Source of the DNA: Tabrizicola aquatica
GTDB lineage: Bacteria; Pseudomonadota; Alphaproteobacteria; Rhodobacterales; Rhodobacteraceae
Length of the DNA stretch: 64,000 nt
Assembly: GCF_002900975.1 (NCBI RefSeq)
Contig: NZ_PJON01000002.1
Location: 124,001 to 188,000 of the forward strand
Reading direction: 5' to 3'
Shown here: piece by piece, positions 1 through 64,000 of the stretch
Layout: every line of letters starts with the position of its first letter
How positions within the stretch are numbered: the first letter of the stretch is position 1
Position numbers and translations under genes: made by a program
The notes under the pieces: model-generated
Told to the model about the DNA's origin: nothing
What the model saw: only the letters and a program-made list of their open reading frames with translations
Database searches by the model: none

Positions 1-389
1 CCGATGTCGATGTTCTCGATGCAGGTCGCATGGTCCGCGCCGTTGGCGACGGTCTGCTCGAACGGGTACAGGTTGACGATCAGAAGGTCGATCGGCTCGA
101 TCCCGTGGGCGGCCATCGCCACCAGATGCTCGTCATCATCGCGCAGCGCCAAGAGGCCGCCGTGGACATTCGGATGCAAGGTCTTGACCCGGCCGTCCAT
201 CATCTCGGGGAACCCGGTCACCTCCGACACATCGCGCACCGCCAGCCCCGCCGCCCGCAGCATGCCCGAGGTGCCCCCGGTCGAGATCAGCTCGACCCCG
301 TATCCCGCCAGCGCGCGGGCCAGGTCCAGAAGGCCGGTCTTGTCCGAGACGGAAATCAGCGCGCGGCCGATGGGAACCAGGTTGGGCAT
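1..389 (-). CDS. purH: PurH, bifunctional AICAR formyltransferase/IMP cyclohydrolase (N-terminal part)
   Basis: The reading frame starts with an ATG at 387-389 and runs off the left edge, so only about 129 N-terminal residues are present. This part is the MGS-like IMP cyclohydrolase domain. It carries the segments [41 protein letters not shown] and [15 protein letters not shown], all typical of PurH. PurH carries out the last two steps of de novo IMP synthesis in the cytoplasm. The heparinase-like gene lies 30 nt upstream on the same strand, so the two are probably co-transcribed. The formyltransferase half lies outside the window. Confidence 0.97.
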
Positions 390-419
390 CACGAAACCTC
401 TCGAACAGCCAGGGGTCCC

Positions 420-2123
420 TCAGACACCAGCGTCGGCGCCGTCCAGGTCCCGAATGGCCAGCGGAGTATCCTTTGCCTTCGCCAAGGTCCAGCCTATCCG
501 CGTCTCGAAGCCCCGCGCGTGGCCGCGCAGCACAATCTGTGTGCAGGGCCGGGGCTTCAAGCGGCCTTTTTCCAGATAGGCCGAGGGCTCCAGCCCCAGC
601 GCGGCGTGGCCGCTGAAGCGGAAGATCCACACCTCGCCGCTGCGCAACTGCATCGAGACGGCGGTATCGGCCATGTCCAGCTGTGCATCCACCTCGGGGT
701 GCAGGTGGAAGCGGATGGCAAAACCCGCGCCGGTCATTGCGGTCGCCGTCATCAGATCCTCGAACCGCCGCCGCGCGTCCGAGGTCAGCGCCGTCAGGCT
801 GTCCACCCCCGACAACCGGCGCCCATCGTGGCTTAGCGTCAGGCTGCGGCTGGCCGACAGCCCGTGCGTCGCCAGCCAGCCGTCATGCGCCAGGAACAGG
901 TCCATCCCCTCGGTCCCCGGCGTGATCCGGCAGGCGGTCACCACGGCCCGGTCGCCCAGCGCCTCGCCCGCCCCCGACAAGCGCGAGGAGGACGCCCCCT
1001 CCATCGCCAGCGCCGAATGCGATTGCGTCGCCCGCGCCGCCTGCCGCCAGGCCGTCCCGAACCCGACGCCCGACCCGCAACTGACAACCAGGGGCCGCCG
1101 CCCCGAGGTCAGTTCGAACGCCGCGGTCGAGGCATGGGCCGTCCGCACCGCCGGTCCGCCGGGGGGCGAGGACGCGTCCACGATCACCGTCGTCCGCCGA
1201 CCAGTCAGCCGCGCAAAGCCCATCGCGATGGGCGAAGGCAGGCCCGGCCGCACCCCGGCCGAGGCCAGCGCCTGATCCAGCCGCCCCTCGGCCCCCTTGC
1301 CGCCGCCATGGAACCGCGCCAACTCGCCATCGGCATGGCGCAGCGTCCGCAACGCCGGCGCGATGCGCAGGATCGCCGCCGACAAGGGCGCCGGCACCGG
1401 ATGCGCGCTTTCCGTCAGGGCGCTGGCCGACCAGGTCAGCAGCGTCAGCACCTCCAACAACTCTTCCGGATTGCGCGAGGGGATGCCGCCCTCGGCATCG
1501 ATATCCGCCGCGCAGGCCGCCGCCAGCGCCGCCGTCGCCGGCCCGATCAGCCGCCCCATCCCGATCAGCGAGATCCCGGCATAGACCAGTCCCGCCAACG
1601 CCTCGAACCGCGGCAGGCCCGGCGCCGCCGCCTTCCAGCGCCGCGCCAGATAGGCCGACTGTCGCGAAAGCGAGCGATAAAAGGCGTCCGACTGCGCCCG
1701 GTCGCGCGCCGCCAGCAGCATCGTCGCATGATGAATCCAGCGGATGATCCGCCGCCCGGTCAGGTCGGGCGTCCAGCCCGGCCCCTTGCCCGCGCCATGC
1801 CGCGCGATCCAGTCCCAGGTCCAGTCCTGCGCCTGCCGCCGCGCCGCCTTGGTGCCCAGCGCCGCCAGGTCGTCCAGCCAGCCGAACCCCTGCGCCTCGG
1901 CCGCGAAATCGGCATCGGGGGCCTCGACCGCCCAAAGCGACTGGCCCGGCGACAGCTCCATAAGCTGCCCGGCCAGCACGACATTGCCGGTGACAAGTTG
2001 CTGCCCGCGCGCAAAGACCCCGATCGACCGCGGCTCGGGTTGCGAGACCAACCCACCCGCCGGCCGCGCCAGCCGTGCGGACAGCGCCGCCAGCCGGTCC
2101 GCCAGCTGATCCAGCCGCATCAT
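420..2123 (-). CDS. heparinase II/III family protein
   Basis: About 567 residues from the ATG at 2121-2123; a longer reading from a TTG at 2159 is possible but less likely. The N-terminal half is an alpha-helical region (WDWIARHGAG, RIIRWIHHATMLLAARD, FYRSLSRQSAYLARRW). A beta-rich C-terminal half follows, with HSALAMEG and FRFHLHPEVDA, the layout of alginate-lyase/heparinase II/III proteins. In Rhodobacteraceae a protein of this type commonly sits directly upstream of purH, as here. Family members are usually polysaccharide lyases. No signal peptide is evident, and the substrate cannot be inferred from the sequence. Confidence 0.85.
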   Translation of the reverse strand: MMRLDQLADRLAALSARLARPAGGLVSQPEPRSIGVFARGQQLVTGNVVLAGQLMELSPGQSLWAVEAPDADFAAEAQGFGWLDDLAALGTKAARRQAQDWTWDWIARHGAGKGPGWTPDLTGRRIIRWIHHATMLLAARDRAQSDAFYRSLSRQSAYLARRWKAAAPGLPRFEALAGLVYAGISLIGMGRLIGPATAALAAACAADIDAEGGIPSRNPEELLEVLTLLTWSASALTESAHPVPAPLSAAILRIAPALRTLRHADGELARFHGGGKGAEGRLDQALASAGVRPGLPSPIAMGFARLTGRRTTVIVDASSPPGGPAVRTAHASTAAFELTSGRRPLVVSCGSGVGFGTAWRQAARATQSHSALAMEGASSSRLSGAGEALGDRAVVTACRITPGTEGMDLFLAHDGWLATHGLSASRSLTLSHDGRRLSGVDSLTALTSDARRRFEDLMTATAMTGAGFAIRFHLHPEVDAQLDMADTAVSMQLRSGEVWIFRFSGHAALGLEPSAYLEKGRLKPRPCTQIVLRGHARGFETRIGWTLAKAKDTPLAIRDLDGADAGV

Positions 2124-2300
2124 CGGGGTCACCCCGCCGGTCGTTCCCTTGGCACCCAAGCCCCGGCCCCGCTGCTCTGCCCGGTTCGCCCGGGTCGTCG
2201 CGGCGAATCATAGGTCAGCCGGCGCGCCCTGTCACCAGAAAGGCTCGTCGATGACGTCGTCACGCCCCGCGACGAGCAGACGAAGTCGCCCAAGGAGCCG

Positions 2301-3452
2301 TCACCCCAGATGGTCGATCCGCTGCATCACCTGCGCCAGATGGCTGACCTGGTCCAGCCAGCGGTCCAGAAGCCTTGGGTCATGCGGCGCGCCATGCACC
2401 CCGGCCGGGATTTCCCGCGCCAGCACCGCCTCGATCGCCAGCGAGACGGGCACCGAGACCAGCCGCCCCATCGCCGTCCCGCGCACGTCACCCCAGGCAT
2501 CCATCGCCCAGGTCTGGTGGAACACCGGCACCCCGTCGCGTTCCACCTTCAGCGCCACAAACAGGACCACCCGGTCCGGCTCGCCCTCGGCATAGGAATT
2601 GTCCTTCAAAAGCGCCGCCGCCCGCGCCTCCAGCGCCGCGTTGATTTCGGCGACGGGTTTGCCTTCCAGCCCCTCGATCTCGGCAAAGATCGGTGCCCAG
2701 GCATCGGCCCAGCCGTTCAGCCGGATCGTCCCGCGCACGAAATCCTTGACCTTCCAGTGCGGCTCGAACCGGTATTCCTCCATGAAGGGATAACTGTCAC
2801 GGTTCGGATAGACCTCAAAGCTTTCGGGTACCGGCAAGGGCGCGTCATAGCGGGTGATCGCATCCCAGGGCCGTGCCACCCGCAGTTCGGTGAAATGCCG
2901 CAAGCTGCGCGAGGGCGACCGCAGGGCCTTCAACACCCCCGCCGGGGCCCAGGAGAACTTGTAGCGGAAGGCGTTCGGCTCTTTCGGCACCCCGCCGCAA
3001 TAGCTGGTGAACGACAGCACATTGTCGTTGTGATAGGCCTTCGAGGCCCGATAGCGCGCCACCAGGTCATGCGCCATGAGATGGTCGATGCCGGGGTCAA
3101 GGCCCACCTCGTTGACCGACACCAGCCCCTTTTCCCGGAACGCCTGATCCAACGCGCGCATCTCGGGCGCGATGTAGGACGAGGAGCAGAAGTTCGCGCC
3201 CTTCTCCAGGCACAACTGGGCAATCCCGACATGCTGGTCGGCGGGCAGCATCGACACCGCGATATCGCCGGGCTGCAACGCGGCGGCCAATGCCTCCAGG
3301 CTGAAGGGGCGGATATCCTGCGTCAGGTCGCCAACCTCGGCCCGCGCCTTTTCGACCGTGCGGTTCCAGACGGTGACCGCATGGCCCGCCTCGATCAGCC
3401 GCCGCAGCCCCGGAATCGACGACAGCCCCGTGCCGCACCAATGGATCGTCAT
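2301..3452 (-). CDS. saccharopine dehydrogenase family protein (LYS9/SDH type)
   Basis: 383 residues. The N-terminal NAD(P)-binding fold is recognisable from MTIHWCGTGLSSIPGLRRLI and the following TVWNRT. The segments SYIAPEMRALD and NEVGLDPGIDHLMAHDL are hallmarks of the saccharopine dehydrogenase (L-glutamate-forming) family, and VSVPVSLAIEAVL matches its C-terminal region. It is transcribed together with a LYS1-like gene that ends 82 nt upstream. The pair looks like the split saccharopine pathway that interconverts lysine and 2-aminoadipate semialdehyde via saccharopine. The glycine motif is GTGLSS rather than a classic GxGxxG, so cofactor preference is uncertain. Confidence 0.85.
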   Translation of the reverse strand: MTIHWCGTGLSSIPGLRRLIEAGHAVTVWNRTVEKARAEVGDLTQDIRPFSLEALAAALQPGDIAVSMLPADQHVGIAQLCLEKGANFCSSSYIAPEMRALDQAFREKGLVSVNEVGLDPGIDHLMAHDLVARYRASKAYHNDNVLSFTSYCGGVPKEPNAFRYKFSWAPAGVLKALRSPSRSLRHFTELRVARPWDAITRYDAPLPVPESFEVYPNRDSYPFMEEYRFEPHWKVKDFVRGTIRLNGWADAWAPIFAEIEGLEGKPVAEINAALEARAAALLKDNSYAEGEPDRVVLFVALKVERDGVPVFHQTWAMDAWGDVRGTAMGRLVSVPVSLAIEAVLAREIPAGVHGAPHDPRLLDRWLDQVSHLAQVMQRIDHLG

Positions 3453-3482
3453 GCTCTCACTCCCTACGCTTGCCTTCTGGCG

Positions 3483-3528
3483 GCAAGAGTTTTCGAAAAC
3501 TCTTGCAAATCTTTTCGAAAAGATTTGC
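3483..3528. repeat. tandem double hairpin (two overlapping 24-nt perfect palindromes)
   Basis: Two perfect 24-nt inverted repeats, 3483-3506 and 3505-3528, share a central TTTTCGAAAA and overlap by the dinucleotide GC. They fill the gap between the two saccharopine-type genes. Similar paired AT-cored hairpins occur at 49356-49398 and 57525-57566. The element could be a bidirectional terminator, an mRNA-stability element or a dispersed repeat. Confidence 0.85.
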
Positions 3529-3534
3529 GACCTC

Positions 3535-4584
3535 TCACACGCCCGCGACGTGCTTGTCGAATTCCACCTTCGCCCGCCCCCAGACGCCCGACCCCAGGTC
3601 CGTCAGCGTCAGCAACGACGGCAACAACTGCGCCGCATAGTCCTGCGAGGATTCCACCGGCATCAGGCTTGGCAGGTTGTCGATGGCCGTCACGTCCAGC
3701 GGCGGCGCGTCATGCACCCGCAGCGCCGGCGCGTCCCAGTCCGTCGCCCGGTCATAGACCTTGATCGGCGAGAAATCACTGGTCGGATCGCAGGCGATAT
3801 CCCCGATCACCGTCAGCTTGCGCGGATCGGTCTTGGCCGAGGCCGGCACAAAGACCGGGCATCCCGGCCGGGCTAGGATGCAGTTCAGGAAGATCTCGTG
3901 CTGCAGCACCTCCGGGAACGGCCCGCCGCTGGCGGTTTCCGCGATATCCCATTTGGTCACCGCAACGCCCATCGCCTCGCACAGGTCGGCCGCGCCGGTG
4001 CCGACCCGGCCCAGCGCCCCGATGATGATCGCCCGCGGCCGCCCCAGCCCAGCCAGTTCGTCGGCCAGCTGCGCCAGAAGCGCGTCCTTCGACGGGACCT
4101 TGCGCACCGGCCCGGCTATCCCGCCGCGCTGCTGCGCCGCCCAGCATTTCAAGGACACCGCCGCCCCGGCATAGCCGGCCCAATAGCCGAAGGCCGCGAC
4201 GCGGCGGCCGTCCTCGTTCACCAGATACTCCAGATCATACAGCGTCCCGCCGCCGGCCTTGAACCGTTGCAGCAGCACCCGCCCCGCAGGCTGGCCCTTG
4301 TAGGCATGGCCAAACATGATGTGGCGGTGCGTCAGGGGTGTCCCGTCCTCGGGCAGCTCCTTCAGGCCGAAGATGATGGCGGCGGCGGGGGCCTGGGGCC
4401 ACAGGTTCTCGTCCGCGATCTCGCAGCCGGCCGCGACATAGCCGTCCAGCGGGATCGCCCGGACCGAGGACCGTTCCACCGTCACCCGGATGCCCGCCTT
4501 GACCAGCGCCGCCGCGCCTTCGGGCGTCACGCCTACACGCTCTTCGTTCGGCCGCTGTTCGGCCCGCACCCACAGATGGGTCAT
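3535..4584 (-). CDS. saccharopine dehydrogenase, LYS1-type (lysine-2-oxoglutarate reductase)
   Basis: 349 residues. The N-terminal AlaDh/PNT-like domain is seen in LWVRAEQRPNEERVGVTPEG, AAIIFGLKELPED and IMFGHAYKGQP. The central Rossmann segment AIIIGALGRVGTGAADLCEAMG and the late CDPTSDFSPIKVYD are characteristic of LYS1-type saccharopine dehydrogenase (NAD+, L-lysine-forming). The enzyme couples lysine and 2-oxoglutarate to saccharopine, or the reverse. It heads a minus-strand pair with the LYS9-like gene and is divergent from rfbC, 131 nt away. In Rhodobacterales such a pair has been linked to lysine breakdown; direction cannot be read from sequence. Confidence 0.9.
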   Translation of the reverse strand: MTHLWVRAEQRPNEERVGVTPEGAAALVKAGIRVTVERSSVRAIPLDGYVAAGCEIADENLWPQAPAAAIIFGLKELPEDGTPLTHRHIMFGHAYKGQPAGRVLLQRFKAGGGTLYDLEYLVNEDGRRVAAFGYWAGYAGAAVSLKCWAAQQRGGIAGPVRKVPSKDALLAQLADELAGLGRPRAIIIGALGRVGTGAADLCEAMGVAVTKWDIAETASGGPFPEVLQHEIFLNCILARPGCPVFVPASAKTDPRKLTVIGDIACDPTSDFSPIKVYDRATDWDAPALRVHDAPPLDVTAIDNLPSLMPVESSQDYAAQLLPSLLTLTDLGSGVWGRAKVEFDKHVAGV

Positions 4585-4715
4585 CGGTCACGTCCCTCCG
4601 CACTTTGTCCGGTTGATAGCAGAACCGTCGGCGGCGAACAGACCCGCCCGCGACGCATGGTTTGCAAAAGCCGGCCCAATCTGGTTTCTCTGCCCGCGTG
4701 TCAAATGGTGCCCGG

Positions 4716-5276
4716 ATGCAGATCGAACCGACCGCCCTCCCCGATGTCCTGATCCTGACCCCCCGCCGCTTCGGCGACGGCCGCGGCTGGTTCACCGAGA
4801 CCTGGAACGCCGCCCGCATGGCCGAGGCCGGGCTGGACCTGCCCTGGGTCCAGGACAACCACTCGTTCTCGGCCGCCAAGGGCACGCTGCGCGGCCTGCA
4901 TTTCCAGTCGCCACCACGGGCGCAGCACAAGCTCGTCCGCTGCTCGCGCGGGGCGATCCTGGATGTGGCGGTCGATATCCGCGCCGGCTCGCCGACCTAT
5001 GGCCAGCACGTCGCCGTGGAACTGACGCCCGAAAACGGCCGGCAGCTTCTGGTCCCCAAGGGCTTTCTGCACGGCTTCGTCACGCTGATGGACGACACCG
5101 AGGTGCAGTACAAATGCACCGACCTTTATGCGCCCCAGCATGACGGCGCCGTGCGCTGGGACGACCCGGCGCTTGGCATCGACTGGGGCACCACCGCGCC
5201 GATCCTGTCCGACAAGGACGCCCGCGCACCGCTTTTGTCGCAGATCGGAACCCCGTTCCGCTGGGAGGCCGCATGA
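4716..5276 (+). CDS. rfbC: dTDP-4-dehydrorhamnose 3,5-epimerase
   Basis: 186 residues from the ATG at 4716; an upstream in-frame ATG at 4662 would add 18 residues without family similarity. [18 protein letters not shown] (catalytic histidine region), [28 protein letters not shown] and [10 protein letters not shown] are family signatures of the cupin-fold epimerase. It catalyses the third step of dTDP-L-rhamnose synthesis. It is first in the rfbCB-ydcF-rfbDA operon and its last codons overlap rfbB by 4 nt (ATGA). Any promoter must lie in the 131 nt shared with the divergent LYS1-like gene. Confidence 0.96.
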
Positions 5277-6310
5277 AACTCCTCGTCACCGGCGGTGCCG
5301 GGTTCATCGGCTCGGCCGTCGTGCGGCTGGCGGTGTCGCGGGGCCATGAAGTCGTCAACCTTGACGCCATGACCTATGCTGCGAACCTGGCGAACGTCGC
5401 CCCGGTCGCCCAGTCCAACCTCTACAGCTTTGAACAGGCCGACATCCGCGACCGCGCCGCGCTGGACCGCATCTTTGCCACCCACGCCCCCGACGCGGTG
5501 ATGCACCTTGCCGCCGAAAGCCATGTCGACCGCTCAATCGACGGCCCCGCCGACTTTATCGAGACGAACATCACCGGCACCTTCAACCTGCTGGAGGCCG
5601 CCCGCACCCACTGGACGCGGGCTGGCAAGCCGGACAGCTTCCGCTTCCACCACATCTCCACCGATGAGGTGTTCGGCTCGCTCGGTCCCATTGGCCAGTT
5701 CACCGAAACCACGCCCTACGACCCGCGCAGCCCCTATTCCGCGTCCAAGGCCGCCTCCGACCACCTGGTCCGCGCCTGGGCCGAGACCTACGGCCTGCCC
5801 ACCGTCCTGACCAACTGCTCGAACAACTACGGCCCCTACCACTTCCCCGAAAAGCTGATCCCGGTCGTGATCCTGAACGCCCTGCACGGGCGGCCGATCC
5901 CGGTTTACGGCAAGGGCGAGAATGTCCGCGACTGGCTCTATGTCGAAGATCACGCCGATGCCCTGCTGCTGGTTGTCCAGAAGGGCCAGGTCGGCCGCAG
6001 CTACAACATCGGCGGCGAGAATGAGCGGCGGAATATCGACCTTGTCCGCACCATCTGCGCGCTGCTGGACGAAATGGCCCCAAAAGCCACCCCATACAGC
6101 GACCAGATCACCTTCGTCACCGACCGCCCCGGCCACGACGCCCGCTATGCCATCGACCCCAGCCGCATCCGCGAGGAACTGGGCTGGCGGCCATCCGTCA
6201 CGGTGGAGGAAGGCCTGCGCCGCACCGTGCGCTGGTATCTGGACAACCAGGCGTGGTGGCAGCCGCTGCTGAACCGGCAGGGTGTCGGCGAAAGGCTGGG
6301 CAAAGCCTGA
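5273..6310 (+). CDS. rfbB: dTDP-glucose 4,6-dehydratase
   Basis: 345 residues. It has the SDR nucleotide-binding motif GGAGFIGS at the N terminus, [15 protein letters not shown], the active-site stretch [25 protein letters not shown] with the catalytic YxxxK, and [17 protein letters not shown]. These are diagnostic for RfbB/RmlB. It converts dTDP-glucose to dTDP-4-keto-6-deoxyglucose with bound NAD+. It overlaps rfbC by ATGA upstream and the ydcF-like gene by TGATG downstream, so translation is coupled. Confidence 0.97.
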
Positions 6311-7092
6311 TGGAGACGCTGTTCTTCATCGCCTCCAAGACCGTCGGCATGGTCGCGCGGGTGGAAAGCTGGGCGCTCTTCCTCATGGCTCTGGCCCTCT
6401 GGGGCCTTTGGCGCGGCCGGCTCCGACTGGCCGGCTGGACGCTGGGGACCGTATTCACAGGCACTCTCGCGCTGACGCTCCTGCCGCTCGGCGACCTCCT
6501 GCTTGATCCGCTGGAGCGCAGCTTCCCCGCCCGCATTGCCCTTCCGCAAGTGGATGGGATCATCGTGCTTGGCGGGGCCGAAACAACCGGAGCCCACCGC
6601 CTCTGGGGCGGACCGCAGCTAAATGAGGCTGGTGAACGCCTGATCGAAAGCGCCATGCTGGCCCACCGCTTCCCCGCCGCGCGCCTGGTGTTCACCGGCG
6701 GCTCTGCCACCGTCGGGCGCGACGAGGACACCACCGACCCGTCCGAAATGGTTCGCGCCACCTGGATCGCCCTTGGCATTGCGCCAGATCGGATCACACT
6801 TGAACAAACCTCGCGCAACACTGCGGAAAACGCCCGCCTGACCCATGACCTCGTCCAGCCGCAGCCCGGCGAGACCTGGGTCCTCGTGACCTCTGCCTTT
6901 CATATGCCCCGTGCCCATGAGACCTTTGTTCGCAATGGCTGGCAGGGGATCATTGCGTGGCCCGTCGACTTCCGGTCCGGGGACTTGGCCGCCCTGCGTG
7001 GCATCTGGCGGCTTGACCGAAACCTTCTTGGCGTCAATCTCGCCCTGAAGGAATTCCTTGGCACCTTGGCTTATCGGATCACCGGCAAATGA
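6310..7092 (+). CDS. YdcF/ElyC-type (DUF218) membrane protein
   Basis: 260 residues from the ATG at 6310, overlapping the rfbB stop in TGATG. Two hydrophobic segments near the N terminus (roughly residues 17-35 and 40-65) are followed by a DUF218 domain: DGIIVLGGA, RLVFTGGS, LEQTSRNTAENA and VTSAFHMPRAHETF. The family contains E. coli YdcF and the envelope biogenesis factor ElyC (YcbC), and is linked to undecaprenyl-phosphate and cell-wall metabolism. Its position inside the rhamnose operon, with translational overlaps on both sides (ATGA into rfbD), suggests a role in handling a rhamnose-containing envelope glycan or its lipid carrier. That role is inference. Confidence 0.9.
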   Translation: METLFFIASKTVGMVARVESWALFLMALALWGLWRGRLRLAGWTLGTVFTGTLALTLLPLGDLLLDPLERSFPARIALPQVDGIIVLGGAETTGAHRLWGGPQLNEAGERLIESAMLAHRFPAARLVFTGGSATVGRDEDTTDPSEMVRATWIALGIAPDRITLEQTSRNTAENARLTHDLVQPQPGETWVLVTSAFHMPRAHETFVRNGWQGIIAWPVDFRSGDLAALRGIWRLDRNLLGVNLALKEFLGTLAYRITGK

Positions 7093-7937
7093 AGCTGCTT
7101 GTTTTCGGCCAAACCGGGCAGGTCGCCCGCGAACTCCAACGCCTCGCCCCCGACGCCACCTGTCTTGGCCGCGACGCAGCCGACCTTATGGACCCCGCCG
7201 CCTGCTCCGCCGCCGTCGCCGCGACCGACGCCGACGCGATCATCAACGCCGCCGCCTGGACCGCCGTCGACAAGGCCGAGGCCGAGGAACCCGCCGCCAC
7301 CATCGTGAACGGCGACGCCCCCACGGCAATGGCACAGGCTGCTGCCGCCAGGGGCCTGCCCTTCCTGCACATCTCTACCGATTACGTTTTCGACGGCACC
7401 GGCGACCGGCCCTTCACCCCCGATCACCCGACCGGCCCGCTGGGCGCCTATGGCCGGTCCAAGCTTGCGGGTGAAATCGGTGTCCGCGCGGCAGGTGGCC
7501 CGCACGCGATCCTGCGCACCTCGTGGGTTGTCTCGGCCCATGGCGCGAATTTCGTCAAGACAATGCTGCGGCTTTCGGAAACCCGCGACCGGCTGACCGT
7601 CGTCGCCGACCAGATCGGCGGCCCCACCCCCGCCGCCGCCATCGCCGCCGCCCTTCTTGACATGGCCCGTCACCTGGCGGCCGACCCGGCAAAATCCGGC
7701 ACCTACCATTTGTCTGGCGCACCCGACACCAGCTGGGCCGATTTCGCACGCGAAATCTTCCGTCAGGCCGGCCGGTCAACGGCGGTCGAGGATATTCCTT
7801 CCTCGGCCTACCCGACCCCGGCGCAGCGTCCGCTCAACTCGCGCCTCGACTGCACCTCGCTTGCAACGACCTTCGGCATCGCCCGCCCCGACTGGCGGCA
7901 GGGTCTGGCCGCCATAATGAAAGAGCTGACGCAATGA
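7089..7937 (+). CDS. rfbD: dTDP-4-dehydrorhamnose reductase
   Basis: 282 residues. LLVFGQTGQVAREL is the Rossmann start, NAAAWTAVDKAEAE and HISTDYVFDG are RmlD signatures, and YGRSKLAGE holds the catalytic YxxxK. The C-terminal part has RPLNSRLDCT, also typical. It reduces dTDP-4-keto-L-rhamnose to dTDP-L-rhamnose. It overlaps the ydcF-like gene (ATGA) upstream and rfbA (ATGA) downstream. Confidence 0.96.
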   Translation: MKLLVFGQTGQVARELQRLAPDATCLGRDAADLMDPAACSAAVAATDADAIINAAAWTAVDKAEAEEPAATIVNGDAPTAMAQAAAARGLPFLHISTDYVFDGTGDRPFTPDHPTGPLGAYGRSKLAGEIGVRAAGGPHAILRTSWVVSAHGANFVKTMLRLSETRDRLTVVADQIGGPTPAAAIAAALLDMARHLAADPAKSGTYHLSGAPDTSWADFAREIFRQAGRSTAVEDIPSSAYPTPAQRPLNSRLDCTSLATTFGIARPDWRQGLAAIMKELTQ

Positions 7938-8806
7938 CCCGCAAAGGCATTCTCCTCGCCGGGGGAACCGGCTCGCGTCTCTGGCCGATCACGCTGGGCA
8001 CGTCGAAGCAACTGCTGCCGATCTATGACAAGCCGATGATCTACTACCCGATCTCGGTCCTGATGCTGTCCGGCATCCGCGAGATTGCCATCATCACCAC
8101 GCCCGAGGATCAGCCCCAGTTCCAGCGCCTGCTCGGCGATGGCAGCCAGTGGGGTCTGGCCTTCACCTGGATCATCCAGGAACGGCCCGAGGGGCTGGCG
8201 CAGGCCTACCTCCTGACCCGCGATTTCCTGGCCGGCGCGCCCTCGGCCATGGTGCTGGGCGACAACATCTTTTTCGGCCACGGCTTGCCCGAAATCCTGC
8301 ACCGCGCGCATGCGCAACCGACGGGCGGGACGGTGTTCGGCTATCACGTCTCGGACCCTGAACGGTATGGCGTCGCGGCCTTCGATGCCTCGGGCCGCGT
8401 CACCAGCATCGTGGAAAAGCCCAGCAATCCGCCCTCCAGCTTTGCGATCACCGGGCTTTATTTCCTGGACGGCCGCGCGCCCGAGATCGCGGCGCAGATC
8501 CAGCCCTCTTCACGCGGTGAGCTGGAGATCGTCGACGTCCTGGAACATTACCGCGCCGAAGGCTCGCTACAGGTCGAACGCATGGGCCGCGGCTTTGCCT
8601 GGCTGGACACCGGCACGCCGGGCAGCCTGCTGGACGCCGGCAACTTCGTGCGCACCTTGCAGGACCGGCAGGGGATGCAGGTCGGCTCGCCGGACGAGAT
8701 CGCCTTCCGGCAGGGCTGGATTTCCCGCGACGGGATGGAGAAGCAGGCCCAGGTGTTCGGCAAGTCCAGCTATGGCGCGCATCTGGCCGGGGTGCTGAAA
8801 GAGTAA
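7934..8806 (+). CDS. rfbA: glucose-1-phosphate thymidylyltransferase
   Basis: 290 residues. GGTGSRLWPIT is the nucleotide-binding signature, followed by QLLPIYDKPMIYYPIS, the GDNIFFGHGLP metal/substrate loop, VVEKP-like SIVEKPSNPPS, and YFLDGRAPE. It makes dTDP-glucose from dTTP and glucose-1-phosphate, the first committed step of the rhamnose pathway. It is the last gene of the operon. A hairpin at 8855-8875 and a copy of the 73-bp repeat follow. Confidence 0.97.
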   Translation: MTRKGILLAGGTGSRLWPITLGTSKQLLPIYDKPMIYYPISVLMLSGIREIAIITTPEDQPQFQRLLGDGSQWGLAFTWIIQERPEGLAQAYLLTRDFLAGAPSAMVLGDNIFFGHGLPEILHRAHAQPTGGTVFGYHVSDPERYGVAAFDASGRVTSIVEKPSNPPSSFAITGLYFLDGRAPEIAAQIQPSSRGELEIVDVLEHYRAEGSLQVERMGRGFAWLDTGTPGSLLDAGNFVRTLQDRQGMQVGSPDEIAFRQGWISRDGMEKQAQVFGKSSYGAHLAGVLKE

Positions 8807-8854
8807 CCGCCCGCGCCACAGCCGAGATGTCCGGCTTCCGCTTTCCCACGCGTC

Positions 8855-8875
8855 CCCTCTCCACCTGAGAGAGGG
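8855..8875. terminator. hairpin downstream of rfbA
   Basis: A 7-bp stem (8855-8861 with 8869-8875, CCCTCTC/GAGAGGG) with a 7-nt loop lies 48 nt after the rfbA stop. No T-run follows, so intrinsic termination is not assured; it may instead be a dispersed hairpin repeat. Confidence 0.4.
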
Positions 8876-8912
8876 TCAGGACGAGGGGGCGCAAAGGGCA
8901 GGTCAGAGACCC

Positions 8913-8985
8913 GTTAAGAAACCCTGAACGCCCACAGCCAAGTGCCTGGAATGTAACAGGAATGCCGCTTTGTCCACCGTGGACA
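8913..8985 (-). repeat. 73-bp intergenic element, copy A
   Basis: Read on the minus strand it is TGTCCACGGTGGACA (8985-8971), a 37-nt variable spacer, then a 21-nt box (8933-8913) matching GGGYRTTMRGGRWTTSTTAR. The palindrome starts 3 nt after the fdsD stop codon. Other copies are at 20876, 45210 and 59521 with identical spacing. Confidence 0.85.
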
Positions 8986-8988
8986 GGC

Positions 8989-9216
8989 TTACGCCGCCTC
9001 GACCGCAGGCCGCCGGATCGCCCCGGCCGCGTCCAGGACCAGGGGCCGGAACCCCGCCCCGCCCGCGTCCAGCAGCTCGAACAACTGCCGCCGCATCCGG
9101 GGGTCCCAGAAGTCGTTGATATGAGAGGCCAGCAGCGCCACCCCCTCGGCATGGGGCTTCGATTCCATGAACTGCGCGATCTGGTTCGCCATCCGCGTGA
9201 TCTTTTCAGCCGACAT
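8989..9216 (-). CDS. fdsD: formate dehydrogenase subunit delta
   Basis: 75 residues beginning MSAEKITRMANQIAQFMES, followed by HINDFWDPRMRRQLFELLD. This small subunit has the typical length and the IxxFWDPRMR motif of FdsD. It is associated with assembly or stability of soluble NAD-dependent molybdenum formate dehydrogenases. It is the last gene of the fds operon and overlaps fdhD by 11 nt. The 73-bp repeat begins just after its stop codon. Confidence 0.93.
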   Translation of the reverse strand: MSAEKITRMANQIAQFMESKPHAEGVALLASHINDFWDPRMRRQLFELLDAGGAGFRPLVLDAAGAIRRPAVEAA

Positions 9217-10006
9217 GGGCGCTCTCCATCCTCAATCGATCCGTGTGCGAGAAGACCTCGAACCGGTCCCCCTTTGCCAGCGCGACCAGGGTGATCCCCA
9301 CCCGCTCGGCCAGTTCCACCGCCGCGACCGTGGGGGCCGAGACGGCAATGATCATCGGCGCGCCCAGCATGGCGACCTTCTGGACCATATCGGTCGAGAC
9401 GCGAGAGGTCAGCACGACCGCCCCCATAGGCTGCGTGCTGGCACGCACCATCGCCCCGACCAGCTTGTCCAGCGCGTTGTGCCGGCCCACATCCTCCCGC
9501 GCAAGCAGGACCCGGCCGTTCCAGAACGCCGCGCCATGCACCGCTCGCGTCGCGTCATGCAGCCGCTGTTCCCCCGGCAGCGCCGCCACCGCCGCCTGCA
9601 CCTGGGCGGGCGTCATGCTGAAGGCCGATGGCGGCACCACCGGCACCTCGCGCAGCGCCTGGTCGATCGAGTCGATCCCGCACAGCCCGCAGCCTACCGG
9701 GCCGGACATCGTGCGACGCCGGGCCGCCAGCCGCGCCTCGGCCTCGGGGTGCAGCCAGACCTGGACGTCCAGACCACGCGGCACCGGCTCGACCTCGACC
9801 GACAGGATCTCCTCCGGCCGGGCGATGCCTTCGGTCAGCGCAAACCCGAACCCGAAATCCTCCAGGTCCGCCGGGGTCGCCATCATCACCGCCTGCGTCG
9901 TCCCGTTGAACGACAGAGCGACGGCCACCTCTTCGGGCAGCACCCGCTCGCCGGCCGCAACCGACGAACCGAACACCAACCGAGGGGTGGCCCGCGCGCC
10001 CTTCAT
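9206..10006 (-). CDS. fdhD: FdhD, sulfurtransferase for formate dehydrogenase maturation
   Basis: 266 residues from the ATG at 10004-10006, which overlaps the fdsA stop (ATGA). Signatures are LPEEVAVALSFNGTTQAVMMATP, DFGFGFALTEGI, the CGLCG cysteine loop, LAREDVGRHNALDKLVG and TSRVSTDMVQKVAMLGAP. FdhD passes sulfur to the molybdenum cofactor so that formate dehydrogenase can be active. Its place directly after fdsA is the usual arrangement. The reading frame extends 19 codons upstream, but that part is antisense-free sequence inside fdsA and has no family similarity. Confidence 0.95.
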   Translation of the reverse strand: MKGARATPRLVFGSSVAAGERVLPEEVAVALSFNGTTQAVMMATPADLEDFGFGFALTEGIARPEEILSVEVEPVPRGLDVQVWLHPEAEARLAARRRTMSGPVGCGLCGIDSIDQALREVPVVPPSAFSMTPAQVQAAVAALPGEQRLHDATRAVHGAAFWNGRVLLAREDVGRHNALDKLVGAMVRASTQPMGAVVLTSRVSTDMVQKVAMLGAPMIIAVSAPTVAAVELAERVGITLVALAKGDRFEVFSHTDRLRMESAHVG

Positions 10007-12894
10007 TCCGCCGCCAGAATCCGCCGCGACAGGGCCGCCTGCGCCGCGTATTCCTCTTGCCATTCGGACGGGCCGTTGGACGGGCTGACCTGCACCGCCG
10101 TCACCTTGTATTCCGGGCAGTTCGTCGCCCAGTCACTGAAGTCGGTGGTGATGACGTTCGCCTGCGTGTCCGGGTGGTGGAAGGTCGTGTAGACCACACC
10201 GGGTGAGACCTTGTCGGTGATCGTCGCCTTCAGCGTGGTTTCCCCCGAGCGTGAGGCCAGCCGGACGAAGTCGCCTTCCCGGATACCCCGGTTTTCGGCG
10301 TCATGCGGGTGGATCTCCAAGAGATCCTCGTCATGCCACACCACGTTGGCCGTCCGCCGGGTCTGCGCGCCCACGTTGTACTGCGACAGGATACGCCCCG
10401 TCGTCAGCAACAGCGGGAAGCGCGGGCCGGTCTTTTCGTCCGTCGCCACGTATTCGGTGCGGATGAACTTGCCCTTGCCGCGGACAAACCCGTCGATGTG
10501 CATCAAGGGCGTGCCTTCCGGCGCCTTGTCGTTGCAGGGCCACTGGACGCTGCCCATGGTCTCGATCTTCTCATAGTTCACACCGGCAAAGGACGGCGTG
10601 GTCATGGCGATTTCGTCCATGATCTGCGACGGGTGGGTGTAGCCCCAGTTCGCCCCCATCGCGTTGGCAAACATCTGGGTCACTTCCCAGTCGGCATAGC
10701 CCTGCTTCGGGGCCATCACCTTGCGGACCATGTTGATCCGCCGCTCGGCGTTGGTGAAGGTGCCGTCCTTTTCCAGGAAGGACGAGCCGGGGAAGAACAC
10801 ATGCGCGTAGTTCGCGGTTTCGTTCAGGAACAGGTCGTGGACGATCACGCATTCCATCGCCGCAAGACCCGCCGCGACGTGGTGGGTGTCGGGGTCGGAT
10901 TGCAGGATGTCCTCGCCCTGGCAGTACAGGCCCTTGAACGTGCCCTCGACCGCCGCATCCAGCATGTTCGGGATGCGCAGGCCGGGTTCCGGGTCGATGG
11001 TCACGCCCCACGCTTTCTCATAGATCGCGCGGACCTCGGGGTTTTTCACATGGCGGTAGCCCGGCAGTTCATGCGGGAACGAGCCCATGTCGCAGGAACC
11101 CTGCACGTTGTTCTGCCCGCGCAACGGGTTCACGCCCACGCCCTTGCGACCGATGTTGCCGGTCAGCATCGCAAGGTTGGCGATCCCGATGACGGTGGTC
11201 GACCCCTGCGAGTGTTCTGTCACGCCCAGCCCGTAGTAGATCGCCCCATTGCCGCCGGTCGCGTACAGACGCGCGGCCTTGCGGATTTCCTCGGCCGGGA
11301 CGCCCGTGACCAGTTCCACCGCTTCGGGGGAGTGGTTGGGGGCGCCGATGAACTCGGCATAATCCTGGAACTCATCCCAGTCGCAACGCTCACGGATGAA
11401 GGTCTCGTTGTACAGCTTCTCGGTGACGATCACGTGGGCCAGCGCCGATACGACAGCCACGTTCGTCCCCGGCGTCAGCGCCAGGTGATGCGCGGCCTTG
11501 TAGTGCGGGCCTTCCACCGTTTCCGTGCGGCGCGGGTCGACGACGATCAGCTTCGCGCCCTGCCGCAGCCGCTTCTTCATGCGCGATGCAAAGACCGGGT
11601 GCGCGGCCGAGGGGTTCGCGCCGATCACCATGATCACGTCGGACTCTTCGACGCTGTCAAAGTCCTGCGTGCCGGCGCTGGTGCCGAAGGTCTGACCCAG
11701 GCCATAGCCCGTGGGCGAGTGGCACACCCGGGCGCAGGTATCGGTGTTGTTGTTCATGAACACCGCGCGGGTCAGCTTCTGGACGAGGTAGGTTTCCTCG
11801 TTCGTACAGCGGCTGGAGGTGATCACGCCGACGGAATTCCGCCCGTACTTGGCCTGGATGCCCTTCATCTTGGCAGCGGCAAACTCCATCGCCTCGGCCC
11901 AGGACACTTCCTGCCAGGGCTGGTCGATGCTGTCGCGGATCATCGGCTTCAGGATGCGGTCCTGGTGCGTGGCGTAGCCATAGGCGAAGCGGCCCTTGAC
12001 GCAGGAATGGCCCCGGTTGGCCTTGCCGTGCTTGTAGGGGGTCATGCGGACCAGCTCGTCGCCCCGCATCTCGGCCTTGAACGAACAACCCACACCGCAA
12101 TAGGCGCAGGTGGTGATGATGCTGCGGTCCGGGGTGCCGATGTCGATCACCGACTTTTCGGTCAGCGTCGCCGTCGGGCAGGCCTGCACGCAAGCGCCGC
12201 AGGACACGCAGTCCGAGGTCAAGGCGTCATCGGTCTTGGCGCCGAACGACACACGGCTGTCGAAGCCCCGGCCCTCGATGGTCAGCGCGAAAGTGCCCTG
12301 CACTTCCTCACAAGCCCGGACGCAGCGCGAGCAGACGATGCATTTCGCCGGGTCATAGGCGAAATAGGGATTGGAGTTGTCCTTCGGCAGCCACTGCGGG
12401 TTCGCCTCGCCGCTGGTGTTCTTCACCGTGAAGTGGTTCGCGAATTCGCCCGTCGGCGCAGGTTCGTACCGCACGTCGCGCAGGCCCACCGCGCCCGCCA
12501 TGTCCTGCAACTCGCAGTCGCCATTCGCCGCACAGGTCAGGCAGTCCAGCGGGTGGTCCGAGATGTAAAGCTCCATCACCCCGCGCCGCAGCTGCTTCAG
12601 CTTGGAGTTCTGGGTGTGGACCTTCAGCCCCGGCGCCACCGGAGTGGTGCAGGACGCCGGAGTACCATTGCGGCCCTCGATCTCGACCAGGCACAGACGG
12701 CAGGACCCGAACGCCTCCATGTTGTCGCTGGCGCACAGCTTGGGGACGGAAATCCCGATCTCTGCCGCCGCGCGCATGATGCTGGTGCCCTCGGGCACGG
12801 TCACGTCAAAGCCGTCGATGTTAAGCGTGACCATCGTCTTGGACTTCGAGGCAGGGGTGCCGAAGTCGCGGTCGGGGATGATGAAGTCTTTCAT
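10003..12894 (-). CDS. fdsA: NAD-dependent formate dehydrogenase, catalytic alpha subunit
   Basis: 963 residues. N-terminal [2Fe-2S] domain (GSCRLCLVEIEG, PASCTTPV), then a His/Cys cluster (DHPLDCLTCAANGDC), two [4Fe-4S] clusters (CIVCSRCVRACEE and CVSCGACVQACP), the cluster CAYCGVGCSFKAEM, and a bis-MGD oxidoreductase domain. The molybdenum ligand is cysteine in CARVCHSPTGYG, so this is not a selenoprotein. The subunit oxidises formate to CO2 and passes electrons to FdsB. Start and stop overlap fdsB and fdhD by 4 nt, giving one coupled operon. Confidence 0.97.
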   Translation of the reverse strand: MKDFIIPDRDFGTPASKSKTMVTLNIDGFDVTVPEGTSIMRAAAEIGISVPKLCASDNMEAFGSCRLCLVEIEGRNGTPASCTTPVAPGLKVHTQNSKLKQLRRGVMELYISDHPLDCLTCAANGDCELQDMAGAVGLRDVRYEPAPTGEFANHFTVKNTSGEANPQWLPKDNSNPYFAYDPAKCIVCSRCVRACEEVQGTFALTIEGRGFDSRVSFGAKTDDALTSDCVSCGACVQACPTATLTEKSVIDIGTPDRSIITTCAYCGVGCSFKAEMRGDELVRMTPYKHGKANRGHSCVKGRFAYGYATHQDRILKPMIRDSIDQPWQEVSWAEAMEFAAAKMKGIQAKYGRNSVGVITSSRCTNEETYLVQKLTRAVFMNNNTDTCARVCHSPTGYGLGQTFGTSAGTQDFDSVEESDVIMVIGANPSAAHPVFASRMKKRLRQGAKLIVVDPRRTETVEGPHYKAAHHLALTPGTNVAVVSALAHVIVTEKLYNETFIRERCDWDEFQDYAEFIGAPNHSPEAVELVTGVPAEEIRKAARLYATGGNGAIYYGLGVTEHSQGSTTVIGIANLAMLTGNIGRKGVGVNPLRGQNNVQGSCDMGSFPHELPGYRHVKNPEVRAIYEKAWGVTIDPEPGLRIPNMLDAAVEGTFKGLYCQGEDILQSDPDTHHVAAGLAAMECVIVHDLFLNETANYAHVFFPGSSFLEKDGTFTNAERRINMVRKVMAPKQGYADWEVTQMFANAMGANWGYTHPSQIMDEIAMTTPSFAGVNYEKIETMGSVQWPCNDKAPEGTPLMHIDGFVRGKGKFIRTEYVATDEKTGPRFPLLLTTGRILSQYNVGAQTRRTANVVWHDEDLLEIHPHDAENRGIREGDFVRLASRSGETTLKATITDKVSPGVVYTTFHHPDTQANVITTDFSDWATNCPEYKVTAVQVSPSNGPSEWQEEYAAQAALSRRILAAE

Positions 12895-14396
12895 TCTGCA
12901 GCCTCTTTCGCGCGGGCGAAGTCATCGGGGAAATGGGTCAGCGCGCTCATCACCGGATAGGGGGTGAACCCCCCAAGGGCGCAAAGCGAGCCGGATTTCA
13001 TCGTGTTGCACAGGTCGGTGATCAGCGGGATCGCACTGGCATCGCCCGCGGCCAGACGGTCCAGCGTTTCCACGCCCCGCACCGCACCGATGCGGCAGGG
13101 GGTGCATTTGCCGCAGGATTCGATGGCGCAGAACTCCATCGCGAAGCGGGCCATGGCCAGCATGTCGGTCGAGTCGTCGGCAATGGTCAGGCCGGCATGG
13201 CCGATCAGCCCGTCCTTGGCGCCAAACTCCTCGTACCCGAAGGGCGTGTCGAACAGCGACGGCGGGAACCAGGCGCCCAGGGGGCCACCGACCTGCACCG
13301 CCTTGACCGGGCGACCACTGGCCGTGCCGCCGCCGATCTCGTTGACGATCTGGCCCAGCGTAAGGCCGAACGCCACTTCGTAAAGCCCGCCGAACTTGAC
13401 GTTCCCGGCGATCTGCAGCGGGATCGTGCCCCGGCTGCGGCCCAGACCGAAGTCCTTGTAGAACGCCGCACCCTTGGCCATGATCACCGGAACCGAGGCC
13501 AGCGAGATCACGTTGTTCACCACCGTGGGCCGCCCCATGAACCCTTGCAGCGCCGGCAAAGGCGGCTTGGCACGCACCACGCCGCGCTTGCCCTCCAGGC
13601 TGTTCAGAAGCGAGGTTTCCTCGCCGCAGACATAGGCCCCCGCGCCCACACGGATTTCCATGTCGAAACGCGGACCAAGCACCCCGGCCTCACGCGCGAT
13701 CTTCACCGCGGCGTCCATCACCCGGATCGCCACCGGATATTCGCTGCGGATATAGACGTAGCCCTTGGTCGCCCCGCAGGCCAACCCGGCAATCGCCATG
13801 CCCTCGATCAGCGTGAAGGGGTCGCCCTCCATCAGCATCCGGTCGGCGAAAGTGGCGCTGTCGCCCTCATCCGCGTTGCAGACGATGTATTTCTGGTCGC
13901 CCGGCGCCTCAGACACCGTCTTCCACTTGATCCCCGTCGGGAAACCGGCACCACCGCGACCGCGCAGACCGCTTTCGGTCACCTCGGCCACGATCTGGGT
14001 CCTGGTCATCGCAACGGCACGCTCCAGCCCCACCAGCCCGCCATGCGCGACGTAATCCTCCAGCGACAGGGGATCGATCACGCCCACCCGAGCAAAGGTC
14101 AGCCGGGTCTGACCCTTCATCCAGGGCAGCTCATCGACCAAGCCCAGCGCCTTCGGATGCGCGGCCAGATCGCCGAACAGCCCCGGCACGTCAGCGACCG
14201 TCAGCGGGCCAAAGCCCACACGGCCCGCATCCGTCACCACCTCAACCAGCGGCTCCAGCCACACCATCCCGCGACTGCCATTGCGGACGACCTGAACCGT
14301 AACCCCACGACGCGCGGCTTCAGCTTCAATGGCGGCAACCAGAGCATCCGCGCCCAGGGCAACCGCAACACTGTCCAGAGGAACGTAAAGCTTCAT
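12891..14396 (-). CDS. fdsB: formate dehydrogenase, NADH/FMN-binding beta subunit
   Basis: 501 residues. A thioredoxin-like N-terminal domain (to about residue 90) precedes a NuoF-like core: GRGGAGFPTGIKWKTV for FMN/NADH, CNADEGDSATFADRM, and IRVGAGAYVCGEETSLLNSLEG. Near the C terminus ESCGKCTPCRIGAVRG binds a [4Fe-4S] cluster. FdsB transfers electrons from formate oxidation to NAD+. ATGA overlaps join it to both fdsG and fdsA. Confidence 0.97.
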   Translation of the reverse strand: MKLYVPLDSVAVALGADALVAAIEAEAARRGVTVQVVRNGSRGMVWLEPLVEVVTDAGRVGFGPLTVADVPGLFGDLAAHPKALGLVDELPWMKGQTRLTFARVGVIDPLSLEDYVAHGGLVGLERAVAMTRTQIVAEVTESGLRGRGGAGFPTGIKWKTVSEAPGDQKYIVCNADEGDSATFADRMLMEGDPFTLIEGMAIAGLACGATKGYVYIRSEYPVAIRVMDAAVKIAREAGVLGPRFDMEIRVGAGAYVCGEETSLLNSLEGKRGVVRAKPPLPALQGFMGRPTVVNNVISLASVPVIMAKGAAFYKDFGLGRSRGTIPLQIAGNVKFGGLYEVAFGLTLGQIVNEIGGGTASGRPVKAVQVGGPLGAWFPPSLFDTPFGYEEFGAKDGLIGHAGLTIADDSTDMLAMARFAMEFCAIESCGKCTPCRIGAVRGVETLDRLAAGDASAIPLITDLCNTMKSGSLCALGGFTPYPVMSALTHFPDDFARAKEAAE

Positions 14397-14851
14397 TTCG
14401 CCACCTCTGCCAGAACGCCCTCATCACAGCGACCCACCAGCCTCCCATCGACCATCGCCGCCGGTCCGCAGGCGCAAAGGCCCAGGCAGAACACCGGCTC
14501 CAGCGTCACGCGGCCATCGGGCGTGGTCTCGTGCCAGTCGATCCCCAGCGCCGCCTTGATCCGGTCCGCAACCGCATCCGCGCCAACGGTCTGGCACGCC
14601 TCGGCCCGGCACAACTTCAGCACATGCCGACCAGCCGGGGCCGCGCGGAAATCGTGGTAGAAACTGATCACCCCATGCACCTCCGCCTTGGACAGCATCA
14701 GCGCTTTGGCGATCTGCGGCACGGCACTGTCGGGGACATAGCCGAAGGCTTCCTGGATCGCGTGAAGGATCGGCAACAGCGGACCCTCCAGCCCGCGATG
14801 GGCGTCAAGGATCTCGGCGATCCGGTCTGTTTGGGCGTGGGAATCGAGCAT
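14393..14851 (-). CDS. fdsG: formate dehydrogenase gamma subunit, NuoE-like [2Fe-2S] protein
   Basis: 152 residues from the ATG at 14849-14851. An upstream in-frame start at 14935 would run the frame through the presumed operator, and the first 28 residues look non-family. GPLLPILHAIQEAFGYVP and the four cysteines in CRAEACQ and CLGLCACGPAAMVDG show the NuoE-like [2Fe-2S] thioredoxin fold. FdsG works with FdsB in the diaphorase module. It is the first structural gene of the fds operon. Confidence 0.95.
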   Translation of the reverse strand: MLDSHAQTDRIAEILDAHRGLEGPLLPILHAIQEAFGYVPDSAVPQIAKALMLSKAEVHGVISFYHDFRAAPAGRHVLKLCRAEACQTVGADAVADRIKAALGIDWHETTPDGRVTLEPVFCLGLCACGPAAMVDGRLVGRCDEGVLAEVAK

Positions 14852-14879
14852 GCGGGCAAACCTCTGGCTGGCATGCAGA

Positions 14880-14919
14880 GGTATACGCCGATTGATAGGC
14901 ATATCAATGCCGATATACC
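14880..14919. promoter_or_regulatory. candidate LysR operator of the fds operon
   Basis: Between the LysR gene and fdsG lies a nested dyad with one centre (14899.5): outer arms GGTATA/TATACC (14880-14885 and 14914-14919) and inner arms ATTGATA/TATCAAT (14891-14897 and 14902-14908). A second dyad CGATAG/CTATCG (14926-14931 and 14939-14944) overlaps the regulator's stop codon. This matches the usual LysR layout of a T-N11-A recognition site plus a second site. Binding is inferred from symmetry and position only. Confidence 0.7.
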
Positions 14920-14938
14920 GTCGAACGATAGACAAACC

Positions 14939-15820
14939 CTATCGAAACAGCCGCACCGCCTCATCCACCAGCGCCTGCAGGACCGGAGTTTGCGGGTCAC
15001 GCCGCGCCGCGATCAGGCCGACCGTATGCTCCGCCTCCGGCTCGACGATGGGGATCGAATGCAACCGTCCATCCGCCACGAACATATCCGCCAGCTTCTT
15101 CGGCACCACGCTCGCCCAGCGCCCGGTCAGCACATGCGCGACCAAAGCCATCGTCGAGTTCGATTCAATCATCGGCACCGCATCCACCCCAGCCTCGCCC
15201 AGATGCTGGTTCACGATCCGCCGGTTCTGCATGTCCGACGTCAGCAGACACAACGGCACCGACGAAAGCTCGTTCCACGTCACCTGCCGCCGCCCGGCCA
15301 TTTCCGACCCCGGCGCAATCAGCAGCCGGTAGAACTCGGTATACAAAGGCACCTGGCTGACCCGGCCCAGGGGTTCGTTGTCCAGATAGGTGATCCCGGC
15401 TTCCAGGTCCAAAGCCTCGATCCCGGTCAGGATCTCGATGCTGGTGCGCGACAGGATCGACACGCGGACATTGGGGTGCTTTTGCGTGAACGGCCCCGTC
15501 AGGTCGGCCACCATCGGCAGCGCGGTCGGAATGACCCCAATCCGCAGGTTGCCGGACAGGCCGGTGCGGACCACCCGCATCTCGTCCTTCAGCGCGCGCA
15601 CGTCGCCGACGATGCCTAGCGCCCGGTCCAAAACGCGCTGACCCTCGGGCGTCAGGCCCTGGAACCGGCTGCCGCGGAACACAAGCTGCACGCCCAGTTG
15701 ATCCTCCAGCTGCCGGATCGCGGACGACAGCGACGGCTGCGTGACCCCGCAAACCTCGGCCGCGCGGCCAAAGTGCCGCTCTTTCGCCAGCGCGATGAAC
15801 ATTTCCAGCTTGTCGATCAT
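14939..15820 (-). CDS. LysR-family transcriptional regulator of formate dehydrogenase
   Basis: 293 residues from the ATG at 15818-15820. The N-terminal winged helix-turn-helix is clear (MFIALAKERHFGRAAEVCGV, TQPSLSSAIRQLEDQLG, LVFRGSRFQGLTPEG). A periplasmic-binding-like effector domain follows (GNLRIGVIPTALP onward). Immediately downstream on the same strand is fdsG, with a symmetric candidate operator in the 87-nt gap. It is co-directional with its targets, whereas LysR genes are more often divergent. It probably senses formate or a related metabolite, by analogy with FdsR-type regulators. Confidence 0.93.
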   Translation of the reverse strand: MIDKLEMFIALAKERHFGRAAEVCGVTQPSLSSAIRQLEDQLGVQLVFRGSRFQGLTPEGQRVLDRALGIVGDVRALKDEMRVVRTGLSGNLRIGVIPTALPMVADLTGPFTQKHPNVRVSILSRTSIEILTGIEALDLEAGITYLDNEPLGRVSQVPLYTEFYRLLIAPGSEMAGRRQVTWNELSSVPLCLLTSDMQNRRIVNQHLGEAGVDAVPMIESNSTMALVAHVLTGRWASVVPKKLADMFVADGRLHSIPIVEPEAEHTVGLIAARRDPQTPVLQALVDEAVRLFR

Positions 15821-15912
15821 CCCCAGACCCTGCCGCGCCCCGCCGCAGCCCGCAAGCCCCCCTCCCCGCATGACCCCTTGCCGGTTGCAGGTCGGGGGCT
15901 TACCTCTGGCCC

Positions 15913-16704
15913 ATGAGACGCTTCCTCCCCTTCCTGCCGAAACCCAGCCTTGTCCCGGTGATACGCCTTGGCGGCACCATCGGCACCGGCTCGCGCGCCC
16001 TGAATGACGAGGCGCTGGCCCCGCTGATCGAAAAGGCCTTCAAGATGAAGCCGGTCGCGGTGGCCTTGCAGGTCAACTCGCCCGGCGGGTCGGCGGTGCA
16101 GTCCAGCCTGATCGCGGCGCGCATCCGGCGGCTGGCCGAGGAGAAGAAGGTTCCCGTCCACGCCTTTGTCGAGGATGTGGCGGCCTCGGGCGGCTATTGG
16201 CTGGCCTGCGCGGCGGATGACATCTGGGTCGATCCCAGCAGCCTTGTCGGTTCCATCGGCGTGATCTTCGCCAGCTTCGGCTTCCCGGAACTGATGGCGC
16301 GTCAGGGGGTAGAGCGTCGGGTGGTCACGGCCGGCCGGTCGAAAAGCTTTGCCGACCCGTTCCTGCCGCAGAAGCCCGAGGATGTGGAGCGGTTGAAAGC
16401 CCTGCAAGGCCCGATCCACCAGGCCTTCATCGACCATGTTCGCGCCTCACGCGGGAAACGGCTAAGCGACACGGCGGACCTGTTCAACGCCGATATCTGG
16501 GCAGGCCAGCATGCGGTGGACCTGGGTCTGGCCGATGGGGTTGCGCATCTGGTGCCGAAGCTGAAGGCGCTTTACGGCGACAAGGTCCGGCTGGTCCCCC
16601 TTGGCCGCAAGCGCAGCCTGTTCCAACGGTTCGGCCTTTCCCTGGTCGACGAGACCCTGGGCGCGGTCGAGGACCGGGCGCTTTGGGCGCGGTATGGCCT
16701 GTAG
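15913..16704 (+). CDS. S49 family peptidase (short SppA type)
   Basis: 263 residues. LQVNSPGGSAVQSSLIAARI and FVEDVAASGGYWLACAAD are S49 signatures. The likely nucleophile is Ser92 (AASGGYW) and the general base Lys144 (GRSKSFADPF). This 52-residue separation is the same as in the short Bacillus SppA. No N-terminal membrane anchor or signal peptide is obvious, so it may act at the cytoplasmic face of the membrane. It begins a plus-strand group with a tiny zinc-ribbon protein and an SDR, each abutting or overlapping. Confidence 0.92.
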   Translation: MRRFLPFLPKPSLVPVIRLGGTIGTGSRALNDEALAPLIEKAFKMKPVAVALQVNSPGGSAVQSSLIAARIRRLAEEKKVPVHAFVEDVAASGGYWLACAADDIWVDPSSLVGSIGVIFASFGFPELMARQGVERRVVTAGRSKSFADPFLPQKPEDVERLKALQGPIHQAFIDHVRASRGKRLSDTADLFNADIWAGQHAVDLGLADGVAHLVPKLKALYGDKVRLVPLGRKRSLFQRFGLSLVDETLGAVEDRALWARYGL

Positions 16705-16890
16705 ATGCTGTTCAAGATCATCTTCGTCTTTCTGCTTCTGATGGTCCTTGTCGCCCTGGTCGGCAGGGTGCTGTTCCCCTCGGCCCTTCCCCGCGTGCTG
16801 CGAAAACGCAAGGGGGCCCCTCGCTGCGCGGACTGCGGGCGCTATCTGATCGGCCGCACGACATGCGACTGCAAAGGGGGCGGGAAATGA
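16705..16890 (+). CDS. 61-residue membrane-anchored zinc-ribbon protein
   Basis: The start codon directly follows the stop of the S49 peptidase gene, and the end overlaps the next gene by 4 nt (ATGA). A single transmembrane segment (about residues 3-25) leads into a basic linker and a small cysteine-rich tail: CADCGRYLIGRTTCDC, a CxxC...CxC arrangement likely to bind zinc. The coupling on both sides supports real translation. Function unknown. It may serve the membrane peptidase before it, but that is only context. Confidence 0.8.
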   Translation: MLFKIIFVFLLLMVLVALVGRVLFPSALPRVLRKRKGAPRCADCGRYLIGRTTCDCKGGGK

Positions 16891-17660
16891 CGGCATTGGT
16901 GACCGGGGCGGGCAAGCGGCTTGGCCGCGCGATGGCGCTGTATCTGGCACGGCGCGGGCATGACGTGGCAGTGCATTACGCCAGTTCGGCTGACGAGGCC
17001 GAGGCCGTGGTGGCCGAGATCCGCGCGCTTGGCCGTAAGGCGCAGGCCTTCCAGGCCGACCTTTTGTCCGAGGATGCGACCCAGGCGCTGATCCCCGCCG
17101 TGACCGCCGCGCTGGGGCCGCTGACCGTGCTGGTCAACAACGCGTCGATCTTCGAATACGACCGGATCGAAACCTCGACCCGCCAAAGCTGGGACCGCCA
17201 CATCGAATCAAACCTGCGTGCGCCCTATGTGCTGACGCAAGCTTTCGCCCGGCAATGCCCCCCGGCCACCCCGGATGAGGCTGGCGAACCCCTCGCCCTG
17301 GGCCTGGTCGTCAACATGATCGACCAGCGCATCCTGAAACTGACGCCCGAGTTCAGCACCTATACCATCGCCAAGATGGGTCTCTGGGCCCTGACCCGCA
17401 CCGCCGCCCAGGGCCTTGCGCCGCATGTCCGCGTGAACGCCATCGGCCCCGGCCCCACCCTGCAGGGCGCCCGGCAATCCGCCCAGCACTTTGCCCGCCA
17501 GCGCGCCGCGACGGTGCTGGGCCGGGGCGCGAATCCCGCCGACATCACCGCCGCACTGGGCTTCTTTCTGGACAGTCCGGCCGTCACCGGCCAGTTCCTT
17601 GCCATCGACGGCGGGCAGCATCTCGCCTGGCAAACCCCCGATGTGCTGGGCGTCGAATAG
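16887..17660 (+). CDS. SDR oxidoreductase, pteridine-reductase-like (FolM/PTR1 type)
   Basis: 257 residues from the ATG at 16887. The cofactor motif is TGAGKRLG. The basic residue before the last glycines (TGxxxRxG) is the variant that marks pteridine reductases and FolM. LVNNASIFEYD and YTIAKMGLWALTR (catalytic YxxxK) complete the SDR pattern, and FFLDSPAVTGQFLAIDGGQHL is a typical C terminus. The likely activity is NADPH-dependent reduction of a pterin such as dihydromonapterin or dihydrofolate. A general SDR activity cannot be excluded. Confidence 0.82.
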   Translation: MTALVTGAGKRLGRAMALYLARRGHDVAVHYASSADEAEAVVAEIRALGRKAQAFQADLLSEDATQALIPAVTAALGPLTVLVNNASIFEYDRIETSTRQSWDRHIESNLRAPYVLTQAFARQCPPATPDEAGEPLALGLVVNMIDQRILKLTPEFSTYTIAKMGLWALTRTAAQGLAPHVRVNAIGPGPTLQGARQSAQHFARQRAATVLGRGANPADITAALGFFLDSPAVTGQFLAIDGGQHLAWQTPDVLGVE

Positions 17661-17950
17661 CGCCCTCCCCCGGAAGTTGTCCACTTTCGCCCCGGCCTTC
17701 ACGCATTCGTCATAATTCGCGTTGAATTTCAGGGATTTGGCGCGCTCCTAAAAATCTTTCGTTAGATTCCAAAGACTTGCAAAAACGCCCAAAAAATAGG
17801 CAACCTCACGAAACCGCCTGAAAACCACGGAAATTCCGCGCTCACGAAAACTTCTCCGCAGAGTTATCCCCAGATTCCGTGGACAGCTTTACCCTTGCCA
17901 GCACCCCGCAGAGGTGGCAGCCCAACCGTAGAATCGACAGACTGTAAGCC

Positions 17951-19807
17951 ATGGACCAGAAACCCCGCAGCGGACACGAGGTGATCCAGGATTACCTCAA
18001 AACACTCGACGGCTCGCCGGGGGTGTACCGGATGCTGAACGCCGCATCCGAGGTGCTGTATGTCGGCAAGGCGCGCAACCTGAAGGCCCGGGTGTCGAAC
18101 TATGCGCGACCCTCGGGACATTCCGGCCGCATCGCTAGGATGATCCACGAAACGGCATCAATGATGTTCCTGACCACCCGGACAGAACTTGAGGCTCTGC
18201 TGCTGGAACAGAACCTCATCAAACAGCTGAAGCCGCGCTACAACGTGCTGCTGCGCGACGACAAGTCGTTCCCGAACATCCTGATCTCCTCCGAACACCC
18301 CTACCCGCAGATCAAGAAGCATCGCGGCAAGAAGTCGGAAAAGGGTGCCTACTTCGGCCCCTTCGCGTCGGCAGGCGCCGTCAATCGCACACTGAACCAG
18401 CTGCAAAAGGTGTTCCTGCTGCGCAACTGCTCGGACTCGATCTTCGACAGCCGCACCCGCCCCTGCCTGCAATTCCAGATCAAGCGCTGCAGCGCGCCCT
18501 GCGTCGGCAAGATCACGGCCGAGGGCTATGCCACCCTGGTCGACGATGCCAAGCGGTTTCTGGAAGGCAAGACCACTTCGGTCCAGGCCGACTTGGCCCG
18601 CGACATGGCCGCCGCCTCCGAGGCGATGGAGTTCGAACGCGCCGCCGCCCTGCGTGACCGGATCAAGGCGCTGACCCAGGTCCAGCAGACGCAAGGCATC
18701 AACCCGCAAGGCGTGGCCGAGGCCGACGTCGTCGCCCTCCACCTCGAACACGGCCAGGCCTGTGTGCAGGTGTTCTTCATCCGCGCCAACCAGTCCTGGG
18801 GCAACCGCGACTTCTACCCCAAGACCGGCGCCGGGGCCGAAGCGCCCGAGATCATGGAGGCCTTTCTCACCCAGTTCTACGACGACAAAGACCCGCCCCG
18901 GCTGATCCTTCTCTCCCACCCCGTCGACAACTCCGACCTGGTGACCGAGGCCCTGTCCGCCCGCGCCGGCCGCAAGGTCGAACTGACGGTTCCCCAGCGC
19001 GGCGAAAAGGCGGAACTGGTGGAGAACGCCGCCCGCAACGCGCGCGAAAGCCTGGCCCGCCGGATGGCCGAGTCCTCCACCCAGAACAGGCTGCTTCAGG
19101 GCCTGGCCGAAGCCTTCGACCTTGACGCCCCACCGCAGCGGATCGAGGTCTACGACAACTCCCACATCCAGGGCACCAATGCCGTGGGCGGGATGATCGT
19201 CGCCGGGGCCGAGGGCTTCCTGAAATCGCAATACCGCAAGTTCAACATCAAGTCCGAAGCCGGGGCGAACTCCGACGACTTCGGGATGATGAAGGAAGTC
19301 CTGACCCGCCGGTTTGAGCGTCTGCTGAAGGAAGACCCCCAGCGCAAGACCGACATGTGGCCCGACCTCCTGCTGATCGACGGTGGCGCGGGGCAGGTGT
19401 CGGCCGTGGCCGAGATCATGTCCGAGCTTGGGGTCGAGGATATCCCGATGGTCGGCGTCGCCAAGGGCATCGACCGCGACGCCGGGAAAGAGGAATTCCA
19501 CCGCCCGGGTGAGCGCCCCTTCGCCCTGCAGAGGAACGACCCCGTCCTCTATTTCATCCAGCGCCTGCGGGACGAGGCCCACCGCTGGGCCATCGGCGCC
19601 CACCGCGCCAAGCGGGCCAAGGCCGTCAGCCTGACGCCGCTGGACGACATCCCCGGCGTCGGGGCCACCCGCAAACGCGCCCTCCTGCAGCACTTCGGGT
19701 CTGCCAAGGCCGTCGCGCGGGCCGGGGTGGCGGATTTGCAGGCAGTGGACGGGATTTCGGAAGCGATGGCCCGGACCATTGCAGACTACTTCTCGGCCAA
19801 GGCGTAG
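17951..19807 (+). CDS. uvrC: UvrC, excinuclease ABC subunit C
   Basis: 618 residues. It has the GIY-YIG nuclease domain ([29 protein letters not shown]), UVR motif region ([18 protein letters not shown]), the RNase H-like C-terminal nuclease ([31 protein letters not shown]) and tandem helix-hairpin-helix motifs ([36 protein letters not shown]). UvrC makes both incisions in nucleotide excision repair. The 290 nt upstream are AT-richer than average and contain no gene I can support. The stop codon lies inside a strong hairpin (19804-19830). Confidence 0.97.
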
Positions 19808-19830
19808 GGTGGGGTTGAACCCCACCCTAC
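19804..19830. repeat. 13-bp-stem hairpin overlapping the uvrC stop codon
   Basis: A near-perfect inverted repeat GTAGGGTGGGGTT / AACCCCACCCTAC with a single-base loop. The uvrC TAG (19805-19807) is part of the left arm. A degenerate relative is at 59616-59645. No T-run follows, so it may be a dispersed hairpin or a 3' mRNA-protecting structure rather than a classical terminator. Confidence 0.75.
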
Positions 19831-19885
19831 CCTCAGCGCGGCGCAGGACTTCCCGCGCGCCGACGTCCGGGCTAGGCTTCACCCC

Positions 19886-20890
19886 ATGCGTCCCGGCCCC
19901 CTGAACCTGATCACCGATGTGCCCGGCCTTGTCGTCGGCAATGCGCAGGACGCCACCCTGCGCTCGGGCGTCACCGTCCTGACCGCCGACCGCCCCTTCA
20001 CCGCCGCCGTCCATGTCATGGGCGGCGCGCCCGGCACACGCGAGACGGATCTTCTGGCCCCGGACAAGCTGGTGGAACAGGTGGATGCCTTGTTCCTGTC
20101 CGGCGGGTCGGCCTTCGGGCTGGACGCCGGCACCGGGATCATGGCGGGCCTGCGGGCCATCGGCCGGGGGTTCCCGGTCGGGCCGGTCCGGGTGCCGATC
20201 GTGCCGGGGGCGATCCTGTTCGACCTTTTGAACGGCGGCGACAATGGTTGGGGGGACAGCCCCTATCCCGCCCTGGGTCGCGCGGCGCTGGACGCCGCGG
20301 GGCGCGACTTTGGCCTTGGCACCGCAGGGGCGGGCTATGGCGCGATGACGGGCAACCTGAAGGGCGGGCTCGGCTCGGCCTCTCTGGTGCTGCCCTCGGG
20401 CCTGACCGTCGGCGCGCTGGTGGCGGTCAATGCGCTGGGGCAGGCCACCGTGGGCGAGACCCCGCATTTCTGGGCCGCCCCCTGGGAGGAGGCGGGGGAG
20501 TTCGGCAGCCTCGGCCCCGCGCCCCTGATCCCGCACGACGCGCCCTTGCCCCGCAAGCGGATGGGCGAGGCGACGACCATCGCGATCGTCGCGACCGATG
20601 CGCGCCTGTCCAAGGCGCAGGCGCAGCGCATGGCGGTGGCCGCGCATGACGGGATGGCCCGGGCGCTGGTGCCCTCGCATTCGCCGCTGGACGGCGATCT
20701 GGTCTTTGCCGCCGCCACCGGCGCGCGGTCGCTGGCTGACCCGGTGGTGGACCTGTTCCAGCTGGGCCACGCCGCCGCCACCTGCCTGGCCCGCGCCATC
20801 GCAAGGGCGGTGTATCTGGCGGAACCGATGCCCAGCGACCTGCAACCAGCATGGCGCAGCCGCTTTGGGCCACAGGTTAAGAAACCCTGA
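19886..20890 (+). CDS. P1 family peptidase (DmpA-type N-terminal nucleophile hydrolase)
   Basis: 334 residues. ITDVPGLVVGNAQD, DALFLSGGSAFGLDAGTGIM and GAGYGAMTGNLKGGLGSAS are characteristic of the peptidase S58/P1 family. Self-cleavage normally occurs before the Ser in the GGLGSAS region to create the N-terminal nucleophile. Family members are aminopeptidases or beta-peptidyl aminopeptidases. The gene is monocistronic and convergent with moaE. Its last three codons and stop are part of a copy of the 73-bp intergenic repeat. Confidence 0.92.
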   Translation: MRPGPLNLITDVPGLVVGNAQDATLRSGVTVLTADRPFTAAVHVMGGAPGTRETDLLAPDKLVEQVDALFLSGGSAFGLDAGTGIMAGLRAIGRGFPVGPVRVPIVPGAILFDLLNGGDNGWGDSPYPALGRAALDAAGRDFGLGTAGAGYGAMTGNLKGGLGSASLVLPSGLTVGALVAVNALGQATVGETPHFWAAPWEEAGEFGSLGPAPLIPHDAPLPRKRMGEATTIAIVATDARLSKAQAQRMAVAAHDGMARALVPSHSPLDGDLVFAAATGARSLADPVVDLFQLGHAAATCLARAIARAVYLAEPMPSDLQPAWRSRFGPQVKKP

Positions 20891-20948
20891 ACACCCACGG
20901 ACAAGCCTTTGTAATTCTTGAATAACACCAATCTGTCCACTGTGGACA
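20876..20948 (-). repeat. 73-bp intergenic element, copy B
   Basis: On the minus strand: TGTCCACTGTGGACA (20948-20934), a 37-nt spacer, then the 21-nt box (20896-20876). The palindrome abuts the moaE stop codon (20949-20951), and the box contains the stop codon of the convergent P1 peptidase gene. Confidence 0.85.
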
Positions 20949-21386
20949 CTACCAGCGTTTCAGCGCGTCCTCGTCGGCCTCCCTGGCCGCCACCCAGGTC
21001 GCCCCGCCGTCCCGGCTTTCCTTCTTCCAGAACGGCGCGCGGGATTTCAGGTAGTCCATCAGGAACTCTGCCGCCGCGAAGGCGTCGCCCCGGTGCGGGG
21101 CTGCGGTGGCGACCATCATGATCGCCTCGCCCGGGGCCAGCAGCCCGTAGCGGTGGACCACCAGCCCGTCCACCAGCGACCACCGCCGGACGGCCTGATC
21201 CAGGATCGACCGAATCGCCTTTTCGGTCATGCCCGGGTAATGCTCGATCTCCATCCCGGTCAGTCCGTGGTCCGGTCGGACGATCCCGGTGAAGCTGACC
21301 ACCGCCCCGGCACCGGCAGCGGCGGCGGTGAAGGCCGCGATCTCGGCGCCCTGGTCGAACGGGGCGGCCTGGACGCGGACGCCCAT
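20949..21386 (-). CDS. moaE: molybdopterin synthase catalytic subunit
   Basis: 145 residues. FTGIVRPDHGLTGMEIEHYPGMTEKAI, VVHRYGLLAPGEAIMMVATAAPHR and YLKSRAPFWKKE are MoaE signatures; the catalytic lysine lies in the last segment. With MoaD it converts precursor Z to molybdopterin, which the fds formate dehydrogenase in this window needs. It is separated from moaD by one base, in the operon pgsA-moaD-moaE. Confidence 0.96.
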   Translation of the reverse strand: MGVRVQAAPFDQGAEIAAFTAAAAGAGAVVSFTGIVRPDHGLTGMEIEHYPGMTEKAIRSILDQAVRRWSLVDGLVVHRYGLLAPGEAIMMVATAAPHRGDAFAAAEFLMDYLKSRAPFWKKESRDGGATWVAAREADEDALKRW

Positions 21387-21387
21387 C

Positions 21388-21636
21388 TCAGCCGCCCGTC
21401 ATCGGCGGGAAGAAGGCCACCTCGCGCACCCCGGCAAGGGGCGCGTCGAAATCTGCAAGTTCCTGGTCCAGCGCGACCCGCAGGGCCGAGGTGTCGGCAA
21501 AGGCCGCCGCATACCGCTCTTCCCGGGCGCGGAGTTCGTCGACCAGACCCGCCACGGTGGCGGCCCGGGTCTCGACCTGCTCACGGGGAAGCCCGATCCG
21601 TTCCCGGACCCAGGCAAAATAGAGGACGTCGATCAT
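21388..21636 (-). CDS. moaD: molybdopterin synthase sulfur carrier subunit
   Basis: 82 residues from the ATG at 21634-21636, which overlaps the pgsA stop (ATGA). The ubiquitin-like fold is recognisable from VLYFAWVRERIG and the C-terminal FFPPMTGG, whose terminal GG is thiocarboxylated. A longer open frame upstream overlaps pgsA and is not coding. Confidence 0.95.
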   Translation of the reverse strand: MIDVLYFAWVRERIGLPREQVETRAATVAGLVDELRAREERYAAAFADTSALRVALDQELADFDAPLAGVREVAFFPPMTGG

Positions 21637-22298
21637 TTCCCGTCCCGCAGGTAGGGCAGCGACTTGGTGAAATACTCCACGCCCGTAATCGCGGTCAGAA
21701 GGGCCGCAATCCACAGTAGCCCGATGCCAACCGTGTTCGCATAGGAGGCGCAGTCGCGGGTGCCGCAGGTGCGGATCGCCTCGGCCTCGCCGGCGGCGAC
21801 GGCGGCGACATGCTGTTCGGGGGTCATCCCTTCCAGAGCAAGGACGTTCAGATAATCCAGCCCGGTGCCCAGGAACAGGACCGCAATGGCGACCATCTGC
21901 GCGGTGGTTTTCCACTTGGCCAGCTTGGTAACCTTCAGCAGCCCGGCCTTCGCCCCCAGAAACTCACGCAGGCCCGAGACGAAAACCTCGCGGAACAGGA
22001 TGATGGTGGCGGGCAGGATCAGCCAGGGGTTCATCCCGTTGTAGCCGGTGATGACCATGATCGCGATGACCACCATCGCCTTGTCGGCAATCGGGTCCAT
22101 CATCGCGCCGAACTTCGACTCCTGCTTCCACAGCCGGGCGAGGTAGCCGTCGAACCAGTCGGTCAGCGCCGCGCTGACGAACAGCGCCAGCGCAAACCAG
22201 TCCGCCCAGGGGCGATGGAAATACAGGAACATGAGCGCCACGCCGGGAGCGGCCAGCAGCCGGAGGACCGTCAGGGTGTTCGGGATCGTCCAGGTCAT
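21633..22298 (-). CDS. pgsA: CDP-diacylglycerol-glycerol-3-phosphate 3-phosphatidyltransferase
   Basis: 221 residues from the ATG at 22296-22298. IPNTLTVLRLLAAPG begins the protein, and the CDP-alcohol phosphotransferase motif DG(x)2AR(x)8G(x)3D(x)3D is seen in DGYLARLWKQESKFGAMMDP. Several transmembrane helices follow. The enzyme makes phosphatidylglycerol phosphate. A hydrophilic insertion of about 35 residues (around 155-190, containing two nearby cysteines) before the last membrane helices is longer than in E. coli PgsA. Confidence 0.94.
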   Translation of the reverse strand: MTWTIPNTLTVLRLLAAPGVALMFLYFHRPWADWFALALFVSAALTDWFDGYLARLWKQESKFGAMMDPIADKAMVVIAIMVITGYNGMNPWLILPATIILFREVFVSGLREFLGAKAGLLKVTKLAKWKTTAQMVAIAVLFLGTGLDYLNVLALEGMTPEQHVAAVAAGEAEAIRTCGTRDCASYANTVGIGLLWIAALLTAITGVEYFTKSLPYLRDGK

Positions 22299-22376
22299 GG
22301 CGAAGTGGTAGACCAAGCGGCGTGGCGGGGGAAGGGGATAGTTAACCTGCCCGCCAGGCCGCTTTGTCACCCGGAC

Positions 22377-22730
22377 TCAGAAATCGAACAGGTCGGAGAG
22401 GAAGCTTTCCCTCCGCTTCTTCTTGTAGCCGTAGCGATGGTCGTCGTCGTCGTCATAGTCCTTGTGCCGGCGACGGTCGTCGTCACGGTACTGCGGCGCG
22501 CGCGGTTCGGGCTGATAGACGGGGGCGGCGTGCTGCTGGGTGGGCGGCGGTGGAGCCATCGGCGCGGCGGCCGGCGCAGGGGCAACGGCGGCCCCCCCCA
22601 TCGAACGCTCGATGATCTTGTCCAACTCGCCCCGGTCCAGCCAGACGCCACGGCATTTCGGGCAATAGTCGATCTCGACCCCGCCACGATCGGCCATCAC
22701 CAGGGTTTCACCGTCAACCGGGCAGCGCAT
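22377..22730 (-). CDS. zinc-ribbon (zf-TFIIB) domain protein with acidic/basic tail
   Basis: 117 residues. The N-terminal MRCPVDGETL with CPKCRGVWLDRGELDKII is the zf-TFIIB/DUF2321-type zinc ribbon with two CxxC-like knuckles. A Pro/Ala/Gln-rich linker (about residues 47-80) follows, then a charged stretch with a run of Asp residues and KKKRR, ending in FLSDLFDF. Family members are common and uncharacterised in proteobacteria. The promoter is probably in the 231 nt shared with creatinase. Confidence 0.85.
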   Translation of the reverse strand: MRCPVDGETLVMADRGGVEIDYCPKCRGVWLDRGELDKIIERSMGGAAVAPAPAAAPMAPPPPTQQHAAPVYQPEPRAPQYRDDDRRRHKDYDDDDDHRYGYKKKRRESFLSDLFDF

Positions 22731-22961
22731 CTTTCACCTCTTCCATGTGTCACGCAGTTACATGGGGTCGCAATCGCCGCCCGCAAGGGTCGGAAACGCA
22801 CTTGCGCGGCGGGCCGGGACAGCGCAAAACGAGCGGGAGCCGTGGCGATGGCGTCGCCACAGGGGCAGATGCCCCGACGCTTGCGGATATCTCCGCTTCC
22901 GTCCTGTACGCCGGGACCTTTCGGGGTCCCATCCAGCGGCCCCGTATCAATGGGGTCTGAC

Positions 22962-24176
22962 ATGGAACTTATCCGTCCCGAGCAGTATCGCTATCACAAC
23001 GGCGGCAAGAAGGACGCCCTGCCCTTCGCCGATGCCGAATACCACGACCGCCTGGCCGGCCTGCATGACATCATGGACATGCACGGGCTGGACGCGGTGG
23101 TGCTGACCAGCATGCACAACGTCGCCTATTACTCGGGCTTTCTGTATTGCAGCTTTGGCCGGCCCTATGCCTGCGTTGTCACCAAAACCGATTGCGTCAC
23201 GGTCAGCGCCGGGATCGACGCGGGCCAGCCATGGCGGCGGTCGATCGGGGACAACATCACCTATACCGACTGGAAGCGCGACAATTTCTGGCGCGTGGTT
23301 GCCAGCATCACCGGCGAGGGCAAGGTGATCGGCTGCGAGGCGGACCATCTGACGATGGAGCGGGCCGAGAAGCTGAACGCGTTCCTCAAGCCCTCGCGCG
23401 GGGTCGATATCGCGGCGGCGACGATGGAGCAGCGGATGCGCAAGTCGCCGGCCGAGATCGCCTTGATCAAGCACGGGGCGAACGTGGCCGATGTGGGCGG
23501 CTATGCGATCCGCGATGCGGTCAAGGTCGGCGCGACCGAGCTGGAGGTCACGATGGCCGGCCGCGACGCGATGGAGCGCGAGATTGCCAGGCGCTTCCCC
23601 GATGCGGAATACCGCGACACCTGGGTCTGGTTCCAGTCGGGCCTGAACACCGATGGCGCGCACAACCCGGTGACCAACCGCAAGTTGCAGCGCAGGGATA
23701 TCCTGTCCCTGAACTGCTTCCCGATGATCAGCGGCTATTACACCGCGCTGGAGCGGACCATGTTCGTGGGCGAGGTGGACGATGCCAGCCTGAAGATCTG
23801 GGAGGCGAACATCGCCGCGCATGAGTACGGGATGAGCCTGCTGGTGCCGGGGGCAAGCTGCTCGGGTGTCACGGCCAAGATCAACGAGTTCCTCGCGGAA
23901 CGCGACATGCTGCAATACCGGACCTTCGGCTATGGCCACAGCTTCGGGGTGCTGTCGCACTACTATGGCCGCGAGGCCGGATTGGAGCTGCGCGAGGATA
24001 TCGACACGGTGCTGGAGCCCGGCATGGTCATCAGCATGGAGCCGATGCTGACCATCGCCGACGGCCAGCCCGGCGCGGGTGGCTACCGCGAGCATGACAT
24101 CCTGGTCGTCACCGAGGACGGGGCCGAGGATATCACGCATTACCCCTATGGCCCGGCGTTCAACGTCGTGGGCTGA
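22962..24176 (+). CDS. creatinase (creatine amidinohydrolase), M24 fold
   Basis: 404 residues from the ATG at 22962. The open frame extends far upstream but that part is antisense to other genes. LYCSFGRPYACVVT, GQPWRRSIGDNI, FQSGLNTDGAHNPVT (catalytic His234), LSLNCFPMISGYYTALERTMF split across the core, and FGYGHSFGVLSHYYGREAG closely resemble characterised Pseudomonas creatinase, well beyond general M24 similarity. It hydrolyses creatine to sarcosine and urea in the cytoplasm. No creatininase or sarcosine oxidase gene is adjacent. A GC-rich terminator-like hairpin follows at 24183. Confidence 0.88.
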   Translation: MELIRPEQYRYHNGGKKDALPFADAEYHDRLAGLHDIMDMHGLDAVVLTSMHNVAYYSGFLYCSFGRPYACVVTKTDCVTVSAGIDAGQPWRRSIGDNITYTDWKRDNFWRVVASITGEGKVIGCEADHLTMERAEKLNAFLKPSRGVDIAAATMEQRMRKSPAEIALIKHGANVADVGGYAIRDAVKVGATELEVTMAGRDAMEREIARRFPDAEYRDTWVWFQSGLNTDGAHNPVTNRKLQRRDILSLNCFPMISGYYTALERTMFVGEVDDASLKIWEANIAAHEYGMSLLVPGASCSGVTAKINEFLAERDMLQYRTFGYGHSFGVLSHYYGREAGLELREDIDTVLEPGMVISMEPMLTIADGQPGAGGYREHDILVVTEDGAEDITHYPYGPAFNVVG

Positions 24177-24182
24177 AGGACT

Positions 24183-24214
24183 GGCCCGGATCCGGGGATT
24201 ACCGGGTCCGGGCC
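24183..24214. terminator. GC-rich hairpin after creatinase
   Basis: Arms GGCCCGGA (24183-24190) and TCCGGGCC (24207-24214), with further inner pairing, lie 7 nt after the creatinase stop. No long T-run follows, so its strength as a terminator is uncertain. Confidence 0.6.
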
Positions 24215-24317
24215 GCTTTGGCGGGGAAGATTCGGAAAGATATTAAGATTCAGGCTTGACGTAGGACCGCGCGCGTGGCGCAAGGTGGGCCAAAGCTGCC
24301 ATAAATCGAGTCTGAAC

Positions 24318-25214
24318 GTGTCCCACGCCCTTGCCCGGATCTTCGCGATCCTTGCCCTGCCTTTGCTTGCCGCCTGCGCCGGCGCGCCCACGTCCAAGGA
24401 GCCTCCGGTCGTTCCGGGTTATGAAGGCATCCAGGATGGCGAGTTCTTCATCGAGCCGGTTCCCGAGAAATACCTGTACGAAGGCAACCGCCGCGTGGAG
24501 GTGGCCTATACCGGGGACGAGGCGCCGGGGACCATCGTGGTCGATACCTATGCGCGCAAGCTGTATCTGGTGGGCGAAGGCGGAACCGCGACGCGCTATC
24601 CCATCGCCGTCGGCCGCGAGGGGCTGTCGTTCCGCGGCACCGGCGTGATCGGCCGCAAGGCGGAATGGCCGTCGTGGACGCCGACCGCCAACATGGTTCG
24701 CACCCGGCCCGACCTGTACGCCGCCTATGCCGGCGGCCTGCCGGGCGGGCTGACGAACCCCCTGGGGGCGCGGGCGCTGTATCTGTATCGCGGCGGACGC
24801 GACACGATGTTCCGCATCCACGGCACCTCGGATTCGGCGTCGATCGGCTATGCGACCAGCGCGGGCTGCATCCGGCTGTTCAACCAGGATATCATCGACC
24901 TGTATACCAAGGTCCCGAACGGGGCGCGCGTGAAGGTTCGGACAGAAGGCGAAAGCCTGGCGCTGGAAGGCCCGCAGATGAGCGACGCCTACGGTCGTCT
25001 GGTGCCCGAGACGCCCGAGAACATCGCGCAGAAGGAAAAGGACATGGCCGCCATCGCCAAGCAAGAGGCGAAGGACAAGGCCGCCGCCGAGAAGGCCGAC
25101 AAGAAGCGTTTGGCTGCCTGCGCCCGCCGCGGGATCGAGCCGGCGGATTGCCCGCGCCCTGCCCCCGCCGATGCGGTGGTGGTCGCGGGGACCTCGGACA
25201 CTACCAGGTTCTGA
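24318..25214 (+). CDS. L,D-transpeptidase (YkuD) lipoprotein
   Basis: About 298 residues from a GTG at 24318; another GTG at 24285 would add 11 residues. The GTG at 24318 gives a compact lipoprotein signal ending in the lipobox LAAC. The YkuD domain runs from about residue 75 to 205, with IHGT and SAGCIRL, which supplies the catalytic His and Cys. A Lys/Ala-rich C-terminal tail follows. The enzyme should form 3-3 peptidoglycan cross-links or anchor proteins in the periplasm. Its 3' end overlaps the convergent cupin gene by 14 nt. Confidence 0.92.
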   Translation: MSHALARIFAILALPLLAACAGAPTSKEPPVVPGYEGIQDGEFFIEPVPEKYLYEGNRRVEVAYTGDEAPGTIVVDTYARKLYLVGEGGTATRYPIAVGREGLSFRGTGVIGRKAEWPSWTPTANMVRTRPDLYAAYAGGLPGGLTNPLGARALYLYRGGRDTMFRIHGTSDSASIGYATSAGCIRLFNQDIIDLYTKVPNGARVKVRTEGESLALEGPQMSDAYGRLVPETPENIAQKEKDMAAIAKQEAKDKAAAEKADKKRLAACARRGIEPADCPRPAPADAVVVAGTSDTTRF

Positions 25215-25545
25215 TGACGTAATCCTTGAGAGTGGTCTCGACCACCTCCCAGGTGCCCTCAAAACCGGGACGGATGATCAGGCTGTCACCCGCGTGCAGC
25301 TGCGTCACCGTCCCGTCGGCGCTGGTCAGGATCGAATAGCCGCTGATGATGTGGAAATATTCCCACTCGGCATAGACGACCCGCCATTTGCCGGGGGTCG
25401 ACTGCCACAGGCCGCAGTACAGGCCGTCCGTCTCTTCCAGGTTCCAGGTGGTATGCACCGGGTTTCCCGAGATCAGCCGGTCCGGGGCCGGTCCGCCAGT
25501 TTCGGGCACCGAGCCGATGCGGGTGACGCGCTGGATCAGGGTCAT
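25201..25545 (-). CDS. cupin domain protein (DUF861-like)
   Basis: 114 residues. [34 protein letters not shown], read in two parts, shows the cupin barrel with a conserved histidine (YFHIISG) and the HAGDSLII turn. The sequence resembles (S)-ureidoglycine aminohydrolase-like cupins of the DUF861 family, whose metabolite specificity is generally unknown. It is monocistronic, convergent with the L,D-transpeptidase gene, and divergent from panB. Confidence 0.82.
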
Positions 25546-25702
25546 TGGAACTCTCCTTTCGCGGCATTGGGGCCGGGATTGTCGGGGCGGTCAACCCCGC
25601 GACCCGACGTCGGCGGTGCTGCGCTGCGGCGCAAATTTGTTGCGGTGGCTTTCCGCTTGTGCCCATATGGCAAGCAGAATGCGAACCGCACCGGAGGCCC
25701 CC

Positions 25703-26533
25703 ATGAGTGCGACGTCCCCTGTCCGGCCCGTGCTTCCCCCCGACATCCGGGCCCGCAAGGGCGGTGCGCCCCTGGTGGTGCTGACCGCCTATTCGACCCC
25801 GGTGGCCCGGCTGGTCGATGCGCATTGCGATATCGTGCTGGTGGGCGACAGCGTGGGGATGGTGATCCACGGCCTGCCCTCGACCCTGGGCGTGACGCTG
25901 GAGATGATGATCCTGCATGGCCGCGCCGTGGTCCGGGGGTCGCAAAAGGCGATGCCGGTGATCGACATGCCCTTCGGCAGCTATGAGGAAAGCCCGCAGC
26001 AGGCGTTCCGCAATGCAAGCCGGTTGATGGCCGAGACGGGCGCCCCTGCGGTCAAGCTGGAGGGTGGGCTGCACATGGCCGAGACGATTGCCTTCCTGAC
26101 TGCGCGCGGCGTGCCGGTCATGGCGCATGTGGGCCTGACGCCGCAGGCGGTGAACACCCTGGGCGGCTACAAAGTGGTGGGCCGCGCGGAAGAGGCGGAC
26201 AAGGTGATGGCCGACGCCAAGGCGGTCGAGGCGGCGGGCGCCTTCTCGGTCGTGCTGGAGAAGGTGCCGGAAGGGCTGGCCGGGAGGATCACGGCTGCGC
26301 TGGCGATCCCGACCATCGGCATCGGGGCGGGCGTGGATTGCGACGGGCAGGTGCTGGTGGTGGATGACATGCTGGGCCTGTTCACCGACTTCCGGCCCAA
26401 GTTCGTGAAACGCTATGCCGAGCTGGGCAAGACGGCGGACGAGGCGATTGCCGCCTATGCGGCCGAGGTGCGCGCGCGAAGCTTCCCTGCGGCCGAGCAT
26501 TCGTTCCCCGATGCGGTGCCGGTGAAGAAATGA
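25703..26533 (+). CDS. panB: ketopantoate hydroxymethyltransferase
   Basis: 276 residues from the ATG at 25703, preceded by [34 protein letters not shown], read as separate segments, plus [21 protein letters not shown] and [20 protein letters not shown], are PanB signatures with Mg2+ and ketoisovalerate-binding residues. It catalyses the first step of pantothenate synthesis. It overlaps panC by ATGA. Confidence 0.97.
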
Positions 26534-27369
26534 CCCCAATTGTGCGGACCGTTGCGGACCTGCGGGCCCTTGCGCGCGGGTGGAAGGCACGGGGCGAAAC
26601 CGTGGGCGTGGTCCCGACCATGGGCGCGCTGCATGACGGCCACCTGTCGCTTGCGCACCGAGCGCGGGCCGAATGCGACCGGGTGATCACCACGATCTTC
26701 GTTAACCCCAAGCAGTTCAACAACCCCGAGGATCTGAAGAAATATCCCCGCAGCGAAGAGGCGGACGCGGCGCTTCTGGCCACAGTCCCAGTGGACGCGA
26801 TCTTTGCCCCGCCGGTCGAGGAGGTTTACCCCGACGGCTTTATCACCACGGTTTCGATGCAGGGCGTGGCGCAGCCGCTGGAAGGTTACATGCGCCCCGG
26901 CCATTTCGACGGCGTGGCCACGGTGGTAACCAAGCTGTTCGGGATGACCCTGGCTGACAAGGGGTACTTCGGCCAGAAAGACTGGCAGCAGTTGCAGGTC
27001 GTTCTGCGGCTGGTGCGCGACCTGAACGTGCCGGTCGAGGTCGTGGGCTGCGAGACGATCCGCGAAGCCGACGGGTTGGCCATGTCCTCGCGCAATGTGC
27101 GGCTGACGGCCGAGGGGCGCGCGAAAGCGCCGGTCCTTTACGCCGCGATCAGTCGCGCGGCCGAGGATATCCGCGCCGGACACGCTGACCGCATGGCGAT
27201 CCGCGAGGCGGCCGAAGCGATGCGCGAGGTCGGGTTCGAGCGGGTGGAATACATCGAATTGCGCGATGCCGAGACGTTGATGCCTTCGGACGATCCGCGT
27301 CGCCCGCGCCGGATGCTGGCAGCCGCCTGGCTGGACGGCGTGCGCCTGATCGACAATATCCCGGTCTAG
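26530..27369 (+). CDS. panC: pantothenate synthetase
   Basis: 279 residues. [14 protein letters not shown] contains the HIGH-like ATP-binding motif, followed by [31 protein letters not shown] and the KMSKS-like MSSRNVRL. PanC joins pantoate and beta-alanine. The start overlaps panB by 4 nt. The gene ends 3 nt before the convergent small secreted-protein gene. Confidence 0.97.
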
Positions 27370-27372
27370 GGC

Positions 27373-27648
27373 CTAGCCCTTGTAGCAGGAGGCTTTCTGG
27401 CCCGACCCGGCCGGAGAGCAGACCCAGCTTGCGCCTTTGGACAGGCCGCTGGCCTTCTGGATGGCGGCCTTGGTGCGGGCCAGGGCCTGCGCCTTGGAAA
27501 CGGGTTTGGCGGCGTTTGCGAACCAGTCGAAGCCGGCGCTTGCCGTCTGTGCGGGACGCTGGTCGCGGTCGTCGGTCGCCAATGCCGGCACCGCGCACAA
27601 AACCATCATGGCCGCCACCCGAAGGGTGCGGAAAACACTGCTTGCCAT
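27373..27648 (-). CDS. small secreted protein, function unknown
   Basis: 91 residues. The N terminus (LRVAAMMVLCAVPALA, then TDDRDQ) is a clear Sec signal peptide with an ALA cleavage site near residue 24. The mature part has about 67 residues, is rich in Ala/Ser/Lys, and has two cysteines near the C terminus (WVCSPAGSGQKASCYKG), probably a disulfide. The repeated motif of Ala/Lys helices suggests a small helical periplasmic protein. No family recognised. Confidence 0.75.
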   Translation of the reverse strand: MASSVFRTLRVAAMMVLCAVPALATDDRDQRPAQTASAGFDWFANAAKPVSKAQALARTKAAIQKASGLSKGASWVCSPAGSGQKASCYKG

Positions 27649-27742
27649 AGGTCAATCCCCGTTTCGGCATGGCCGAAGACCATGCGCCAAAGGGGATTAG
27701 ACCCGGTGTTTCAGGCCCAAATCGGCCTCGAACTGGGCGATT

Positions 27743-28633
27743 TCAAGAATTATCCGGCAAAACCCGATTATTGATCCGCCAGTCCGGCAGGCCGAAATTA
27801 TCCGGCCAGGGATAGACCTCGGGCTGGTTGAAGTAGACCGAACCGACCAGCAAAGGCATGTCGGGCCGGGTCTGCCGCACCTGATTTTCCCAAAGATTCA
27901 CATAGGCTTCGCTGCCCGAGTATCCGACCTCGGCCACCAGGACCGGCTTGCCAAAGCCCTGAAGCCGGGCATAGCGTTCGGTCAGCCAGTCCTCGAAATC
28001 CTTCGCGCCGCCCAGGATTTCGGCCTCCCACGGCTCGAACCCGAAGATCGACATGCCCACAATGTCGACATAATCGTCGCCCGGATAGAACTCGGCCGCG
28101 TTCTCCAGTCCCAGCGGTGACCAGACCACGTTGATGTTCGGTGCCGCGTCCCGGCAGATGTCGATCATGCGGCGGTAGGCTTCGATATAGTCGTCGGGTT
28201 CCCAGCCGGCCCAGATGAAATGGCCTTCGTCAAAGTCCATCTCGTGGCCCCAGCGGACCGAGACCGGGCTTTGCAGCGTGCCGATGACCGAACAGATGCC
28301 CTGCATGTTGGCGTCGTAATAGCCGGCCCGGATGCCCTCACGCAGGAACTCGGCGGTGTTGCGCTCGCTTCGGGTCCAGGTCCAGGGTTCGACCGTGATC
28401 ATCAGGGCGCGGTTGCGGGCCAGGGCGTATTGGTCGGCGTCCAGCAGCGTTTCCAGATTGACGTCCTCCCATGGGAGAAAGACGTGCTCGATCACCACCT
28501 GATCGTCGGCCTGGAACTGCGCTTCGGGGTCATAGACACCGAACGGCAGGTCGCCGGGCGGGGCCGCCCCGCCGGGCAGCGCGAGCAGCAGACAAAGGCC
28601 CGAAGCCAGGCCAGCCTTGTACATACCATTCAT
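27743..28633 (-). CDS. secreted GH26-like glycoside hydrolase of the polysaccharide cluster
   Basis: 296 residues from the ATG at 28631-28633, preceded by an ideal AAGGAGG; a longer frame upstream overlaps the GT2 gene. The signal peptide spans about residues 1-24. VRWGHEMDF carries the HE motif expected for the GH26 acid/base, and VLVAEVGYSGS the likely nucleophile Glu. WAGWEPDDYIEAYRRMID and VVWSP also fit clan A (beta/alpha)8 hydrolases. It is the last gene of an operon with a GT2 synthase, so it may trim or release the polymer, like BcsZ in cellulose systems. The exact family should be treated as tentative. Confidence 0.78.
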   Translation of the reverse strand: MNGMYKAGLASGLCLLLALPGGAAPPGDLPFGVYDPEAQFQADDQVVIEHVFLPWEDVNLETLLDADQYALARNRALMITVEPWTWTRSERNTAEFLREGIRAGYYDANMQGICSVIGTLQSPVSVRWGHEMDFDEGHFIWAGWEPDDYIEAYRRMIDICRDAAPNINVVWSPLGLENAAEFYPGDDYVDIVGMSIFGFEPWEAEILGGAKDFEDWLTERYARLQGFGKPVLVAEVGYSGSEAYVNLWENQVRQTRPDMPLLVGSVYFNQPEVYPWPDNFGLPDWRINNRVLPDNS

Positions 28634-28646
28634 CGCAAATCCCTCC

Positions 28647-30482
28647 TTAGTTGAAGTCCGACGGCTGCCGGACCCACTCAAATGTAAACTGATAGTCGGT
28701 CAGACCGGCGCGGCCCGAGCCCGCCCCGGCGACGCGGGTCTGCATCTGGACAAGCTTGACCCGGTCCAGCCCCTGGGTCATCCCGAAGGCCCCCTCGGCC
28801 GAGCGGGTGGCAAAGGCGTTCCAGCTTAGTCCAACAAGCAGCGCGACACAGCCAAGCTGCACGGTCGCATCGCGCCAGGTGCCCAGGTAGGACCACCCGT
28901 TTTCCGACAGGTGATGCCAGACCGTCACCAGCACCACGGCGGCGTAAAGCGAGCCCGACAGCAGGGTCAAGAGGTAGAACCCCTTCGCCTCGGCCAGCGT
29001 CGGGCCAAAGAGGACGGGCAGGAAGCAGCCCAGCGCCAGGGCGGTATAGACCAGCAGCACCCGACCGGGCAGGCGGCCGCGGGACGCCTCGCCCTTTGGG
29101 GTGATGCGGAAGTCTACGAACTTGCCGGTCAGCGTGTCGCGCACCGCCATGACGCAGCCCCACAGCACCCAGGGCCATTGCAGGCCAAGGAACAGGATCC
29201 GCTCCCAACTGATGACCGAGGCGTCCACCGGGCGGAAATGACCCATGCCATGGAAGCACCAGGCAATCGCCAGCATGACCAGGATCATCGGCAGGACGTG
29301 GGTGATATAGGCCGGATAGGTCACCAGCGAATAGCGCACGTCGAACAGCACCGCGACGACCGGCAGCAGATACATGGCGCAGAAGGTCAGCGCGAGCAGC
29401 GGATACAGCGTCTGGCAGAACAGGAATTGCGCCCTGAGGCGCGGGGAAAGCTGCGGCAGATAGCGCGGCGTGTGCTGCAAAAGCAGCGTGACCAGACTTC
29501 GCGACCACTGGAACTCCTGGGTGACCATGTCGGCCACCGTGGTCGGCCCGTCGCCGATGGCAATGGCGTCGATCGCATGCACACCTTTCCAGCCACCCGC
29601 GTTCAGCAGCATCGTGGTCGAGTGGTCCTCGGCCAGTTCCGGGCCCAGCCCGCCCACCGCGCGCAGGGCGCGGGTCCGCACCGCGTAGTGCGAACCGATG
29701 CACATCGGGGCGAACCCGTTGGAATATCCCGCCTGCAGGATGCCGTGGAAGCCGCCCTCGGTGTGCAGCCGGGTGCGCGCGGCCCAGTTCAGCGGCGCGT
29801 TGGACGAGCAGATCGAGGGGGCCGAGACATAGCCGACCTCGGGATCGGCGAAGGGGCGCAACATCTCACGCAGATAGCCGGGCTGGGGGACGTGGTCGGC
29901 GTCCAGCTGGCAAACCACATCGTAGAGGTCATAACCCCAGTGGTCGTAGAAATAGGCCAGGTTCCCTTCCTTGCAGCGCGTGCGGCGCGGCCAGGTTTTC
30001 TGGTGATACTCTGCCACCCCCTTGCGCGACGACACATGCACCCCATGAGCGTGACACCAGGCCAGCGTTTCGGGCGAGGGGTCCTCGTCCGCAAGCCAGG
30101 TGTCATGCGGCAGGTCCTGGGCCAGCATCGCCTCCAACGTGCGGCGCAGGACATCGAAGGGTTCGGACGGGGTCTTGGTGACGATCATCGCCACCCGCAG
30201 CCGCAGGCGCGCCGGGTCCGGCGCGGCCGAGCGCACGGCGCGCAGGCTGAACACCAGGAAGAAGGCCTGCAGGAAGGTGATCCAGGCGATCAGCACCGAG
30301 ACCACGCCGAACTTCAGCCAGCCAACCCAGCCGGCCTCGACGTCGATATGGGCAGGGTCCAGCCACCAGATCCAGAACCACAGCGCAGCGGCGGCCCAGA
30401 TGACGGAGAGCAAGAGCTGCCAGTAATACTCGGCCGGGGATAGCAGAGGGGTCAGATAGGGCGACCGTGGCTTAGGCTGCAT
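28647..30482 (-). CDS. membrane glycosyltransferase family 2 (cellulose-synthase-like)
   Basis: About 611 residues from the ATG at 30480-30482; the alternative start at 30494 adds 4 residues. Two N-terminal membrane helices precede a GT2 domain with ADEDPSPETLAW, VCQLDADHVPQPGYL (DxD), LAEDHSTTM (catalytic ED) and QEFQWSRSL, a QxxRW-like product-binding motif. At least four further membrane helices follow, then VDFRITPKGEAS, which resembles the segment after the gating loop in BcsA-like synthases. No PilZ domain is visible, so c-di-GMP control by the usual route is unlikely. It overlaps galE by 11 nt. Confidence 0.88.
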   Translation of the reverse strand: MQPKPRSPYLTPLLSPAEYYWQLLLSVIWAAAALWFWIWWLDPAHIDVEAGWVGWLKFGVVSVLIAWITFLQAFFLVFSLRAVRSAAPDPARLRLRVAMIVTKTPSEPFDVLRRTLEAMLAQDLPHDTWLADEDPSPETLAWCHAHGVHVSSRKGVAEYHQKTWPRRTRCKEGNLAYFYDHWGYDLYDVVCQLDADHVPQPGYLREMLRPFADPEVGYVSAPSICSSNAPLNWAARTRLHTEGGFHGILQAGYSNGFAPMCIGSHYAVRTRALRAVGGLGPELAEDHSTTMLLNAGGWKGVHAIDAIAIGDGPTTVADMVTQEFQWSRSLVTLLLQHTPRYLPQLSPRLRAQFLFCQTLYPLLALTFCAMYLLPVVAVLFDVRYSLVTYPAYITHVLPMILVMLAIAWCFHGMGHFRPVDASVISWERILFLGLQWPWVLWGCVMAVRDTLTGKFVDFRITPKGEASRGRLPGRVLLVYTALALGCFLPVLFGPTLAEAKGFYLLTLLSGSLYAAVVLVTVWHHLSENGWSYLGTWRDATVQLGCVALLVGLSWNAFATRSAEGAFGMTQGLDRVKLVQMQTRVAGAGSGRAGLTDYQFTFEWVRQPSDFN

Positions 30483-31461
30483 CGCGCACCCCATAGGCCA
30501 GGGCGGCGTCCGCCAGCAGCGTGGGCAAGGCCGACCTTGCCGCCACGAAGCCCAACTTGACCCGCGCCTCGCGTGCGTCGGCGACCAGGGCCGGGGGGTC
30601 TCCGGGCCGGCGGGGGCCCCAGATCACCGGCATCTGCCGGCCGGTCATCTCCTCAATCCCGGCGATGATCTGGCGGACCGACAGACCCTGCCCTGTGCCC
30701 AGGTTCAGGCGCAGGGTTTCGCCCCCCCGCAGCAGGTGTTGCAACGCCAGGACATGCGCGCGGGCAAGGTCGCTGACGTGAATATAGTCACGGATGCAGG
30801 TGCCATCGGGGGTCGGATAATCGGTGCCGTAAACCTGCAGCGCCGGCCCCTGCCCGGTTGCCGCCCGCAGCGCCAGCGGGATCAGGTGGGTTTCCGGCTC
30901 ATGCCGCTCGAACAACTCGCCCTCGGGGTCGGCACCGGCGGCGTTGAAGTAGCGCAGCGCGGCATAACGCAGACCATGTGCCGCGGCGTGGTCGGCCAGC
31001 ATCGCCTCGCAGATCAGCTTGGTCCGGCCATAGGGATTGATCGGGGCCTGCGGAGTCGTCTCGGCAATCGGCAGCCGGTCGGGGATGCCATAGGTCGCGC
31101 AGCTGGAGGAAAAGACGATCCGGTCCACCCCGGCCGAATGACACCCGGCAATCAGACCGATCATCCCGCCCAGGTTGTTGTCGTAGTAAAGTCCGGGGTT
31201 CGCCATGCTTTCCCCGACATAGGCCGAGGCGGCGAAGTGGATCACCGCTTCGGCCGAATGCGCCTTGATCGCGCGTTCCACCGCGGCGCTGTCGCGGACA
31301 TCGCCGGGAACCAGCGGGCCAAAGCGCACGGCGTCACGATGCCCGGTGGACAGGTTGTCAAAGGCCACGGGCAGGAAGCCGGCGCGCGCCAGCGCCTTGC
31401 AGGTGTGCGAGCCGATGAAGCCAGCCCCGCCCGTAACCAGTATGGCAGGCGCGGTCGTCAT
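30472..31461 (-). CDS. galE: UDP-glucose/UDP-xylose 4-epimerase (GalE type)
   Basis: 329 residues. [57 protein letters not shown] (catalytic YxxxK) and [11 protein letters not shown] are GalE signatures. It interconverts UDP-glucose and UDP-galactose; close homologues act on UDP-xylose and UDP-arabinose. Because the gene just upstream is a UDP-xylose synthase, the arabinose route is plausible. It overlaps both neighbours. Confidence 0.92.
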
Positions 31462-32477
31462 GACACCAGGGCCGTCTCGTGCTGCAGGTCGACGCCCAGA
31501 CGCTGGGCAAACCAGGGGATGGTCAACTCCAGCCCGCGGTCCAGCGGCACGGTCGGCGCCCAGCCCAGAAGCAGGCGGGCACGCGTGATGTCGGGCCGCC
31601 GCTGGCGGGGATCATCCTGCGGCAAAGGGCGGAACACGATGGCAGACCTGCGGCCAAGCTTCGCCTGCACCTTTTCGGCCAGTTCCAGCATGGTGAACTC
31701 GCCCGGATTGCCAAGGTTGACCGGCATCTTCTCGTCGCTGGCCATCAGGCGGATCAGCCCGTCCACCAGATCGCTGACATAGCAGAAGCTCCGGGTCTGC
31801 GAGCCGTCGCCGTAAATGGTCAGCGCCTTGCCCGACAGCGCCTGCACGATGAAGTTCGACACCACGCGCCCATCGGCGGGGTCCATCTGCGGCCCGTAGG
31901 TGTTGAAGATGCGGGCGATGCGGGTTTCCAGGCCGCGATGCGCGCCATACTCCCAGAACAGCGTCTCGGCCGCCCGCTTGCCTTCGTCATAGCAGGCCCG
32001 GGGGCCAACCGTATTGACGCAACCGCGATAGCTTTCGGACTGAAGCGGGATCTCGGGGTCGCCATAGACCTCGGAGGTCGAGGTCAGCAGAACCCGGGCC
32101 TCCTTGCGCTCGGCCAGGGCCAGCAGATTCAGCGAGCCGTCGATGCTGGTGCGGAACGTGTGGATCGGGTCCGCCTGATAGCGCGGCGGCGAGGCCGGGC
32201 AAGCCAGATTGTAGATCTCATCCACCCGCCCGGGAATGGTGAAGGGGGTGATGATGTCATGCTGGATGAAGCGGAAGCGGGGATGCCGCAGCAGCGTGGC
32301 GATATTGTCGGCAGAGCCGGTAAGCAAGTTGTCGATGCAGATCACGGTCTGCCCCGAAGCGATCAGCCTGGCGCACAGCGCCGAACCCAGAAATCCGGCG
32401 CCGCCGGCCACCACAACAACCTTATGTCCAGGCAGTCCACGTCTGACGTGGCCTGGCTCATCCACCAAGTCGCGCAT
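31458..32477 (-). CDS. UDP-glucuronate decarboxylase (UDP-xylose synthase)
   Basis: 339 residues from the ATG at 32475-32477, with a purine-rich SD-like GGGTGGGG just upstream; a GTG at 32489 is a less likely start. [17 protein letters not shown] is the NAD-binding start. [20 protein letters not shown] is diagnostic of UDP-xylose synthase/UXS proteins, and [14 protein letters not shown] and [14 protein letters not shown] complete the SDR active site. It makes UDP-xylose from UDP-glucuronate. It is the first gene of the four-gene polysaccharide operon. Confidence 0.9.
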
Positions 32478-33070
32478 TTCAAACCCCACCCTTCAATCGT
32501 TGCACGCGGGCAAAACTGCCTGCGCGTCGCACCTTCTTGTGACGGGCCTTCAAGTGCCCGTTGAGGTGCCGTGTCCGATCATGGCCCCCTTAAAAACCTT
32601 GCAAGCAGCGACACGAGGGGGGGCCGACAACCTTATACAATCATTTACCATTTCTCGAATTTGTCAATGTTAAGCCACAATTGGTCTTGTTTTAGCCATA
32701 TTCCGGGGTCGTTCCGCGAAATCTGGTCCAAACGGCACCCAATCCGGGAATTGGCCCACAATTAGCGGTTGCGCGGTATTCATTCCCCACCATCTAAGGC
32801 TTCAATCTGTCACGAATCAACCGGCCAGTCGCACGGGGCAGCCATCCCGCCGGCGCGGCCCGCCACATTCTTTCCACTTTTTGGCCGCGCTTGCCGCACG
32901 CGTGCGGGCCGCAGCCGGTCGGTGTGGGGTCGGGCATTCTCTGCTTGGCGAGCGTGGGCAGTTGCGGCAAGACTTGTGCCGTTGGCTGCCGGCGAAAAAT
33001 CCTGCGGCAAGATGATGTAATTCCCCGTCACATTACTATGTGCAGGGACAAATGGTCACAGGAGGGCGCG
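32478..33070. promoter_or_regulatory. AT-rich divergent promoter region between the polysaccharide operon and the unknown operon
   Basis: 593 nt without a gene I can support. The middle (about 32620-32720) is clearly AT-richer than the rest of the window. On the minus strand a perfect -35 TTGACA (32667-32662) points at the UDP-xylose synthase gene; a weak -10 (ATGATT) sits 17 nt further. Two related motifs, CCACAATTGG near 32675 and CCACAATTAG near 32756, lie about 80 nt apart and could bind a regulator. On the plus strand a GGAGGG at 33061 precedes the coiled-coil gene. Confidence 0.5.
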
Positions 33071-34141
33071 ATGGCCGATTTCGAGACGCAGATCAAGGAG
33101 AGCCAGGCTCAGGTCGCCGAGGCGCAGGCGAAGATCAGCGCGATCACTAGCCGGATCGAGGCCGCGCGGACCAAGCTGGACCAGGGCGTGCAGCTGGACG
33201 TGGAAAACGCCACGCTGGATGATGTGTCGAAGCACACCGACCTGATGAACGCGAACATCGCCGAGCTGATCATGGGCCTGGACGACGTGACCGCGGGTTT
33301 CTCGACCGAATTTGCCGAGATGCGGTCAAAGACGGGAATGGAGACCTTCATCGGCATCTTCTCGTCCGCGAAGGCCGAGTCGATGCGGCAAGAGCGGATG
33401 CGTGCGGCCACGATCGATGACAAGCTGCAGGACCTGATCTCGAAATCGGACGTGATCGTGAAGCTGCTGCAAGGGCAGCTCGACCTTCTGAACACGCAAA
33501 AGACGCGGGTCGAAGGGAACCTTGCCGGCACCCTGACCGAGCGGGAAGAGACCGTCGCGGCACTGGAGGCGGTGCGCCGGGAAGTCGCCAGCCTAGATCC
33601 AAAGATCATCGAGCTGGAGAACAAGATCAGCGTCGAGCAGGACGCGGCGGCGCGGACCAAGCTGGAGACGGAGCTTGCCAACCTGAACGCGCAATACAAC
33701 GCGCTGGTGCAGGACGAGCAGGTGAAACTGGCGAAGTCCCAGACGCTGGAGCGCTATATCGAGAAGGGGAAGACTTGGGTCGACAGCCTTCAGAACCAGG
33801 CGGCGACGCAGCTGGTGCTGATCAACAAGCTGCAGACGGACACCAAGCAGCGGGTGGTGCTGTATGATGCGCTGACCTCCAGCCTCAAGACCGCCCAGCA
33901 GCAGGACGTGGCGCACCGGATCAACGAGATCGGTGTCAAAACCGACCAGGAAGCCCAGACCGCGATGGCGGCGATTGGCGCTGCGACCAACGACAAGATG
34001 GCCGACATGCTGGAAGCGCATGAGGGGCATATGGTGTTCGCGCGGCAGATCCTGGAGCAGAAGGCGAAGGCGGATGAACGCTTTGCCCGGCGCTTTGCCT
34101 CGATTGTCGAGAAGCACGACAAGAACGCGTACGGGGAATGA
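33071..34141 (+). CDS. coiled-coil protein, first gene of the unknown ten-gene operon (weakly TelA-like)
   Basis: 356 residues from the ATG at 33071 with GGAGGG 4 nt upstream. Almost the whole protein is predicted helical with heptad-like repeats: AQVAEAQAKISAITSRIEAA, EREETVAALEAVRREVASLD, LETELANLNAQYNAL. The C-terminal part (LVLINKLQTDTKQRVVLYDALTSSLK) faintly recalls TelA/KlaA-type toxic-anion-resistance proteins, but I would not assign it to that family by eye. No signal peptide or membrane span is visible. It overlaps the next gene by ATGA. A scaffold for the AAA+ ATPase of this operon is a reasonable guess. Confidence 0.85.
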   Translation: MADFETQIKESQAQVAEAQAKISAITSRIEAARTKLDQGVQLDVENATLDDVSKHTDLMNANIAELIMGLDDVTAGFSTEFAEMRSKTGMETFIGIFSSAKAESMRQERMRAATIDDKLQDLISKSDVIVKLLQGQLDLLNTQKTRVEGNLAGTLTEREETVAALEAVRREVASLDPKIIELENKISVEQDAAARTKLETELANLNAQYNALVQDEQVKLAKSQTLERYIEKGKTWVDSLQNQAATQLVLINKLQTDTKQRVVLYDALTSSLKTAQQQDVAHRINEIGVKTDQEAQTAMAAIGAATNDKMADMLEAHEGHMVFARQILEQKAKADERFARRFASIVEKHDKNAYGE

Positions 34142-34458
34142 GGTTTAGGCGTCAGGTGCGCTGGGCCCTGACGCGCGGGATCGCGGCGATATTGCTGGGA
34201 GTTTGCCTTGCCTTTGTGACCGTAATCTTCGAGCTGTATGGTCACCGGATTGCGCAACAGGTTAGCGGGATCATGACTGTCGCCTTGATCTCGGGCGGGG
34301 CACTGATGGCTTTGCTTGGCGGGGCGGCGCGGATGGGACAGCATTGGATGTTTTTGCGCGGGATGCCTGCCGGGCGGCTTCGCAGCTTAGTGCTGCGCCA
34401 TCCGGTTTTGCGGTGGTGGTATGGGGTCGATTGCGATGGGCAGGCGGTAGATGACTGA
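34138..34458 (+). CDS. small membrane protein of the unknown operon
   Basis: 106 residues starting in the ATGA overlap with the coiled-coil gene. Basic N terminus (MRFRRQVRWALTRG), then two hydrophobic segments (about residues 13-32 and 45-65), and a basic C-terminal part. No family recognised. The 8-nt overlap with the next gene and the 4-nt overlap with the previous one show it is part of the operon. Confidence 0.8.
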   Translation: MRFRRQVRWALTRGIAAILLGVCLAFVTVIFELYGHRIAQQVSGIMTVALISGGALMALLGGAARMGQHWMFLRGMPAGRLRSLVLRHPVLRWWYGVDCDGQAVDD

Positions 34459-35578
34459 CAGAACCGTCAAGGACCAGCTTACCTCGGACCATCACGAGCT
34501 TTACGACACACTCGTCGCGAGGCGCTACTTTGCCAAGTTCGACCGGATCACCGGGCATCTGGGCCGGGTGGCGGCGGAGATGGAGAATGAGGGAAAGCTG
34601 ACGCGGACCGAGGCTCGGCTGCTCGGGGTCTACCTCAAGGCGGTGGCGACGACGTTCCGGGCGTTGAACCACAAGTACCTGATGACGGGGCGGGGGGAGA
34701 CGGCCCCGCGCCTGACCATCGACCGGCATGAGAGCGGGTTTCCGGTGGCTCAGGAACTCATGACGATGGCCGTCGATGCCCAGCAGGCCGAGAAGCATCT
34801 GGCCGGGATGCCGTCCGAGACGGAACTGAAGGACCGGATGGTGCGGCAGATCGTGGGGGATCAGGTGATCCCGACCGCGCTGCAATTCGCGCTGTCGCAG
34901 CGGTATTACTATGAGGCGCTGGCGGCGGGGGGCATGTTCTGGGCGCGGAATGATCCGGATGCGCAGTGGATCGAGGATCTGGGTTCGCGGCGGCATTTCC
35001 TGGTGCATTGGGCGGTCTGGGACACGCAGGTCAACCTGCCGGTGGTCTACCTGATGGACCTGGAGGACAGTGGCAAACGGCCGATCCTGAACGACGCCTA
35101 CCGCTGGCCGCAGGCTCAGGCTGCGCTGATGGCGCAGTCGGTGGGTGGGTTGAAGCTGCTGACGATTGCGACGGGGTTCGACAAGGATTTCGCGGACCTG
35201 CATCCGAAACGGCTGCGGCGGGTGATCCTGGGGCCGATGTATTCGTCCAGTTTCACGTTGCAGTCGGGGCCGATTTCCAAGGTGCTGGAGGGCGCGAAGG
35301 CACCCGAAGGGCAGGATTGGGCGCTGGTCTGGACGGTCGAGGACCTGATCTCGGACCGCGAGGAAGAGGTGAAGGACGGCTGGTTCTCGTCGGTCCAGCG
35401 GCAGGTCTACAAGCTGGACCCGGTGGCGGGTGTTGAGTTGGGGGCGACGCGGCAGGACCGGATGATCATCCTGCCGGAGAAGCCCTATCAGGTGTTGGTC
35501 GAACAGAACCCGCGCGGGCTGCAGGGGCTGCGGAAGTTCGTCGTGGGGGCCGGGGGGCGGCTTATTCCGACGTTGTAG
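34451..35578 (+). CDS. conserved unknown protein of the operon, 375 residues
   Basis: 375 residues with no signal peptide or clear membrane span. The N-terminal third is helical and charged (HHELYDTLVARRYFAKFDRI, RTEARLLGVYLKAVATTFRA). The rest is mixed, with RRHFLVHWAVWDTQVNLPVVYLMDLED (in parts) suggesting an alpha/beta domain, and DWALVWTVEDLISDREEEVKDGWF. I recognise no domain. It begins inside the preceding gene and is followed by a hairpin element (35579) before the AAA+ gene, so a partial transcription break in mid-operon is possible. Confidence 0.85.
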   Translation: MTDRTVKDQLTSDHHELYDTLVARRYFAKFDRITGHLGRVAAEMENEGKLTRTEARLLGVYLKAVATTFRALNHKYLMTGRGETAPRLTIDRHESGFPVAQELMTMAVDAQQAEKHLAGMPSETELKDRMVRQIVGDQVIPTALQFALSQRYYYEALAAGGMFWARNDPDAQWIEDLGSRRHFLVHWAVWDTQVNLPVVYLMDLEDSGKRPILNDAYRWPQAQAALMAQSVGGLKLLTIATGFDKDFADLHPKRLRRVILGPMYSSSFTLQSGPISKVLEGAKAPEGQDWALVWTVEDLISDREEEVKDGWFSSVQRQVYKLDPVAGVELGATRQDRMIILPEKPYQVLVEQNPRGLQGLRKFVVGAGGRLIPTL

Positions 35579-35624
35579 CCGGGGGCCAGCCCCCGGACCC
35601 CCGGGATATTCTCAGACAGAAAAT
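35579..35624 (+). repeat. hairpin + GGGATATTY element, copy 1 (inside the operon)
   Basis: Stem CCGGGGGC/GCCCCCGG (35579-35596), then ACCCCCGGGATATTCTC and AGACAGAAAATG. The same arrangement is seen at 62438-62481 (plus) and at 50490-50436 (minus), each time directly downstream of a gene in the same direction. Here it lies between two genes of one apparent operon, which suggests attenuation or a processing site. Confidence 0.7.
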
Positions 35625-35633
35625 GAGGGTTTC

Positions 35634-37562
35634 ATGAACACGCGCGACACGATGGAGCTGAAGGAAGAGACGATCCGGGCGCAATATGAGGCGGCCTTGG
35701 GGATGGTCTTTGGCTTCGATCACGCGCCGCGGTTGGCGAAGCCCTTGGTGGTGGCTGCAGTGGCGGAGCGGTCGCCCGGCGTGGGGACGCGGCCGACGTT
35801 CCGGTCGACGGTGCCGGGGATGGCGACGCGGACGACCGCGCGGCCCGGCGGGGTGCGGCTGGCAGAGCGGGTCGAGGGGTTGGGGGATGGGCTGGTCTCG
35901 CCGGTACAGGCGGCGGTGCTGAACGCGCTGCGGCGATCCTTGGCGATTGCGCTGGCGATGGGGGAGACGTTCTCGGCGCAATCGGGGCTGGCGGAGTTAA
36001 AGCGGGCGAACCTGGAGGGGCGGGTGCCGGAACCCCGGCGCGCCGAATTTGGGGAGTTGCTGGCGGGTGAGGCGCTGGTGGTCTTGTTCACCTTCGGCAA
36101 TGCGCTGGCCTATCTGATCGCGCCGCATGTGGGGACCACGACGGTCGAGTTGGGCGAGGTGGAGGAGGTTCTGACCGACAATGCTCCGCTGGCCTTGCAG
36201 GGGGCCTTGTGGGAGCTGGATCAGGACATCGGGGCGCTGGCGACCGACGATGTGAAGCTGGTGGCAGTGGTGTCGGCCTTTGCCGAGGCGCTGATGAAGA
36301 AGGTGCAGATCCGGGCGGAGAATGGGGCGCGGACTTCTGTCTTTACGGGTGGAAGCTGGAAGGTGGAGGCGGATGGGCTGACGCTGTCGGGGTTCAAGCC
36401 GGCCAAGGCTGCGAAGGGTGGCATGATCGCCATGGCCTTCAAGAAGCCGCATGAGGTGGTGGGGAACCACATCGCCAAGTACCAGTCGCTGCGGCTGTCG
36501 AAGATGCTGATGGCCTATGACTTCGAACGCCGCCTGAACCCGTTCGCGGAATTGGGCGGGTTCATCTTCACCTTTATGGGGGATGGGAAGCCGGGGACGG
36601 GGAAGACCACGCTGATCCAGATGATGGCGGGGTTGCTGAACGATTACTGCAAGGTGGCGGGGTATCCGTTCCGGTATCAGAACTTCTCGATCGACCAGAT
36701 CGACAGCTATCAGGGCAAGTCGGGGCAGAACGCGAAGGCGTTCATCGACGCGGTACTGGACCCCTCGGTCATCGGGTTCGGGACCATCGACGATATCGAC
36801 CAGGTGGCGGGGAAGCGGGGGGACCGGCAGTCCTCGGCTGGCCAGCAAGAGGTGACGGCGGTCTTCATGCAGGCCTTTGCAGGGGCGGGGACGGTGGTGC
36901 GGGGGAACTGCACGTTTGGCATGTTCTCGAACTATCCGGAGAACGTGGACGACGCCCTGCGCCAGCGGGCCGGGGCGCGGTTTCTGGTCGACGGGCCGCA
37001 GTCGAAGGAGGATTACATTGATATCCTCTCGCTTCTCTTGGGGAAGAACCATGCGATCCCGGTGGGGGAGCATGATCTGTTCGCGGCGCAGGAGATCAAG
37101 AAGGCTGTGGCCGCGTCCTTTGAGGGGCATTCGAAGCCGCATGAGGAGGGGTTGCTGAAGGTCTGGGACCGGGTGTCGGGTAAGATTGGGAAGCTGGATA
37201 CCCTCGCCAAGATGGGGGCCTACCTGAAAGCGATCCAAGAGGCGGATGAGCGGTTCACGGGCCGGGCGATCAAGAACATCACCGATGCGGTGAAGGTCCG
37301 GGCGATGGACTTTGAACTGCCGGATGAGTGGATGGATCAGCCGGACCTCTTCCTCTTCAAGCCCTATGACGAGAAGCTGGCGATGATCCGGGGGCTGATG
37401 ACGCCGATCTCGGTGGAGATGGTGATCCAGGAAATCAACCGCTACGCCGACAGCGAGTTCCGCTATGCCGACAAGTCGGACGAGGTGGCCATCGAGGCGA
37501 TGGTGCGCGACTTTGGCCGGACGGAAGAGGCGAAGCGGCGATATCTGGAGGGGAAGGGGTGA
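35634..37562 (+). CDS. AAA+ ATPase of the unknown operon
   Basis: 642 residues. The first 290 residues have no recognised domain. A AAA module follows: Walker A GDGKPGTGKTT (residues 316-326), Walker B-like VIGFGTIDDIDQV with Asp386-Asp387, and DDALRQRAGARF, a likely sensor/arginine-finger region. The C-terminal 150 residues are helical. The Walker A has an inserted KP before GTGKTT, slightly unusual. It should act as a ring-forming remodelling ATPase. The nearest partners by context are the coiled-coil protein and the DUF6638 protein. Start chosen at ATG 35634. Confidence 0.9.
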   Translation: MNTRDTMELKEETIRAQYEAALGMVFGFDHAPRLAKPLVVAAVAERSPGVGTRPTFRSTVPGMATRTTARPGGVRLAERVEGLGDGLVSPVQAAVLNALRRSLAIALAMGETFSAQSGLAELKRANLEGRVPEPRRAEFGELLAGEALVVLFTFGNALAYLIAPHVGTTTVELGEVEEVLTDNAPLALQGALWELDQDIGALATDDVKLVAVVSAFAEALMKKVQIRAENGARTSVFTGGSWKVEADGLTLSGFKPAKAAKGGMIAMAFKKPHEVVGNHIAKYQSLRLSKMLMAYDFERRLNPFAELGGFIFTFMGDGKPGTGKTTLIQMMAGLLNDYCKVAGYPFRYQNFSIDQIDSYQGKSGQNAKAFIDAVLDPSVIGFGTIDDIDQVAGKRGDRQSSAGQQEVTAVFMQAFAGAGTVVRGNCTFGMFSNYPENVDDALRQRAGARFLVDGPQSKEDYIDILSLLLGKNHAIPVGEHDLFAAQEIKKAVAASFEGHSKPHEEGLLKVWDRVSGKIGKLDTLAKMGAYLKAIQEADERFTGRAIKNITDAVKVRAMDFELPDEWMDQPDLFLFKPYDEKLAMIRGLMTPISVEMVIQEINRYADSEFRYADKSDEVAIEAMVRDFGRTEEAKRRYLEGKG

Positions 37563-37584
37563 GGCCCGCTCAAGGAAGGCTTCG

Positions 37585-37917
37585 ATGACCTGCGCCTCGG
37601 CGTTGTTTCAGCATGTCGGCCTCTTGGCGGGCAGCGGTCTGGCAATCGTCGTGGGGCCCTGGCTGTTGGTCAAGCTTGCCGCGTCTGGCGGTTGGCGGTT
37701 TGTCTTGGCGCTGGTGCTGGGGTGGGGGCTCGCTTCCGGTGTTGTCGTCCTTGCGGTGCTTGGGGTGCTGGCCGCGCGTTCGGCACGAAGCGGAACTCCG
37801 GAATGCGCGTGGTCCGACCTGATCGCCAGCCTGTGGTATATGTCGGTTGCTGGTCTTTTCATTTCTGTGCTGCTCACCATGGTCATCCGGCGGCGCGCCA
37901 GACGGAAGAGCGAATGA
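37585..37917 (+). CDS. small three-helix membrane protein of the unknown operon
   Basis: 110 residues from the ATG at 37585, preceded by AAGGAAG. Three hydrophobic segments (about residues 10-30, 38-64 and 80-102) and a basic C-terminal tail (RRRARRKSE) suggest an inner-membrane protein with its tail in the cytoplasm. It overlaps the next gene by ATGA. No family recognised. Confidence 0.78.
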   Translation: MTCASALFQHVGLLAGSGLAIVVGPWLLVKLAASGGWRFVLALVLGWGLASGVVVLAVLGVLAARSARSGTPECAWSDLIASLWYMSVAGLFISVLLTMVIRRRARRKSE

Positions 37918-38294
37918 ACGAGCCACTGACCCTGTGGAATTCGATCCTGCCCCTGGCGGGGTTGTGCGCGCTGGTGGCCTGGCTGCCGGGGTGGGTCGCG
38001 GGGCGGGGGAACCTGTCGCAGGCGAGGCTTTCGCGGGCGGTGGGGGTGACGGCGGTGGTGGCGCTGGGCGTGGGGGCCGTGCTGACGGCGGGGCTTTATG
38101 CGGCGATCAACGAGGGGGTCTGGGCAGGGGTTCTGGCGGCTCCGCTGGAGCGGGCGGGGTTCTTCCTGGGCCGTTCGGCGTTGTTTGCGCTGCTGTGGGG
38201 TCCGGTGCTGGGGTTCGTCTGGCTGGTGAAAGCGCAGGAGCTGAACCGGCGGTTGGGGATGCGGATGGTGGATGGTGAAGGGGGGAAGGGGTGA
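37914..38294 (+). CDS. second three-helix membrane protein of the unknown operon
   Basis: 126 residues. Hydrophobic segments at about residues 9-30, 42-65 and 80-105 are followed by a cytoplasmic-looking tail (KAQELNRRLGMRMVDGEGGKG). The stop codon TGA is part of GTGA at 38291-38294, which is also the start of the following low-GC gene. Before that gene was inserted, the same GTGA would have overlapped the DUF6638 start, as argued in the findings. Confidence 0.78.
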   Translation: MNEPLTLWNSILPLAGLCALVAWLPGWVAGRGNLSQARLSRAVGVTAVVALGVGAVLTAGLYAAINEGVWAGVLAAPLERAGFFLGRSALFALLWGPVLGFVWLVKAQELNRRLGMRMVDGEGGKG

Positions 38295-38956
38295 TTAAAC
38301 GAAACAAAGATTTTACCGAGAGCGCAACAGAGTTCTGGCTTACCAGTTTCTTAATTCTGTTTACCAATCTTGCGGCGACGGCCGAACCTTTGTCGGCCGA
38401 GAAGTTCCATGAGCTAGTTTACATGGACGACGGAGTGTCTCTTCCTGAGCTGATAAACTGTTCCGCGGTTAGCTTGGAAGCACCGGCGCTGCCAATTTGG
38501 TGCCGAGTCGGCGGCATAGAAATTCACTTGGAAAACAACGTAGTAAACGGAGTGAATTTGGGAGAGATATTCGGAGAGGTATCCATGGATGCAATTTGGA
38601 CCGCTGTGGAGAGCGATCAAACTGATATGCTTCCACTTAAATTCCTTGATTGGAACTTCGATGTAAAGGAGACATGGTCTTACTCTGATGACAGCCGAAA
38701 TGTATTCTGTTCTTTTGGCGGCCCATCGAAAGAAGAATCGGGATTTGGCGTTCCAACGCTTCAAACCGCCCGTTGTTTTCAGTTTATCGAAGGAAGCTAT
38801 CTGAATCCTGGACAACGAATGCTCAAGACTACGTTCTACGATCTTGGAGATCTCTCTTTAATGGGTGCAAATACGCCAACCGATTTGACACTTTTCAAGA
38901 GTGTTGTCGTGTTTGTGGCACTGACTACCCGAATTGAACTTCGCAGTGAGAAGTAA
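38291..38956 (+). CDS. low-GC gene for a secreted protein, inserted into the operon
   Basis: 221 residues from a GTG at 38291. Base composition and codon use differ sharply from everything around it: by eye roughly 40-45% GC, with many AAA, GAT and TTA codons. A signal peptide (hydrophobic residues about 16-31, cleavage near ATA-EP) precedes a 190-residue mature part with four cysteines (NCS, WCR, FCS, RCF) that could form two disulfides. No family recognised. GTGA occurs at both borders. The composition points to recent horizontal acquisition. Confidence 0.82.
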   Translation: MIKRNKDFTESATEFWLTSFLILFTNLAATAEPLSAEKFHELVYMDDGVSLPELINCSAVSLEAPALPIWCRVGGIEIHLENNVVNGVNLGEIFGEVSMDAIWTAVESDQTDMLPLKFLDWNFDVKETWSYSDDSRNVFCSFGGPSKEESGFGVPTLQTARCFQFIEGSYLNPGQRMLKTTFYDLGDLSLMGANTPTDLTLFKSVVVFVALTTRIELRSEK

Positions 38957-40318
38957 GTGAAACGCCTCATCCAACGCGGTCTCATGTTCGGGAACCTGAT
39001 CGAGGTTTCCTCTCCCGCCCTTGTCGAGCGCTACAACCGGGCGCTCAAGCATCTTACCAGCAAGACCACGAAGCTTGACGATTTCCACATCGACCTGTCC
39101 GGCTATTCGCCCGAGATTGGCGACGAATTAAACGACGACCTCTACCTCAACCCCAACGGGGCGAACCGGCAGTTCATCTTGCTGACAACGGCGCAGAAGG
39201 ATGCGCCTTTGCTGAACATCAAGTTCTCCACCAGCCGGGGGATCCTGACGCAGTTCATCGAGAAGAACGAGGCGCAGTTGTTTGCCCTGACCGCGCGGGA
39301 TGCGGTGGCGGGGGAGTTGCAGAACTCGGTCTACGCGTTCGACACGCCGGCCAAGCTGTTCGACATCCGGCAGGTGACGGTCGAGGCGGATACGATCGGC
39401 GGGCATGTGGCGGATGCGGGGAAGCTGGCGAAGCTGATCGAGCGGTTCCGGGTTGAGCCGGACGGCTGGCGCGATGATGTGCTGGTAGCGGAGATGATTG
39501 GCCTTGCCAAGAAGACGGGCGACGTGACGCGGGTGCCGATCAGCCTTCCGGCGATGACGTTCCAGCAGCAGAACTTCTGGACCAGCCATTTCGGCGGGGT
39601 CTACATCTTTCAGGGCGTGCGCTATCCGGCGGCGATCTCGACGCTGGACTGGAAAAGCCTGGGCGAGGTGCCGGTGGCGCAGGTGATGGACCTGGACCAC
39701 CGCAACCAGATCGCCGACTGGCTGGAGCGGAACGGGCTGGTGGAACCCATCGTGCAGGCGCGGGGGACGGATGCCTCGGCCATCCTGCGGCAGAAGATGG
39801 ATTTCATCCTGGTCGATGCGGCGGACCGGCTGGGGATCGAGGTCGGGGATGCGCGACGGACGGAACTGCGGAAGGTGGCCTACAAGCTGGGCACCTCGTT
39901 GCCCGAGGAGTTTCTGGGGCTAGCCGCCCTCCTCCGCTGGGTCGAGGCCGGGGGGGCCTGGCCGAAGATCACCTCGGAGCATCCGGCCTATTTCTACACG
40001 CTCCGCGGCAAGGGGCCGGACCGCGACCTGGTGAACATGCTTCTGTCCGAACTCTCTCCGATGGACGTGCGGCAGATGTTCATCACCCACAAGGAGCTGT
40101 TCTACGCCCAGTACGCCACGTGGTCCGACCGCAAGAAAACCTATGTGGCGGACTTCCTGGCGCGGGAGTATCAGGTGGACCGTGAGGGCGCGCGGACAGC
40201 GCTGTTCGGGCCGGAACCGTCGATGGACGAACTCCATCGGCCGCAGATGGCGGAAGGCCCCAAACCGGCGCGCCGAACGGTGGTCGGCCCCTGGGGCGCA
40301 ACTGGAGGGCGGCGATGA
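38957..40318 (+). CDS. DUF6638 family protein
   Basis: 453 residues from a GTG at 38957, directly after the TAA of the inserted gene; an ATG 24 nt later is an alternative start. The N terminus (MKRLIQRGLMFGNLIEVSSP read with GTG as Met) and LVERYNRALKHLTSKTT resemble a conserved Rhodobacterales family that I believe is DUF6638. ILVDAADRLGIEVGDARRTELRK and KKTYVADFLAREYQVDREGARTAL, in parts, are helical and charged. No membrane span. Its steady company with the AAA+ gene suggests a substrate or adaptor. Function unknown. Confidence 0.8.
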   Translation: MKRLIQRGLMFGNLIEVSSPALVERYNRALKHLTSKTTKLDDFHIDLSGYSPEIGDELNDDLYLNPNGANRQFILLTTAQKDAPLLNIKFSTSRGILTQFIEKNEAQLFALTARDAVAGELQNSVYAFDTPAKLFDIRQVTVEADTIGGHVADAGKLAKLIERFRVEPDGWRDDVLVAEMIGLAKKTGDVTRVPISLPAMTFQQQNFWTSHFGGVYIFQGVRYPAAISTLDWKSLGEVPVAQVMDLDHRNQIADWLERNGLVEPIVQARGTDASAILRQKMDFILVDAADRLGIEVGDARRTELRKVAYKLGTSLPEEFLGLAALLRWVEAGGAWPKITSEHPAYFYTLRGKGPDRDLVNMLLSELSPMDVRQMFITHKELFYAQYATWSDRKKTYVADFLAREYQVDREGARTALFGPEPSMDELHRPQMAEGPKPARRTVVGPWGATGGRR

Positions 40319-40587
40319 TCGGATTTCTGCGCGCCATCGTGATCTGGGCCGTGGTGGGTGCCGTGGCCTATTTCGTGCTGCGGATCTATGCCCGCTCGCT
40401 GCGCCGCGAGGCGCTGGAGAGGGAATGGGACGCCGCCCCCAAGGGCGATGCCGTGGCGCGGGAGGCGTTCATCGACAAGGGCATGGCCGAATATGAGGGC
40501 AGCCTGCGAAACCGGCTGCTGGTCATTATCTTCGTCCTGCCTTTCATCGCGATCGCGGTGCTCCTATATCTGGTCAATTACGCATGA
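40315..40587 (+). CDS. small two-helix membrane protein of the unknown operon
   Basis: 90 residues starting in an ATGA overlap with the DUF6638 gene. Hydrophobic segments at about residues 5-25 and 66-88 enclose a charged, helical middle (SLRREALEREWDAAPKGDAV), suggesting a hairpin with a cytoplasmic loop. No family recognised. Separated by 7 nt from the DUF1523 gene. Confidence 0.78.
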   Translation: MIGFLRAIVIWAVVGAVAYFVLRIYARSLRREALEREWDAAPKGDAVAREAFIDKGMAEYEGSLRNRLLVIIFVLPFIAIAVLLYLVNYA

Positions 40588-40594
40588 GGCCGCG

Positions 40595-41263
40595 ATGCGA
40601 TACGTGAAATGGGCTTTCTGGGGCACGCTTGCCCTGATCATCGGGCTGTTCCTGCACTATACGCTGCCGCAGCATGACGTGGTGCGGGTCGTCGGCACCT
40701 ATCAGGAACGCCAGGACCTGAACGACTGGACGCGGATCTTCTGGTCCTCGCCGGACGACCAGTCCACGGCCCTGACCAACCGGGACGTGCAGTTCATCCA
40801 GACCGTGCTGGCCAGTGGCGGGGTGATGGTCTACCGGAACGAGGACACGGGCTGGAGCTGGCCGCCCTATTTCAAGTTCGACACGGCCAGCCTGCAGACC
40901 GAGGCGGACGACCTCCGCTCGACCGCCGAGGCCCCCAAATGGGCCGTGGTCACGCATTACGGCTGGCGGAACGAGTTGATCTCAAGCTTCCCCAACGCCG
41001 TTGGGATCCGCTCTGTCGAGGGGCCGGATGTCACCATCATCCCTTGGTTCAACATCTTCTTCTTCGGCTTCCTGCTGATCCTGGCCGTGCTGATCCGCAA
41101 GATGTGGCTGCAATTCCGCGAACGGATGATCGACCCTGCGCTGGCGGATGCGGGCGAGGCCTGGGATTCGGTCGAGGCCCGCGCCGAGACCGCCCGCAAG
41201 GGCGCGCGCGGGTTCTTTGGGCGGATCGGGGCCTGGCTGAACACCTGGCGGGCGAAGAAGTAG
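40595..41263 (+). CDS. DUF1523 family membrane protein
   Basis: 222 residues from the ATG at 40595. N-terminal membrane segment (WGTLALIIGLFLHYTLPQHD), a periplasmic-looking domain of about 130 residues (VVRVVGTYQERQDL, WRNELISSFPNAVGIRSVEG), then a second membrane segment (IIPWFNIFFFGFLLILAVLI) and a basic C-terminal helix. The pattern matches DUF1523 proteins of Rhodobacteraceae. It is the last gene of the ten-gene operon. Confidence 0.83.
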   Translation: MRYVKWAFWGTLALIIGLFLHYTLPQHDVVRVVGTYQERQDLNDWTRIFWSSPDDQSTALTNRDVQFIQTVLASGGVMVYRNEDTGWSWPPYFKFDTASLQTEADDLRSTAEAPKWAVVTHYGWRNELISSFPNAVGIRSVEGPDVTIIPWFNIFFFGFLLILAVLIRKMWLQFRERMIDPALADAGEAWDSVEARAETARKGARGFFGRIGAWLNTWRAKK

Positions 41264-41315
41264 GGGAACAAATTCGCCGAGCCTCCGGTTTGGTCCCTTT
41301 GACCGGAGGCCTGCC

Positions 41316-41960
41316 ATGCGAGACGACCTGACCCCCGGCGCGCGGTTTCCTGACTTCGTGCTGCCCGATCACACCAAGACCCAGCGTCGCCTGTCGGACC
41401 TGCAAGGCGACCAGCTGATGGTCATCTTCCTGACCCGCGGTTTCTTCTGCCCCAAGGACCGTGCCCAGATGCACGAACTGGTGCGCTTTCACCCGCAACT
41501 GGTGGTCGGGTATACCCAGGTGGTCACCATCACCACCGACGACTGGCACATCACCAACAACTACCGCCAGCAGACCGGCGCGCCCTGGCCGTTCCTTTAC
41601 GACGAGGAAAGGGTAATTCAGAAGGATCTGGACATCAAGGAATACACCGACACCACGCATGACGTGATGATCCCGCACACGATCGTGCTGGGCCGGGGGC
41701 TGAAGGTCCACAAGATCTACAACGGCTATTACTACTGGGGCCGCCCCTCGACCGCCGAATTGCACGCCGACCTGCGCGACGTGGCGCGGCAGACCTATCC
41801 GGACTGGGACATCACCCGCCCCGAGATGCGGCAGAAGTGGGAGAAGGGCGAGACGTCCAGCTTCTATCCCTATTCCAACGAAAGTATCTCGATGGAGACG
41901 CTGATGCTGCAGATGGCCGGGGCCGTGGACCAGTACGCCGGAGAGGCGAAGGGGGAGTGA
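41316..41960 (+). CDS. redoxin-domain (AhpC/TSA-like) protein
   Basis: 214 residues. The thioredoxin-fold start (LTPGARFPDFVLPDHTKTQR, then LSDLQGDQLMVIFLTRGFFCP) has a single conserved cysteine in GFFCPKDRAQ at the peroxidatic position. No resolving Cys is obvious. The last 60 residues form an extension (YPDWDITRPEMRQKWEKGE). It is probably a peroxiredoxin-like protein or a close relative without peroxidase activity. It begins 52 nt after the DUF1523 gene and converges with pheT; membership of the upstream operon is uncertain. Confidence 0.85.
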   Translation: MRDDLTPGARFPDFVLPDHTKTQRRLSDLQGDQLMVIFLTRGFFCPKDRAQMHELVRFHPQLVVGYTQVVTITTDDWHITNNYRQQTGAPWPFLYDEERVIQKDLDIKEYTDTTHDVMIPHTIVLGRGLKVHKIYNGYYYWGRPSTAELHADLRDVARQTYPDWDITRPEMRQKWEKGETSSFYPYSNESISMETLMLQMAGAVDQYAGEAKGE

Positions 41961-41966
41961 CCCCCC

Positions 41967-44384
41967 TTACGCGCGTAGACTGCCGCCGGTCGCTTTCGTC
42001 ACCTTCTCGATGATCTTGGCCGACACGGCCTCGATCTCGGCTTCGGTGAGGGTCGCGGTCACCGGCTGCAGGCGGACAGTCAAGGCGATGGACTTCTTGC
42101 CCGCCCCCATCTGCGCCTCTGCCTTGTCGCCGGTGAACTGGTCGAAAACGCGGACGCTTTCGATCAGGGTCTTGTCGGCGCCTTGCGCGGCGTTGGCCGC
42201 CATCAGGGCCTCGACCTTGGCGTCGACGACAAAGGCGAAATCCCGCTCTACCGCTTGCAGGTCGCTGATCGCCAGCGCCGGACGGGTCGGCGTCTTCACC
42301 TTCGGCGCAGGGACGTTGGCGATCAGGATCGTGAAGGCCACGGCGGGGCCCTTCACATCCATGGCCTGCAGGATGCGCGGGTGAACCTCGCCAAAACTCG
42401 CCATCACATTCGGCCCCAGCCCGATCACGCCCGAGCGGCCGGGGTGCCACCATCCCGTCACCTTGCGGCTGATCTGGACGCGGGCAGGCGCCCCAAGGGC
42501 GGCCAGCACCGCCTCGGCATCGGCCTTGGCGTCGAACACGTCGACCATGCGCCGGCTGCCGTGCGGATCACGCTGCGCGGCGGCACCGATCAGCAGACCC
42601 GCGGCTTGCAGGTGCTGGTCGCCCGGTTCGCCGCCGTGGAAGGCGGGGCCGATCTCGAACAGCGCCAGGTCCATGAAGCCGCGCGCCTGGTTCCGGGCAG
42701 CCGCGGCCAGAAGGCCGGGGAGGAGATCGGGGCGCAGGTGCGTCATTTCGGAGGAGATTGGGTTATCCACCCGCACGGCCTCGGTTCCGCCACCAAACAA
42801 GGCTGCGGATTTGGCGTCGATGAAGCTGTAGGTCACGGCCTCATTATAACCAAGTGCCGCGATGGTGCGGCGGGCGGTGCGTTCGCGGACTTGCAGCGGC
42901 GTCAGGATCGGGCGCGGCACGCCGGGAAGTTGACGGGCCATCGGCGCGCCTTGCAACTTGGTCAGACTGGCGATGCGGGCGACTTCCTCGATCAGGTCGG
43001 CGTCGCCCAGAATATCAGGGCGCCAAGTCGGCGGCGTCACATCATTGCCGTTCAGGGTGAAGCCCAAAGCCTCCAGCGTGGCGCGCTGGGTGGCTTCGGG
43101 GATCTCCATGCCGACAAGGCTGACAACGCGCGCGGGATCAAGGCGATAGGTGCGGGTCGGGTCGATGGCCGCGCCGTCCTGAACGACGGTCCCGGCCTCG
43201 CCGCTGCAAAGATCAAGGATCATCTGCGTCGCCAGTTCCAGCCCCGGCAGGGTGAAAGCCGGGTCGACGCCACGTTCAAAGCGATAGCGGGCGTCCGAGT
43301 TGATCTTCAGCGCACGGCCGGTGGCGGCGATGGTGATCGGGTCCCAGTAGGCCGATTCCAGAAACACGTCAGTCGTCTCGGGGGTGCAGCCCGAGGCTTC
43401 GCCGCCCATGATCCCGGCCAGCGATTCCGGGCCGTGGTCGTCGGCAATGACCATCTGGCCGGACGAAAGGGCGTAGGTCTTGCCATCCAGCGCCAGCAGC
43501 GTCTCACCTTCCCGGGCGGGACGGATGTGGAGGTCGCCCTTCACCTTGGCGGCGTCGAAGACGTGCAGCGGGCGGTTCAGGCCGAAGGTGAAGTAGTTGG
43601 TGATGTCCACCAGCGCCGAGATCGGGCGCAAGCCCAGGGCCTTGAGCCGCGCCTGCATCCAGTCGGGCGAAGGGCCGTTCTTCACGCCACGGATCAGGCG
43701 ACCGGCGAAGTGGGGGCAGCCCTTGGCTTTCAGCTCGGGGGCGATGTGGATGCCGATGGGGGTGTCGAAGGTGCCTGCGACCGGGGTGGCGGTGACGGGT
43801 TTAAGCTTGCCCATGCCGCGCGCGGCAAGGTCGCGGGCGATGCCGTGGATGCCCAGGGCGTCGGGGCGGTTCGGGGTGACCTTGATCTCGACGACCGGGT
43901 CATTGACGCCGCGGTAATCGATGTAGCGCAAGCCCAAGGGCGCGTCGGAGGGCAGTTCGATGATGCCGTCGTGGTTGTCGGACAGCATCAATTCGCGTTC
44001 AGAGCAGAGCATGCCGTTACTGTCCACGCCCCGGATGTTGCCGGGCTTCAGGTCGACGCCGGTTCCGGGGACATGGGTGCCGGGGGGTGCGAAAACGCCG
44101 ACCAACCCGGTCTTGGCATTCGGCGCGCCGCAGACGACTTGGACTTCCTCACTCCGACCGCCGGGGCCTTCGGGGAAAGTCTCAACCCGGCAGACGCGAA
44201 GGCGGTCGGCGTTCGGGTGCTGGACGGCCTCGATCACCCGGCAGATGCGGAAGGCACCAAGCTGGGCGGTCGGGTCCTCGATGCCCTCCACCTCCAGCCC
44301 AAGGTCGGTGAGCGCCTCGGCGATGGCATCGACAGGGGCCTCGGTTTCAAGGTGATCTTTCAGCCAGGACAGGGTGAATTTCAT
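41967..44384 (-). CDS. pheT: phenylalanyl-tRNA synthetase beta chain
   Basis: 805 residues. N-terminal MKFTLSWLKDHLETEAPVDA, the OB-fold tRNA-binding EMAP-like domain (VCRVETFPEG...VVCGAPNAK), B3/B4 editing domain (VTPNRPDALGIHGIARDLA), B5 (PEATQRATLEALGF) and the C-terminal anticodon-binding FDX domain (VRVFDQFTGD, LTVRLQPVTATLTEAEIEAV). With PheS it charges tRNA-Phe. pheS is not in the window; the gene upstream is a membrane acyltransferase. A 1032-codon open frame on the opposite strand is a composition artefact. Confidence 0.98.
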   Translation of the reverse strand: MKFTLSWLKDHLETEAPVDAIAEALTDLGLEVEGIEDPTAQLGAFRICRVIEAVQHPNADRLRVCRVETFPEGPGGRSEEVQVVCGAPNAKTGLVGVFAPPGTHVPGTGVDLKPGNIRGVDSNGMLCSERELMLSDNHDGIIELPSDAPLGLRYIDYRGVNDPVVEIKVTPNRPDALGIHGIARDLAARGMGKLKPVTATPVAGTFDTPIGIHIAPELKAKGCPHFAGRLIRGVKNGPSPDWMQARLKALGLRPISALVDITNYFTFGLNRPLHVFDAAKVKGDLHIRPAREGETLLALDGKTYALSSGQMVIADDHGPESLAGIMGGEASGCTPETTDVFLESAYWDPITIAATGRALKINSDARYRFERGVDPAFTLPGLELATQMILDLCSGEAGTVVQDGAAIDPTRTYRLDPARVVSLVGMEIPEATQRATLEALGFTLNGNDVTPPTWRPDILGDADLIEEVARIASLTKLQGAPMARQLPGVPRPILTPLQVRERTARRTIAALGYNEAVTYSFIDAKSAALFGGGTEAVRVDNPISSEMTHLRPDLLPGLLAAAARNQARGFMDLALFEIGPAFHGGEPGDQHLQAAGLLIGAAAQRDPHGSRRMVDVFDAKADAEAVLAALGAPARVQISRKVTGWWHPGRSGVIGLGPNVMASFGEVHPRILQAMDVKGPAVAFTILIANVPAPKVKTPTRPALAISDLQAVERDFAFVVDAKVEALMAANAAQGADKTLIESVRVFDQFTGDKAEAQMGAGKKSIALTVRLQPVTATLTEAEIEAVSAKIIEKVTKATGGSLRA

Positions 44385-44441
44385 CGGCGGGCCTCCAAAA
44401 CTTGCGCCCGGATTAGCGGAAAGCGGCGGGAAGGGGAAGCG

Positions 44442-45164
44442 TCAGGAGGTGACGCGGGCGTAGAGGTTGAAGAGGCCGAAGAGGATCGGTTGGTGGATCA
44501 GGTAGATCACCAGCGAATGGCGGCCGGGAAAGCCAAGGGCGCGGGTCAGCCGCGTGGGAGGGGTGCCACGCCAGAGGTCCAGACGGAGGGCCTTTGCGAT
44601 TGCAATGCCGGCCAGCGCGGGGGCCGCCCAGGGGACAAGGGGCACGTAATCGCCCATCATCGGGCGGGTCTCGGCCAGGCCGGTCCAGACCAGCCAGAGC
44701 GGGTCGAAGGCCGGGAAGCGCCGGCCCCAGGCGGCTGCGAAGATCGCGGCGGCGAGGGCAAGGGTGACGGGCCAGGGCAGGCGGAGGGCGACGAGGCCCA
44801 GCAGGCTGGCGGCGGCGATGGCGTGGAGGATGCCGAACAGGATCGTGCCGCCGGGGACGAACCAGATGCTGGCGAGGGTCACCAGGAGGGCGCCGGCGGC
44901 GATCTTCGCGAAGCGGGTCCAGAAGGCGGGCCAGCGGATGCCCCGACCATGGGCCAGCCAGAGGCTGACCCCGGAGAGGAACAGGAAGCTGCCGGCGATC
45001 ATCCGGGCGAAGTAGTACCAGAAGGGCTGGCTCATCGTATCGGGGGGGATGTAGCCGAACAGGGCCAGGTCGAAGGTGAAGTGAAAGACCACCATGCAGA
45101 GGATCGCCAGGCTTCGCGCGAGGTCGAGCGGTATCAGGCGGGGGGTGGGGTCGGGTGGTGTCAT
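44442..45164 (-). CDS. heparan-alpha-glucosaminide N-acetyltransferase-like membrane protein (DUF1624)
   Basis: 240 residues with six or more hydrophobic segments. IPLDLARSLAILCMVVFHFTFDL holds the conserved acidic residue of the first helix, and SGVSLWLAHGRG and SLVIYLIHQPILFGL are typical of the DUF1624/acyltransferase-3-like group. It may move an acyl group across the inner membrane onto a glycan; the substrate is unknown. The 73-bp repeat copy C begins 46 nt upstream of its start. Confidence 0.82.
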   Translation of the reverse strand: MTPPDPTPRLIPLDLARSLAILCMVVFHFTFDLALFGYIPPDTMSQPFWYYFARMIAGSFLFLSGVSLWLAHGRGIRWPAFWTRFAKIAAGALLVTLASIWFVPGGTILFGILHAIAAASLLGLVALRLPWPVTLALAAAIFAAAWGRRFPAFDPLWLVWTGLAETRPMMGDYVPLVPWAAPALAGIAIAKALRLDLWRGTPPTRLTRALGFPGRHSLVIYLIHQPILFGLFNLYARVTS

Positions 45165-45209
45165 GCCGTCAGAATGGCGCGGTTCGGCGGGGGCCGCAAG
45201 GCTGGCGGG

Positions 45210-45282
45210 TGTCCACGGTGGACAATCCGAGTAAATCTATGTCTATCAAGCACTTGGTCGCGGGCATTAGGGAATTCTTAGG
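45210..45282 (+). repeat. 73-bp intergenic element, copy C
   Basis: TGTCCACGGTGGACA (45210-45224), a 37-nt spacer, then the box at 45262-45282. This is the only copy not placed right after a stop codon. It lies between two minus-strand genes. Confidence 0.85.
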
Positions 45283-45317
45283 ACTTTCCAAGGGCCGTGC
45301 CTGAGGGCTGGCCGAAG

Positions 45318-45435
45318 GCTCGTCGAGCACTTCGTGCACTCCTCGCCTGGTTCCTGGTTTGGCTGGGGAGCCCTGCCCTTGGAATCGGACGACCCCGCGG
45401 CCTGTTGCGACGAGTGCACGAAGTGCTCGAGGAGC
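45318..45435. repeat. 29-nt inverted repeat pair (REP-like) downstream of the TIGR02302 gene
   Basis: Arms 45318-45346 and 45407-45435 are inverted copies matching at all but about three positions. Each contains a small internal hairpin around GCACTTCGTGC. The arms are separated by 60 nt. The right arm ends 8 nt before the TIGR02302 stop codon position at 45443. It could fold into a long cruciform or act as a terminator. Confidence 0.8.
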
Positions 45436-45442
45436 TTTCGCG

Positions 45443-47995
45443 TCAGAACAGTTGCAACAGCCGCTTGAAGTAGTCGAGTTCCTCGCTGGGGCGGGTCAGT
45501 TCGCCGGAACGGCGGCGGAGTTCGTCCAGCAACTCTTGCGCGCGCTGGTTCGGATCGTTTTGCACCATGTTCGAGTCCGAGCCGATCCGCGCCGTATCGC
45601 CCTGTTCGCGGCCCAGGGGATCGCGGCCGTTTGGATCGGCGCTGCCGAATTCCTGATTTTCACCGTCGGCGCCGCGCTGTTCGCGCTGCTCTTCGGCCAT
45701 CGCCTCGCCGAAGTTGCGCATCCCGTCGCGCATGGCCTCCATCGCCTCGGCCTGACGGTCGAGTGCGCCGTCAAGGTCGCCCTGGCGCAGGGCCTCTTCG
45801 GCCTCGTCCATCGCGCGGCCGGCGCGGTCAAGGTTGCGGCGGCCTTCCTCGCCCTGTTCAGAGCCATCGCCAGGCAGCTGGCCGTCCTGCAAGCGGTCCA
45901 GACGGTTGCGCAATTCTTGCTGGCGTTCGGCAAAAGTGCCTTGGCCCTGGCCTTCGCCTTCCTGCTGGCCACCCTGGCCCTGTTGCTGGTCGCCCGGCTG
46001 CTGACCGTCCTGGCCGGGCTGCTGGTCGCCCTGCTGGCCGCCTTCGCCGCGCTGCATGTCGCGGTAGGCTTCGTCCGACAGCTCCTGCTGGTCGCGCAGC
46101 GTGTCGCCAAGTTCGCCCATCGGGCCGCCCTGGCCCTGGCCTTGCCCGCCCTGGCCTTGCACGACCTCCATATTCTCCATCAGTTGGCGAAGCTGTTCCA
46201 TCAACTCGGCAGCTTCGGCGGTGCGGCCCTCTTCCATCAGGCGCTGGAGTTCGTCCAGCATCTGCTGGAGCTGGTCGCCCGACATCATCTGACCCTGCAT
46301 CATGCCTTGCTGCTGCTGGTCGCCGGGATTGCGCTGCGCCTCTTCGGCCAGTTCGCGCATGTAGTCATTCAGCGCCTGCTGCATTTCCTTCATCAGGCGG
46401 TCGATTTCCTCGGGCGAGGCACCGTTGCGGATCGCCTCGTCCAGGCGGTCCTGGGCGCGTTGCAGGCGTTCAAGGGCGTCCTGAAGGTTCCCCTCCTCGA
46501 CCATCAGGGCGATGTTCCACAGCTTTTCGGCAAGCGCATCGCGATCTTCGGTCGACAGGCTGGCCTCTTTCGCCTCCAACTCGCGCATCAGGACGCGAAG
46601 GTGCAGGAAGGCGCGTTCGTGGCGGATGAAGCCATCCGGGGCGAAGGTGACGGCCTTCAGCAGGTCGACCGCGCGCGGGGCGTTGACGCGGTTCCACAGG
46701 ATGTCGCGCCGCATCTCGATCAGGGCGGCGGCGAGGGGGTCGAAAAACCGTTTGCCCGGCAGGGTGACGCTGTAAGGCTCGGACTGGCCTTCCTGCCCGG
46801 CCGCATCGACGGCGGCAAAGACCATGGTCACCGGCAGATTGGCGAAAACGTGTTTCGACAAGTCATCGACGAGGGTTTCAGCGATCTCGACCCGCTCGCC
46901 CGAGAGGGGCATCGGCAGGTCAAGAACCACGGGTTCGACGAGTTCGGGATCGGGGATCAGGCCGTGGCGACGGTCGATCTGCGCCAGGTCCAGCGCGATA
47001 GTGACACGGCCGGCGACGACGCCATAGTCGTCCGAGGCGGTGAAGCCCTGGGTGAAGCGGCCGTCGCCTTCGCGGCCGATCTCGCCCGCGATGCTGATCG
47101 CCGGGGCGGCGTCGGGCAGGGCTGTCACCGCCCATTCGCGGCCGCCGGGGCCTTCGATGGCAAGGTCGCCCGAGCGGGTGACGGTAAAGTCGCGCACGCC
47201 AGCCATGCCGTCGGGGGCGGCGGCGACTTCGGTCGTCTCGGGCACGGGCGGGGGCGGGTCGGCGATGGTCTGGGTGACGGTCAGCGTGCCTTCGGGGCCG
47301 TAGAGGCGGATCTGCAGGCGGGTGCCGGTCGGCACGGAAAGCGTGGGGTCGGTGATGTCGTTCAGGTAAAGCGAGGGCTTGCCGGTATAGGCCGGGGGCT
47401 GGGCCCAGGCCTCCCAACTGGGGCCGCCAGGCATGGCGATGGCCGGGCCGGGGGCAAGCCCGGTGACCGAGGCCGCGCGCCAGAACGAGCCGAACATCAG
47501 CGCCATGACAAAGGCGGTCAGCGCGACGTAGCGCAGGCTGAACGGGTCGCGCGACGACAGGCGCAGGTCGGGCTGGACCGGGCGCGCCGTGGCGGCGCGG
47601 GCGGCCATCCGCTCTTGATGCGCCTGCCACACGGCCAGCGACGCAGGGTCCGCGGTGCCGATGGCCTGGGTGTCGCGCAGCGCGGCGATGGGGCGGCCGG
47701 GCATGGTGGCGTCCAGGCGGTTCAGCGCATCGGTTACTGTCGGCTTGCGAAAGCGGCGAATCCCGATGGTCAGAAGGACAAGCGCAAGGACAGCGACCAC
47801 ACCGCCCGCGATCTGGGCGTAAAGCAGCGGCCCCAGGTCCTGCAGCCCGAAGGCCAGCACGGCCAAGGTCAGCAAAAGCAGCGACCACAGCGGCCAGAAA
47901 GCCCGCGACAGGCGTTCGGCCCACAGGCCGACCAGCGTCAGGCGCATCGGCCAGACGAGCGATTTCAGCGGCGGTTGGGTCTTGGGTCCGGTCAT
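45443..47995 (-). CDS. TIGR02302/DUF4175 family membrane protein
   Basis: 850 residues. Three membrane segments in the first 180 residues (WPLWSLLLLTLAVLAFG, IAGGVVAVLALVLLTIGI, YVALTAFVMALMFGSF), a large beta-rich presumably periplasmic region, and a C-terminal 250 residues dominated by Gln, Gly and Glu with repeats such as GQGGQGQGQGG and GDQQPGQDGQQPGDQQQG. This fits the TIGR02302 family of alphaproteobacteria. Its function is unknown. It lies 39 nt after lysA on the same strand, a conserved neighbourhood in Rhodobacteraceae. Confidence 0.92.
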   Translation of the reverse strand: MTGPKTQPPLKSLVWPMRLTLVGLWAERLSRAFWPLWSLLLLTLAVLAFGLQDLGPLLYAQIAGGVVAVLALVLLTIGIRRFRKPTVTDALNRLDATMPGRPIAALRDTQAIGTADPASLAVWQAHQERMAARAATARPVQPDLRLSSRDPFSLRYVALTAFVMALMFGSFWRAASVTGLAPGPAIAMPGGPSWEAWAQPPAYTGKPSLYLNDITDPTLSVPTGTRLQIRLYGPEGTLTVTQTIADPPPPVPETTEVAAAPDGMAGVRDFTVTRSGDLAIEGPGGREWAVTALPDAAPAISIAGEIGREGDGRFTQGFTASDDYGVVAGRVTIALDLAQIDRRHGLIPDPELVEPVVLDLPMPLSGERVEIAETLVDDLSKHVFANLPVTMVFAAVDAAGQEGQSEPYSVTLPGKRFFDPLAAALIEMRRDILWNRVNAPRAVDLLKAVTFAPDGFIRHERAFLHLRVLMRELEAKEASLSTEDRDALAEKLWNIALMVEEGNLQDALERLQRAQDRLDEAIRNGASPEEIDRLMKEMQQALNDYMRELAEEAQRNPGDQQQQGMMQGQMMSGDQLQQMLDELQRLMEEGRTAEAAELMEQLRQLMENMEVVQGQGGQGQGQGGPMGELGDTLRDQQELSDEAYRDMQRGEGGQQGDQQPGQDGQQPGDQQQGQGGQQEGEGQGQGTFAERQQELRNRLDRLQDGQLPGDGSEQGEEGRRNLDRAGRAMDEAEEALRQGDLDGALDRQAEAMEAMRDGMRNFGEAMAEEQREQRGADGENQEFGSADPNGRDPLGREQGDTARIGSDSNMVQNDPNQRAQELLDELRRRSGELTRPSEELDYFKRLLQLF

Positions 47996-48034
47996 CTTAC
48001 CTGCCTTTGACCGGATGACCCACAGCCTGGGGCG

Positions 48035-49300
48035 TCACAGCCACGCGGGGATGGTATCGCGATTGAGGATTTCGTCAAAGCTTGGACGCGCCCGAATGAC
48101 GGCGAAGTGATCCCCGTTGACTAACACCTCGGGGATCAGGGGCCGAGTATTGTATTCCGACGCCATGACCGCCCCATAGGCGCCCGCACTGCGGAAGGCG
48201 ACAAGGTCCCCTTCGGCGACCAGTGGCAGGTCACGGCCCTTGGCAAAGGTGTCGCCGGTCTCGCACACCGGGCCGACCACGTCGAATTCCTGCGTGGGGG
48301 CGGCGACGGGGGGCTCGGCCACCGGGACGATGTCATGGTGCGCGCCGTACATCGAGGGGCGGACAAGGTCGTTCATCGCGGCGTCGAGGATCAGGAAATC
48401 GCGGCCCTCGCCGTTCTTCACGTAGATGACCTTGGACACCAGGATACCCGCGTTGCCACTGATCAGGCGGCCCGGTTCGATCTCGACCTCGCAGCCCAGA
48501 TCGCCCACGGTCCGCTTGATGAGGGCGCCATAGTCGGTGGGAAGGGGCGGCGCGTCGTTCGTGCGGGTGTAGGGGATGCCAAGCCCGCCGCCAAGATCGA
48601 GCCTTGTGATCGTGTGGCCCTCGGACCGCAGGCGCCGGGTAAGGTCGGCGACCTTGAGGTAGGCCTGTTCGAAGGGCTCCAACTCGGTGAGCTGCGACCC
48701 GATATGCACGTCGATCCCGATGACCTGCAGGCCCGGCAGGCGGGCGGCCTCGGCATAGACTTCGGAGGCGCGGGCGATCGGGATGCCGAACTTGTTTTCC
48801 TTCTTGCCCGTGGCGATCTTCTCATGCGTGCGGGCATCCACGTCGGGGTTCACCCGGATGGTGATCGGGGCGGTCACGCCAAGCGAGGTCGCAACCTCGG
48901 ACAGCGCCCGCAGCTCGGGTTCGCTTTCCACGTTGAACTGCCGGATACCGCCGGTCAGGGCCAGCCGCATCTCCTCCCGGGTCTTGCCGACGCCGGAAAA
49001 GACTATGCGGTCGCCGGGGACGCCGGCCGCCTTGGCGCGCAGGTATTCGCCGCCCGAGACCACATCCATCCCGGCCCCAAGGTTGCCGAGGGTCTTCAGC
49101 ACGGCGACGTTCGAAAGCGACTTGATCGCGAAGCAGACCAGATGCGGCAGGGGCGACAGCGCCTCGGTGAACAGGTTGTAGTGCCGGGTGAGGGTCGCCG
49201 TGGAATAGACATAGAACGGCGTGCCCACGGCCGCGGCGATGTCCGGGATCGCGACATCCTCGGCGTGCAGCGTGCCGTTCTTGTACTGGAAGTGGTCCAT
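48035..49300 (-). CDS. lysA: diaminopimelate decarboxylase
   Basis: 421 residues from the ATG at 49298-49300, preceded by GGGGGTTACG. FYVYSTATLTRHYNLF, CFAIKSLSNVAVLKTLGNLG with the PLP lysine, GAGMDVVSGGEYLRA, VHIGSQLTELEPFEQAY, DLGGGLGIPY and VVGPVCETGDTFAKGRDLP are LysA signatures. It makes lysine from meso-diaminopimelate. Longer upstream reading is non-family and crosses hairpins at 49356-49398. Confidence 0.97.
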   Translation of the reverse strand: MDHFQYKNGTLHAEDVAIPDIAAAVGTPFYVYSTATLTRHYNLFTEALSPLPHLVCFAIKSLSNVAVLKTLGNLGAGMDVVSGGEYLRAKAAGVPGDRIVFSGVGKTREEMRLALTGGIRQFNVESEPELRALSEVATSLGVTAPITIRVNPDVDARTHEKIATGKKENKFGIPIARASEVYAEAARLPGLQVIGIDVHIGSQLTELEPFEQAYLKVADLTRRLRSEGHTITRLDLGGGLGIPYTRTNDAPPLPTDYGALIKRTVGDLGCEVEIEPGRLISGNAGILVSKVIYVKNGEGRDFLILDAAMNDLVRPSMYGAHHDIVPVAEPPVAAPTQEFDVVGPVCETGDTFAKGRDLPLVAEGDLVAFRSAGAYGAVMASEYNTRPLIPEVLVNGDHFAVIRARPSFDEILNRDTIPAWL

Positions 49301-49355
49301 CGTAACCCCCGTCTGTCCGCGCCCTGATACCCGAGCGCCCGACGGGAGCAAAGCG

Positions 49356-49398
49356 CCGATTTCTTCAAAGAAATCGGACCGGAAATCGCGGATTTCCG
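49356..49398. repeat. tandem double hairpin, copy 2
   Basis: Two adjacent hairpins: CCGATTTCTT/AAGAAATCGG (49356-49377) and CGGAAATC/GATTTCCG (49380-49398). They lie between the divergent lysA and quinone oxidoreductase genes. See 3483 and 57525 for relatives. Confidence 0.75.
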
Positions 49399-49460
49399 CT
49401 GCCCCCGGCTGGCCAAGCGCAGCACCCGGGCTAGGATGGCGCAAAGCAAGGGGGAAGCAC

Positions 49461-50435
49461 ATGGCACGCACCGTCATCATCGAGGCCCATGGCGGTCCAG
49501 AGGTCCTGAAACTGGTCGGCCGCCCGGTGGGCGATCCGGGACCGGGAGAGCTGCGCATCCGCCACATGGCCTGCGGGCTGAACTTCATCGACGTCTACCA
49601 GCGCACGGGCCTTTATCCGATGACCCTGCCTGCCGCCCTGGGCATGGAAGCCGCCGGCGTGGTCGAGGCGGTGGGCCCGGGCGTGACCCATGTGAAACCG
49701 GGCGACCGCGTGGCCTATGCGGCACAACCGCCGGGGGCCTATGCCGAGGCCCGCGTGATGCCAGCCGCGCAGGTCTGCCCCCTGCCCGACGGCATCAGCT
49801 TTGATGAGGGCGCGGCGATGATGCTGAAGGGGATGACGGTCCACTACCTCTTCCGCCGCACGACGCCGCTGAAGGCCGGCGATACCGTCCTTTTCCACGC
49901 CGCTGCCGGGGGCGTGGGCCTTCTGGCCTGCCAATGGGCCAGGGCGGAAGGCATCACCCTGATCGCCACCGCCGGCTCGGACGAGAAATGCCGCCTCGCG
50001 CTGGACCATGGCGCCGCCCATGCGATCAACTACCGGACCGAAGATTTCGTGGCCCGCGTCAAGGACCTGACCGGCGGGAAGGGCGTCGATGTGGTGATGG
50101 ATGCCGTGGGCAAGGACACATTCGACGGCAGCCTGAACTGCCTGAAGCCCTTTGGCATGCTGATTTCCTTTGGCAATGCCAGCGGCAAGGTCCCGCCCCT
50201 GGATATCGGCGTCCTCGCGGCCAAGGGCTCGCTCAAGGTCACGCGGCAGACGATCTTCACCCATATCGCCGATCACGCCACCTGCCAGCAGATGGCGCAG
50301 GAGCTTTTCGACATGGTCCTGTCGGCCAAGGTGAAGATCCGCATCGACCAGCGCTTCCCCCTGGCCGAGGTCGCCGAAGCCCACCGCGCGCTGGAGGCAA
50401 GGGCGACCACGGGCCAGACGATCCTGACGCTTTAG
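49461..50435 (+). CDS. qor: NADPH:quinone oxidoreductase (zeta-crystallin/MDR type)
   Basis: 324 residues from the ATG at 49461 with GGGGGAAG upstream. IRHMACGLNFIDVYQRTGLYP, PAALGMEAAGVVEAVG, and the NADPH-binding VLFHAAAGGVGLLACQWAR mark the zinc-free quinone oxidoreductase group of medium-chain dehydrogenases. Typical length (about 325). It reduces quinones or related electrophiles with NADPH. Monocistronic, between lysA and argH blocks. Confidence 0.93.
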   Translation: MARTVIIEAHGGPEVLKLVGRPVGDPGPGELRIRHMACGLNFIDVYQRTGLYPMTLPAALGMEAAGVVEAVGPGVTHVKPGDRVAYAAQPPGAYAEARVMPAAQVCPLPDGISFDEGAAMMLKGMTVHYLFRRTTPLKAGDTVLFHAAAGGVGLLACQWARAEGITLIATAGSDEKCRLALDHGAAHAINYRTEDFVARVKDLTGGKGVDVVMDAVGKDTFDGSLNCLKPFGMLISFGNASGKVPPLDIGVLAAKGSLKVTRQTIFTHIADHATCQQMAQELFDMVLSAKVKIRIDQRFPLAEVAEAHRALEARATTGQTILTL

Positions 50436-50490
50436 GCTTTCTCTTCCCCAAATATCCTCGGGGGGTTTGGGGGGCGAAGCGTCCCCAACA
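50436..50490 (-). repeat. hairpin + GAGGATATTT element, copy 3
   Basis: On the minus strand a stem TTGGGG/CCCCAA (50488-50483 and 50472-50467) is followed by ACCCCCCGAGGATATTTGG and a purine-rich GAAGAGAAAG. It sits between the convergent qor and DUF2834 genes, oriented with DUF2834. The layout corresponds to the copies at 35579 and 62438. Confidence 0.6.
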
Positions 50491-50551
50491 GCCGAGCCGT
50501 TTTGCGTTCTTCACGCAAAATGGCGAGAGGAAAGGCTTGCGCGGAACGCGC

Positions 50552-50872
50552 TCAATGCGATGGGCGGCCCGAGCGGAGGAACAGGTACAGGGGTAGCCCG
50601 CAGCTGACGCCGATGCAAAAGGTCGCCGGGATCGCGACCAGATGCGCCCAGGCGCGGCGGCTGATCGCCTCGGCCAGGATCCACACGGTCAGCGCGATGG
50701 CGGCAATGGTCAGGTCCCAGGTCAGCCCGGTGGTCGAGGCATTGACGTACCAGGCGTCGATCAGGCCGCCCAGACCTGTCCCGGTCTCGCGCATGTGTTT
50801 CAGGAACCAGTACATCGGATGCACCGCGCCCCAGACCGCCAGCGCCAGGAAGGTCAGCCGCAGCGGGGTCAA
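50552..50872 (-). CDS. DUF2834 domain membrane protein
   Basis: 106 residues. MTPLRLTFLALAVWGAVHPM, YWFLKHMRETGTGLGGLIDAW and TTGLTWDLTIAAIALTVWI are typical of DUF2834, which has three membrane helices. The start appears to be a TTG at 50870-50872 that shares TTGA with the stop of the tiny lipoprotein gene upstream, so its translation is probably coupled. Function unknown. Confidence 0.8.
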   Translation of the reverse strand: MTPLRLTFLALAVWGAVHPMYWFLKHMRETGTGLGGLIDAWYVNASTTGLTWDLTIAAIALTVWILAEAISRRAWAHLVAIPATFCIGVSCGLPLYLFLRSGRPSH

Positions 50873-51006
50873 TTGACTGACACGACGCCGATCTGCGCCT
50901 CACCCGTGATCGAGATGCCGGGCTTGGTCGGCGCTTGCGGCTCTCCATCCGCGCCGCAGGCGGTCAGGGCCAGGCAGGCAAGAAGGGGCAGGATCAGGCG
51001 GGGCAT
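50869..51006 (-). CDS. 45-residue lipoprotein between argH and lysA (LptM-like?)
   Basis: ATG at 51004-51006, stop at 50869-50871. The first 16 residues form a lipoprotein signal (MPRLILPLLACLALTA) with the lipobox LTAC at residues 14-17. The mature part starts CGADGEPQAPTKPG and has 29 residues. Tiny lipoproteins of this shape, with a Cys-Gly-x-x-Gly-Pro-like start, lie near lysA/dapF in many proteobacteria and include LptM (YifL), which helps mature the LPS translocon. The place downstream of argH and near lysA supports that, but the motif here is not a perfect match. Overlaps DUF2834 by TTGA. Confidence 0.75.
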   Translation of the reverse strand: MPRLILPLLACLALTACGADGEPQAPTKPGISITGEAQIGVVSVN

Positions 51007-51069
51007 GGGAACCTCATATGCTTTGGCGGGAAGGTGGCAGGCCGGTGGGCCGCTGGCAAGGTCCGGGTT

Positions 51070-52473
51070 TCAGCCCAGCGCCGCCTGCCAGCGCGCCACC
51101 TGCTCGCGCACCCGGTCGGGCGCGGTCCCGCCATAAGAGGTGCGGCTGCGGACCGAGTTGTCCACGCCCAGAACGCCAAAGATCTGGTCCGTGATGCCGG
51201 GATGGACCGACTGCATGTCGGCCAGCGTCAGGTCGGGCAGGTCGCAGCCCTTGGCCTCGGCCATCGCGACCAGCGTTCCGGTGACGTGGTGCGCCTCGCG
51301 GAAGGGCAGGTTCAGCGCCTTGACCAGCCAGTCGGCCAGATCCGTCGCGGTCGAAAAGCCCGAGGCGGCAGCGGTCCGCAGCACCTCGCGGTTGGCGGTC
51401 ATGTCGCTGACCATGCCGGTCATCGCGGCCAGGCCGAGCATGAGGGAATCCGCAGCGTCAAAGACCTGTTCCTTGTCCTCTTGCATGTCCTTGGAATAGG
51501 TCAGCGCCAGGCCCTTCATCACGGTGAACAGCGCCACGGTCGCCCCCAGGATGCGGCCCAGTTTCGCGCGGAGGAGTTCGGCCGCGTCGGGGTTCTTCTT
51601 CTGCGGCATGATGCTGGACCCGGTGGTCCAGCGGTCCGACAGGCGCACAAAGCGGAATTGGGCGCTGGACCAGATCACCAGCTCTTCGGCAAAGCGCGAC
51701 AGGTGCATGGCACAGATGCTGGCGGCGGACAGGAACTCCAGCGCGAAATCTCGGTCGCTGACCGAATCCAGGCTGTTCGCCGTGGGCCGGTCGAAGCCCA
51801 GCGCCTGTGCGGTCATGTGGCGGTCGATCGGGAAGCTGGTCCCGGCAAGGGCGGCGGCGCCAAGCGGGCATTCGTTCATGCGGCGGCGGGCGTCCTCGAA
51901 CCGGCTGCGGTCGCGGGCCAGCATCTCGACATAGGCCAGCATGTGGTGGCCCCAGGTCACGGGCTGGGCGGTCTGCAGGTGGGTGAAGCCGGGCATGACC
52001 CAATCGGCCCCGGCGTCGGCCTGTTTCAGGAACGCCTGCATCAGCCCGGTCAGCCCGGCGATGGCCTGGTCGCACTGGTCACGGACCCAGAGGCGGAAGT
52101 CGACGGCCACCTGGTCATTGCGGCTGCGGCCGGTATGCAGGCGCTTGCCGGCCTCGCCGATCCGTTCGGTCAGGCGGGCTTCGATGTTCAGGTGAATATC
52201 CTCAAGCGCGGGGGTAAAGGGGAACTGTCCGGCCTCGATCTCTGACAAGATCGCGAGCAGGCCTTCCCCAATCGCTTCAGCATCCTTATTGCTGATGATG
52301 CCCTGCGCCGCCAACATGGCGGCATGGGCCCGGCTGCCTGCGATGTCCTGCGCATAAAGCCGCTGGTCGAACCCGATCGAGGCGTTGATCGCCTGCATGA
52401 TCGCGTCCGGCCCGGCCGAGAAGCGCCCGCCCCACATCTGGTTGGCGGAGGTGGAATCGGGGGTGGCGGTCAT
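51070..52473 (-). CDS. argH: argininosuccinate lyase
   Basis: 467 residues. [37 protein letters not shown] (active-site region), [19 protein letters not shown] and the fumarase-superfamily signature [20 protein letters not shown] identify ArgH. It performs the last step of arginine synthesis. It starts 10 nt from the divergent TlpA-like gene, so the two promoters must lie within the coding regions. The tiny lipoprotein gene follows 63 nt downstream. Confidence 0.97.
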
Positions 52474-52483
52474 TGTGGCCTCG

Positions 52484-53035
52484 ATGGGTGAAAACGTGCG
52501 GAAAATTCTGGTCGTCCTCTACACGGCCTTCCTGATCGGTGCAAACGCGGCTTCGGCCGATGTGGCTGCCCTGCGTGAGGGCGACATGAAGAAGCTGGCG
52601 CTGCATGCGCAGCCGGTGGACATCCCCGAGGTCGTGCTGCTGGACGCTGCGGACGGCGAGCATAGCCTGGCGGACTATCGCGGCAAGTGGGTGGTCCTGA
52701 ACTTCTGGGCCACCTGGTGCGCCCCCTGCCGGCGCGAGATGCCCTCGCTGGACCGGCTGCAAGCCGCCCTGCCCGAGATTGCGGTGGTGCCGGTGGCGAC
52801 TGGCCGGAACGCGGTGGCGGGGATCGAACGCTTCTACGCCGAGGCCGAGGTGAAGCTGCTGCCGGTCCTGCGCGACCCATCATCCGAACTGGCGCGGGGC
52901 ATGAGTGTCATGGGCCTGCCGGTGACGGTGATCCTGAACCCCGAGGGGCAAGAGGTCGCCCGCCTGATTGGGGACGCGGAATGGGACAGCGACAGCGCCA
53001 AGGCGGTGCTGGCCGCGCTGGTGGCAGGCCAGTAG
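52484..53035 (+). CDS. TlpA-like thioredoxin-fold protein, exported
   Basis: 183 residues from the ATG at 52484; GTG at 52496 is an alternative. A signal peptide or uncleaved anchor ([21 protein letters not shown]) precedes a thioredoxin domain with [26 protein letters not shown], read in parts, giving the WCAPC active site. [22 protein letters not shown] contains the cis-Pro loop. It is a periplasmic thiol-disulfide reductase, possibly for cytochrome c maturation. It converges with the broken RES gene at a distance of 0 nt. Confidence 0.92.
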
Positions 53036-53497
53036 TCAGCCATCCAGAAGCCGGGGGTCGAAGTCGAAGGGTTCGACCCGCAGGACCTTGACCCGGCCCA
53101 TATCCGGGTGGCGCGGGTTCAGGATCACGTTTGCCTCCAGCGGCACGACGTTGCTTGGGACGCTTAGCGCCAGACAGTCCTGGCTTTGCAGCCAGGCGTC
53201 GCCCAGGGGGCGCGTCTTGTCCTACGGCATGGCGCCGGGAAAGCCCGAGATGCGGCACAGCGCGTCAGGCAGATCGTATTCCACCGCCCTTTGGACCGGG
53301 ACTTTCCCCTTCCGGCGCCGGTCGCGGGGCAGGTTCACGAAAACCTCCAGGGCCGCCAGCGCAAGGGACGAGGCGCAATAGACCGCCGGCAGGCCAGGGC
53401 TGTTCCACCGGCCGCCATGTTTGCGCGTGCCCTCACCGGACAGGCCGGGAAGCTGATCGGGATCGACCAATTGCCACAGACGCACCACTTCCCCCAT
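53036..53497 (-). pseudogene. RES-domain toxin gene broken by an in-frame amber codon
   Basis: From the ATG at 53495-53497 the frame reads a RES domain (VVRLWQLVD, GEGTRKHGGRWNSPG, VYCASSLALAALEVFVNL). It meets TAG at codon 92 (53222-53224) and then continues in the same frame for 61 more codons to TGA at 53036-53038. The second part (DKTRPLGDAWL, LSVPSNVVPLEANVILNPRHP, VEPFDFDPRLL) is the normal RES C-terminal region. At the stop position relatives tend to have Trp, so TGG to TAG is likely. RES toxins (ParT type) deplete NAD or modify proteins and pair with an Xre/DUF2384 antitoxin; none is adjacent here. Confidence 0.88.
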
Positions 53498-53540
53498 GTT
53501 TCCGCAATGCGTCAGCGGGGGAAGCGGCAAATTGTTCCCG

Positions 53541-54329
53541 TCAGAGGTCGAACGTCGCCAGAACCGGGACGTGGTCGCTGGGCTGCTGCCAGCCGCGCAC
53601 CGGGCGCAGGATGCGGCTGGAATGGGCGGCGTTCGCGATATCCGGCGTCGCCCAGACATGGTCCAACCGGCGGCCCTTGTCGGCGGCATCCCAGTCGGGG
53701 CTACGATAGCTCCACCAGCTGTAAAGCCGGCCCTGGGGAATGTCTTTGCGGGTGATGTCCTGCCAACCGCCCGACTCCATCACCTGGCCCAGATGGTCGA
53801 CCTCGACCGGGGTGTGGCTGACGATCTTCAAGAGGGCCTTGTGGTCCCAGACGTCATCTTCACGCGGGGCGATGTTCAGGTCGCCGACCAGGATCGCCTT
53901 TTCCGGCGGCTCGGCGTGGAAATGGTCGCGCATGTGGGTCAGGAAATCCAGCTTCTGGCCGAACTTCACGTTCTGCGCGCGGTCCGGGATGTCGCCGCCT
54001 GCGGGCACATAGAAATTGTGGATCGTGACCCCGTTCTCCAGCCGCCCCGCGACGTGGCGCGCATGGCCCAGGGTGGCGAAGTCATGCCCCCCCACATCTT
54101 CAATGGGCAGCTTCGACAGGATCGCAACGCCGTTATAGCCCTTTTGCCCGCGCGCGACGATGTGGCTGTAGCCCAGGGCCCGGAACCCCTCCAGCGGGAT
54201 CAGTTCGACCGGGCACTTGCATTCCTGCAGGCACAGCACATCCGGTGCCTCTTCGGTCAGAAGGCGCGAGACCAGCGTTTCGCGCAGGCGGACCGAGTTG
54301 ATGTTCCAGGTGGCAAGGGTGAAGGGCAT
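53541..54329 (-). CDS. xthA: exodeoxyribonuclease III
   Basis: 262 residues from the ATG at 54327-54329. LATWNINSVRLRETLV, DVLCLQECKC (metal ligand Glu), GYNGVAILSK, VPAGGDIPD, LVGDLNIAPREDDVWD and the final PSDHVPVLATFDL are the exonuclease III/AP endonuclease signatures. It acts in base excision repair. It lies 44 nt upstream of the broken RES gene on the same strand. Confidence 0.95.
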   Translation of the reverse strand: MPFTLATWNINSVRLRETLVSRLLTEEAPDVLCLQECKCPVELIPLEGFRALGYSHIVARGQKGYNGVAILSKLPIEDVGGHDFATLGHARHVAGRLENGVTIHNFYVPAGGDIPDRAQNVKFGQKLDFLTHMRDHFHAEPPEKAILVGDLNIAPREDDVWDHKALLKIVSHTPVEVDHLGQVMESGGWQDITRKDIPQGRLYSWWSYRSPDWDAADKGRRLDHVWATPDIANAAHSSRILRPVRGWQQPSDHVPVLATFDL

Positions 54330-54392
54330 GGGCGGGCTCCTGGCTGCGGCGGTGGACCCTAGGGCCGACCGCCGCAAGGCTCAAGCCCCGGA

Positions 54393-54701
54393 TCAGTCGG
54401 TCAGGGTGTAGGTGCCCAGTTCGCACAGGTTCTGGGTATCCTCGGCCTCGCCACCCTCGACCGAGACATAGCGCATGTCGTATTCGCAGACGTCCAGGCC
54501 ATCGGCGATGGTCACCTCGCCCGCGACACCCGGATCGACCGGAGCGAACAGGATGTTCTCGCCCCATTCGGCGGCACCGACCTGGGAGACATACATCTCG
54601 ACAATGGTGTGCGAGCTGTCGTTGACAAGGGTGAACACCATGTCTTCGGCAAGCGAGGGGGTCGCGGCAAGGGCCAGGACAGCGGCGAGGGCGATACGCA
54701 T
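54393..54701 (-). CDS. small exported protein, function unknown
   Basis: 102 residues from the ATG at 54699-54701. The signal peptide is clear (MRIALAAVLALAATPSLA, then EDMVFTLVND). The 84-residue mature protein is acidic, predicted beta-rich, with two cysteines (DVCEYDM, NLCELG) likely disulfide-bonded. FTLVNDSSHTIVEMYVSQVG resembles small secreted beta-sandwich proteins found in Rhodobacterales. No function known. A longer frame upstream overlaps the small-RNA region and is not coding. Confidence 0.8.
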   Translation of the reverse strand: MRIALAAVLALAATPSLAEDMVFTLVNDSSHTIVEMYVSQVGAAEWGENILFAPVDPGVAGEVTIADGLDVCEYDMRYVSVEGGEAEDTQNLCELGTYTLTD

Positions 54702-54805
54702 GAAATCTCCATCAAGGCCGCAGACTGTCTGCGGATGGCTGCTTCTAGCCGGGGAATTGTGCAATCCCAATGGCAGATGCACGCCAAGTCGATGGCTTTG
54801 CAGAT

Positions 54806-54878
54806 AAAAAAAGGCCGGGCAAGAAGCCCGGCCAGGTCCAACAGGGAGGATGCCGCGCCATAACCCCGACGCGACCAG
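54806..54878 (-). ncRNA. candidate small RNA 1 (cuckoo/CcsR-like), distal copy
   Basis: Read on the minus strand: a stem CGCGTC/GGCGCG (54873-54868 and 54859-54854), a conserved anti-SD-like CCTCCCTGTTGG (54849-54838), then a strong terminator hairpin GGCCGGGC/GCCCGGCC (54833-54813) followed by seven T (54812-54806). The same order of parts is seen in copy 2. CCTCCC-containing hairpins in tandem are the hallmark of the alphaproteobacterial cuckoo RNA group. The 5' end is not defined by sequence. Confidence 0.65.
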
Positions 54879-55004
54879 GGGAACTGCCTGCACAACCTGT
54901 GCATGTTCAAAAGGTAGCAAGCGAATCCGGCAACAATAAGCCCTAGACCGCAAGATTTTTGGGCTGTTGCATGGCAGACGCAGCTACCGTTGCACCGCGA
55001 CCAC

Positions 55005-55082
55005 AAAAATGCCCGGCAAACCCTTCAGGGCCGCCGGGCCAGTTCCAACAGGGAGGTGCCGCGTCAAGACCCCGACGCGGCC
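55005..55082 (-). ncRNA. candidate small RNA 2 (cuckoo/CcsR-like), next to the response regulator
   Basis: It starts about 10 nt after the response-regulator stop. Stem CGCGTC/GACGCG (55079-55074 and 55065-55060), then CCTCCCTGTTGG (55056-55045), then a two-part hairpin GCCCGGC/GCCGGGC (55039-55011, with an inner CCCT/AGGG) and ATTTTTG. The stem in copy 1 shows a compensating G-U change relative to this one, which supports RNA structure. It may be processed from the 3' UTR of the regulator mRNA. Confidence 0.65.
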
Positions 55083-55091
55083 AGGGGGTTC

Positions 55092-55778
55092 CTAGGCCAC
55101 CAGCCGGTAGCCGCCGCTTTCGGTCACCAGAAGCCGCGCGTTCGAGGGGTCGGGCTCGATCTTCTGGCGCAGGCGGTAGATGTGCGTCTCAAGCGTGTGG
55201 GTGGTCACGCCAGCGTTGTAACCCCAGACCTCGTGCAGCAGGACATCCCGCGCCACCACACCGGACTGGGCGCGGTAGAGGTATTTCAGGATGTTGGTTT
55301 CCTTTTCGGTCAGGCGGATCTTCTTTTCCTTCTCATCCACCAGCATCTTCTGCGCTGGCTTGAAGGTATAGGGCCCCATCTGGAACACCGCATCCTCGGA
55401 CTGTTCATGCGTCCGCAATTGCGCGCGGATGCGGGCCAGAAGGACCGGGAACTTGAAGGGCTTCGTCACATAATCATTCGCGCCGGCATCCAGGCCCAGG
55501 ATCGTGTCGCTGTCGGTGTCGTGGCCGGTCAGCATCAGGATCGGGCACTTGACGCCCTGCTTGCGCATCCGGCGGCACAATTCGCGGCCGTCGGTGTCGG
55601 GCAGGCCGACGTCCAGGATCACCAGGTCGAAAAGGCCGGCCTTCACCTTTTCCATCCCATCGGCACCGGTTCCGGCCTCGAACACGTCGAAGTCCTCGGT
55701 CATCACCAACTGCTCGCTCAGCGCCTCGCGCAGGTCGTCGTCGTCATCGACAAGCAGGATCTTTCGCAGTCCGGGCAT
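55092..55778 (-). CDS. OmpR/PhoB-type response regulator, probably CenR family
   Basis: 228 residues. Receiver domain: LLVDDDDDLREAL, phosphoacceptor Asp56 in LVILDVGLPDTDG, LTGHDTDSD and YVTKPFKFPVLL. C-terminal winged-helix DNA-binding domain: IRLTEKETNILKYLYRA, HEVWGYNAGVTTHTLETHIY and the final VTESGGYRLVA. No histidine kinase gene is adjacent, so it is an orphan by location. The layout and the THTLETHIYRLRQKIEPD segment fit CenR, the envelope regulator of alphaproteobacteria; this assignment is tentative. Two candidate small RNAs lie downstream. Confidence 0.9.
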   Translation of the reverse strand: MPGLRKILLVDDDDDLREALSEQLVMTEDFDVFEAGTGADGMEKVKAGLFDLVILDVGLPDTDGRELCRRMRKQGVKCPILMLTGHDTDSDTILGLDAGANDYVTKPFKFPVLLARIRAQLRTHEQSEDAVFQMGPYTFKPAQKMLVDEKEKKIRLTEKETNILKYLYRAQSGVVARDVLLHEVWGYNAGVTTHTLETHIYRLRQKIEPDPSNARLLVTESGGYRLVA

Positions 55779-55918
55779 GGTTTCCCTCCGTCGCTTCTGG
55801 GGTTCAGATGCGCCCCGATCACGGCTGCAGCAAGATTTGCTACCGATTTCTCACGCGGTCGTGTCGCCCTGCTGGGGAATGTTTCAATTTCGTCATCCGG
55901 CAGCTAAGGATAAGCGCC

Positions 55919-57007
55919 ATGAGCCTGCGTCTTTCCATTGCCGAACGCCTGACCCGTGCCCGGGCCGACCTGCGCATGGGCGTTCCCGTGGTGCTATGCG
56001 GTGCAGCGGGCGCGGCGCTGGTTGCTGCGGTCGAGGCGCTGGATGCCGACCGGCTGGCCGACCTGCGCGGCTTTGGCGCTCCGGTCCTGGCGATCACCGC
56101 GCGTCGGGCCGAGACGCTGAAAGCCCGCGCCTATGACGGTGATCTTGCCCGCATCCTGCCCCCGGCGGATGCCGACCTGGCCTGGCTGCGCGCGGTTGCG
56201 GACCCGGCCGATGATCTGCGGGTGCCGATGAAGGGGCCGCTCACCTCGGCCCGCGATGGCCGGGCGGACCTGCACCGCGCCGCGCTGCTTTTGGCCAAGA
56301 CGGCGCATCTGCTGCCAGCCGCTCTGCTGGTGCCAGTGCCCGATGCGCTGCGGCTTGCCACTGAACACGGCCTTACCCTGCTGGTGCTGGAGGAGATCGC
56401 CCCCGCCCTTGCCGCCCTGTCGCCGCTGGCCGAAGTCGTCTCGGCCCGGGTGCCGCTGGTCGCGAGCGAGGCGGGCCGCGTCCATATCTTCCGGCCCGAC
56501 GACGGCGGCGACGAGCATTACGCCATCGAGATCGGCCGCCCCGACCGCACCCTGCCGGTGCTGGCCCGCCTGCACTCGGCCTGTTTCACCGGCGACGTGC
56601 TGGGGTCGTTGAAATGCGACTGCGGCCCGCAACTGCGCGCGGCCCTGGCCCAGATGGGCGAGGAAGGGTCCGGCGTGCTGCTCTACCTGAACCAAGAGGG
56701 CCGGGGCATCGGCCTGGCCAACAAGATGCGCGCCTATTCCCTGCAGGATCAGGGGTTTGACACGGTCGAGGCGAACCACCGCCTGGGGTTCGAGGATGAC
56801 GAGCGCGACTTCCGGATCGGGGCCGAGATCCTGCGCAAGCTGGGCTTCTCTGCCGTGCGCCTGCTGACGAACAATCCGAAGAAGCTGGCGATGATGGAAT
56901 CCTGCGGGCTGCATGTGGTGGAACGGGTGCCGCTGAAAGTGGGCGAAACCGCGCAGAACCGGGCCTATCTGGCCACCAAGGCCGCGAAATCGGGGCATAT
57001 GCTGTGA
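55919..57007 (+). CDS. ribA: GTP cyclohydrolase II with N-terminal extension
   Basis: 362 residues from the ATG at 55919 (SD AAGGAT). The C-terminal GTP cyclohydrolase II domain is unmistakable: zinc cysteines in CFTGDVLGSLKCDCGPQLR, LYLNQEGRGIGLANKMRAYS and LTNNPKKLAMMESCGL. The first 140 residues are an alphaproteobacterial extension that resembles a degenerate RibB-like half without its active-site motifs. RibA begins riboflavin synthesis. It overlaps the next gene by GTGA. Confidence 0.95.
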   Translation: MSLRLSIAERLTRARADLRMGVPVVLCGAAGAALVAAVEALDADRLADLRGFGAPVLAITARRAETLKARAYDGDLARILPPADADLAWLRAVADPADDLRVPMKGPLTSARDGRADLHRAALLLAKTAHLLPAALLVPVPDALRLATEHGLTLLVLEEIAPALAALSPLAEVVSARVPLVASEAGRVHIFRPDDGGDEHYAIEIGRPDRTLPVLARLHSACFTGDVLGSLKCDCGPQLRAALAQMGEEGSGVLLYLNQEGRGIGLANKMRAYSLQDQGFDTVEANHRLGFEDDERDFRIGAEILRKLGFSAVRLLTNNPKKLAMMESCGLHVVERVPLKVGETAQNRAYLATKAAKSGHML

Positions 57008-57507
57008 AGGCCACGGATCTGGTAGTCACGCCCATGGGCTTGCGTTTTCTGGGCCGTCGGTTTCCCTGCACCATCGGGCGCAGCGGGATCGTGCCGGCCG
57101 GGGCCAAGCGTGAGGGCGACGGGGCAACGCCCGCGGGGGTGCATCGGCTGGTCGGGATGCTGTACCGACCCGACCGCCTGACCCGGCCCGCCGACTGGGC
57201 GCTGCCAATCGACACCTGCGACCTGTGGTCCGACGATCCGCGCGACGAGGATTACAACCTGATGGTCCGCGCCCCGCATGGCTTCAGCCACGAACGCCTG
57301 CGCCGGGCCGATCCGATGTATGATCTGGTGATCATCACCGACTGGAATTGGCCTCACGCTGACCCCGGGCGCGGCTCGGCGATCTTCATCCACCAGTGGC
57401 GCCGCCCCGGCGCGCCGACCGCAGGCTGCGTCGCCCTGCCCCGCCGCGCGCTGCACTGGATCGCCCCCCGCATCACCCATCAGACCCGGCTGATCATCCG
57501 GGCGTGA
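57004..57507 (+). CDS. L,D-transpeptidase family protein (COG3786-like)
   Basis: 167 residues from a GTG at 57004 inside the ribA stop overlap. CTIGRSGIVPAGAKREGDGATPAG, IITDWNW, GSAIFIHQWRRPGAPTAGCVALP, in parts, show the YkuD-like fold with catalytic His (IFIHQ) and Cys (TAGCVAL). No signal peptide is visible, which is usual for this subgroup. It may cleave or exchange L,D peptide bonds, but the cellular role is unknown. Confidence 0.85.
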   Translation: MKATDLVVTPMGLRFLGRRFPCTIGRSGIVPAGAKREGDGATPAGVHRLVGMLYRPDRLTRPADWALPIDTCDLWSDDPRDEDYNLMVRAPHGFSHERLRRADPMYDLVIITDWNWPHADPGRGSAIFIHQWRRPGAPTAGCVALPRRALHWIAPRITHQTRLIIRA

Positions 57508-57524
57508 CCGCGCGCCTAGGCGAC

Positions 57525-57566
57525 ACGGACCCTTCAAGGGTCCGTCCGATTTCTTTAAGAAATCGG
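57525..57566. repeat. tandem double hairpin, copy 3
   Basis: Two abutting hairpins: ACGGACCCTT/AAGGGTCCGT (57525-57545) and CCGATTTCTT/AAGAAATCGG (57546-57566), each with a 1-nt centre. The second has the same stem as the first hairpin at 49356. It lies after the L,D-transpeptidase-like gene. Confidence 0.75.
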
Positions 57567-57639
57567 CGGGGCGCTTCGGCTCAATCCCCTTTCCAAACCG
57601 CTTTGGATTGCCTAGTCTCGCCCAAACAGGGAGGAGCCC

Positions 57640-59517
57640 ATGGCCAGAACGCCGTCCGTCGCGGATGACGAAATCTTCAACCTGCGGCATGCCCGCTCGG
57701 CCCCTGACCTCTTCCCGATGCTTGAGGCGCTGTATGGTGCCCGGTCTGATTATGCCGCGTTCCGCGACAAGCTGGTGAAGGCGCTGAAGAAAGGCTGGGA
57801 GGAACGTCCGGCCGACCTGAAGCGGTTGGACCTGGCCCGCGACCTGGAGCCGGACTGGTTCCAGCGGCCCGGCATGGCGGGCTATGTCTTCTATATCGAC
57901 CGTTTCGCCGGAACCCTGCGCGGGATTCTGGACAAGCTGGATTACCTGGACGATCTGGGCGTCACCTATGTCCACCTGATGCCCTGCCTGAAGCCGCGGC
58001 CCGGTGACAGCGATGGCGGCTACTCGGTGATGGACTACCGCCAGATCAACCCGGCCTTCGGCACGATGGAGGATTTCGAGACGGTCGCCACCGCCCTGCG
58101 CGCCCGGGGGATCTCGCTGTGCGTGGACCTGGTGCTGAACCACACCGCGAAGGAACATGCCTGGGCGAAGAAGGCGGCGAAGGGGGATCCGAAGTATCAG
58201 GACTATTACCTGATGTTCGACAACCCCGACCTGCCGCAGCAGTACGAGCGGACGCTGGTCGAGGTGTTCCCCGACAACGCGCCGGGCAACTTCACCCATT
58301 ACCCCGACATCGGGAAATGGGTCTGGACCACCTTCAACGAACACCAGTGGGACCTGAACTGGGCCAACCCGGCGGTGTTCCTGGAGATCGTCGAGGTCAT
58401 GCTGTTTCTGGCCAACCGGGGCGTGGACGTGCTGCGGCTGGACGCGGTGGCCTTCATGTGGAAGCGGATGGGCACGCGCTGCCAGTCGGAGCCCGAGGTC
58501 CACATGCTGCTGCAGGCCCTGCGGGCGTGCAGCCGGATCGCCTCGGCCGCGGTTCTGCACCTGGAGGAGGCGATCGTCGCGCCGGCAGAGATGCTGCCCT
58601 ATCTGGGACGCGGCAAGCATGACGGGAAAGAGGGGAACCTGGCCTACCACAACAGTCTGATGGTGCAGTTCTGGTCCTCGCTGGCCACTCGGGACACCCG
58701 GCTGATGAGTCACGTGCTGGCCACCCACTTTCCCGACCGGCTGACGAACGCGACCTATGCGACCTATATCCGCTGCCACGACGACATCGGCTGGGCGGTG
58801 ACGGATGAGGATGCGGCGGCGGTGGGGTTGTCGGGGCATGGGCATCGGGGCTTTCTGTCCGACTTCTATGAGGGCAGCTTTCCCGGCACCTTCGCGACGG
58901 GTGAGCTGTTCCAGGTGAACGAGGCGACGGGGGACAAGCGGATCTCGGGGTCCTTCGCGTCGCTGGCGGGGCTGGAGCGGGCGGCTGACCCGGCGGGGGT
59001 CGAGATGGCGGTGCAGCGGATCCTGATGGGGCACGCGCTGATCGCGGCCTGGGGGGGAATCCCGCTGATCTACATGGGGGACGAGCTGGCGCTGACGAAC
59101 GACTACAGCTACCGCGACGACCCCCACCTGGCCCATGACAGCCGGTGGGTCCACCGGCCCCGGATGGACTGGGGGCTGGCGGAGACGCGGCATTCGGGGG
59201 ACACGCCGGCCAGCCGAGTCTTTTGGGGGACGAAGGCGATCCTGGCGCGGCGGAAGGCGGTGCCGGCGCTGCATGGGGGGGTGCCGGTGCGGGTCGCGGC
59301 GGCGGGGAATCCGGGGGTGTTCGCCTTCCAGCGGGTCGCGCCGACGGGGGTTCTGCTGGCCCTCTTCAACTTCACCGAACACTGGCAGGAGGTGCCCGAG
59401 GGGTGGGCCCGGGCGCTGGGGGTGGGGGAGATGCGGGACCTTCTGTCGGACCAGCGGGTGGAGACCCACCACGGGCAGATCGTGCTGCCCCCCTATGCGC
59501 GGGTCTGGCTGGTCTGA
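57640..59517 (+). CDS. amylosucrase (GH13)
   Basis: 625 residues. LEPDWFQRPGMAGYVFYIDR, VTYVHLMPCLKPRPG, SDGGYSVMDYRQINPAFGT, DLVLNHTAKEHAWA and VWTTFNEHQWDLNWANP follow Neisseria amylosucrase closely. The nucleophile is Asp268 (LRLDAVAF), the acid/base Glu310 (LEEAIV), 42 residues apart as in the characterised enzyme, and the third carboxylate is in RCHDDIGW. It uses sucrose to build alpha-1,4-glucan and releases fructose. No signal peptide. GGGAGG precedes the ATG. It is monocistronic. Confidence 0.93.
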   Translation: MARTPSVADDEIFNLRHARSAPDLFPMLEALYGARSDYAAFRDKLVKALKKGWEERPADLKRLDLARDLEPDWFQRPGMAGYVFYIDRFAGTLRGILDKLDYLDDLGVTYVHLMPCLKPRPGDSDGGYSVMDYRQINPAFGTMEDFETVATALRARGISLCVDLVLNHTAKEHAWAKKAAKGDPKYQDYYLMFDNPDLPQQYERTLVEVFPDNAPGNFTHYPDIGKWVWTTFNEHQWDLNWANPAVFLEIVEVMLFLANRGVDVLRLDAVAFMWKRMGTRCQSEPEVHMLLQALRACSRIASAAVLHLEEAIVAPAEMLPYLGRGKHDGKEGNLAYHNSLMVQFWSSLATRDTRLMSHVLATHFPDRLTNATYATYIRCHDDIGWAVTDEDAAAVGLSGHGHRGFLSDFYEGSFPGTFATGELFQVNEATGDKRISGSFASLAGLERAADPAGVEMAVQRILMGHALIAAWGGIPLIYMGDELALTNDYSYRDDPHLAHDSRWVHRPRMDWGLAETRHSGDTPASRVFWGTKAILARRKAVPALHGGVPVRVAAAGNPGVFAFQRVAPTGVLLALFNFTEHWQEVPEGWARALGVGEMRDLLSDQRVETHHGQIVLPPYARVWLV

Positions 59518-59520
59518 CTC

Positions 59521-59593
59521 TGTCCACGGTGGACATTTTCTGATGTTCCCGCGTTTCCAATGGGTTAGTCGCGGGCGTTAGGGATTTGTTAAG
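59521..59593 (+). repeat. 73-bp intergenic element, copy D
   Basis: TGTCCACGGTGGACA (59521-59535), a 37-nt spacer, then the box at 59573-59593. The palindrome starts 3 nt after the amylosucrase stop codon. Confidence 0.85.
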
Positions 59594-59955
59594 GGGTGCT
59601 GGCGGGGGTTCCTGCCGGTGGGGTGCGCTGGAAGCACACCCTACGCCGGGGCCTGGCGTGGCCTGAGTGGGCGGGTTGGTTGAGGTGCGGTTGGCGGGGG
59701 AGTCGGGGCACGCCCCGACCTACGGGGTGGTGGGTCGGATGCGGGTGGTTGGTCGGGGAGTCGGTTGAGGCGCGGTCTGCGGCGTGCGGGTGCTTGGCGG
59801 AGTCGGGGGCAGGCCCCGGGCTGCGGGATTGGTGGGTGTGGTGCGGGCTTTGGCGGGGGAGTCGGGGCAAGCCCCGACCTACGGGGCCGGGGAGTGTCGG
59901 TCGGTGAGGGGCGCGCTGCGAGGGAATGGTGGGGCGCGTCGGGGTTAGGCCCGCG
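59594..59955. repeat. gene-free GC-rich stretch with an array of REP-like hairpins
   Basis: This 362-nt stretch has no supportable gene. Three related 33-36 nt units (59693-59727, 59797-59829, 59852-59887) share GGCGG-GAGTCGGGGC and GCCCCGACCTACGGGG, folding as TCGGGGC/GCCCCGA hairpins. Around 59616-59645 a hairpin resembles the one over the uvrC stop. The strand is strongly G-skewed over the whole stretch. Confidence 0.75.
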
Positions 59956-60615
59956 TTAAGGGGTGGGGTAGGTGCGGGCGCCGAAGATGGCGCTGCCGAC
60001 GCGGATGTGGGTGGCGCCGTGGGCGATGGCGACCTCAAAATCGCTGCTCATCCCCATCGACAGGCCGGATAGCCCGTGATCGGCGGCCATGCGGGCGAGC
60101 ACGGCGAAATGCGGGGTGGGGTCCTGATCTTCGGGCGGGATGCACATCAGGCCATGGGGCGACAGGCCCAGACCCGCGCAATCGCGCAGGAAGCCGGGCA
60201 GGTCGGCGGGCAGGACGCCGGCCTTTTGCGGCTCTTCCCCGGTATTCACCTGGACGAAAAGCTGCGGCAGCGATCCGCGCGCCTGGCCAAGGCTGGCCAG
60301 TTTCTGCGCCAGTGAGGGGCGGTCCAGCGTGTGGATGGCATCGAACAGATCAACGGCCAGCTTGGCCTTGTTGGTCTGCAAGGGGCCGATCATGTGGACC
60401 TGCAACGGGCCATAGGCGGCGCGCCAGTCGGGCCATTTCCCGGCAGCCTCTTGCACGTAGTTTTCGCCAAAGACGCGGTGACCCTGGTCCAGCACGGCCT
60501 GCACCCGTTCGGCCGGTTGCACCTTGGAGACGGCGATCAGCGTGACCGAGCCTGCGGCCCGCCCCGCCGCCTGTTCCGCCGCGCGCACCCGCGCGAGAAT
60601 CTGGTCCAACCCCAT
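59956..60615 (-). CDS. YggS family PLP homeostasis protein
   Basis: 219 residues. VTLIAVSKVQPAERVQAVLDQG with the PLP-binding lysine, VFGENYVQEAAGKW, MIGPLQTNKAKLAVDLFDAIHTLD, in parts, VQVNTGEEPQKAGV and LSMGMSSDFEVAIAHGATHIRVG are YggS/PLPBP signatures. The protein binds pyridoxal phosphate and balances its supply; it has no known catalytic activity. Monocistronic, convergent with amylosucrase. Confidence 0.95.
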   Translation of the reverse strand: MGLDQILARVRAAEQAAGRAAGSVTLIAVSKVQPAERVQAVLDQGHRVFGENYVQEAAGKWPDWRAAYGPLQVHMIGPLQTNKAKLAVDLFDAIHTLDRPSLAQKLASLGQARGSLPQLFVQVNTGEEPQKAGVLPADLPGFLRDCAGLGLSPHGLMCIPPEDQDPTPHFAVLARMAADHGLSGLSMGMSSDFEVAIAHGATHIRVGSAIFGARTYPTP

Positions 60616-60667
60616 GATGCCGCCCCCTGTCTGCTGCCGGGCAACCTAATCGCAGGGCCGGAAAAGA

Positions 60668-60694
60668 AAAGAGCGGGCGCAAGGCCCGCTCTTT
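60668..60694 (-). terminator. intrinsic terminator of the porin gene
   Basis: On the minus strand: AAAGAGCGGGC (60694-60684) pairs with GCCCGCTCTTT (60678-60668), and is followed by TCTTTTC. It is 23 nt after the porin stop codon. Stem, position and T-rich tail all fit. Confidence 0.85.
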
Positions 60695-60716
60695 CCGTTC
60701 GTCTGATCCCGAAGGA

Positions 60717-61613
60717 TTAGAACGAGAACTTCAGACCGATGTCGGCGAAGATCGGGTCGTCGCCAATGTCGTTGCGCTGCTGAACGATACCGCCAGCCAG
60801 GGTCGCACCGCCACCCAGGTCGTAGGCAGCGCCCAGACCGATGTGCTGGGTGTCAACGCCGAGGAACACACCGTTCAGACCGAAGTCGGTGTAGAAGCCG
60901 GTGATGGTGGTCGCGCCGGTGACATAGTCAACCGACAGAGCGTAAGCGGTATCCAGCAGGGCGTTGTCGCTGTCCGAGATGCGGACTTTGACGGTTGCCG
61001 GGCCGAAGGTGGCCGAACCACCGAGGTGGATACGCTCTTCGGTGTCCGAGGTTTCCCAGCCCAGAGCGACCGAGTAGCCATCAGCAGCGTACTTCACACC
61101 GATGTTGGCGGCGTCAGCGGTGTCAACACCACCGAACTCGTCCGGGTAGTACAGCTGGCCAATGCCCAGACCGAAGGTCAGAGCGCCGGCGCTGTACTCG
61201 TAGTACAGAGCGGTCTTGTCGGTGCCGATGAAGGAGATTTCCTGCAGAGCGTCGTTCGGGCCGTAGCCAACGCCCGAGACCTGACCGACGAGAGCGTCAG
61301 CAGCGCCCGACACGTCGCCCATGGTCAGCTTGCCGAAAGCGCCCGAGATGTAGACGGTCGAGTCACCGTTTTCCGAACCGCCAACGCCCGACTGGTCGTT
61401 ACGGACCGAAGCGCCGAACGACAGGCCCGAGTCGGTTTCGCCCGAAGCGGTGAAGACGATACGGATACGCGACGAGAAGAACGTTTCGCCGTTGGTGCCC
61501 TGGGTTTCGTCATAGACCAGACCCATGCGAGCCGAGCCCGACAGAGCGATTTCCGCGGAGGCAGCACCGGCAAACATCACCAGGGCGCTGGTCGCGAGAA
61601 GAACCTTTTTCAT
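60717..61613 (-). CDS. Rhodobacter-type outer-membrane porin
   Basis: 298 residues from the ATG at 61611-61613. Signal peptide MKKVLLATSALVMFAGAASA, then EIALSGSARMGLVYDE at the first beta strand. Alternating hydrophobic residues continue throughout, and the protein ends in FADIGLKFSF with the C-terminal Phe needed for BAM recognition. Size and pattern match the 16-stranded porins of Rhodobacter. Codon use is strongly biased, as expected for a highly expressed gene. A terminator is visible downstream. Confidence 0.95.
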   Translation of the reverse strand: MKKVLLATSALVMFAGAASAEIALSGSARMGLVYDETQGTNGETFFSSRIRIVFTASGETDSGLSFGASVRNDQSGVGGSENGDSTVYISGAFGKLTMGDVSGAADALVGQVSGVGYGPNDALQEISFIGTDKTALYYEYSAGALTFGLGIGQLYYPDEFGGVDTADAANIGVKYAADGYSVALGWETSDTEERIHLGGSATFGPATVKVRISDSDNALLDTAYALSVDYVTGATTITGFYTDFGLNGVFLGVDTQHIGLGAAYDLGGGATLAGGIVQQRNDIGDDPIFADIGLKFSF

Positions 61614-61881
61614 GTTTTTCCCTCTTTCCTTCAAGGTAAGCCCTCCGCAGGGGAATCCGCAGCGGGAATGGATCGTATTTCATCCGCAGCGCCCCGGATT
61701 GCAACGCCAACAGCCCGCGCCGCGCAAAACGGCCCAAATCTGGTGCAGACATGCCACAGGTCGGGATGGCCTGACCCCCACCCTTCCTGACTCGCGCGCG
61801 AGGCTGTGCGTGAGGCGAAAGCCCTTGGCAGGCCGGGGGCGCTGGGCTAGACAGCAGGTCATGCAAAGGCGGGATGGACGG

Positions 61882-62415
61882 ATGAACTTGCAGCGGGTCG
61901 CACGCATTGGTCTGGCAACCGGGCTGGTCGCCTTTCTTTCCGCCTGCGGTGGCGGGGGGCTGTTCAACCGGGGCGGCGGGTTGCCGACCGAGGACCAACT
62001 CTCGCGCCAGGAGCGGGCCGATGCCCAGCGCGCGGCGAACCGGGCGGCAAACCCGGACCGCGAGCGGGGCAGCACGATCTGGGACCTGTTCTCGAACTCG
62101 GACGATCCGAACACCACGGTCGAGGTCAACAAGTACATCTGGCAGGCCAGCCTTGAGGTGCTGAACTTTCTGCCCGTCGAATCGGTGGACCCGTTCACCG
62201 GGGTCATCGTTACGGGGTATGGCCGGCCTCCGGGCGGCGGTCGGGCCTATCGCGCGACGATCTATGTGCAGGACCCGGCGCTGGATGCGCGCAGCCTGAA
62301 GGTGGCGTTGCAGGGCCAGGGCGGCGGTGCGGTCGCGCCGGAAACCGTGCGGGCGGTCGAGGATGCGATCCTGACCCGGGCGCGGCAGTTGCGGGTGCGC
62401 GACAGCAAGCTGTAA
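61882..62415 (+). CDS. DUF3576 family lipoprotein
   Basis: 177 residues from the ATG at 61882. The signal has lipobox LSAC ([13 protein letters not shown]). The mature protein has a Gln/Arg/Ala-rich low-complexity stretch and then [40 protein letters not shown] and the conserved [14 protein letters not shown]. This is the DUF3576 family of alphaproteobacterial outer-membrane lipoproteins; function unknown. The 268 nt between it and the divergent porin hold both promoters. leuS lies downstream. Confidence 0.9.
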
Positions 62416-62437
62416 GCCGCTTGGCGCCTGGCAGGCC

Positions 62438-62481
62438 CCGGGGCGCTGCCCCGGACCCCGGGATATTTGCAGACAGAAAAT
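62438..62481 (+). repeat. hairpin + GGGATATTT element, copy 2
   Basis: Stem CCGGGGC/GCCCCGG (62438-62454), then ACCCCGGGATATTTGC and AGACAGAAAATG. It follows the DUF3576 gene by 22 nt, in the same direction, and closely matches the copy at 35579. Confidence 0.7.
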
Positions 62482-62548
62482 GGAGCGGGGTGGACCTTTT
62501 CGCCGCGATCCGTGTAATTCAGCCCGGCAAGCAGTGAGAGGCCCTCTG

Positions 62549-64000
62549 ATGTCGCGCTATGACCCTTCGGTGATCGAACCCAAATGGCAGGACGCCTGGG
62601 AGGCGGCGGGGGCGTTCACGGCGCGGCGCGATCCGGCGCGGCCGAAGTATTATGTGCTGGAGATGTTCCCCTATCCCAGCGGGCGCATCCACATGGGGCA
62701 TGTGCGCAACTATACGATGGGGGATGTGGTCGCGCGCTACAAGGCGGCCTGCGGGTTCAGCGTGCTGCATCCGATGGGCTGGGACGCCTTCGGGATGCCG
62801 GCCGAGAATGCGGCGATGGAGCGGGGGGGGCATCCGAAGGATTGGACCTACGGCAACATCGCGGACATGAAGGCGCAGATGAAGCCTTTGGGGTTGTCGA
62901 TCGACTGGTCGCGCGAGTTGGCGACCTGTGACCCGGAGTATTACGGCCAGCAGCAGGCGATGTTCATCGACATGATGGAGGCCGGGCTGGTCTACCGGAA
63001 GGCCGCCGTGGTCAACTGGGACCCGGTGGACATGACGGTGCTGGCCAACGAGCAGGTGATCGACGGCAAGGGCTGGCGGTCGGGTGCTGCGGTGGAGCGG
63101 CGCGAGCTGACGCAGTGGTTCTTCAAGATCAGCGATTATTCCGAGGAACTGCTGAGCGCCCTGGACGGGCTGAAGGACTGGCCCGAGAAGGTGCGTCTGA
63201 TGCAGGCGAACTGGATCGGCAAGTCGCGCGGGTTGCAGTTTGCGTTCGAGACGGTGGGCGCTCCGGCCGGGTTCGAGCGGCTGGAGGTCTATACGACGCG
63301 GCCGGATACGTTGATGGGCGCCAGCTTTGCGGCGATCAGCCCGGATCATCCGCTGGCCAAGGCGCTGGAGGGTGATCCGGCGGTGGCCGAGTTCGTGGCG
63401 AAGTGCCGCAAGGGCGGGACCAGCGCCGAAGAGATCGAGACGGCCGAGAAGATCGGCTATGACACCGGCATCCGGGTGAAGCATCCGTTGGACCCGAACT
63501 GGGAACTGCCGGTCTGGATCGCGAACTTCATTCTGATGGATTACGGCACCGGGGCGATCTTTGGTTGCCCGGCGCATGACCAGCGCGACTTTGACTTTGC
63601 CACGAAATACCGGTTGCCGATCAAGCCGGTGTTCACGGCGGATGGCAGCGACGCGGATCTGGACGAGGCTTTCGTGCCGATGAAGTCGGAGAAGGTCCAT
63701 TACATCCGGGGCTTTGCCGGCGAGACCGTGCAGACCGGGGACGAGGGCGTGGCGACGGCCATCGCCCATGCCGAGGCCAACGGCTATGGCCAGGGCGTCA
63801 CCAAGTTCCGGCTGCGCGACTGGGGGGTTTCCCGCCAGCGCTATTGGGGCTGCCCGATCCCGGTGATCCACTGCCCGACCTGCGGCGTGGTGGCCGAGAA
63901 GAAGGAAAACCTGCCGATCGAATTGCCCTACGACGTCAGCTTTGACGTGCCGGGCAACCCCTTGGACCGGCACCCGACCTGGCGCGACTGCACCTGCCCC
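62549..64000 (+). CDS. leuS: leucyl-tRNA synthetase (N-terminal 484 residues)
   Basis: It begins with the ATG at 62549 and runs off the right edge. [16 protein letters not shown], the HIGH motif in [34 protein letters not shown] and [20 protein letters not shown] are diagnostic. The CP1 editing region ([25 protein letters not shown]) is present. A zinc-ribbon-like CPTCGVV occurs near residue 449, as in bacterial LeuRS. It is downstream of the DUF3576 lipoprotein gene. Confidence 0.97.

Follow-up and report, generated by a model that had tools for sequence, protein, structure and literature searches.

A conserved AAA ATPase operon with an exchangeable, partly immune-effector-like gene slot in Tabrizicola aquatica

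The operon described here is best read as a modular system in which a AAA remodelling chassis is combined with exchangeable, partly defence-like cargo, most likely in the service of defence or genetic conflict, and a probability of about 0.45 is assigned to this reading. The operon was examined in a window of 64,000 nucleotides from Tabrizicola aquatica (assembly GCF_002900975.1, contig NZ_PJON01000002.1, contig positions 124,001-188,000, forward strand), to which all coordinates below refer. The ten open reading frames concerned, designated A to J, are all present on the plus strand between positions 33071 and 41263. The initial annotation had proposed this AAA+-centred gene set as an undescribed system; it is described as a system in none of the libraries searched, and appears to be undescribed in the open-access literature searched as well. 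The hypervariable, partly immune-effector-like slot between D and H is the main feature of the locus and had gone unremarked in that first reading.

The set had been annotated as a ten-gene operon, a description that stands for six core genes (A, C, D, H, I and J) but not for B, E, F and G, which are passengers in two slots. Gene A (33071-34141) encodes an all-helical coiled-coil protein of 356 residues without known family and is followed by B (34138-34458), the passenger of the A-C slot, whose 106-residue product has two hydrophobic segments by hydropathy. The product of C (34451-35578) is a mixed alpha/beta protein of 375 residues without known family or clear fold match, and that of D (35634-37562) a AAA ATPase of 642 residues with an N-terminal region of about 300 residues lacking a family assignment. 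The D-H slot extends from the D stop to the H start (37563-38956) and is occupied in the window by E (37585-37917; 110 residues, a membrane protein by hydropathy), F (37914-38294; 126 residues, three hydrophobic segments) and G (38291-38956; 221 residues, an N-terminal hydrophobic segment). The operon is completed by H (38957-40318), encoding a DUF6638 protein of 453 residues, by I (40315-40587; 90 residues, probably two transmembrane helices), which belongs to the core in the named Rhodobacterales-type loci, and by J (40595-41263), encoding a DUF1523 protein of 222 residues and counted as core in most loci seen. All these features lie on the plus strand, as does an operator-like inverted repeat upstream of A (33015-33033). 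The junctions from A-B to I-J measure, in order, -4, -8, +55, +22, -4, -4, 0, -4 and +7 nt; five of the nine are thus overlaps of 4 or 8 nt, as had been noted. Membrane proteins are predicted as the products of B, E, F, I and J, on the basis of a simple hydropathy count for B, E and F together with sequence. Upon scanning of the ten proteins, Pfam matches over the cut-off were obtained for D, H and J, the other seven remaining below it. The flanks, where inspected, consist of ordinary genes (FlgI, aldehyde dehydrogenase, SelB and a MIP channel) rather than of a defence island.

The order and strand of A-C-D-H-I-J are kept in all 71 complete named loci, and the arrangement is therefore not a product of chance. 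Culture-collection strains with the operon include Defluviimonas denitrificans DSM 18921 (L107) and Pseudosulfitobacter pseudonitzschiae DSM 26824 (L155). The neighbourhood conservation that had been proposed as a check is in this way borne out for the core, B, E, F and G being the exceptions. In a phylum-wide sample of 398 genomes, A (E<=1e-160) and DUF6638 mark the identical 26 genomes. D was found in 89 of the 149 genomes of the order, with a patchy distribution inside genera, and in one of these 89 (G123) A, C, D and H persist only as decayed pieces. Outside these loci, a Vibrio locus consists of A-C-D-H alone, with a D 42% identical and no D-H cargo, the gene after H being annotated mfd, and the A-C-D-H set of S. 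meliloti has cargo between D and H. I and J were each found in 73 of 80 named loci, and J also in genome G706; neither was detected in loci L063-L066. Two of the 80 loci (L084 and L148) have D but lack H, though about 5 kb after D is present there. A viral origin was rejected, as no relative of D was found in the viral contigs or phage records searched.

Judged from its sequence, D is a classical AAA ATPase. Residues 318-451 match the Pfam AAA family (PF00004) at 7.8e-12, with 46.2 bits against a cut-off of 21.2. All 20 sequences aligned share, without variation, GDGxPGTGKT (residues 316-325), the Y-Q-G of S358-Y359-Q360-G361, and R443, R445 and R449, which correspond to the Walker A motif, a pore-loop-like segment and candidate arginine fingers, respectively. 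The Walker B region of these 20 sequences displays an invariant D386-D387-x-D389, so that the second acid is Asp and not Glu, the usual catalytic acid at this place in classical AAA ATPases. The nearest solved chains are the ATPase domain of an i-AAA protease (4.5e-6), fidgetin-like 1 (2.6e-4), katanin (4.5e-4) and Vps4 (5.4e-4). An assignment of D to the FtsH/i-AAA proteases was discarded, since no Pfam match to the M41 metalloprotease domain was found in it. D would most likely assemble as a ring and thread or remodel a partner protein.

The best candidate for the substrate or scaffold of D is A, whose AlphaFold2 model (pLDDT 73.8) contains a long helical hairpin (115-188/192-288). The top Foldseek matches listed for this model are the ClyA-type alpha-pore-forming proteins AhlB, MakA and XaxB, with E >= 2e-3; query TM-scores do not exceed 0.41 among the matches listed, and Z values reach at most 12.3 amid generic helical bundles. 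Kinship of A with the ClyA-type proteins or with syntaxin, which was also retrieved, was set aside, the matches being of generic helical character. For an ESCRT-III/PspA-like scaffold, a helical-hairpin polymer, A offers the long hairpin of the model alongside generic helical matches; neither ESCRT-III nor PspA is among the fold matches listed, and such a fold may still apply to A. C was modelled with more confidence (pLDDT 89.0, pTM 0.87), and its Foldseek search returned no match at E<=0.001, the best E being 0.61. The fold comparison of C contained urate oxidase, dihydroneopterin aldolase and other proteins of T-fold type, but their Z reaches 5.7 at most and no kinship is concluded from it. 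The DUF6638 and DUF1523 assignments made initially are upheld by Pfam, with 5.7e-207 and 688 bits against a cut-off of 27 for H (PF20343), and 4.2e-71 and 238 bits against a cut-off of 23 for J (PF07509). J has a hydrophobic segment near either end of a probable periplasmic domain. Searches of PDB profiles with A, C and H gave chance-level matches only, and no relationship between C and H was detectable (probability 0.3%). No function for either DUF was found in the open-access literature searched, where DUF1523 is named in four papers and DUF6638 in none. The chassis comprises A, C, D and H, to which I and J are added as predicted membrane subunits, possibly serving for membrane attachment, in most of the alphaproteobacterial copies seen.

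The content of the D-H slot turns over at precise gene boundaries. In each of the four relatives compared, homology to the window breaks off at the D stop codon and is regained where H starts. Between D and H, six cargo genes without any match to one another occupy the window and five relatives whose D is 93-97% identical, and a cargo family is common to only 2 of 65 pairs of loci with D at least 92% identical. The gap between D and H measures at least 150 nt in 67 of 75 loci; of these 67 filled slots, 39 open with an ORF of at least 60 aa that has a 4-nt overlap with the D stop. The passengers of the window were searched among the 80 named loci with single-sequence HMMs, which retrieved B in 4, F in 7, and E and G in none. 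B belongs to a cluster of seven slot ORFs, window copy included, and F forms the largest cluster together with 12 slot ORFs; E has no relative among the slot ORFs, and no homologue of G was found in the collections searched, plasmids and viral contigs included. G had been regarded as an inserted gene, which agrees with its GC content of 46%, that of D and H being 64%. In a hand-picked sample, 15 of 16 cargo genes are likewise poorer in GC than D and H.

Part of the cargo carries domains of immune-effector type. The domains of 20 cargo proteins were scanned with Pfam and PADLOC, using as controls ten flanking ORFs, eight of which were confirmed as genes by Pfam. A conserved core and exchange, as looked for in a modular immune system, are accompanied by effector-type domains (TIR, Schlafen/AlbA, AbiJ-N, exonuclease and others) in 8 of the 20 scanned proteins, the remaining 12 having none when DUF559 is not counted as effector-type. 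The matches include TIR_2 (1.5e-27), SLFN_AlbA_2 (3.8e-12), AbiJ_NTD4 (8.4e-9), RNase_T (8.7e-14), DUF559 (4.2e-31) and DUF2971 (1.5e-5). A TIR cargo is carried by Rhodobacter sp. SGA-6-6 (L088). PADLOC matches at E<=0.001 were obtained for 6 of 20 cargo proteins vs none of the ten flanking ORFs, a difference short of significance when taken by itself (one-sided p 0.065). The core proteins had no specific match to the 5027 models of PADLOC-DB 2.0.0: D weakly matched TRIP13 (2.1e-4) and IetA (1.2e-3) through its AAA stretch, A weakly matched REase_II (0.014), and C, H, I and J matched none.

The modular reading would place, directly after D, an exchangeable cargo that is usually translationally coupled and partly of immune-effector type, and the chassis would sense or answer damage and act jointly with whichever effector occupies the slot. 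Points against this reading are the optional nature of the cargo, the scanned cargo proteins that have no effector-type domain, the ordinary flanking genes, the lack of a specific PADLOC match in the core, the operator in common with DUF2852, the Asp in Walker B and the two loci with D but no H. In a more specific version, put forward tentatively, the operon would represent a new class of immune system. A, C and H would detect, or be marked by, a signal of infection or damage, and their remodelling by a ring of D would license the slot effector, be it a TIR, Schlafen/AlbA, AbiJ-N, exonuclease, HEPN-like, small membrane or secreted protein; effectors would be swapped gene by gene on the time scale of species.

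It is also possible, and to be held with similar reserve, that the core is a housekeeping or stress system functionally separate from its cargo, the gap after D being a tolerated, well-expressed site at which mobile genes of defence and other kinds insert and replace one another through recombination. The D-H slot is almost empty in 8 of 73 loci, seven of which have an empty A-C slot too, and D-H cargo is absent from the Vibrio locus and from genomes G198, G397 and G706. Cargo is therefore optional, which implies that an effector is dispensable for the core and that the slot may do no more than receive incoming genes passively. The cargo is heterogeneous, ranging from TIR through proteins with three transmembrane segments to DUF559 and a DUF433 protein, and an IS4-family transposase gene adjoins the DUF559 cargo of S. 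meliloti Ak57. Recombination is suggested by 2 of 67 slots with remnant copies, one derived from the 5' end of H (L086) and the other from the 3' end of D (L160). Against such a separation, a 4-nt overlap marks the D stop in 41 of 77 loci but the J stop in only 3 of 72, and the largest slot ORF is on the plus strand in 50 of 63; this coupling and strand bias exceed the need of mere tolerance. A single slot position is moreover used across genera, and close spacing is kept at the H-I junction in 71 of 73 loci and at the I-J junction in 73 of 73.

An argument for another function comes from the regulatory region. An operator-like repeat upstream of A is, from the nucleotide sequence, common to the operon and to the gene of a DUF2852 membrane protein. 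The window copy, ATGTAA-N7-TCACAT, has one mismatch to ATGTWA-N7-TWACAT. In 46 of 98 loci, to which the window does not belong, the exact form TGTWA-N7-TWACA lies at most 150 nt upstream of A, and no spacer other than N7 (3 to 12 tried) was found there. ATGTWA-N7-TWACAT, with at most one mismatch, precedes the DUF2852 gene in 28 of 30 cases, where two operator copies flank a CTTG element resembling the -35 element of a heat-shock sigma factor. Two stray operator sites were also encountered, the DUF2852 gene being present at one (G106) and not found at the other (G062). DUF2852 is treated in PMC6377625 and PMC6515984. As candidate regulators, CenR was rejected because the R. sphaeroides motif TGA-N8-TGA (PMC9275681) does not fit the operator; the same holds for the S. 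meliloti CenK-CenR repeat (PMC9561847) and for the proposed NtrX site GCA-N9-TGC (PMC7240162).

The operator in common with DUF2852 points to envelope or protein stress, and a membrane or envelope-stress role with I and J as membrane subunits is possible. That the operon as a whole is an envelope or protein-quality stress machine, in which D exerts a pulling force on polymerised A or on the membrane partners I and J and which is derepressed together with the DUF2852 protein under stress, is rather unlikely. The membrane-bound appearance of I and J, the likeness of D to classical AAA remodellers and the hairpin model of A would suit such a machine. The patchy presence of the operon and the decay of all four chassis genes together in G123 would however be atypical of a housekeeping system of the envelope, DUF2852 occurs almost everywhere (60 of 61) whereas the operon does not, and the loci in which I and J were undetected, as well as mfd following H in Vibrio, also speak against it. 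A relationship to TelA/Ter-type tellurite or toxic-anion resistance is very improbable: the faint resemblance of the helix-rich A to TelA reported initially gave way to an hhalign probability of 16% against a diverse TelA set (in favour stand a P of 0.0016, colinearity across 167 columns and far lower scores of reversed alignments), with an equal score in 3 of 60 block-shuffled TelA alignments, no match of A to Pfam TelA (PF05816) at E<=1 and none of the ten proteins to TerB/C/D/E, a bona fide TelA on another contig of this genome, and generic helical matches, TelA not being named, among the best 60 of 111 solved structures retrieved with a TelA query.

For three conserved families without function (A, C and DUF6638), this work supplies a shared context, an operator and a AAA engine open to testing. 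The content of the D-H slot across many genomes would provide candidate immune effectors pre-sorted by synteny and coupling. Should the core license the slot effectors, a new modular defence principle would be at hand; should it not, the locus would clearly exemplify how cargo is exchanged with gene precision within a conserved operon. Among known systems, the ClyA-type alpha-pore-forming proteins are the top Foldseek matches of A, which unlike them is encoded with a AAA ATPase. D shares with Vps4/katanin/fidgetin and FtsH/i-AAA the AAA module, the Walker A motif, the pore-loop-like Y-Q-G and the C-terminal arginine positions; it differs in its N-terminal region, in Asp-Asp for Asp-Glu in Walker B, in the lack of a detected M41 domain and in operon partners from families without assigned function. 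CBASS, Lamassu and related bacterial immune systems are modular, their effectors being exchangeable. From these the present operon differs in the lack of a specific core PADLOC match, in its optional cargo and in a defence role that is a prediction, and it resembles them in its conserved core, its interchangeable effector-type genes and its patchy distribution.

All ten forward-strand reading frames (A to J) assigned to window positions 33071-41263 by the initial annotation proved correct, coordinates included. The locus lies within G000:C5:124001-188000, with Tabrizicola as its nearest named relatives. Five of the nine junctions are overlaps of 4 or 8 nt, and spacings of 55 and 22 nt were measured at C-D and D-E. 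What had been taken as one ten-gene operon consists of a conserved set, A (coiled-coil), C, D (AAA+ ATPase), H (DUF6638), I (two-helix membrane protein) and J (DUF1523), and of two variable intervals, A-C and D-H. In the 20 relatives fetched first, picked for having D or DUF6638, A, C, D and H always adjoin, and J and I were detected by tblastn in 16 and 14, respectively. A profile of D confirmed 545 stretches, of which the best 80, all named loci, were fetched; A was detected in 77 of them, C in 78, H in 75 and I and J in 73 each. The six core genes are co-conserved, with identical order and strand in all 71 complete loci among these best 80. Seven of the nine incomplete loci are truncated by a contig end; the other two, L084 and L148, are devoid of H despite about 5 kb present past D.

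Of the 149 genomes examined in the order, 89 possess D, with a patchy distribution inside several genera where some species carry it and others do not; in a broad class sample it was found in five of 289 genomes, four of which belong to the window's own family. In one of the 89 positive genomes, A, C, D and H persist only as decayed fragments within one stretch (G123:C52:15000-33000). DUF6638 is present in 26 of 398 phylum genomes, and a full-length A (E<=1e-160) in exactly those 26; a further five display weaker or partial A-like matches only. Divergent A-like proteins were also observed in three genomes of one genus (L196, L197 and L198, from G388, G191 and G252), with no C, D or H detected nearby. 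The plasmid collection adds D in Sinorhizobium, Shinella, Rhizobium and Vibrio (10 records), and no D was found in viral contigs or phage records at the thresholds used. A single Vibrio locus was inspected and consists of the four genes A-C-D-H; in S. meliloti, likewise inspected at a single locus, A, C, D and H are joined by two genes located between D and H. Every core gene was confirmed by HMM in both.

Junctions are at most 60 nt at H-I in 71/73 loci and at I-J in 73/73, and gaps of at least 150 nt are found at A-C in 41/77, at D-H in 67/75 and at C-D in 6/78. The D-H slot, occupied in the window by E, F and G (37563-38956), harbors unrelated genes from species to species. The ORFs of both slots, which were called mechanically and may in some cases be spurious, fall together into small clusters (the largest of 13) and 59 singletons. 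Loci L081, L082, L083, L085 and L086, whose D is 93-97% identical to that of the window, and the window itself carry six cargo genes with no mutual slot match at E<=1e-3; L084 (D also 93%) was set aside, H not being found there. When the largest forward-strand slot ORF of each locus is compared, a cargo family is common to two of the 65 locus pairs whose D identity is 92% or higher. The borders of the slot are gene-precise: window DNA homology to L081, L082, L085 and L086 (L083 being left out of this comparison) stops at the final base of D (37562) or a single base past it (37563), and restarts at the start codon of H, between 38955 and 38958. The F gene forms an extra homology block, ending at 38295, in L081 and L082. 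Among the 67 filled slots, 39 have an ORF of 60 aa or more that overlaps the D stop by 4 nt; over all loci, such overlaps occur at the stop of D in 41/77, of A in 22/77 and of J in 3/72. The largest slot ORF lies on the operon strand in 50/63, and the GC content of 15 of 16 hand-picked cargo genes is below that of both D and H (46% versus 64% for G of the window).

Several slots bear additional marks. At about position 448 past the D stop, the L086 slot contains, ahead of its DUF559-type cargo, a degenerate repeat of the initial 60 nt of H (48/60 identical), as if this cargo had been accompanied by a duplicated H start. A copy of the final 60 nt of D (53/60 identical) is found in the L160 slot, and in the D-H slot of S. 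meliloti Ak57 (L352, 11046-12791) a DUF559 gene sits together with an IS4-family transposase gene. Window I and J (40315-41263) are 38-44% and 54-63% identical to those of L081, L082, L083 and L085, where D and H reach 92-97%, and 80% and 84% identical to those of L086; the 3' end of the operon thus seems mosaic or fast-evolving.

Twenty cargo proteins were scanned, selected by hand among the 46 ORFs of 150 aa or more in D-H slots by dropping spurious-looking ORFs and most repeats of a family. Pfam cut-offs were exceeded for TIR_2 (L088), SLFN_AlbA_2 (L085), AbiJ_NTD4 (L147), an RNase_T exonuclease (L081), DUF559 (L110, and again in the S. meliloti slot), DUF2971 (L128) and DUF433 (L109), with weak matches to HATPase (L145) and a CAP12-type TIR (L082). 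PADLOC matched six of the 20 at E<=0.001 (L145, L081, L088, L082, L106 and L128) and none of ten control ORFs drawn at random downstream of the operon, eight of which are supported as genes by Pfam, the other two being unproven. The one-sided p value is 0.065 for PADLOC only and 0.02 when AbiJ and Schlafen are added (8/20 versus 0/10), both values serving as a guide only because the cargo was chosen by hand. The other 12 proteins show no effector-type domain, DUF559 and DUF433 not being counted. Members of a ten-ORF cargo cluster mostly have two hydrophobic segments; the L146 cargo and window G look secreted, judging by their hydrophobic N-termini, and no relatives of G were found in plasmids or viral contigs. 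Where Pfam names them, the operon flanks in ten control loci are ordinary genes: FlgI and aldehyde dehydrogenase (twice each), SelB, a MIP channel, a sigma factor and a pectate-lyase-like protein. The new observation, stronger than what the initial annotation offered, is that a conserved AAA operon contains a cargo slot with gene-precise, fast turnover, whose genes are in part of immune-effector type.

The core could alternatively have its own role, the D-H gap being merely a tolerated landing place. The gap is below 150 nt in 8/73 loci, seven of which also miss A-C cargo, and D-H cargo is likewise missing in the Vibrio locus and in genomes G198, G397 and G706. Either the core has its own use or the cargo can act from elsewhere; since such loci argue against an obligate effector, this alternative keeps perhaps one chance in three.

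A possible role in stress finds its main support in an operator common to A and the gene of a conserved membrane protein, DUF2852. Of 98 loci, 46 carry the element TGTWA-N7-TWACA no more than 150 nt upstream of A; no spacer of 3-12 nt other than N7 was found there, and 20 rounds of shuffles gave no occurrence with N7. The window has a copy with one mismatch at 33015-33033. Where the exact operator is missing, the best match has one or two mismatches in some loci and a larger number in the others, and no convincing copy precedes A in L061-L068. Run genome-wide on 38 genomes, a pattern search gave a single site in each of 14, and 12 of these sites lie upstream of A by coordinates; of the remaining two, in G106 and G062, that of G106 lies upstream of a DUF2852 gene, and no such gene was found at that of G062. 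The DUF2852 gene is present in 60/61 genomes and bears the element (at most one mismatch) at 28 of 30 tested loci. By the stricter pattern ATGTRAA-N5-TTYACAT, 25 of the 36 family genomes have a pair of copies at DUF2852, 57-59 nt apart, and in 31/36 one operator copy is followed by a CTTG element. In the window's own genome, the two operators of this gene (G000:C1:514947-514965 and 515006-515024) are 59 nt apart and flank a CTTGAA element. The operator corresponds neither to the CenR site nor to the NtrX site as published.

Only D (AAA), H and J reached a Pfam cut-off, no NCBIfam match came near its cut-off, and PADLOC and PHROGs matched only the AAA stretch of D, besides weak helical matches. 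Several segments of D are invariant in 20/20 aligned sequences: GDGxPGTGKT (316-325), an acidic Asp-Asp (386-387), S-Y-Q-G-K-S (358-363) and R443/R445/R449, which we read as Walker A, Walker B, a pore-loop-like stretch and candidate arginine fingers, respectively. The nearest solved sequences are the ATPase domain of an i-AAA protease, fidgetin-like 1, katanin and Vps4, and Pfam detects no protease domain; taken together, these features suggest a ring that would thread or remodel its substrates without proteolysis. A was modelled as all-helical with a long hairpin (115-188 and 192-288; pLDDT 73.8) and has a conserved C-terminal tail. The C model is confident (pLDDT 89), with no clear match among known folds. 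Kinship of A to TelA, hinted at by the faint resemblance that the initial annotation saw in its C terminus, found no support; the true TelA gene of the genome lies on a separate contig (G000:C6:262445-263437). The AhpC/TSA-type thioredoxin-fold gene 52 nt past J (window 41316-41960) has no match in 80 loci using a single-sequence HMM and is therefore hardly part of the system. The initial view of the operon as a candidate undescribed system is borne out, and its account of the gene set is partly so. The core families find no explanation in any library searched. From its sequence, the operon is rated here as a putative modular system with exchangeable effectors.
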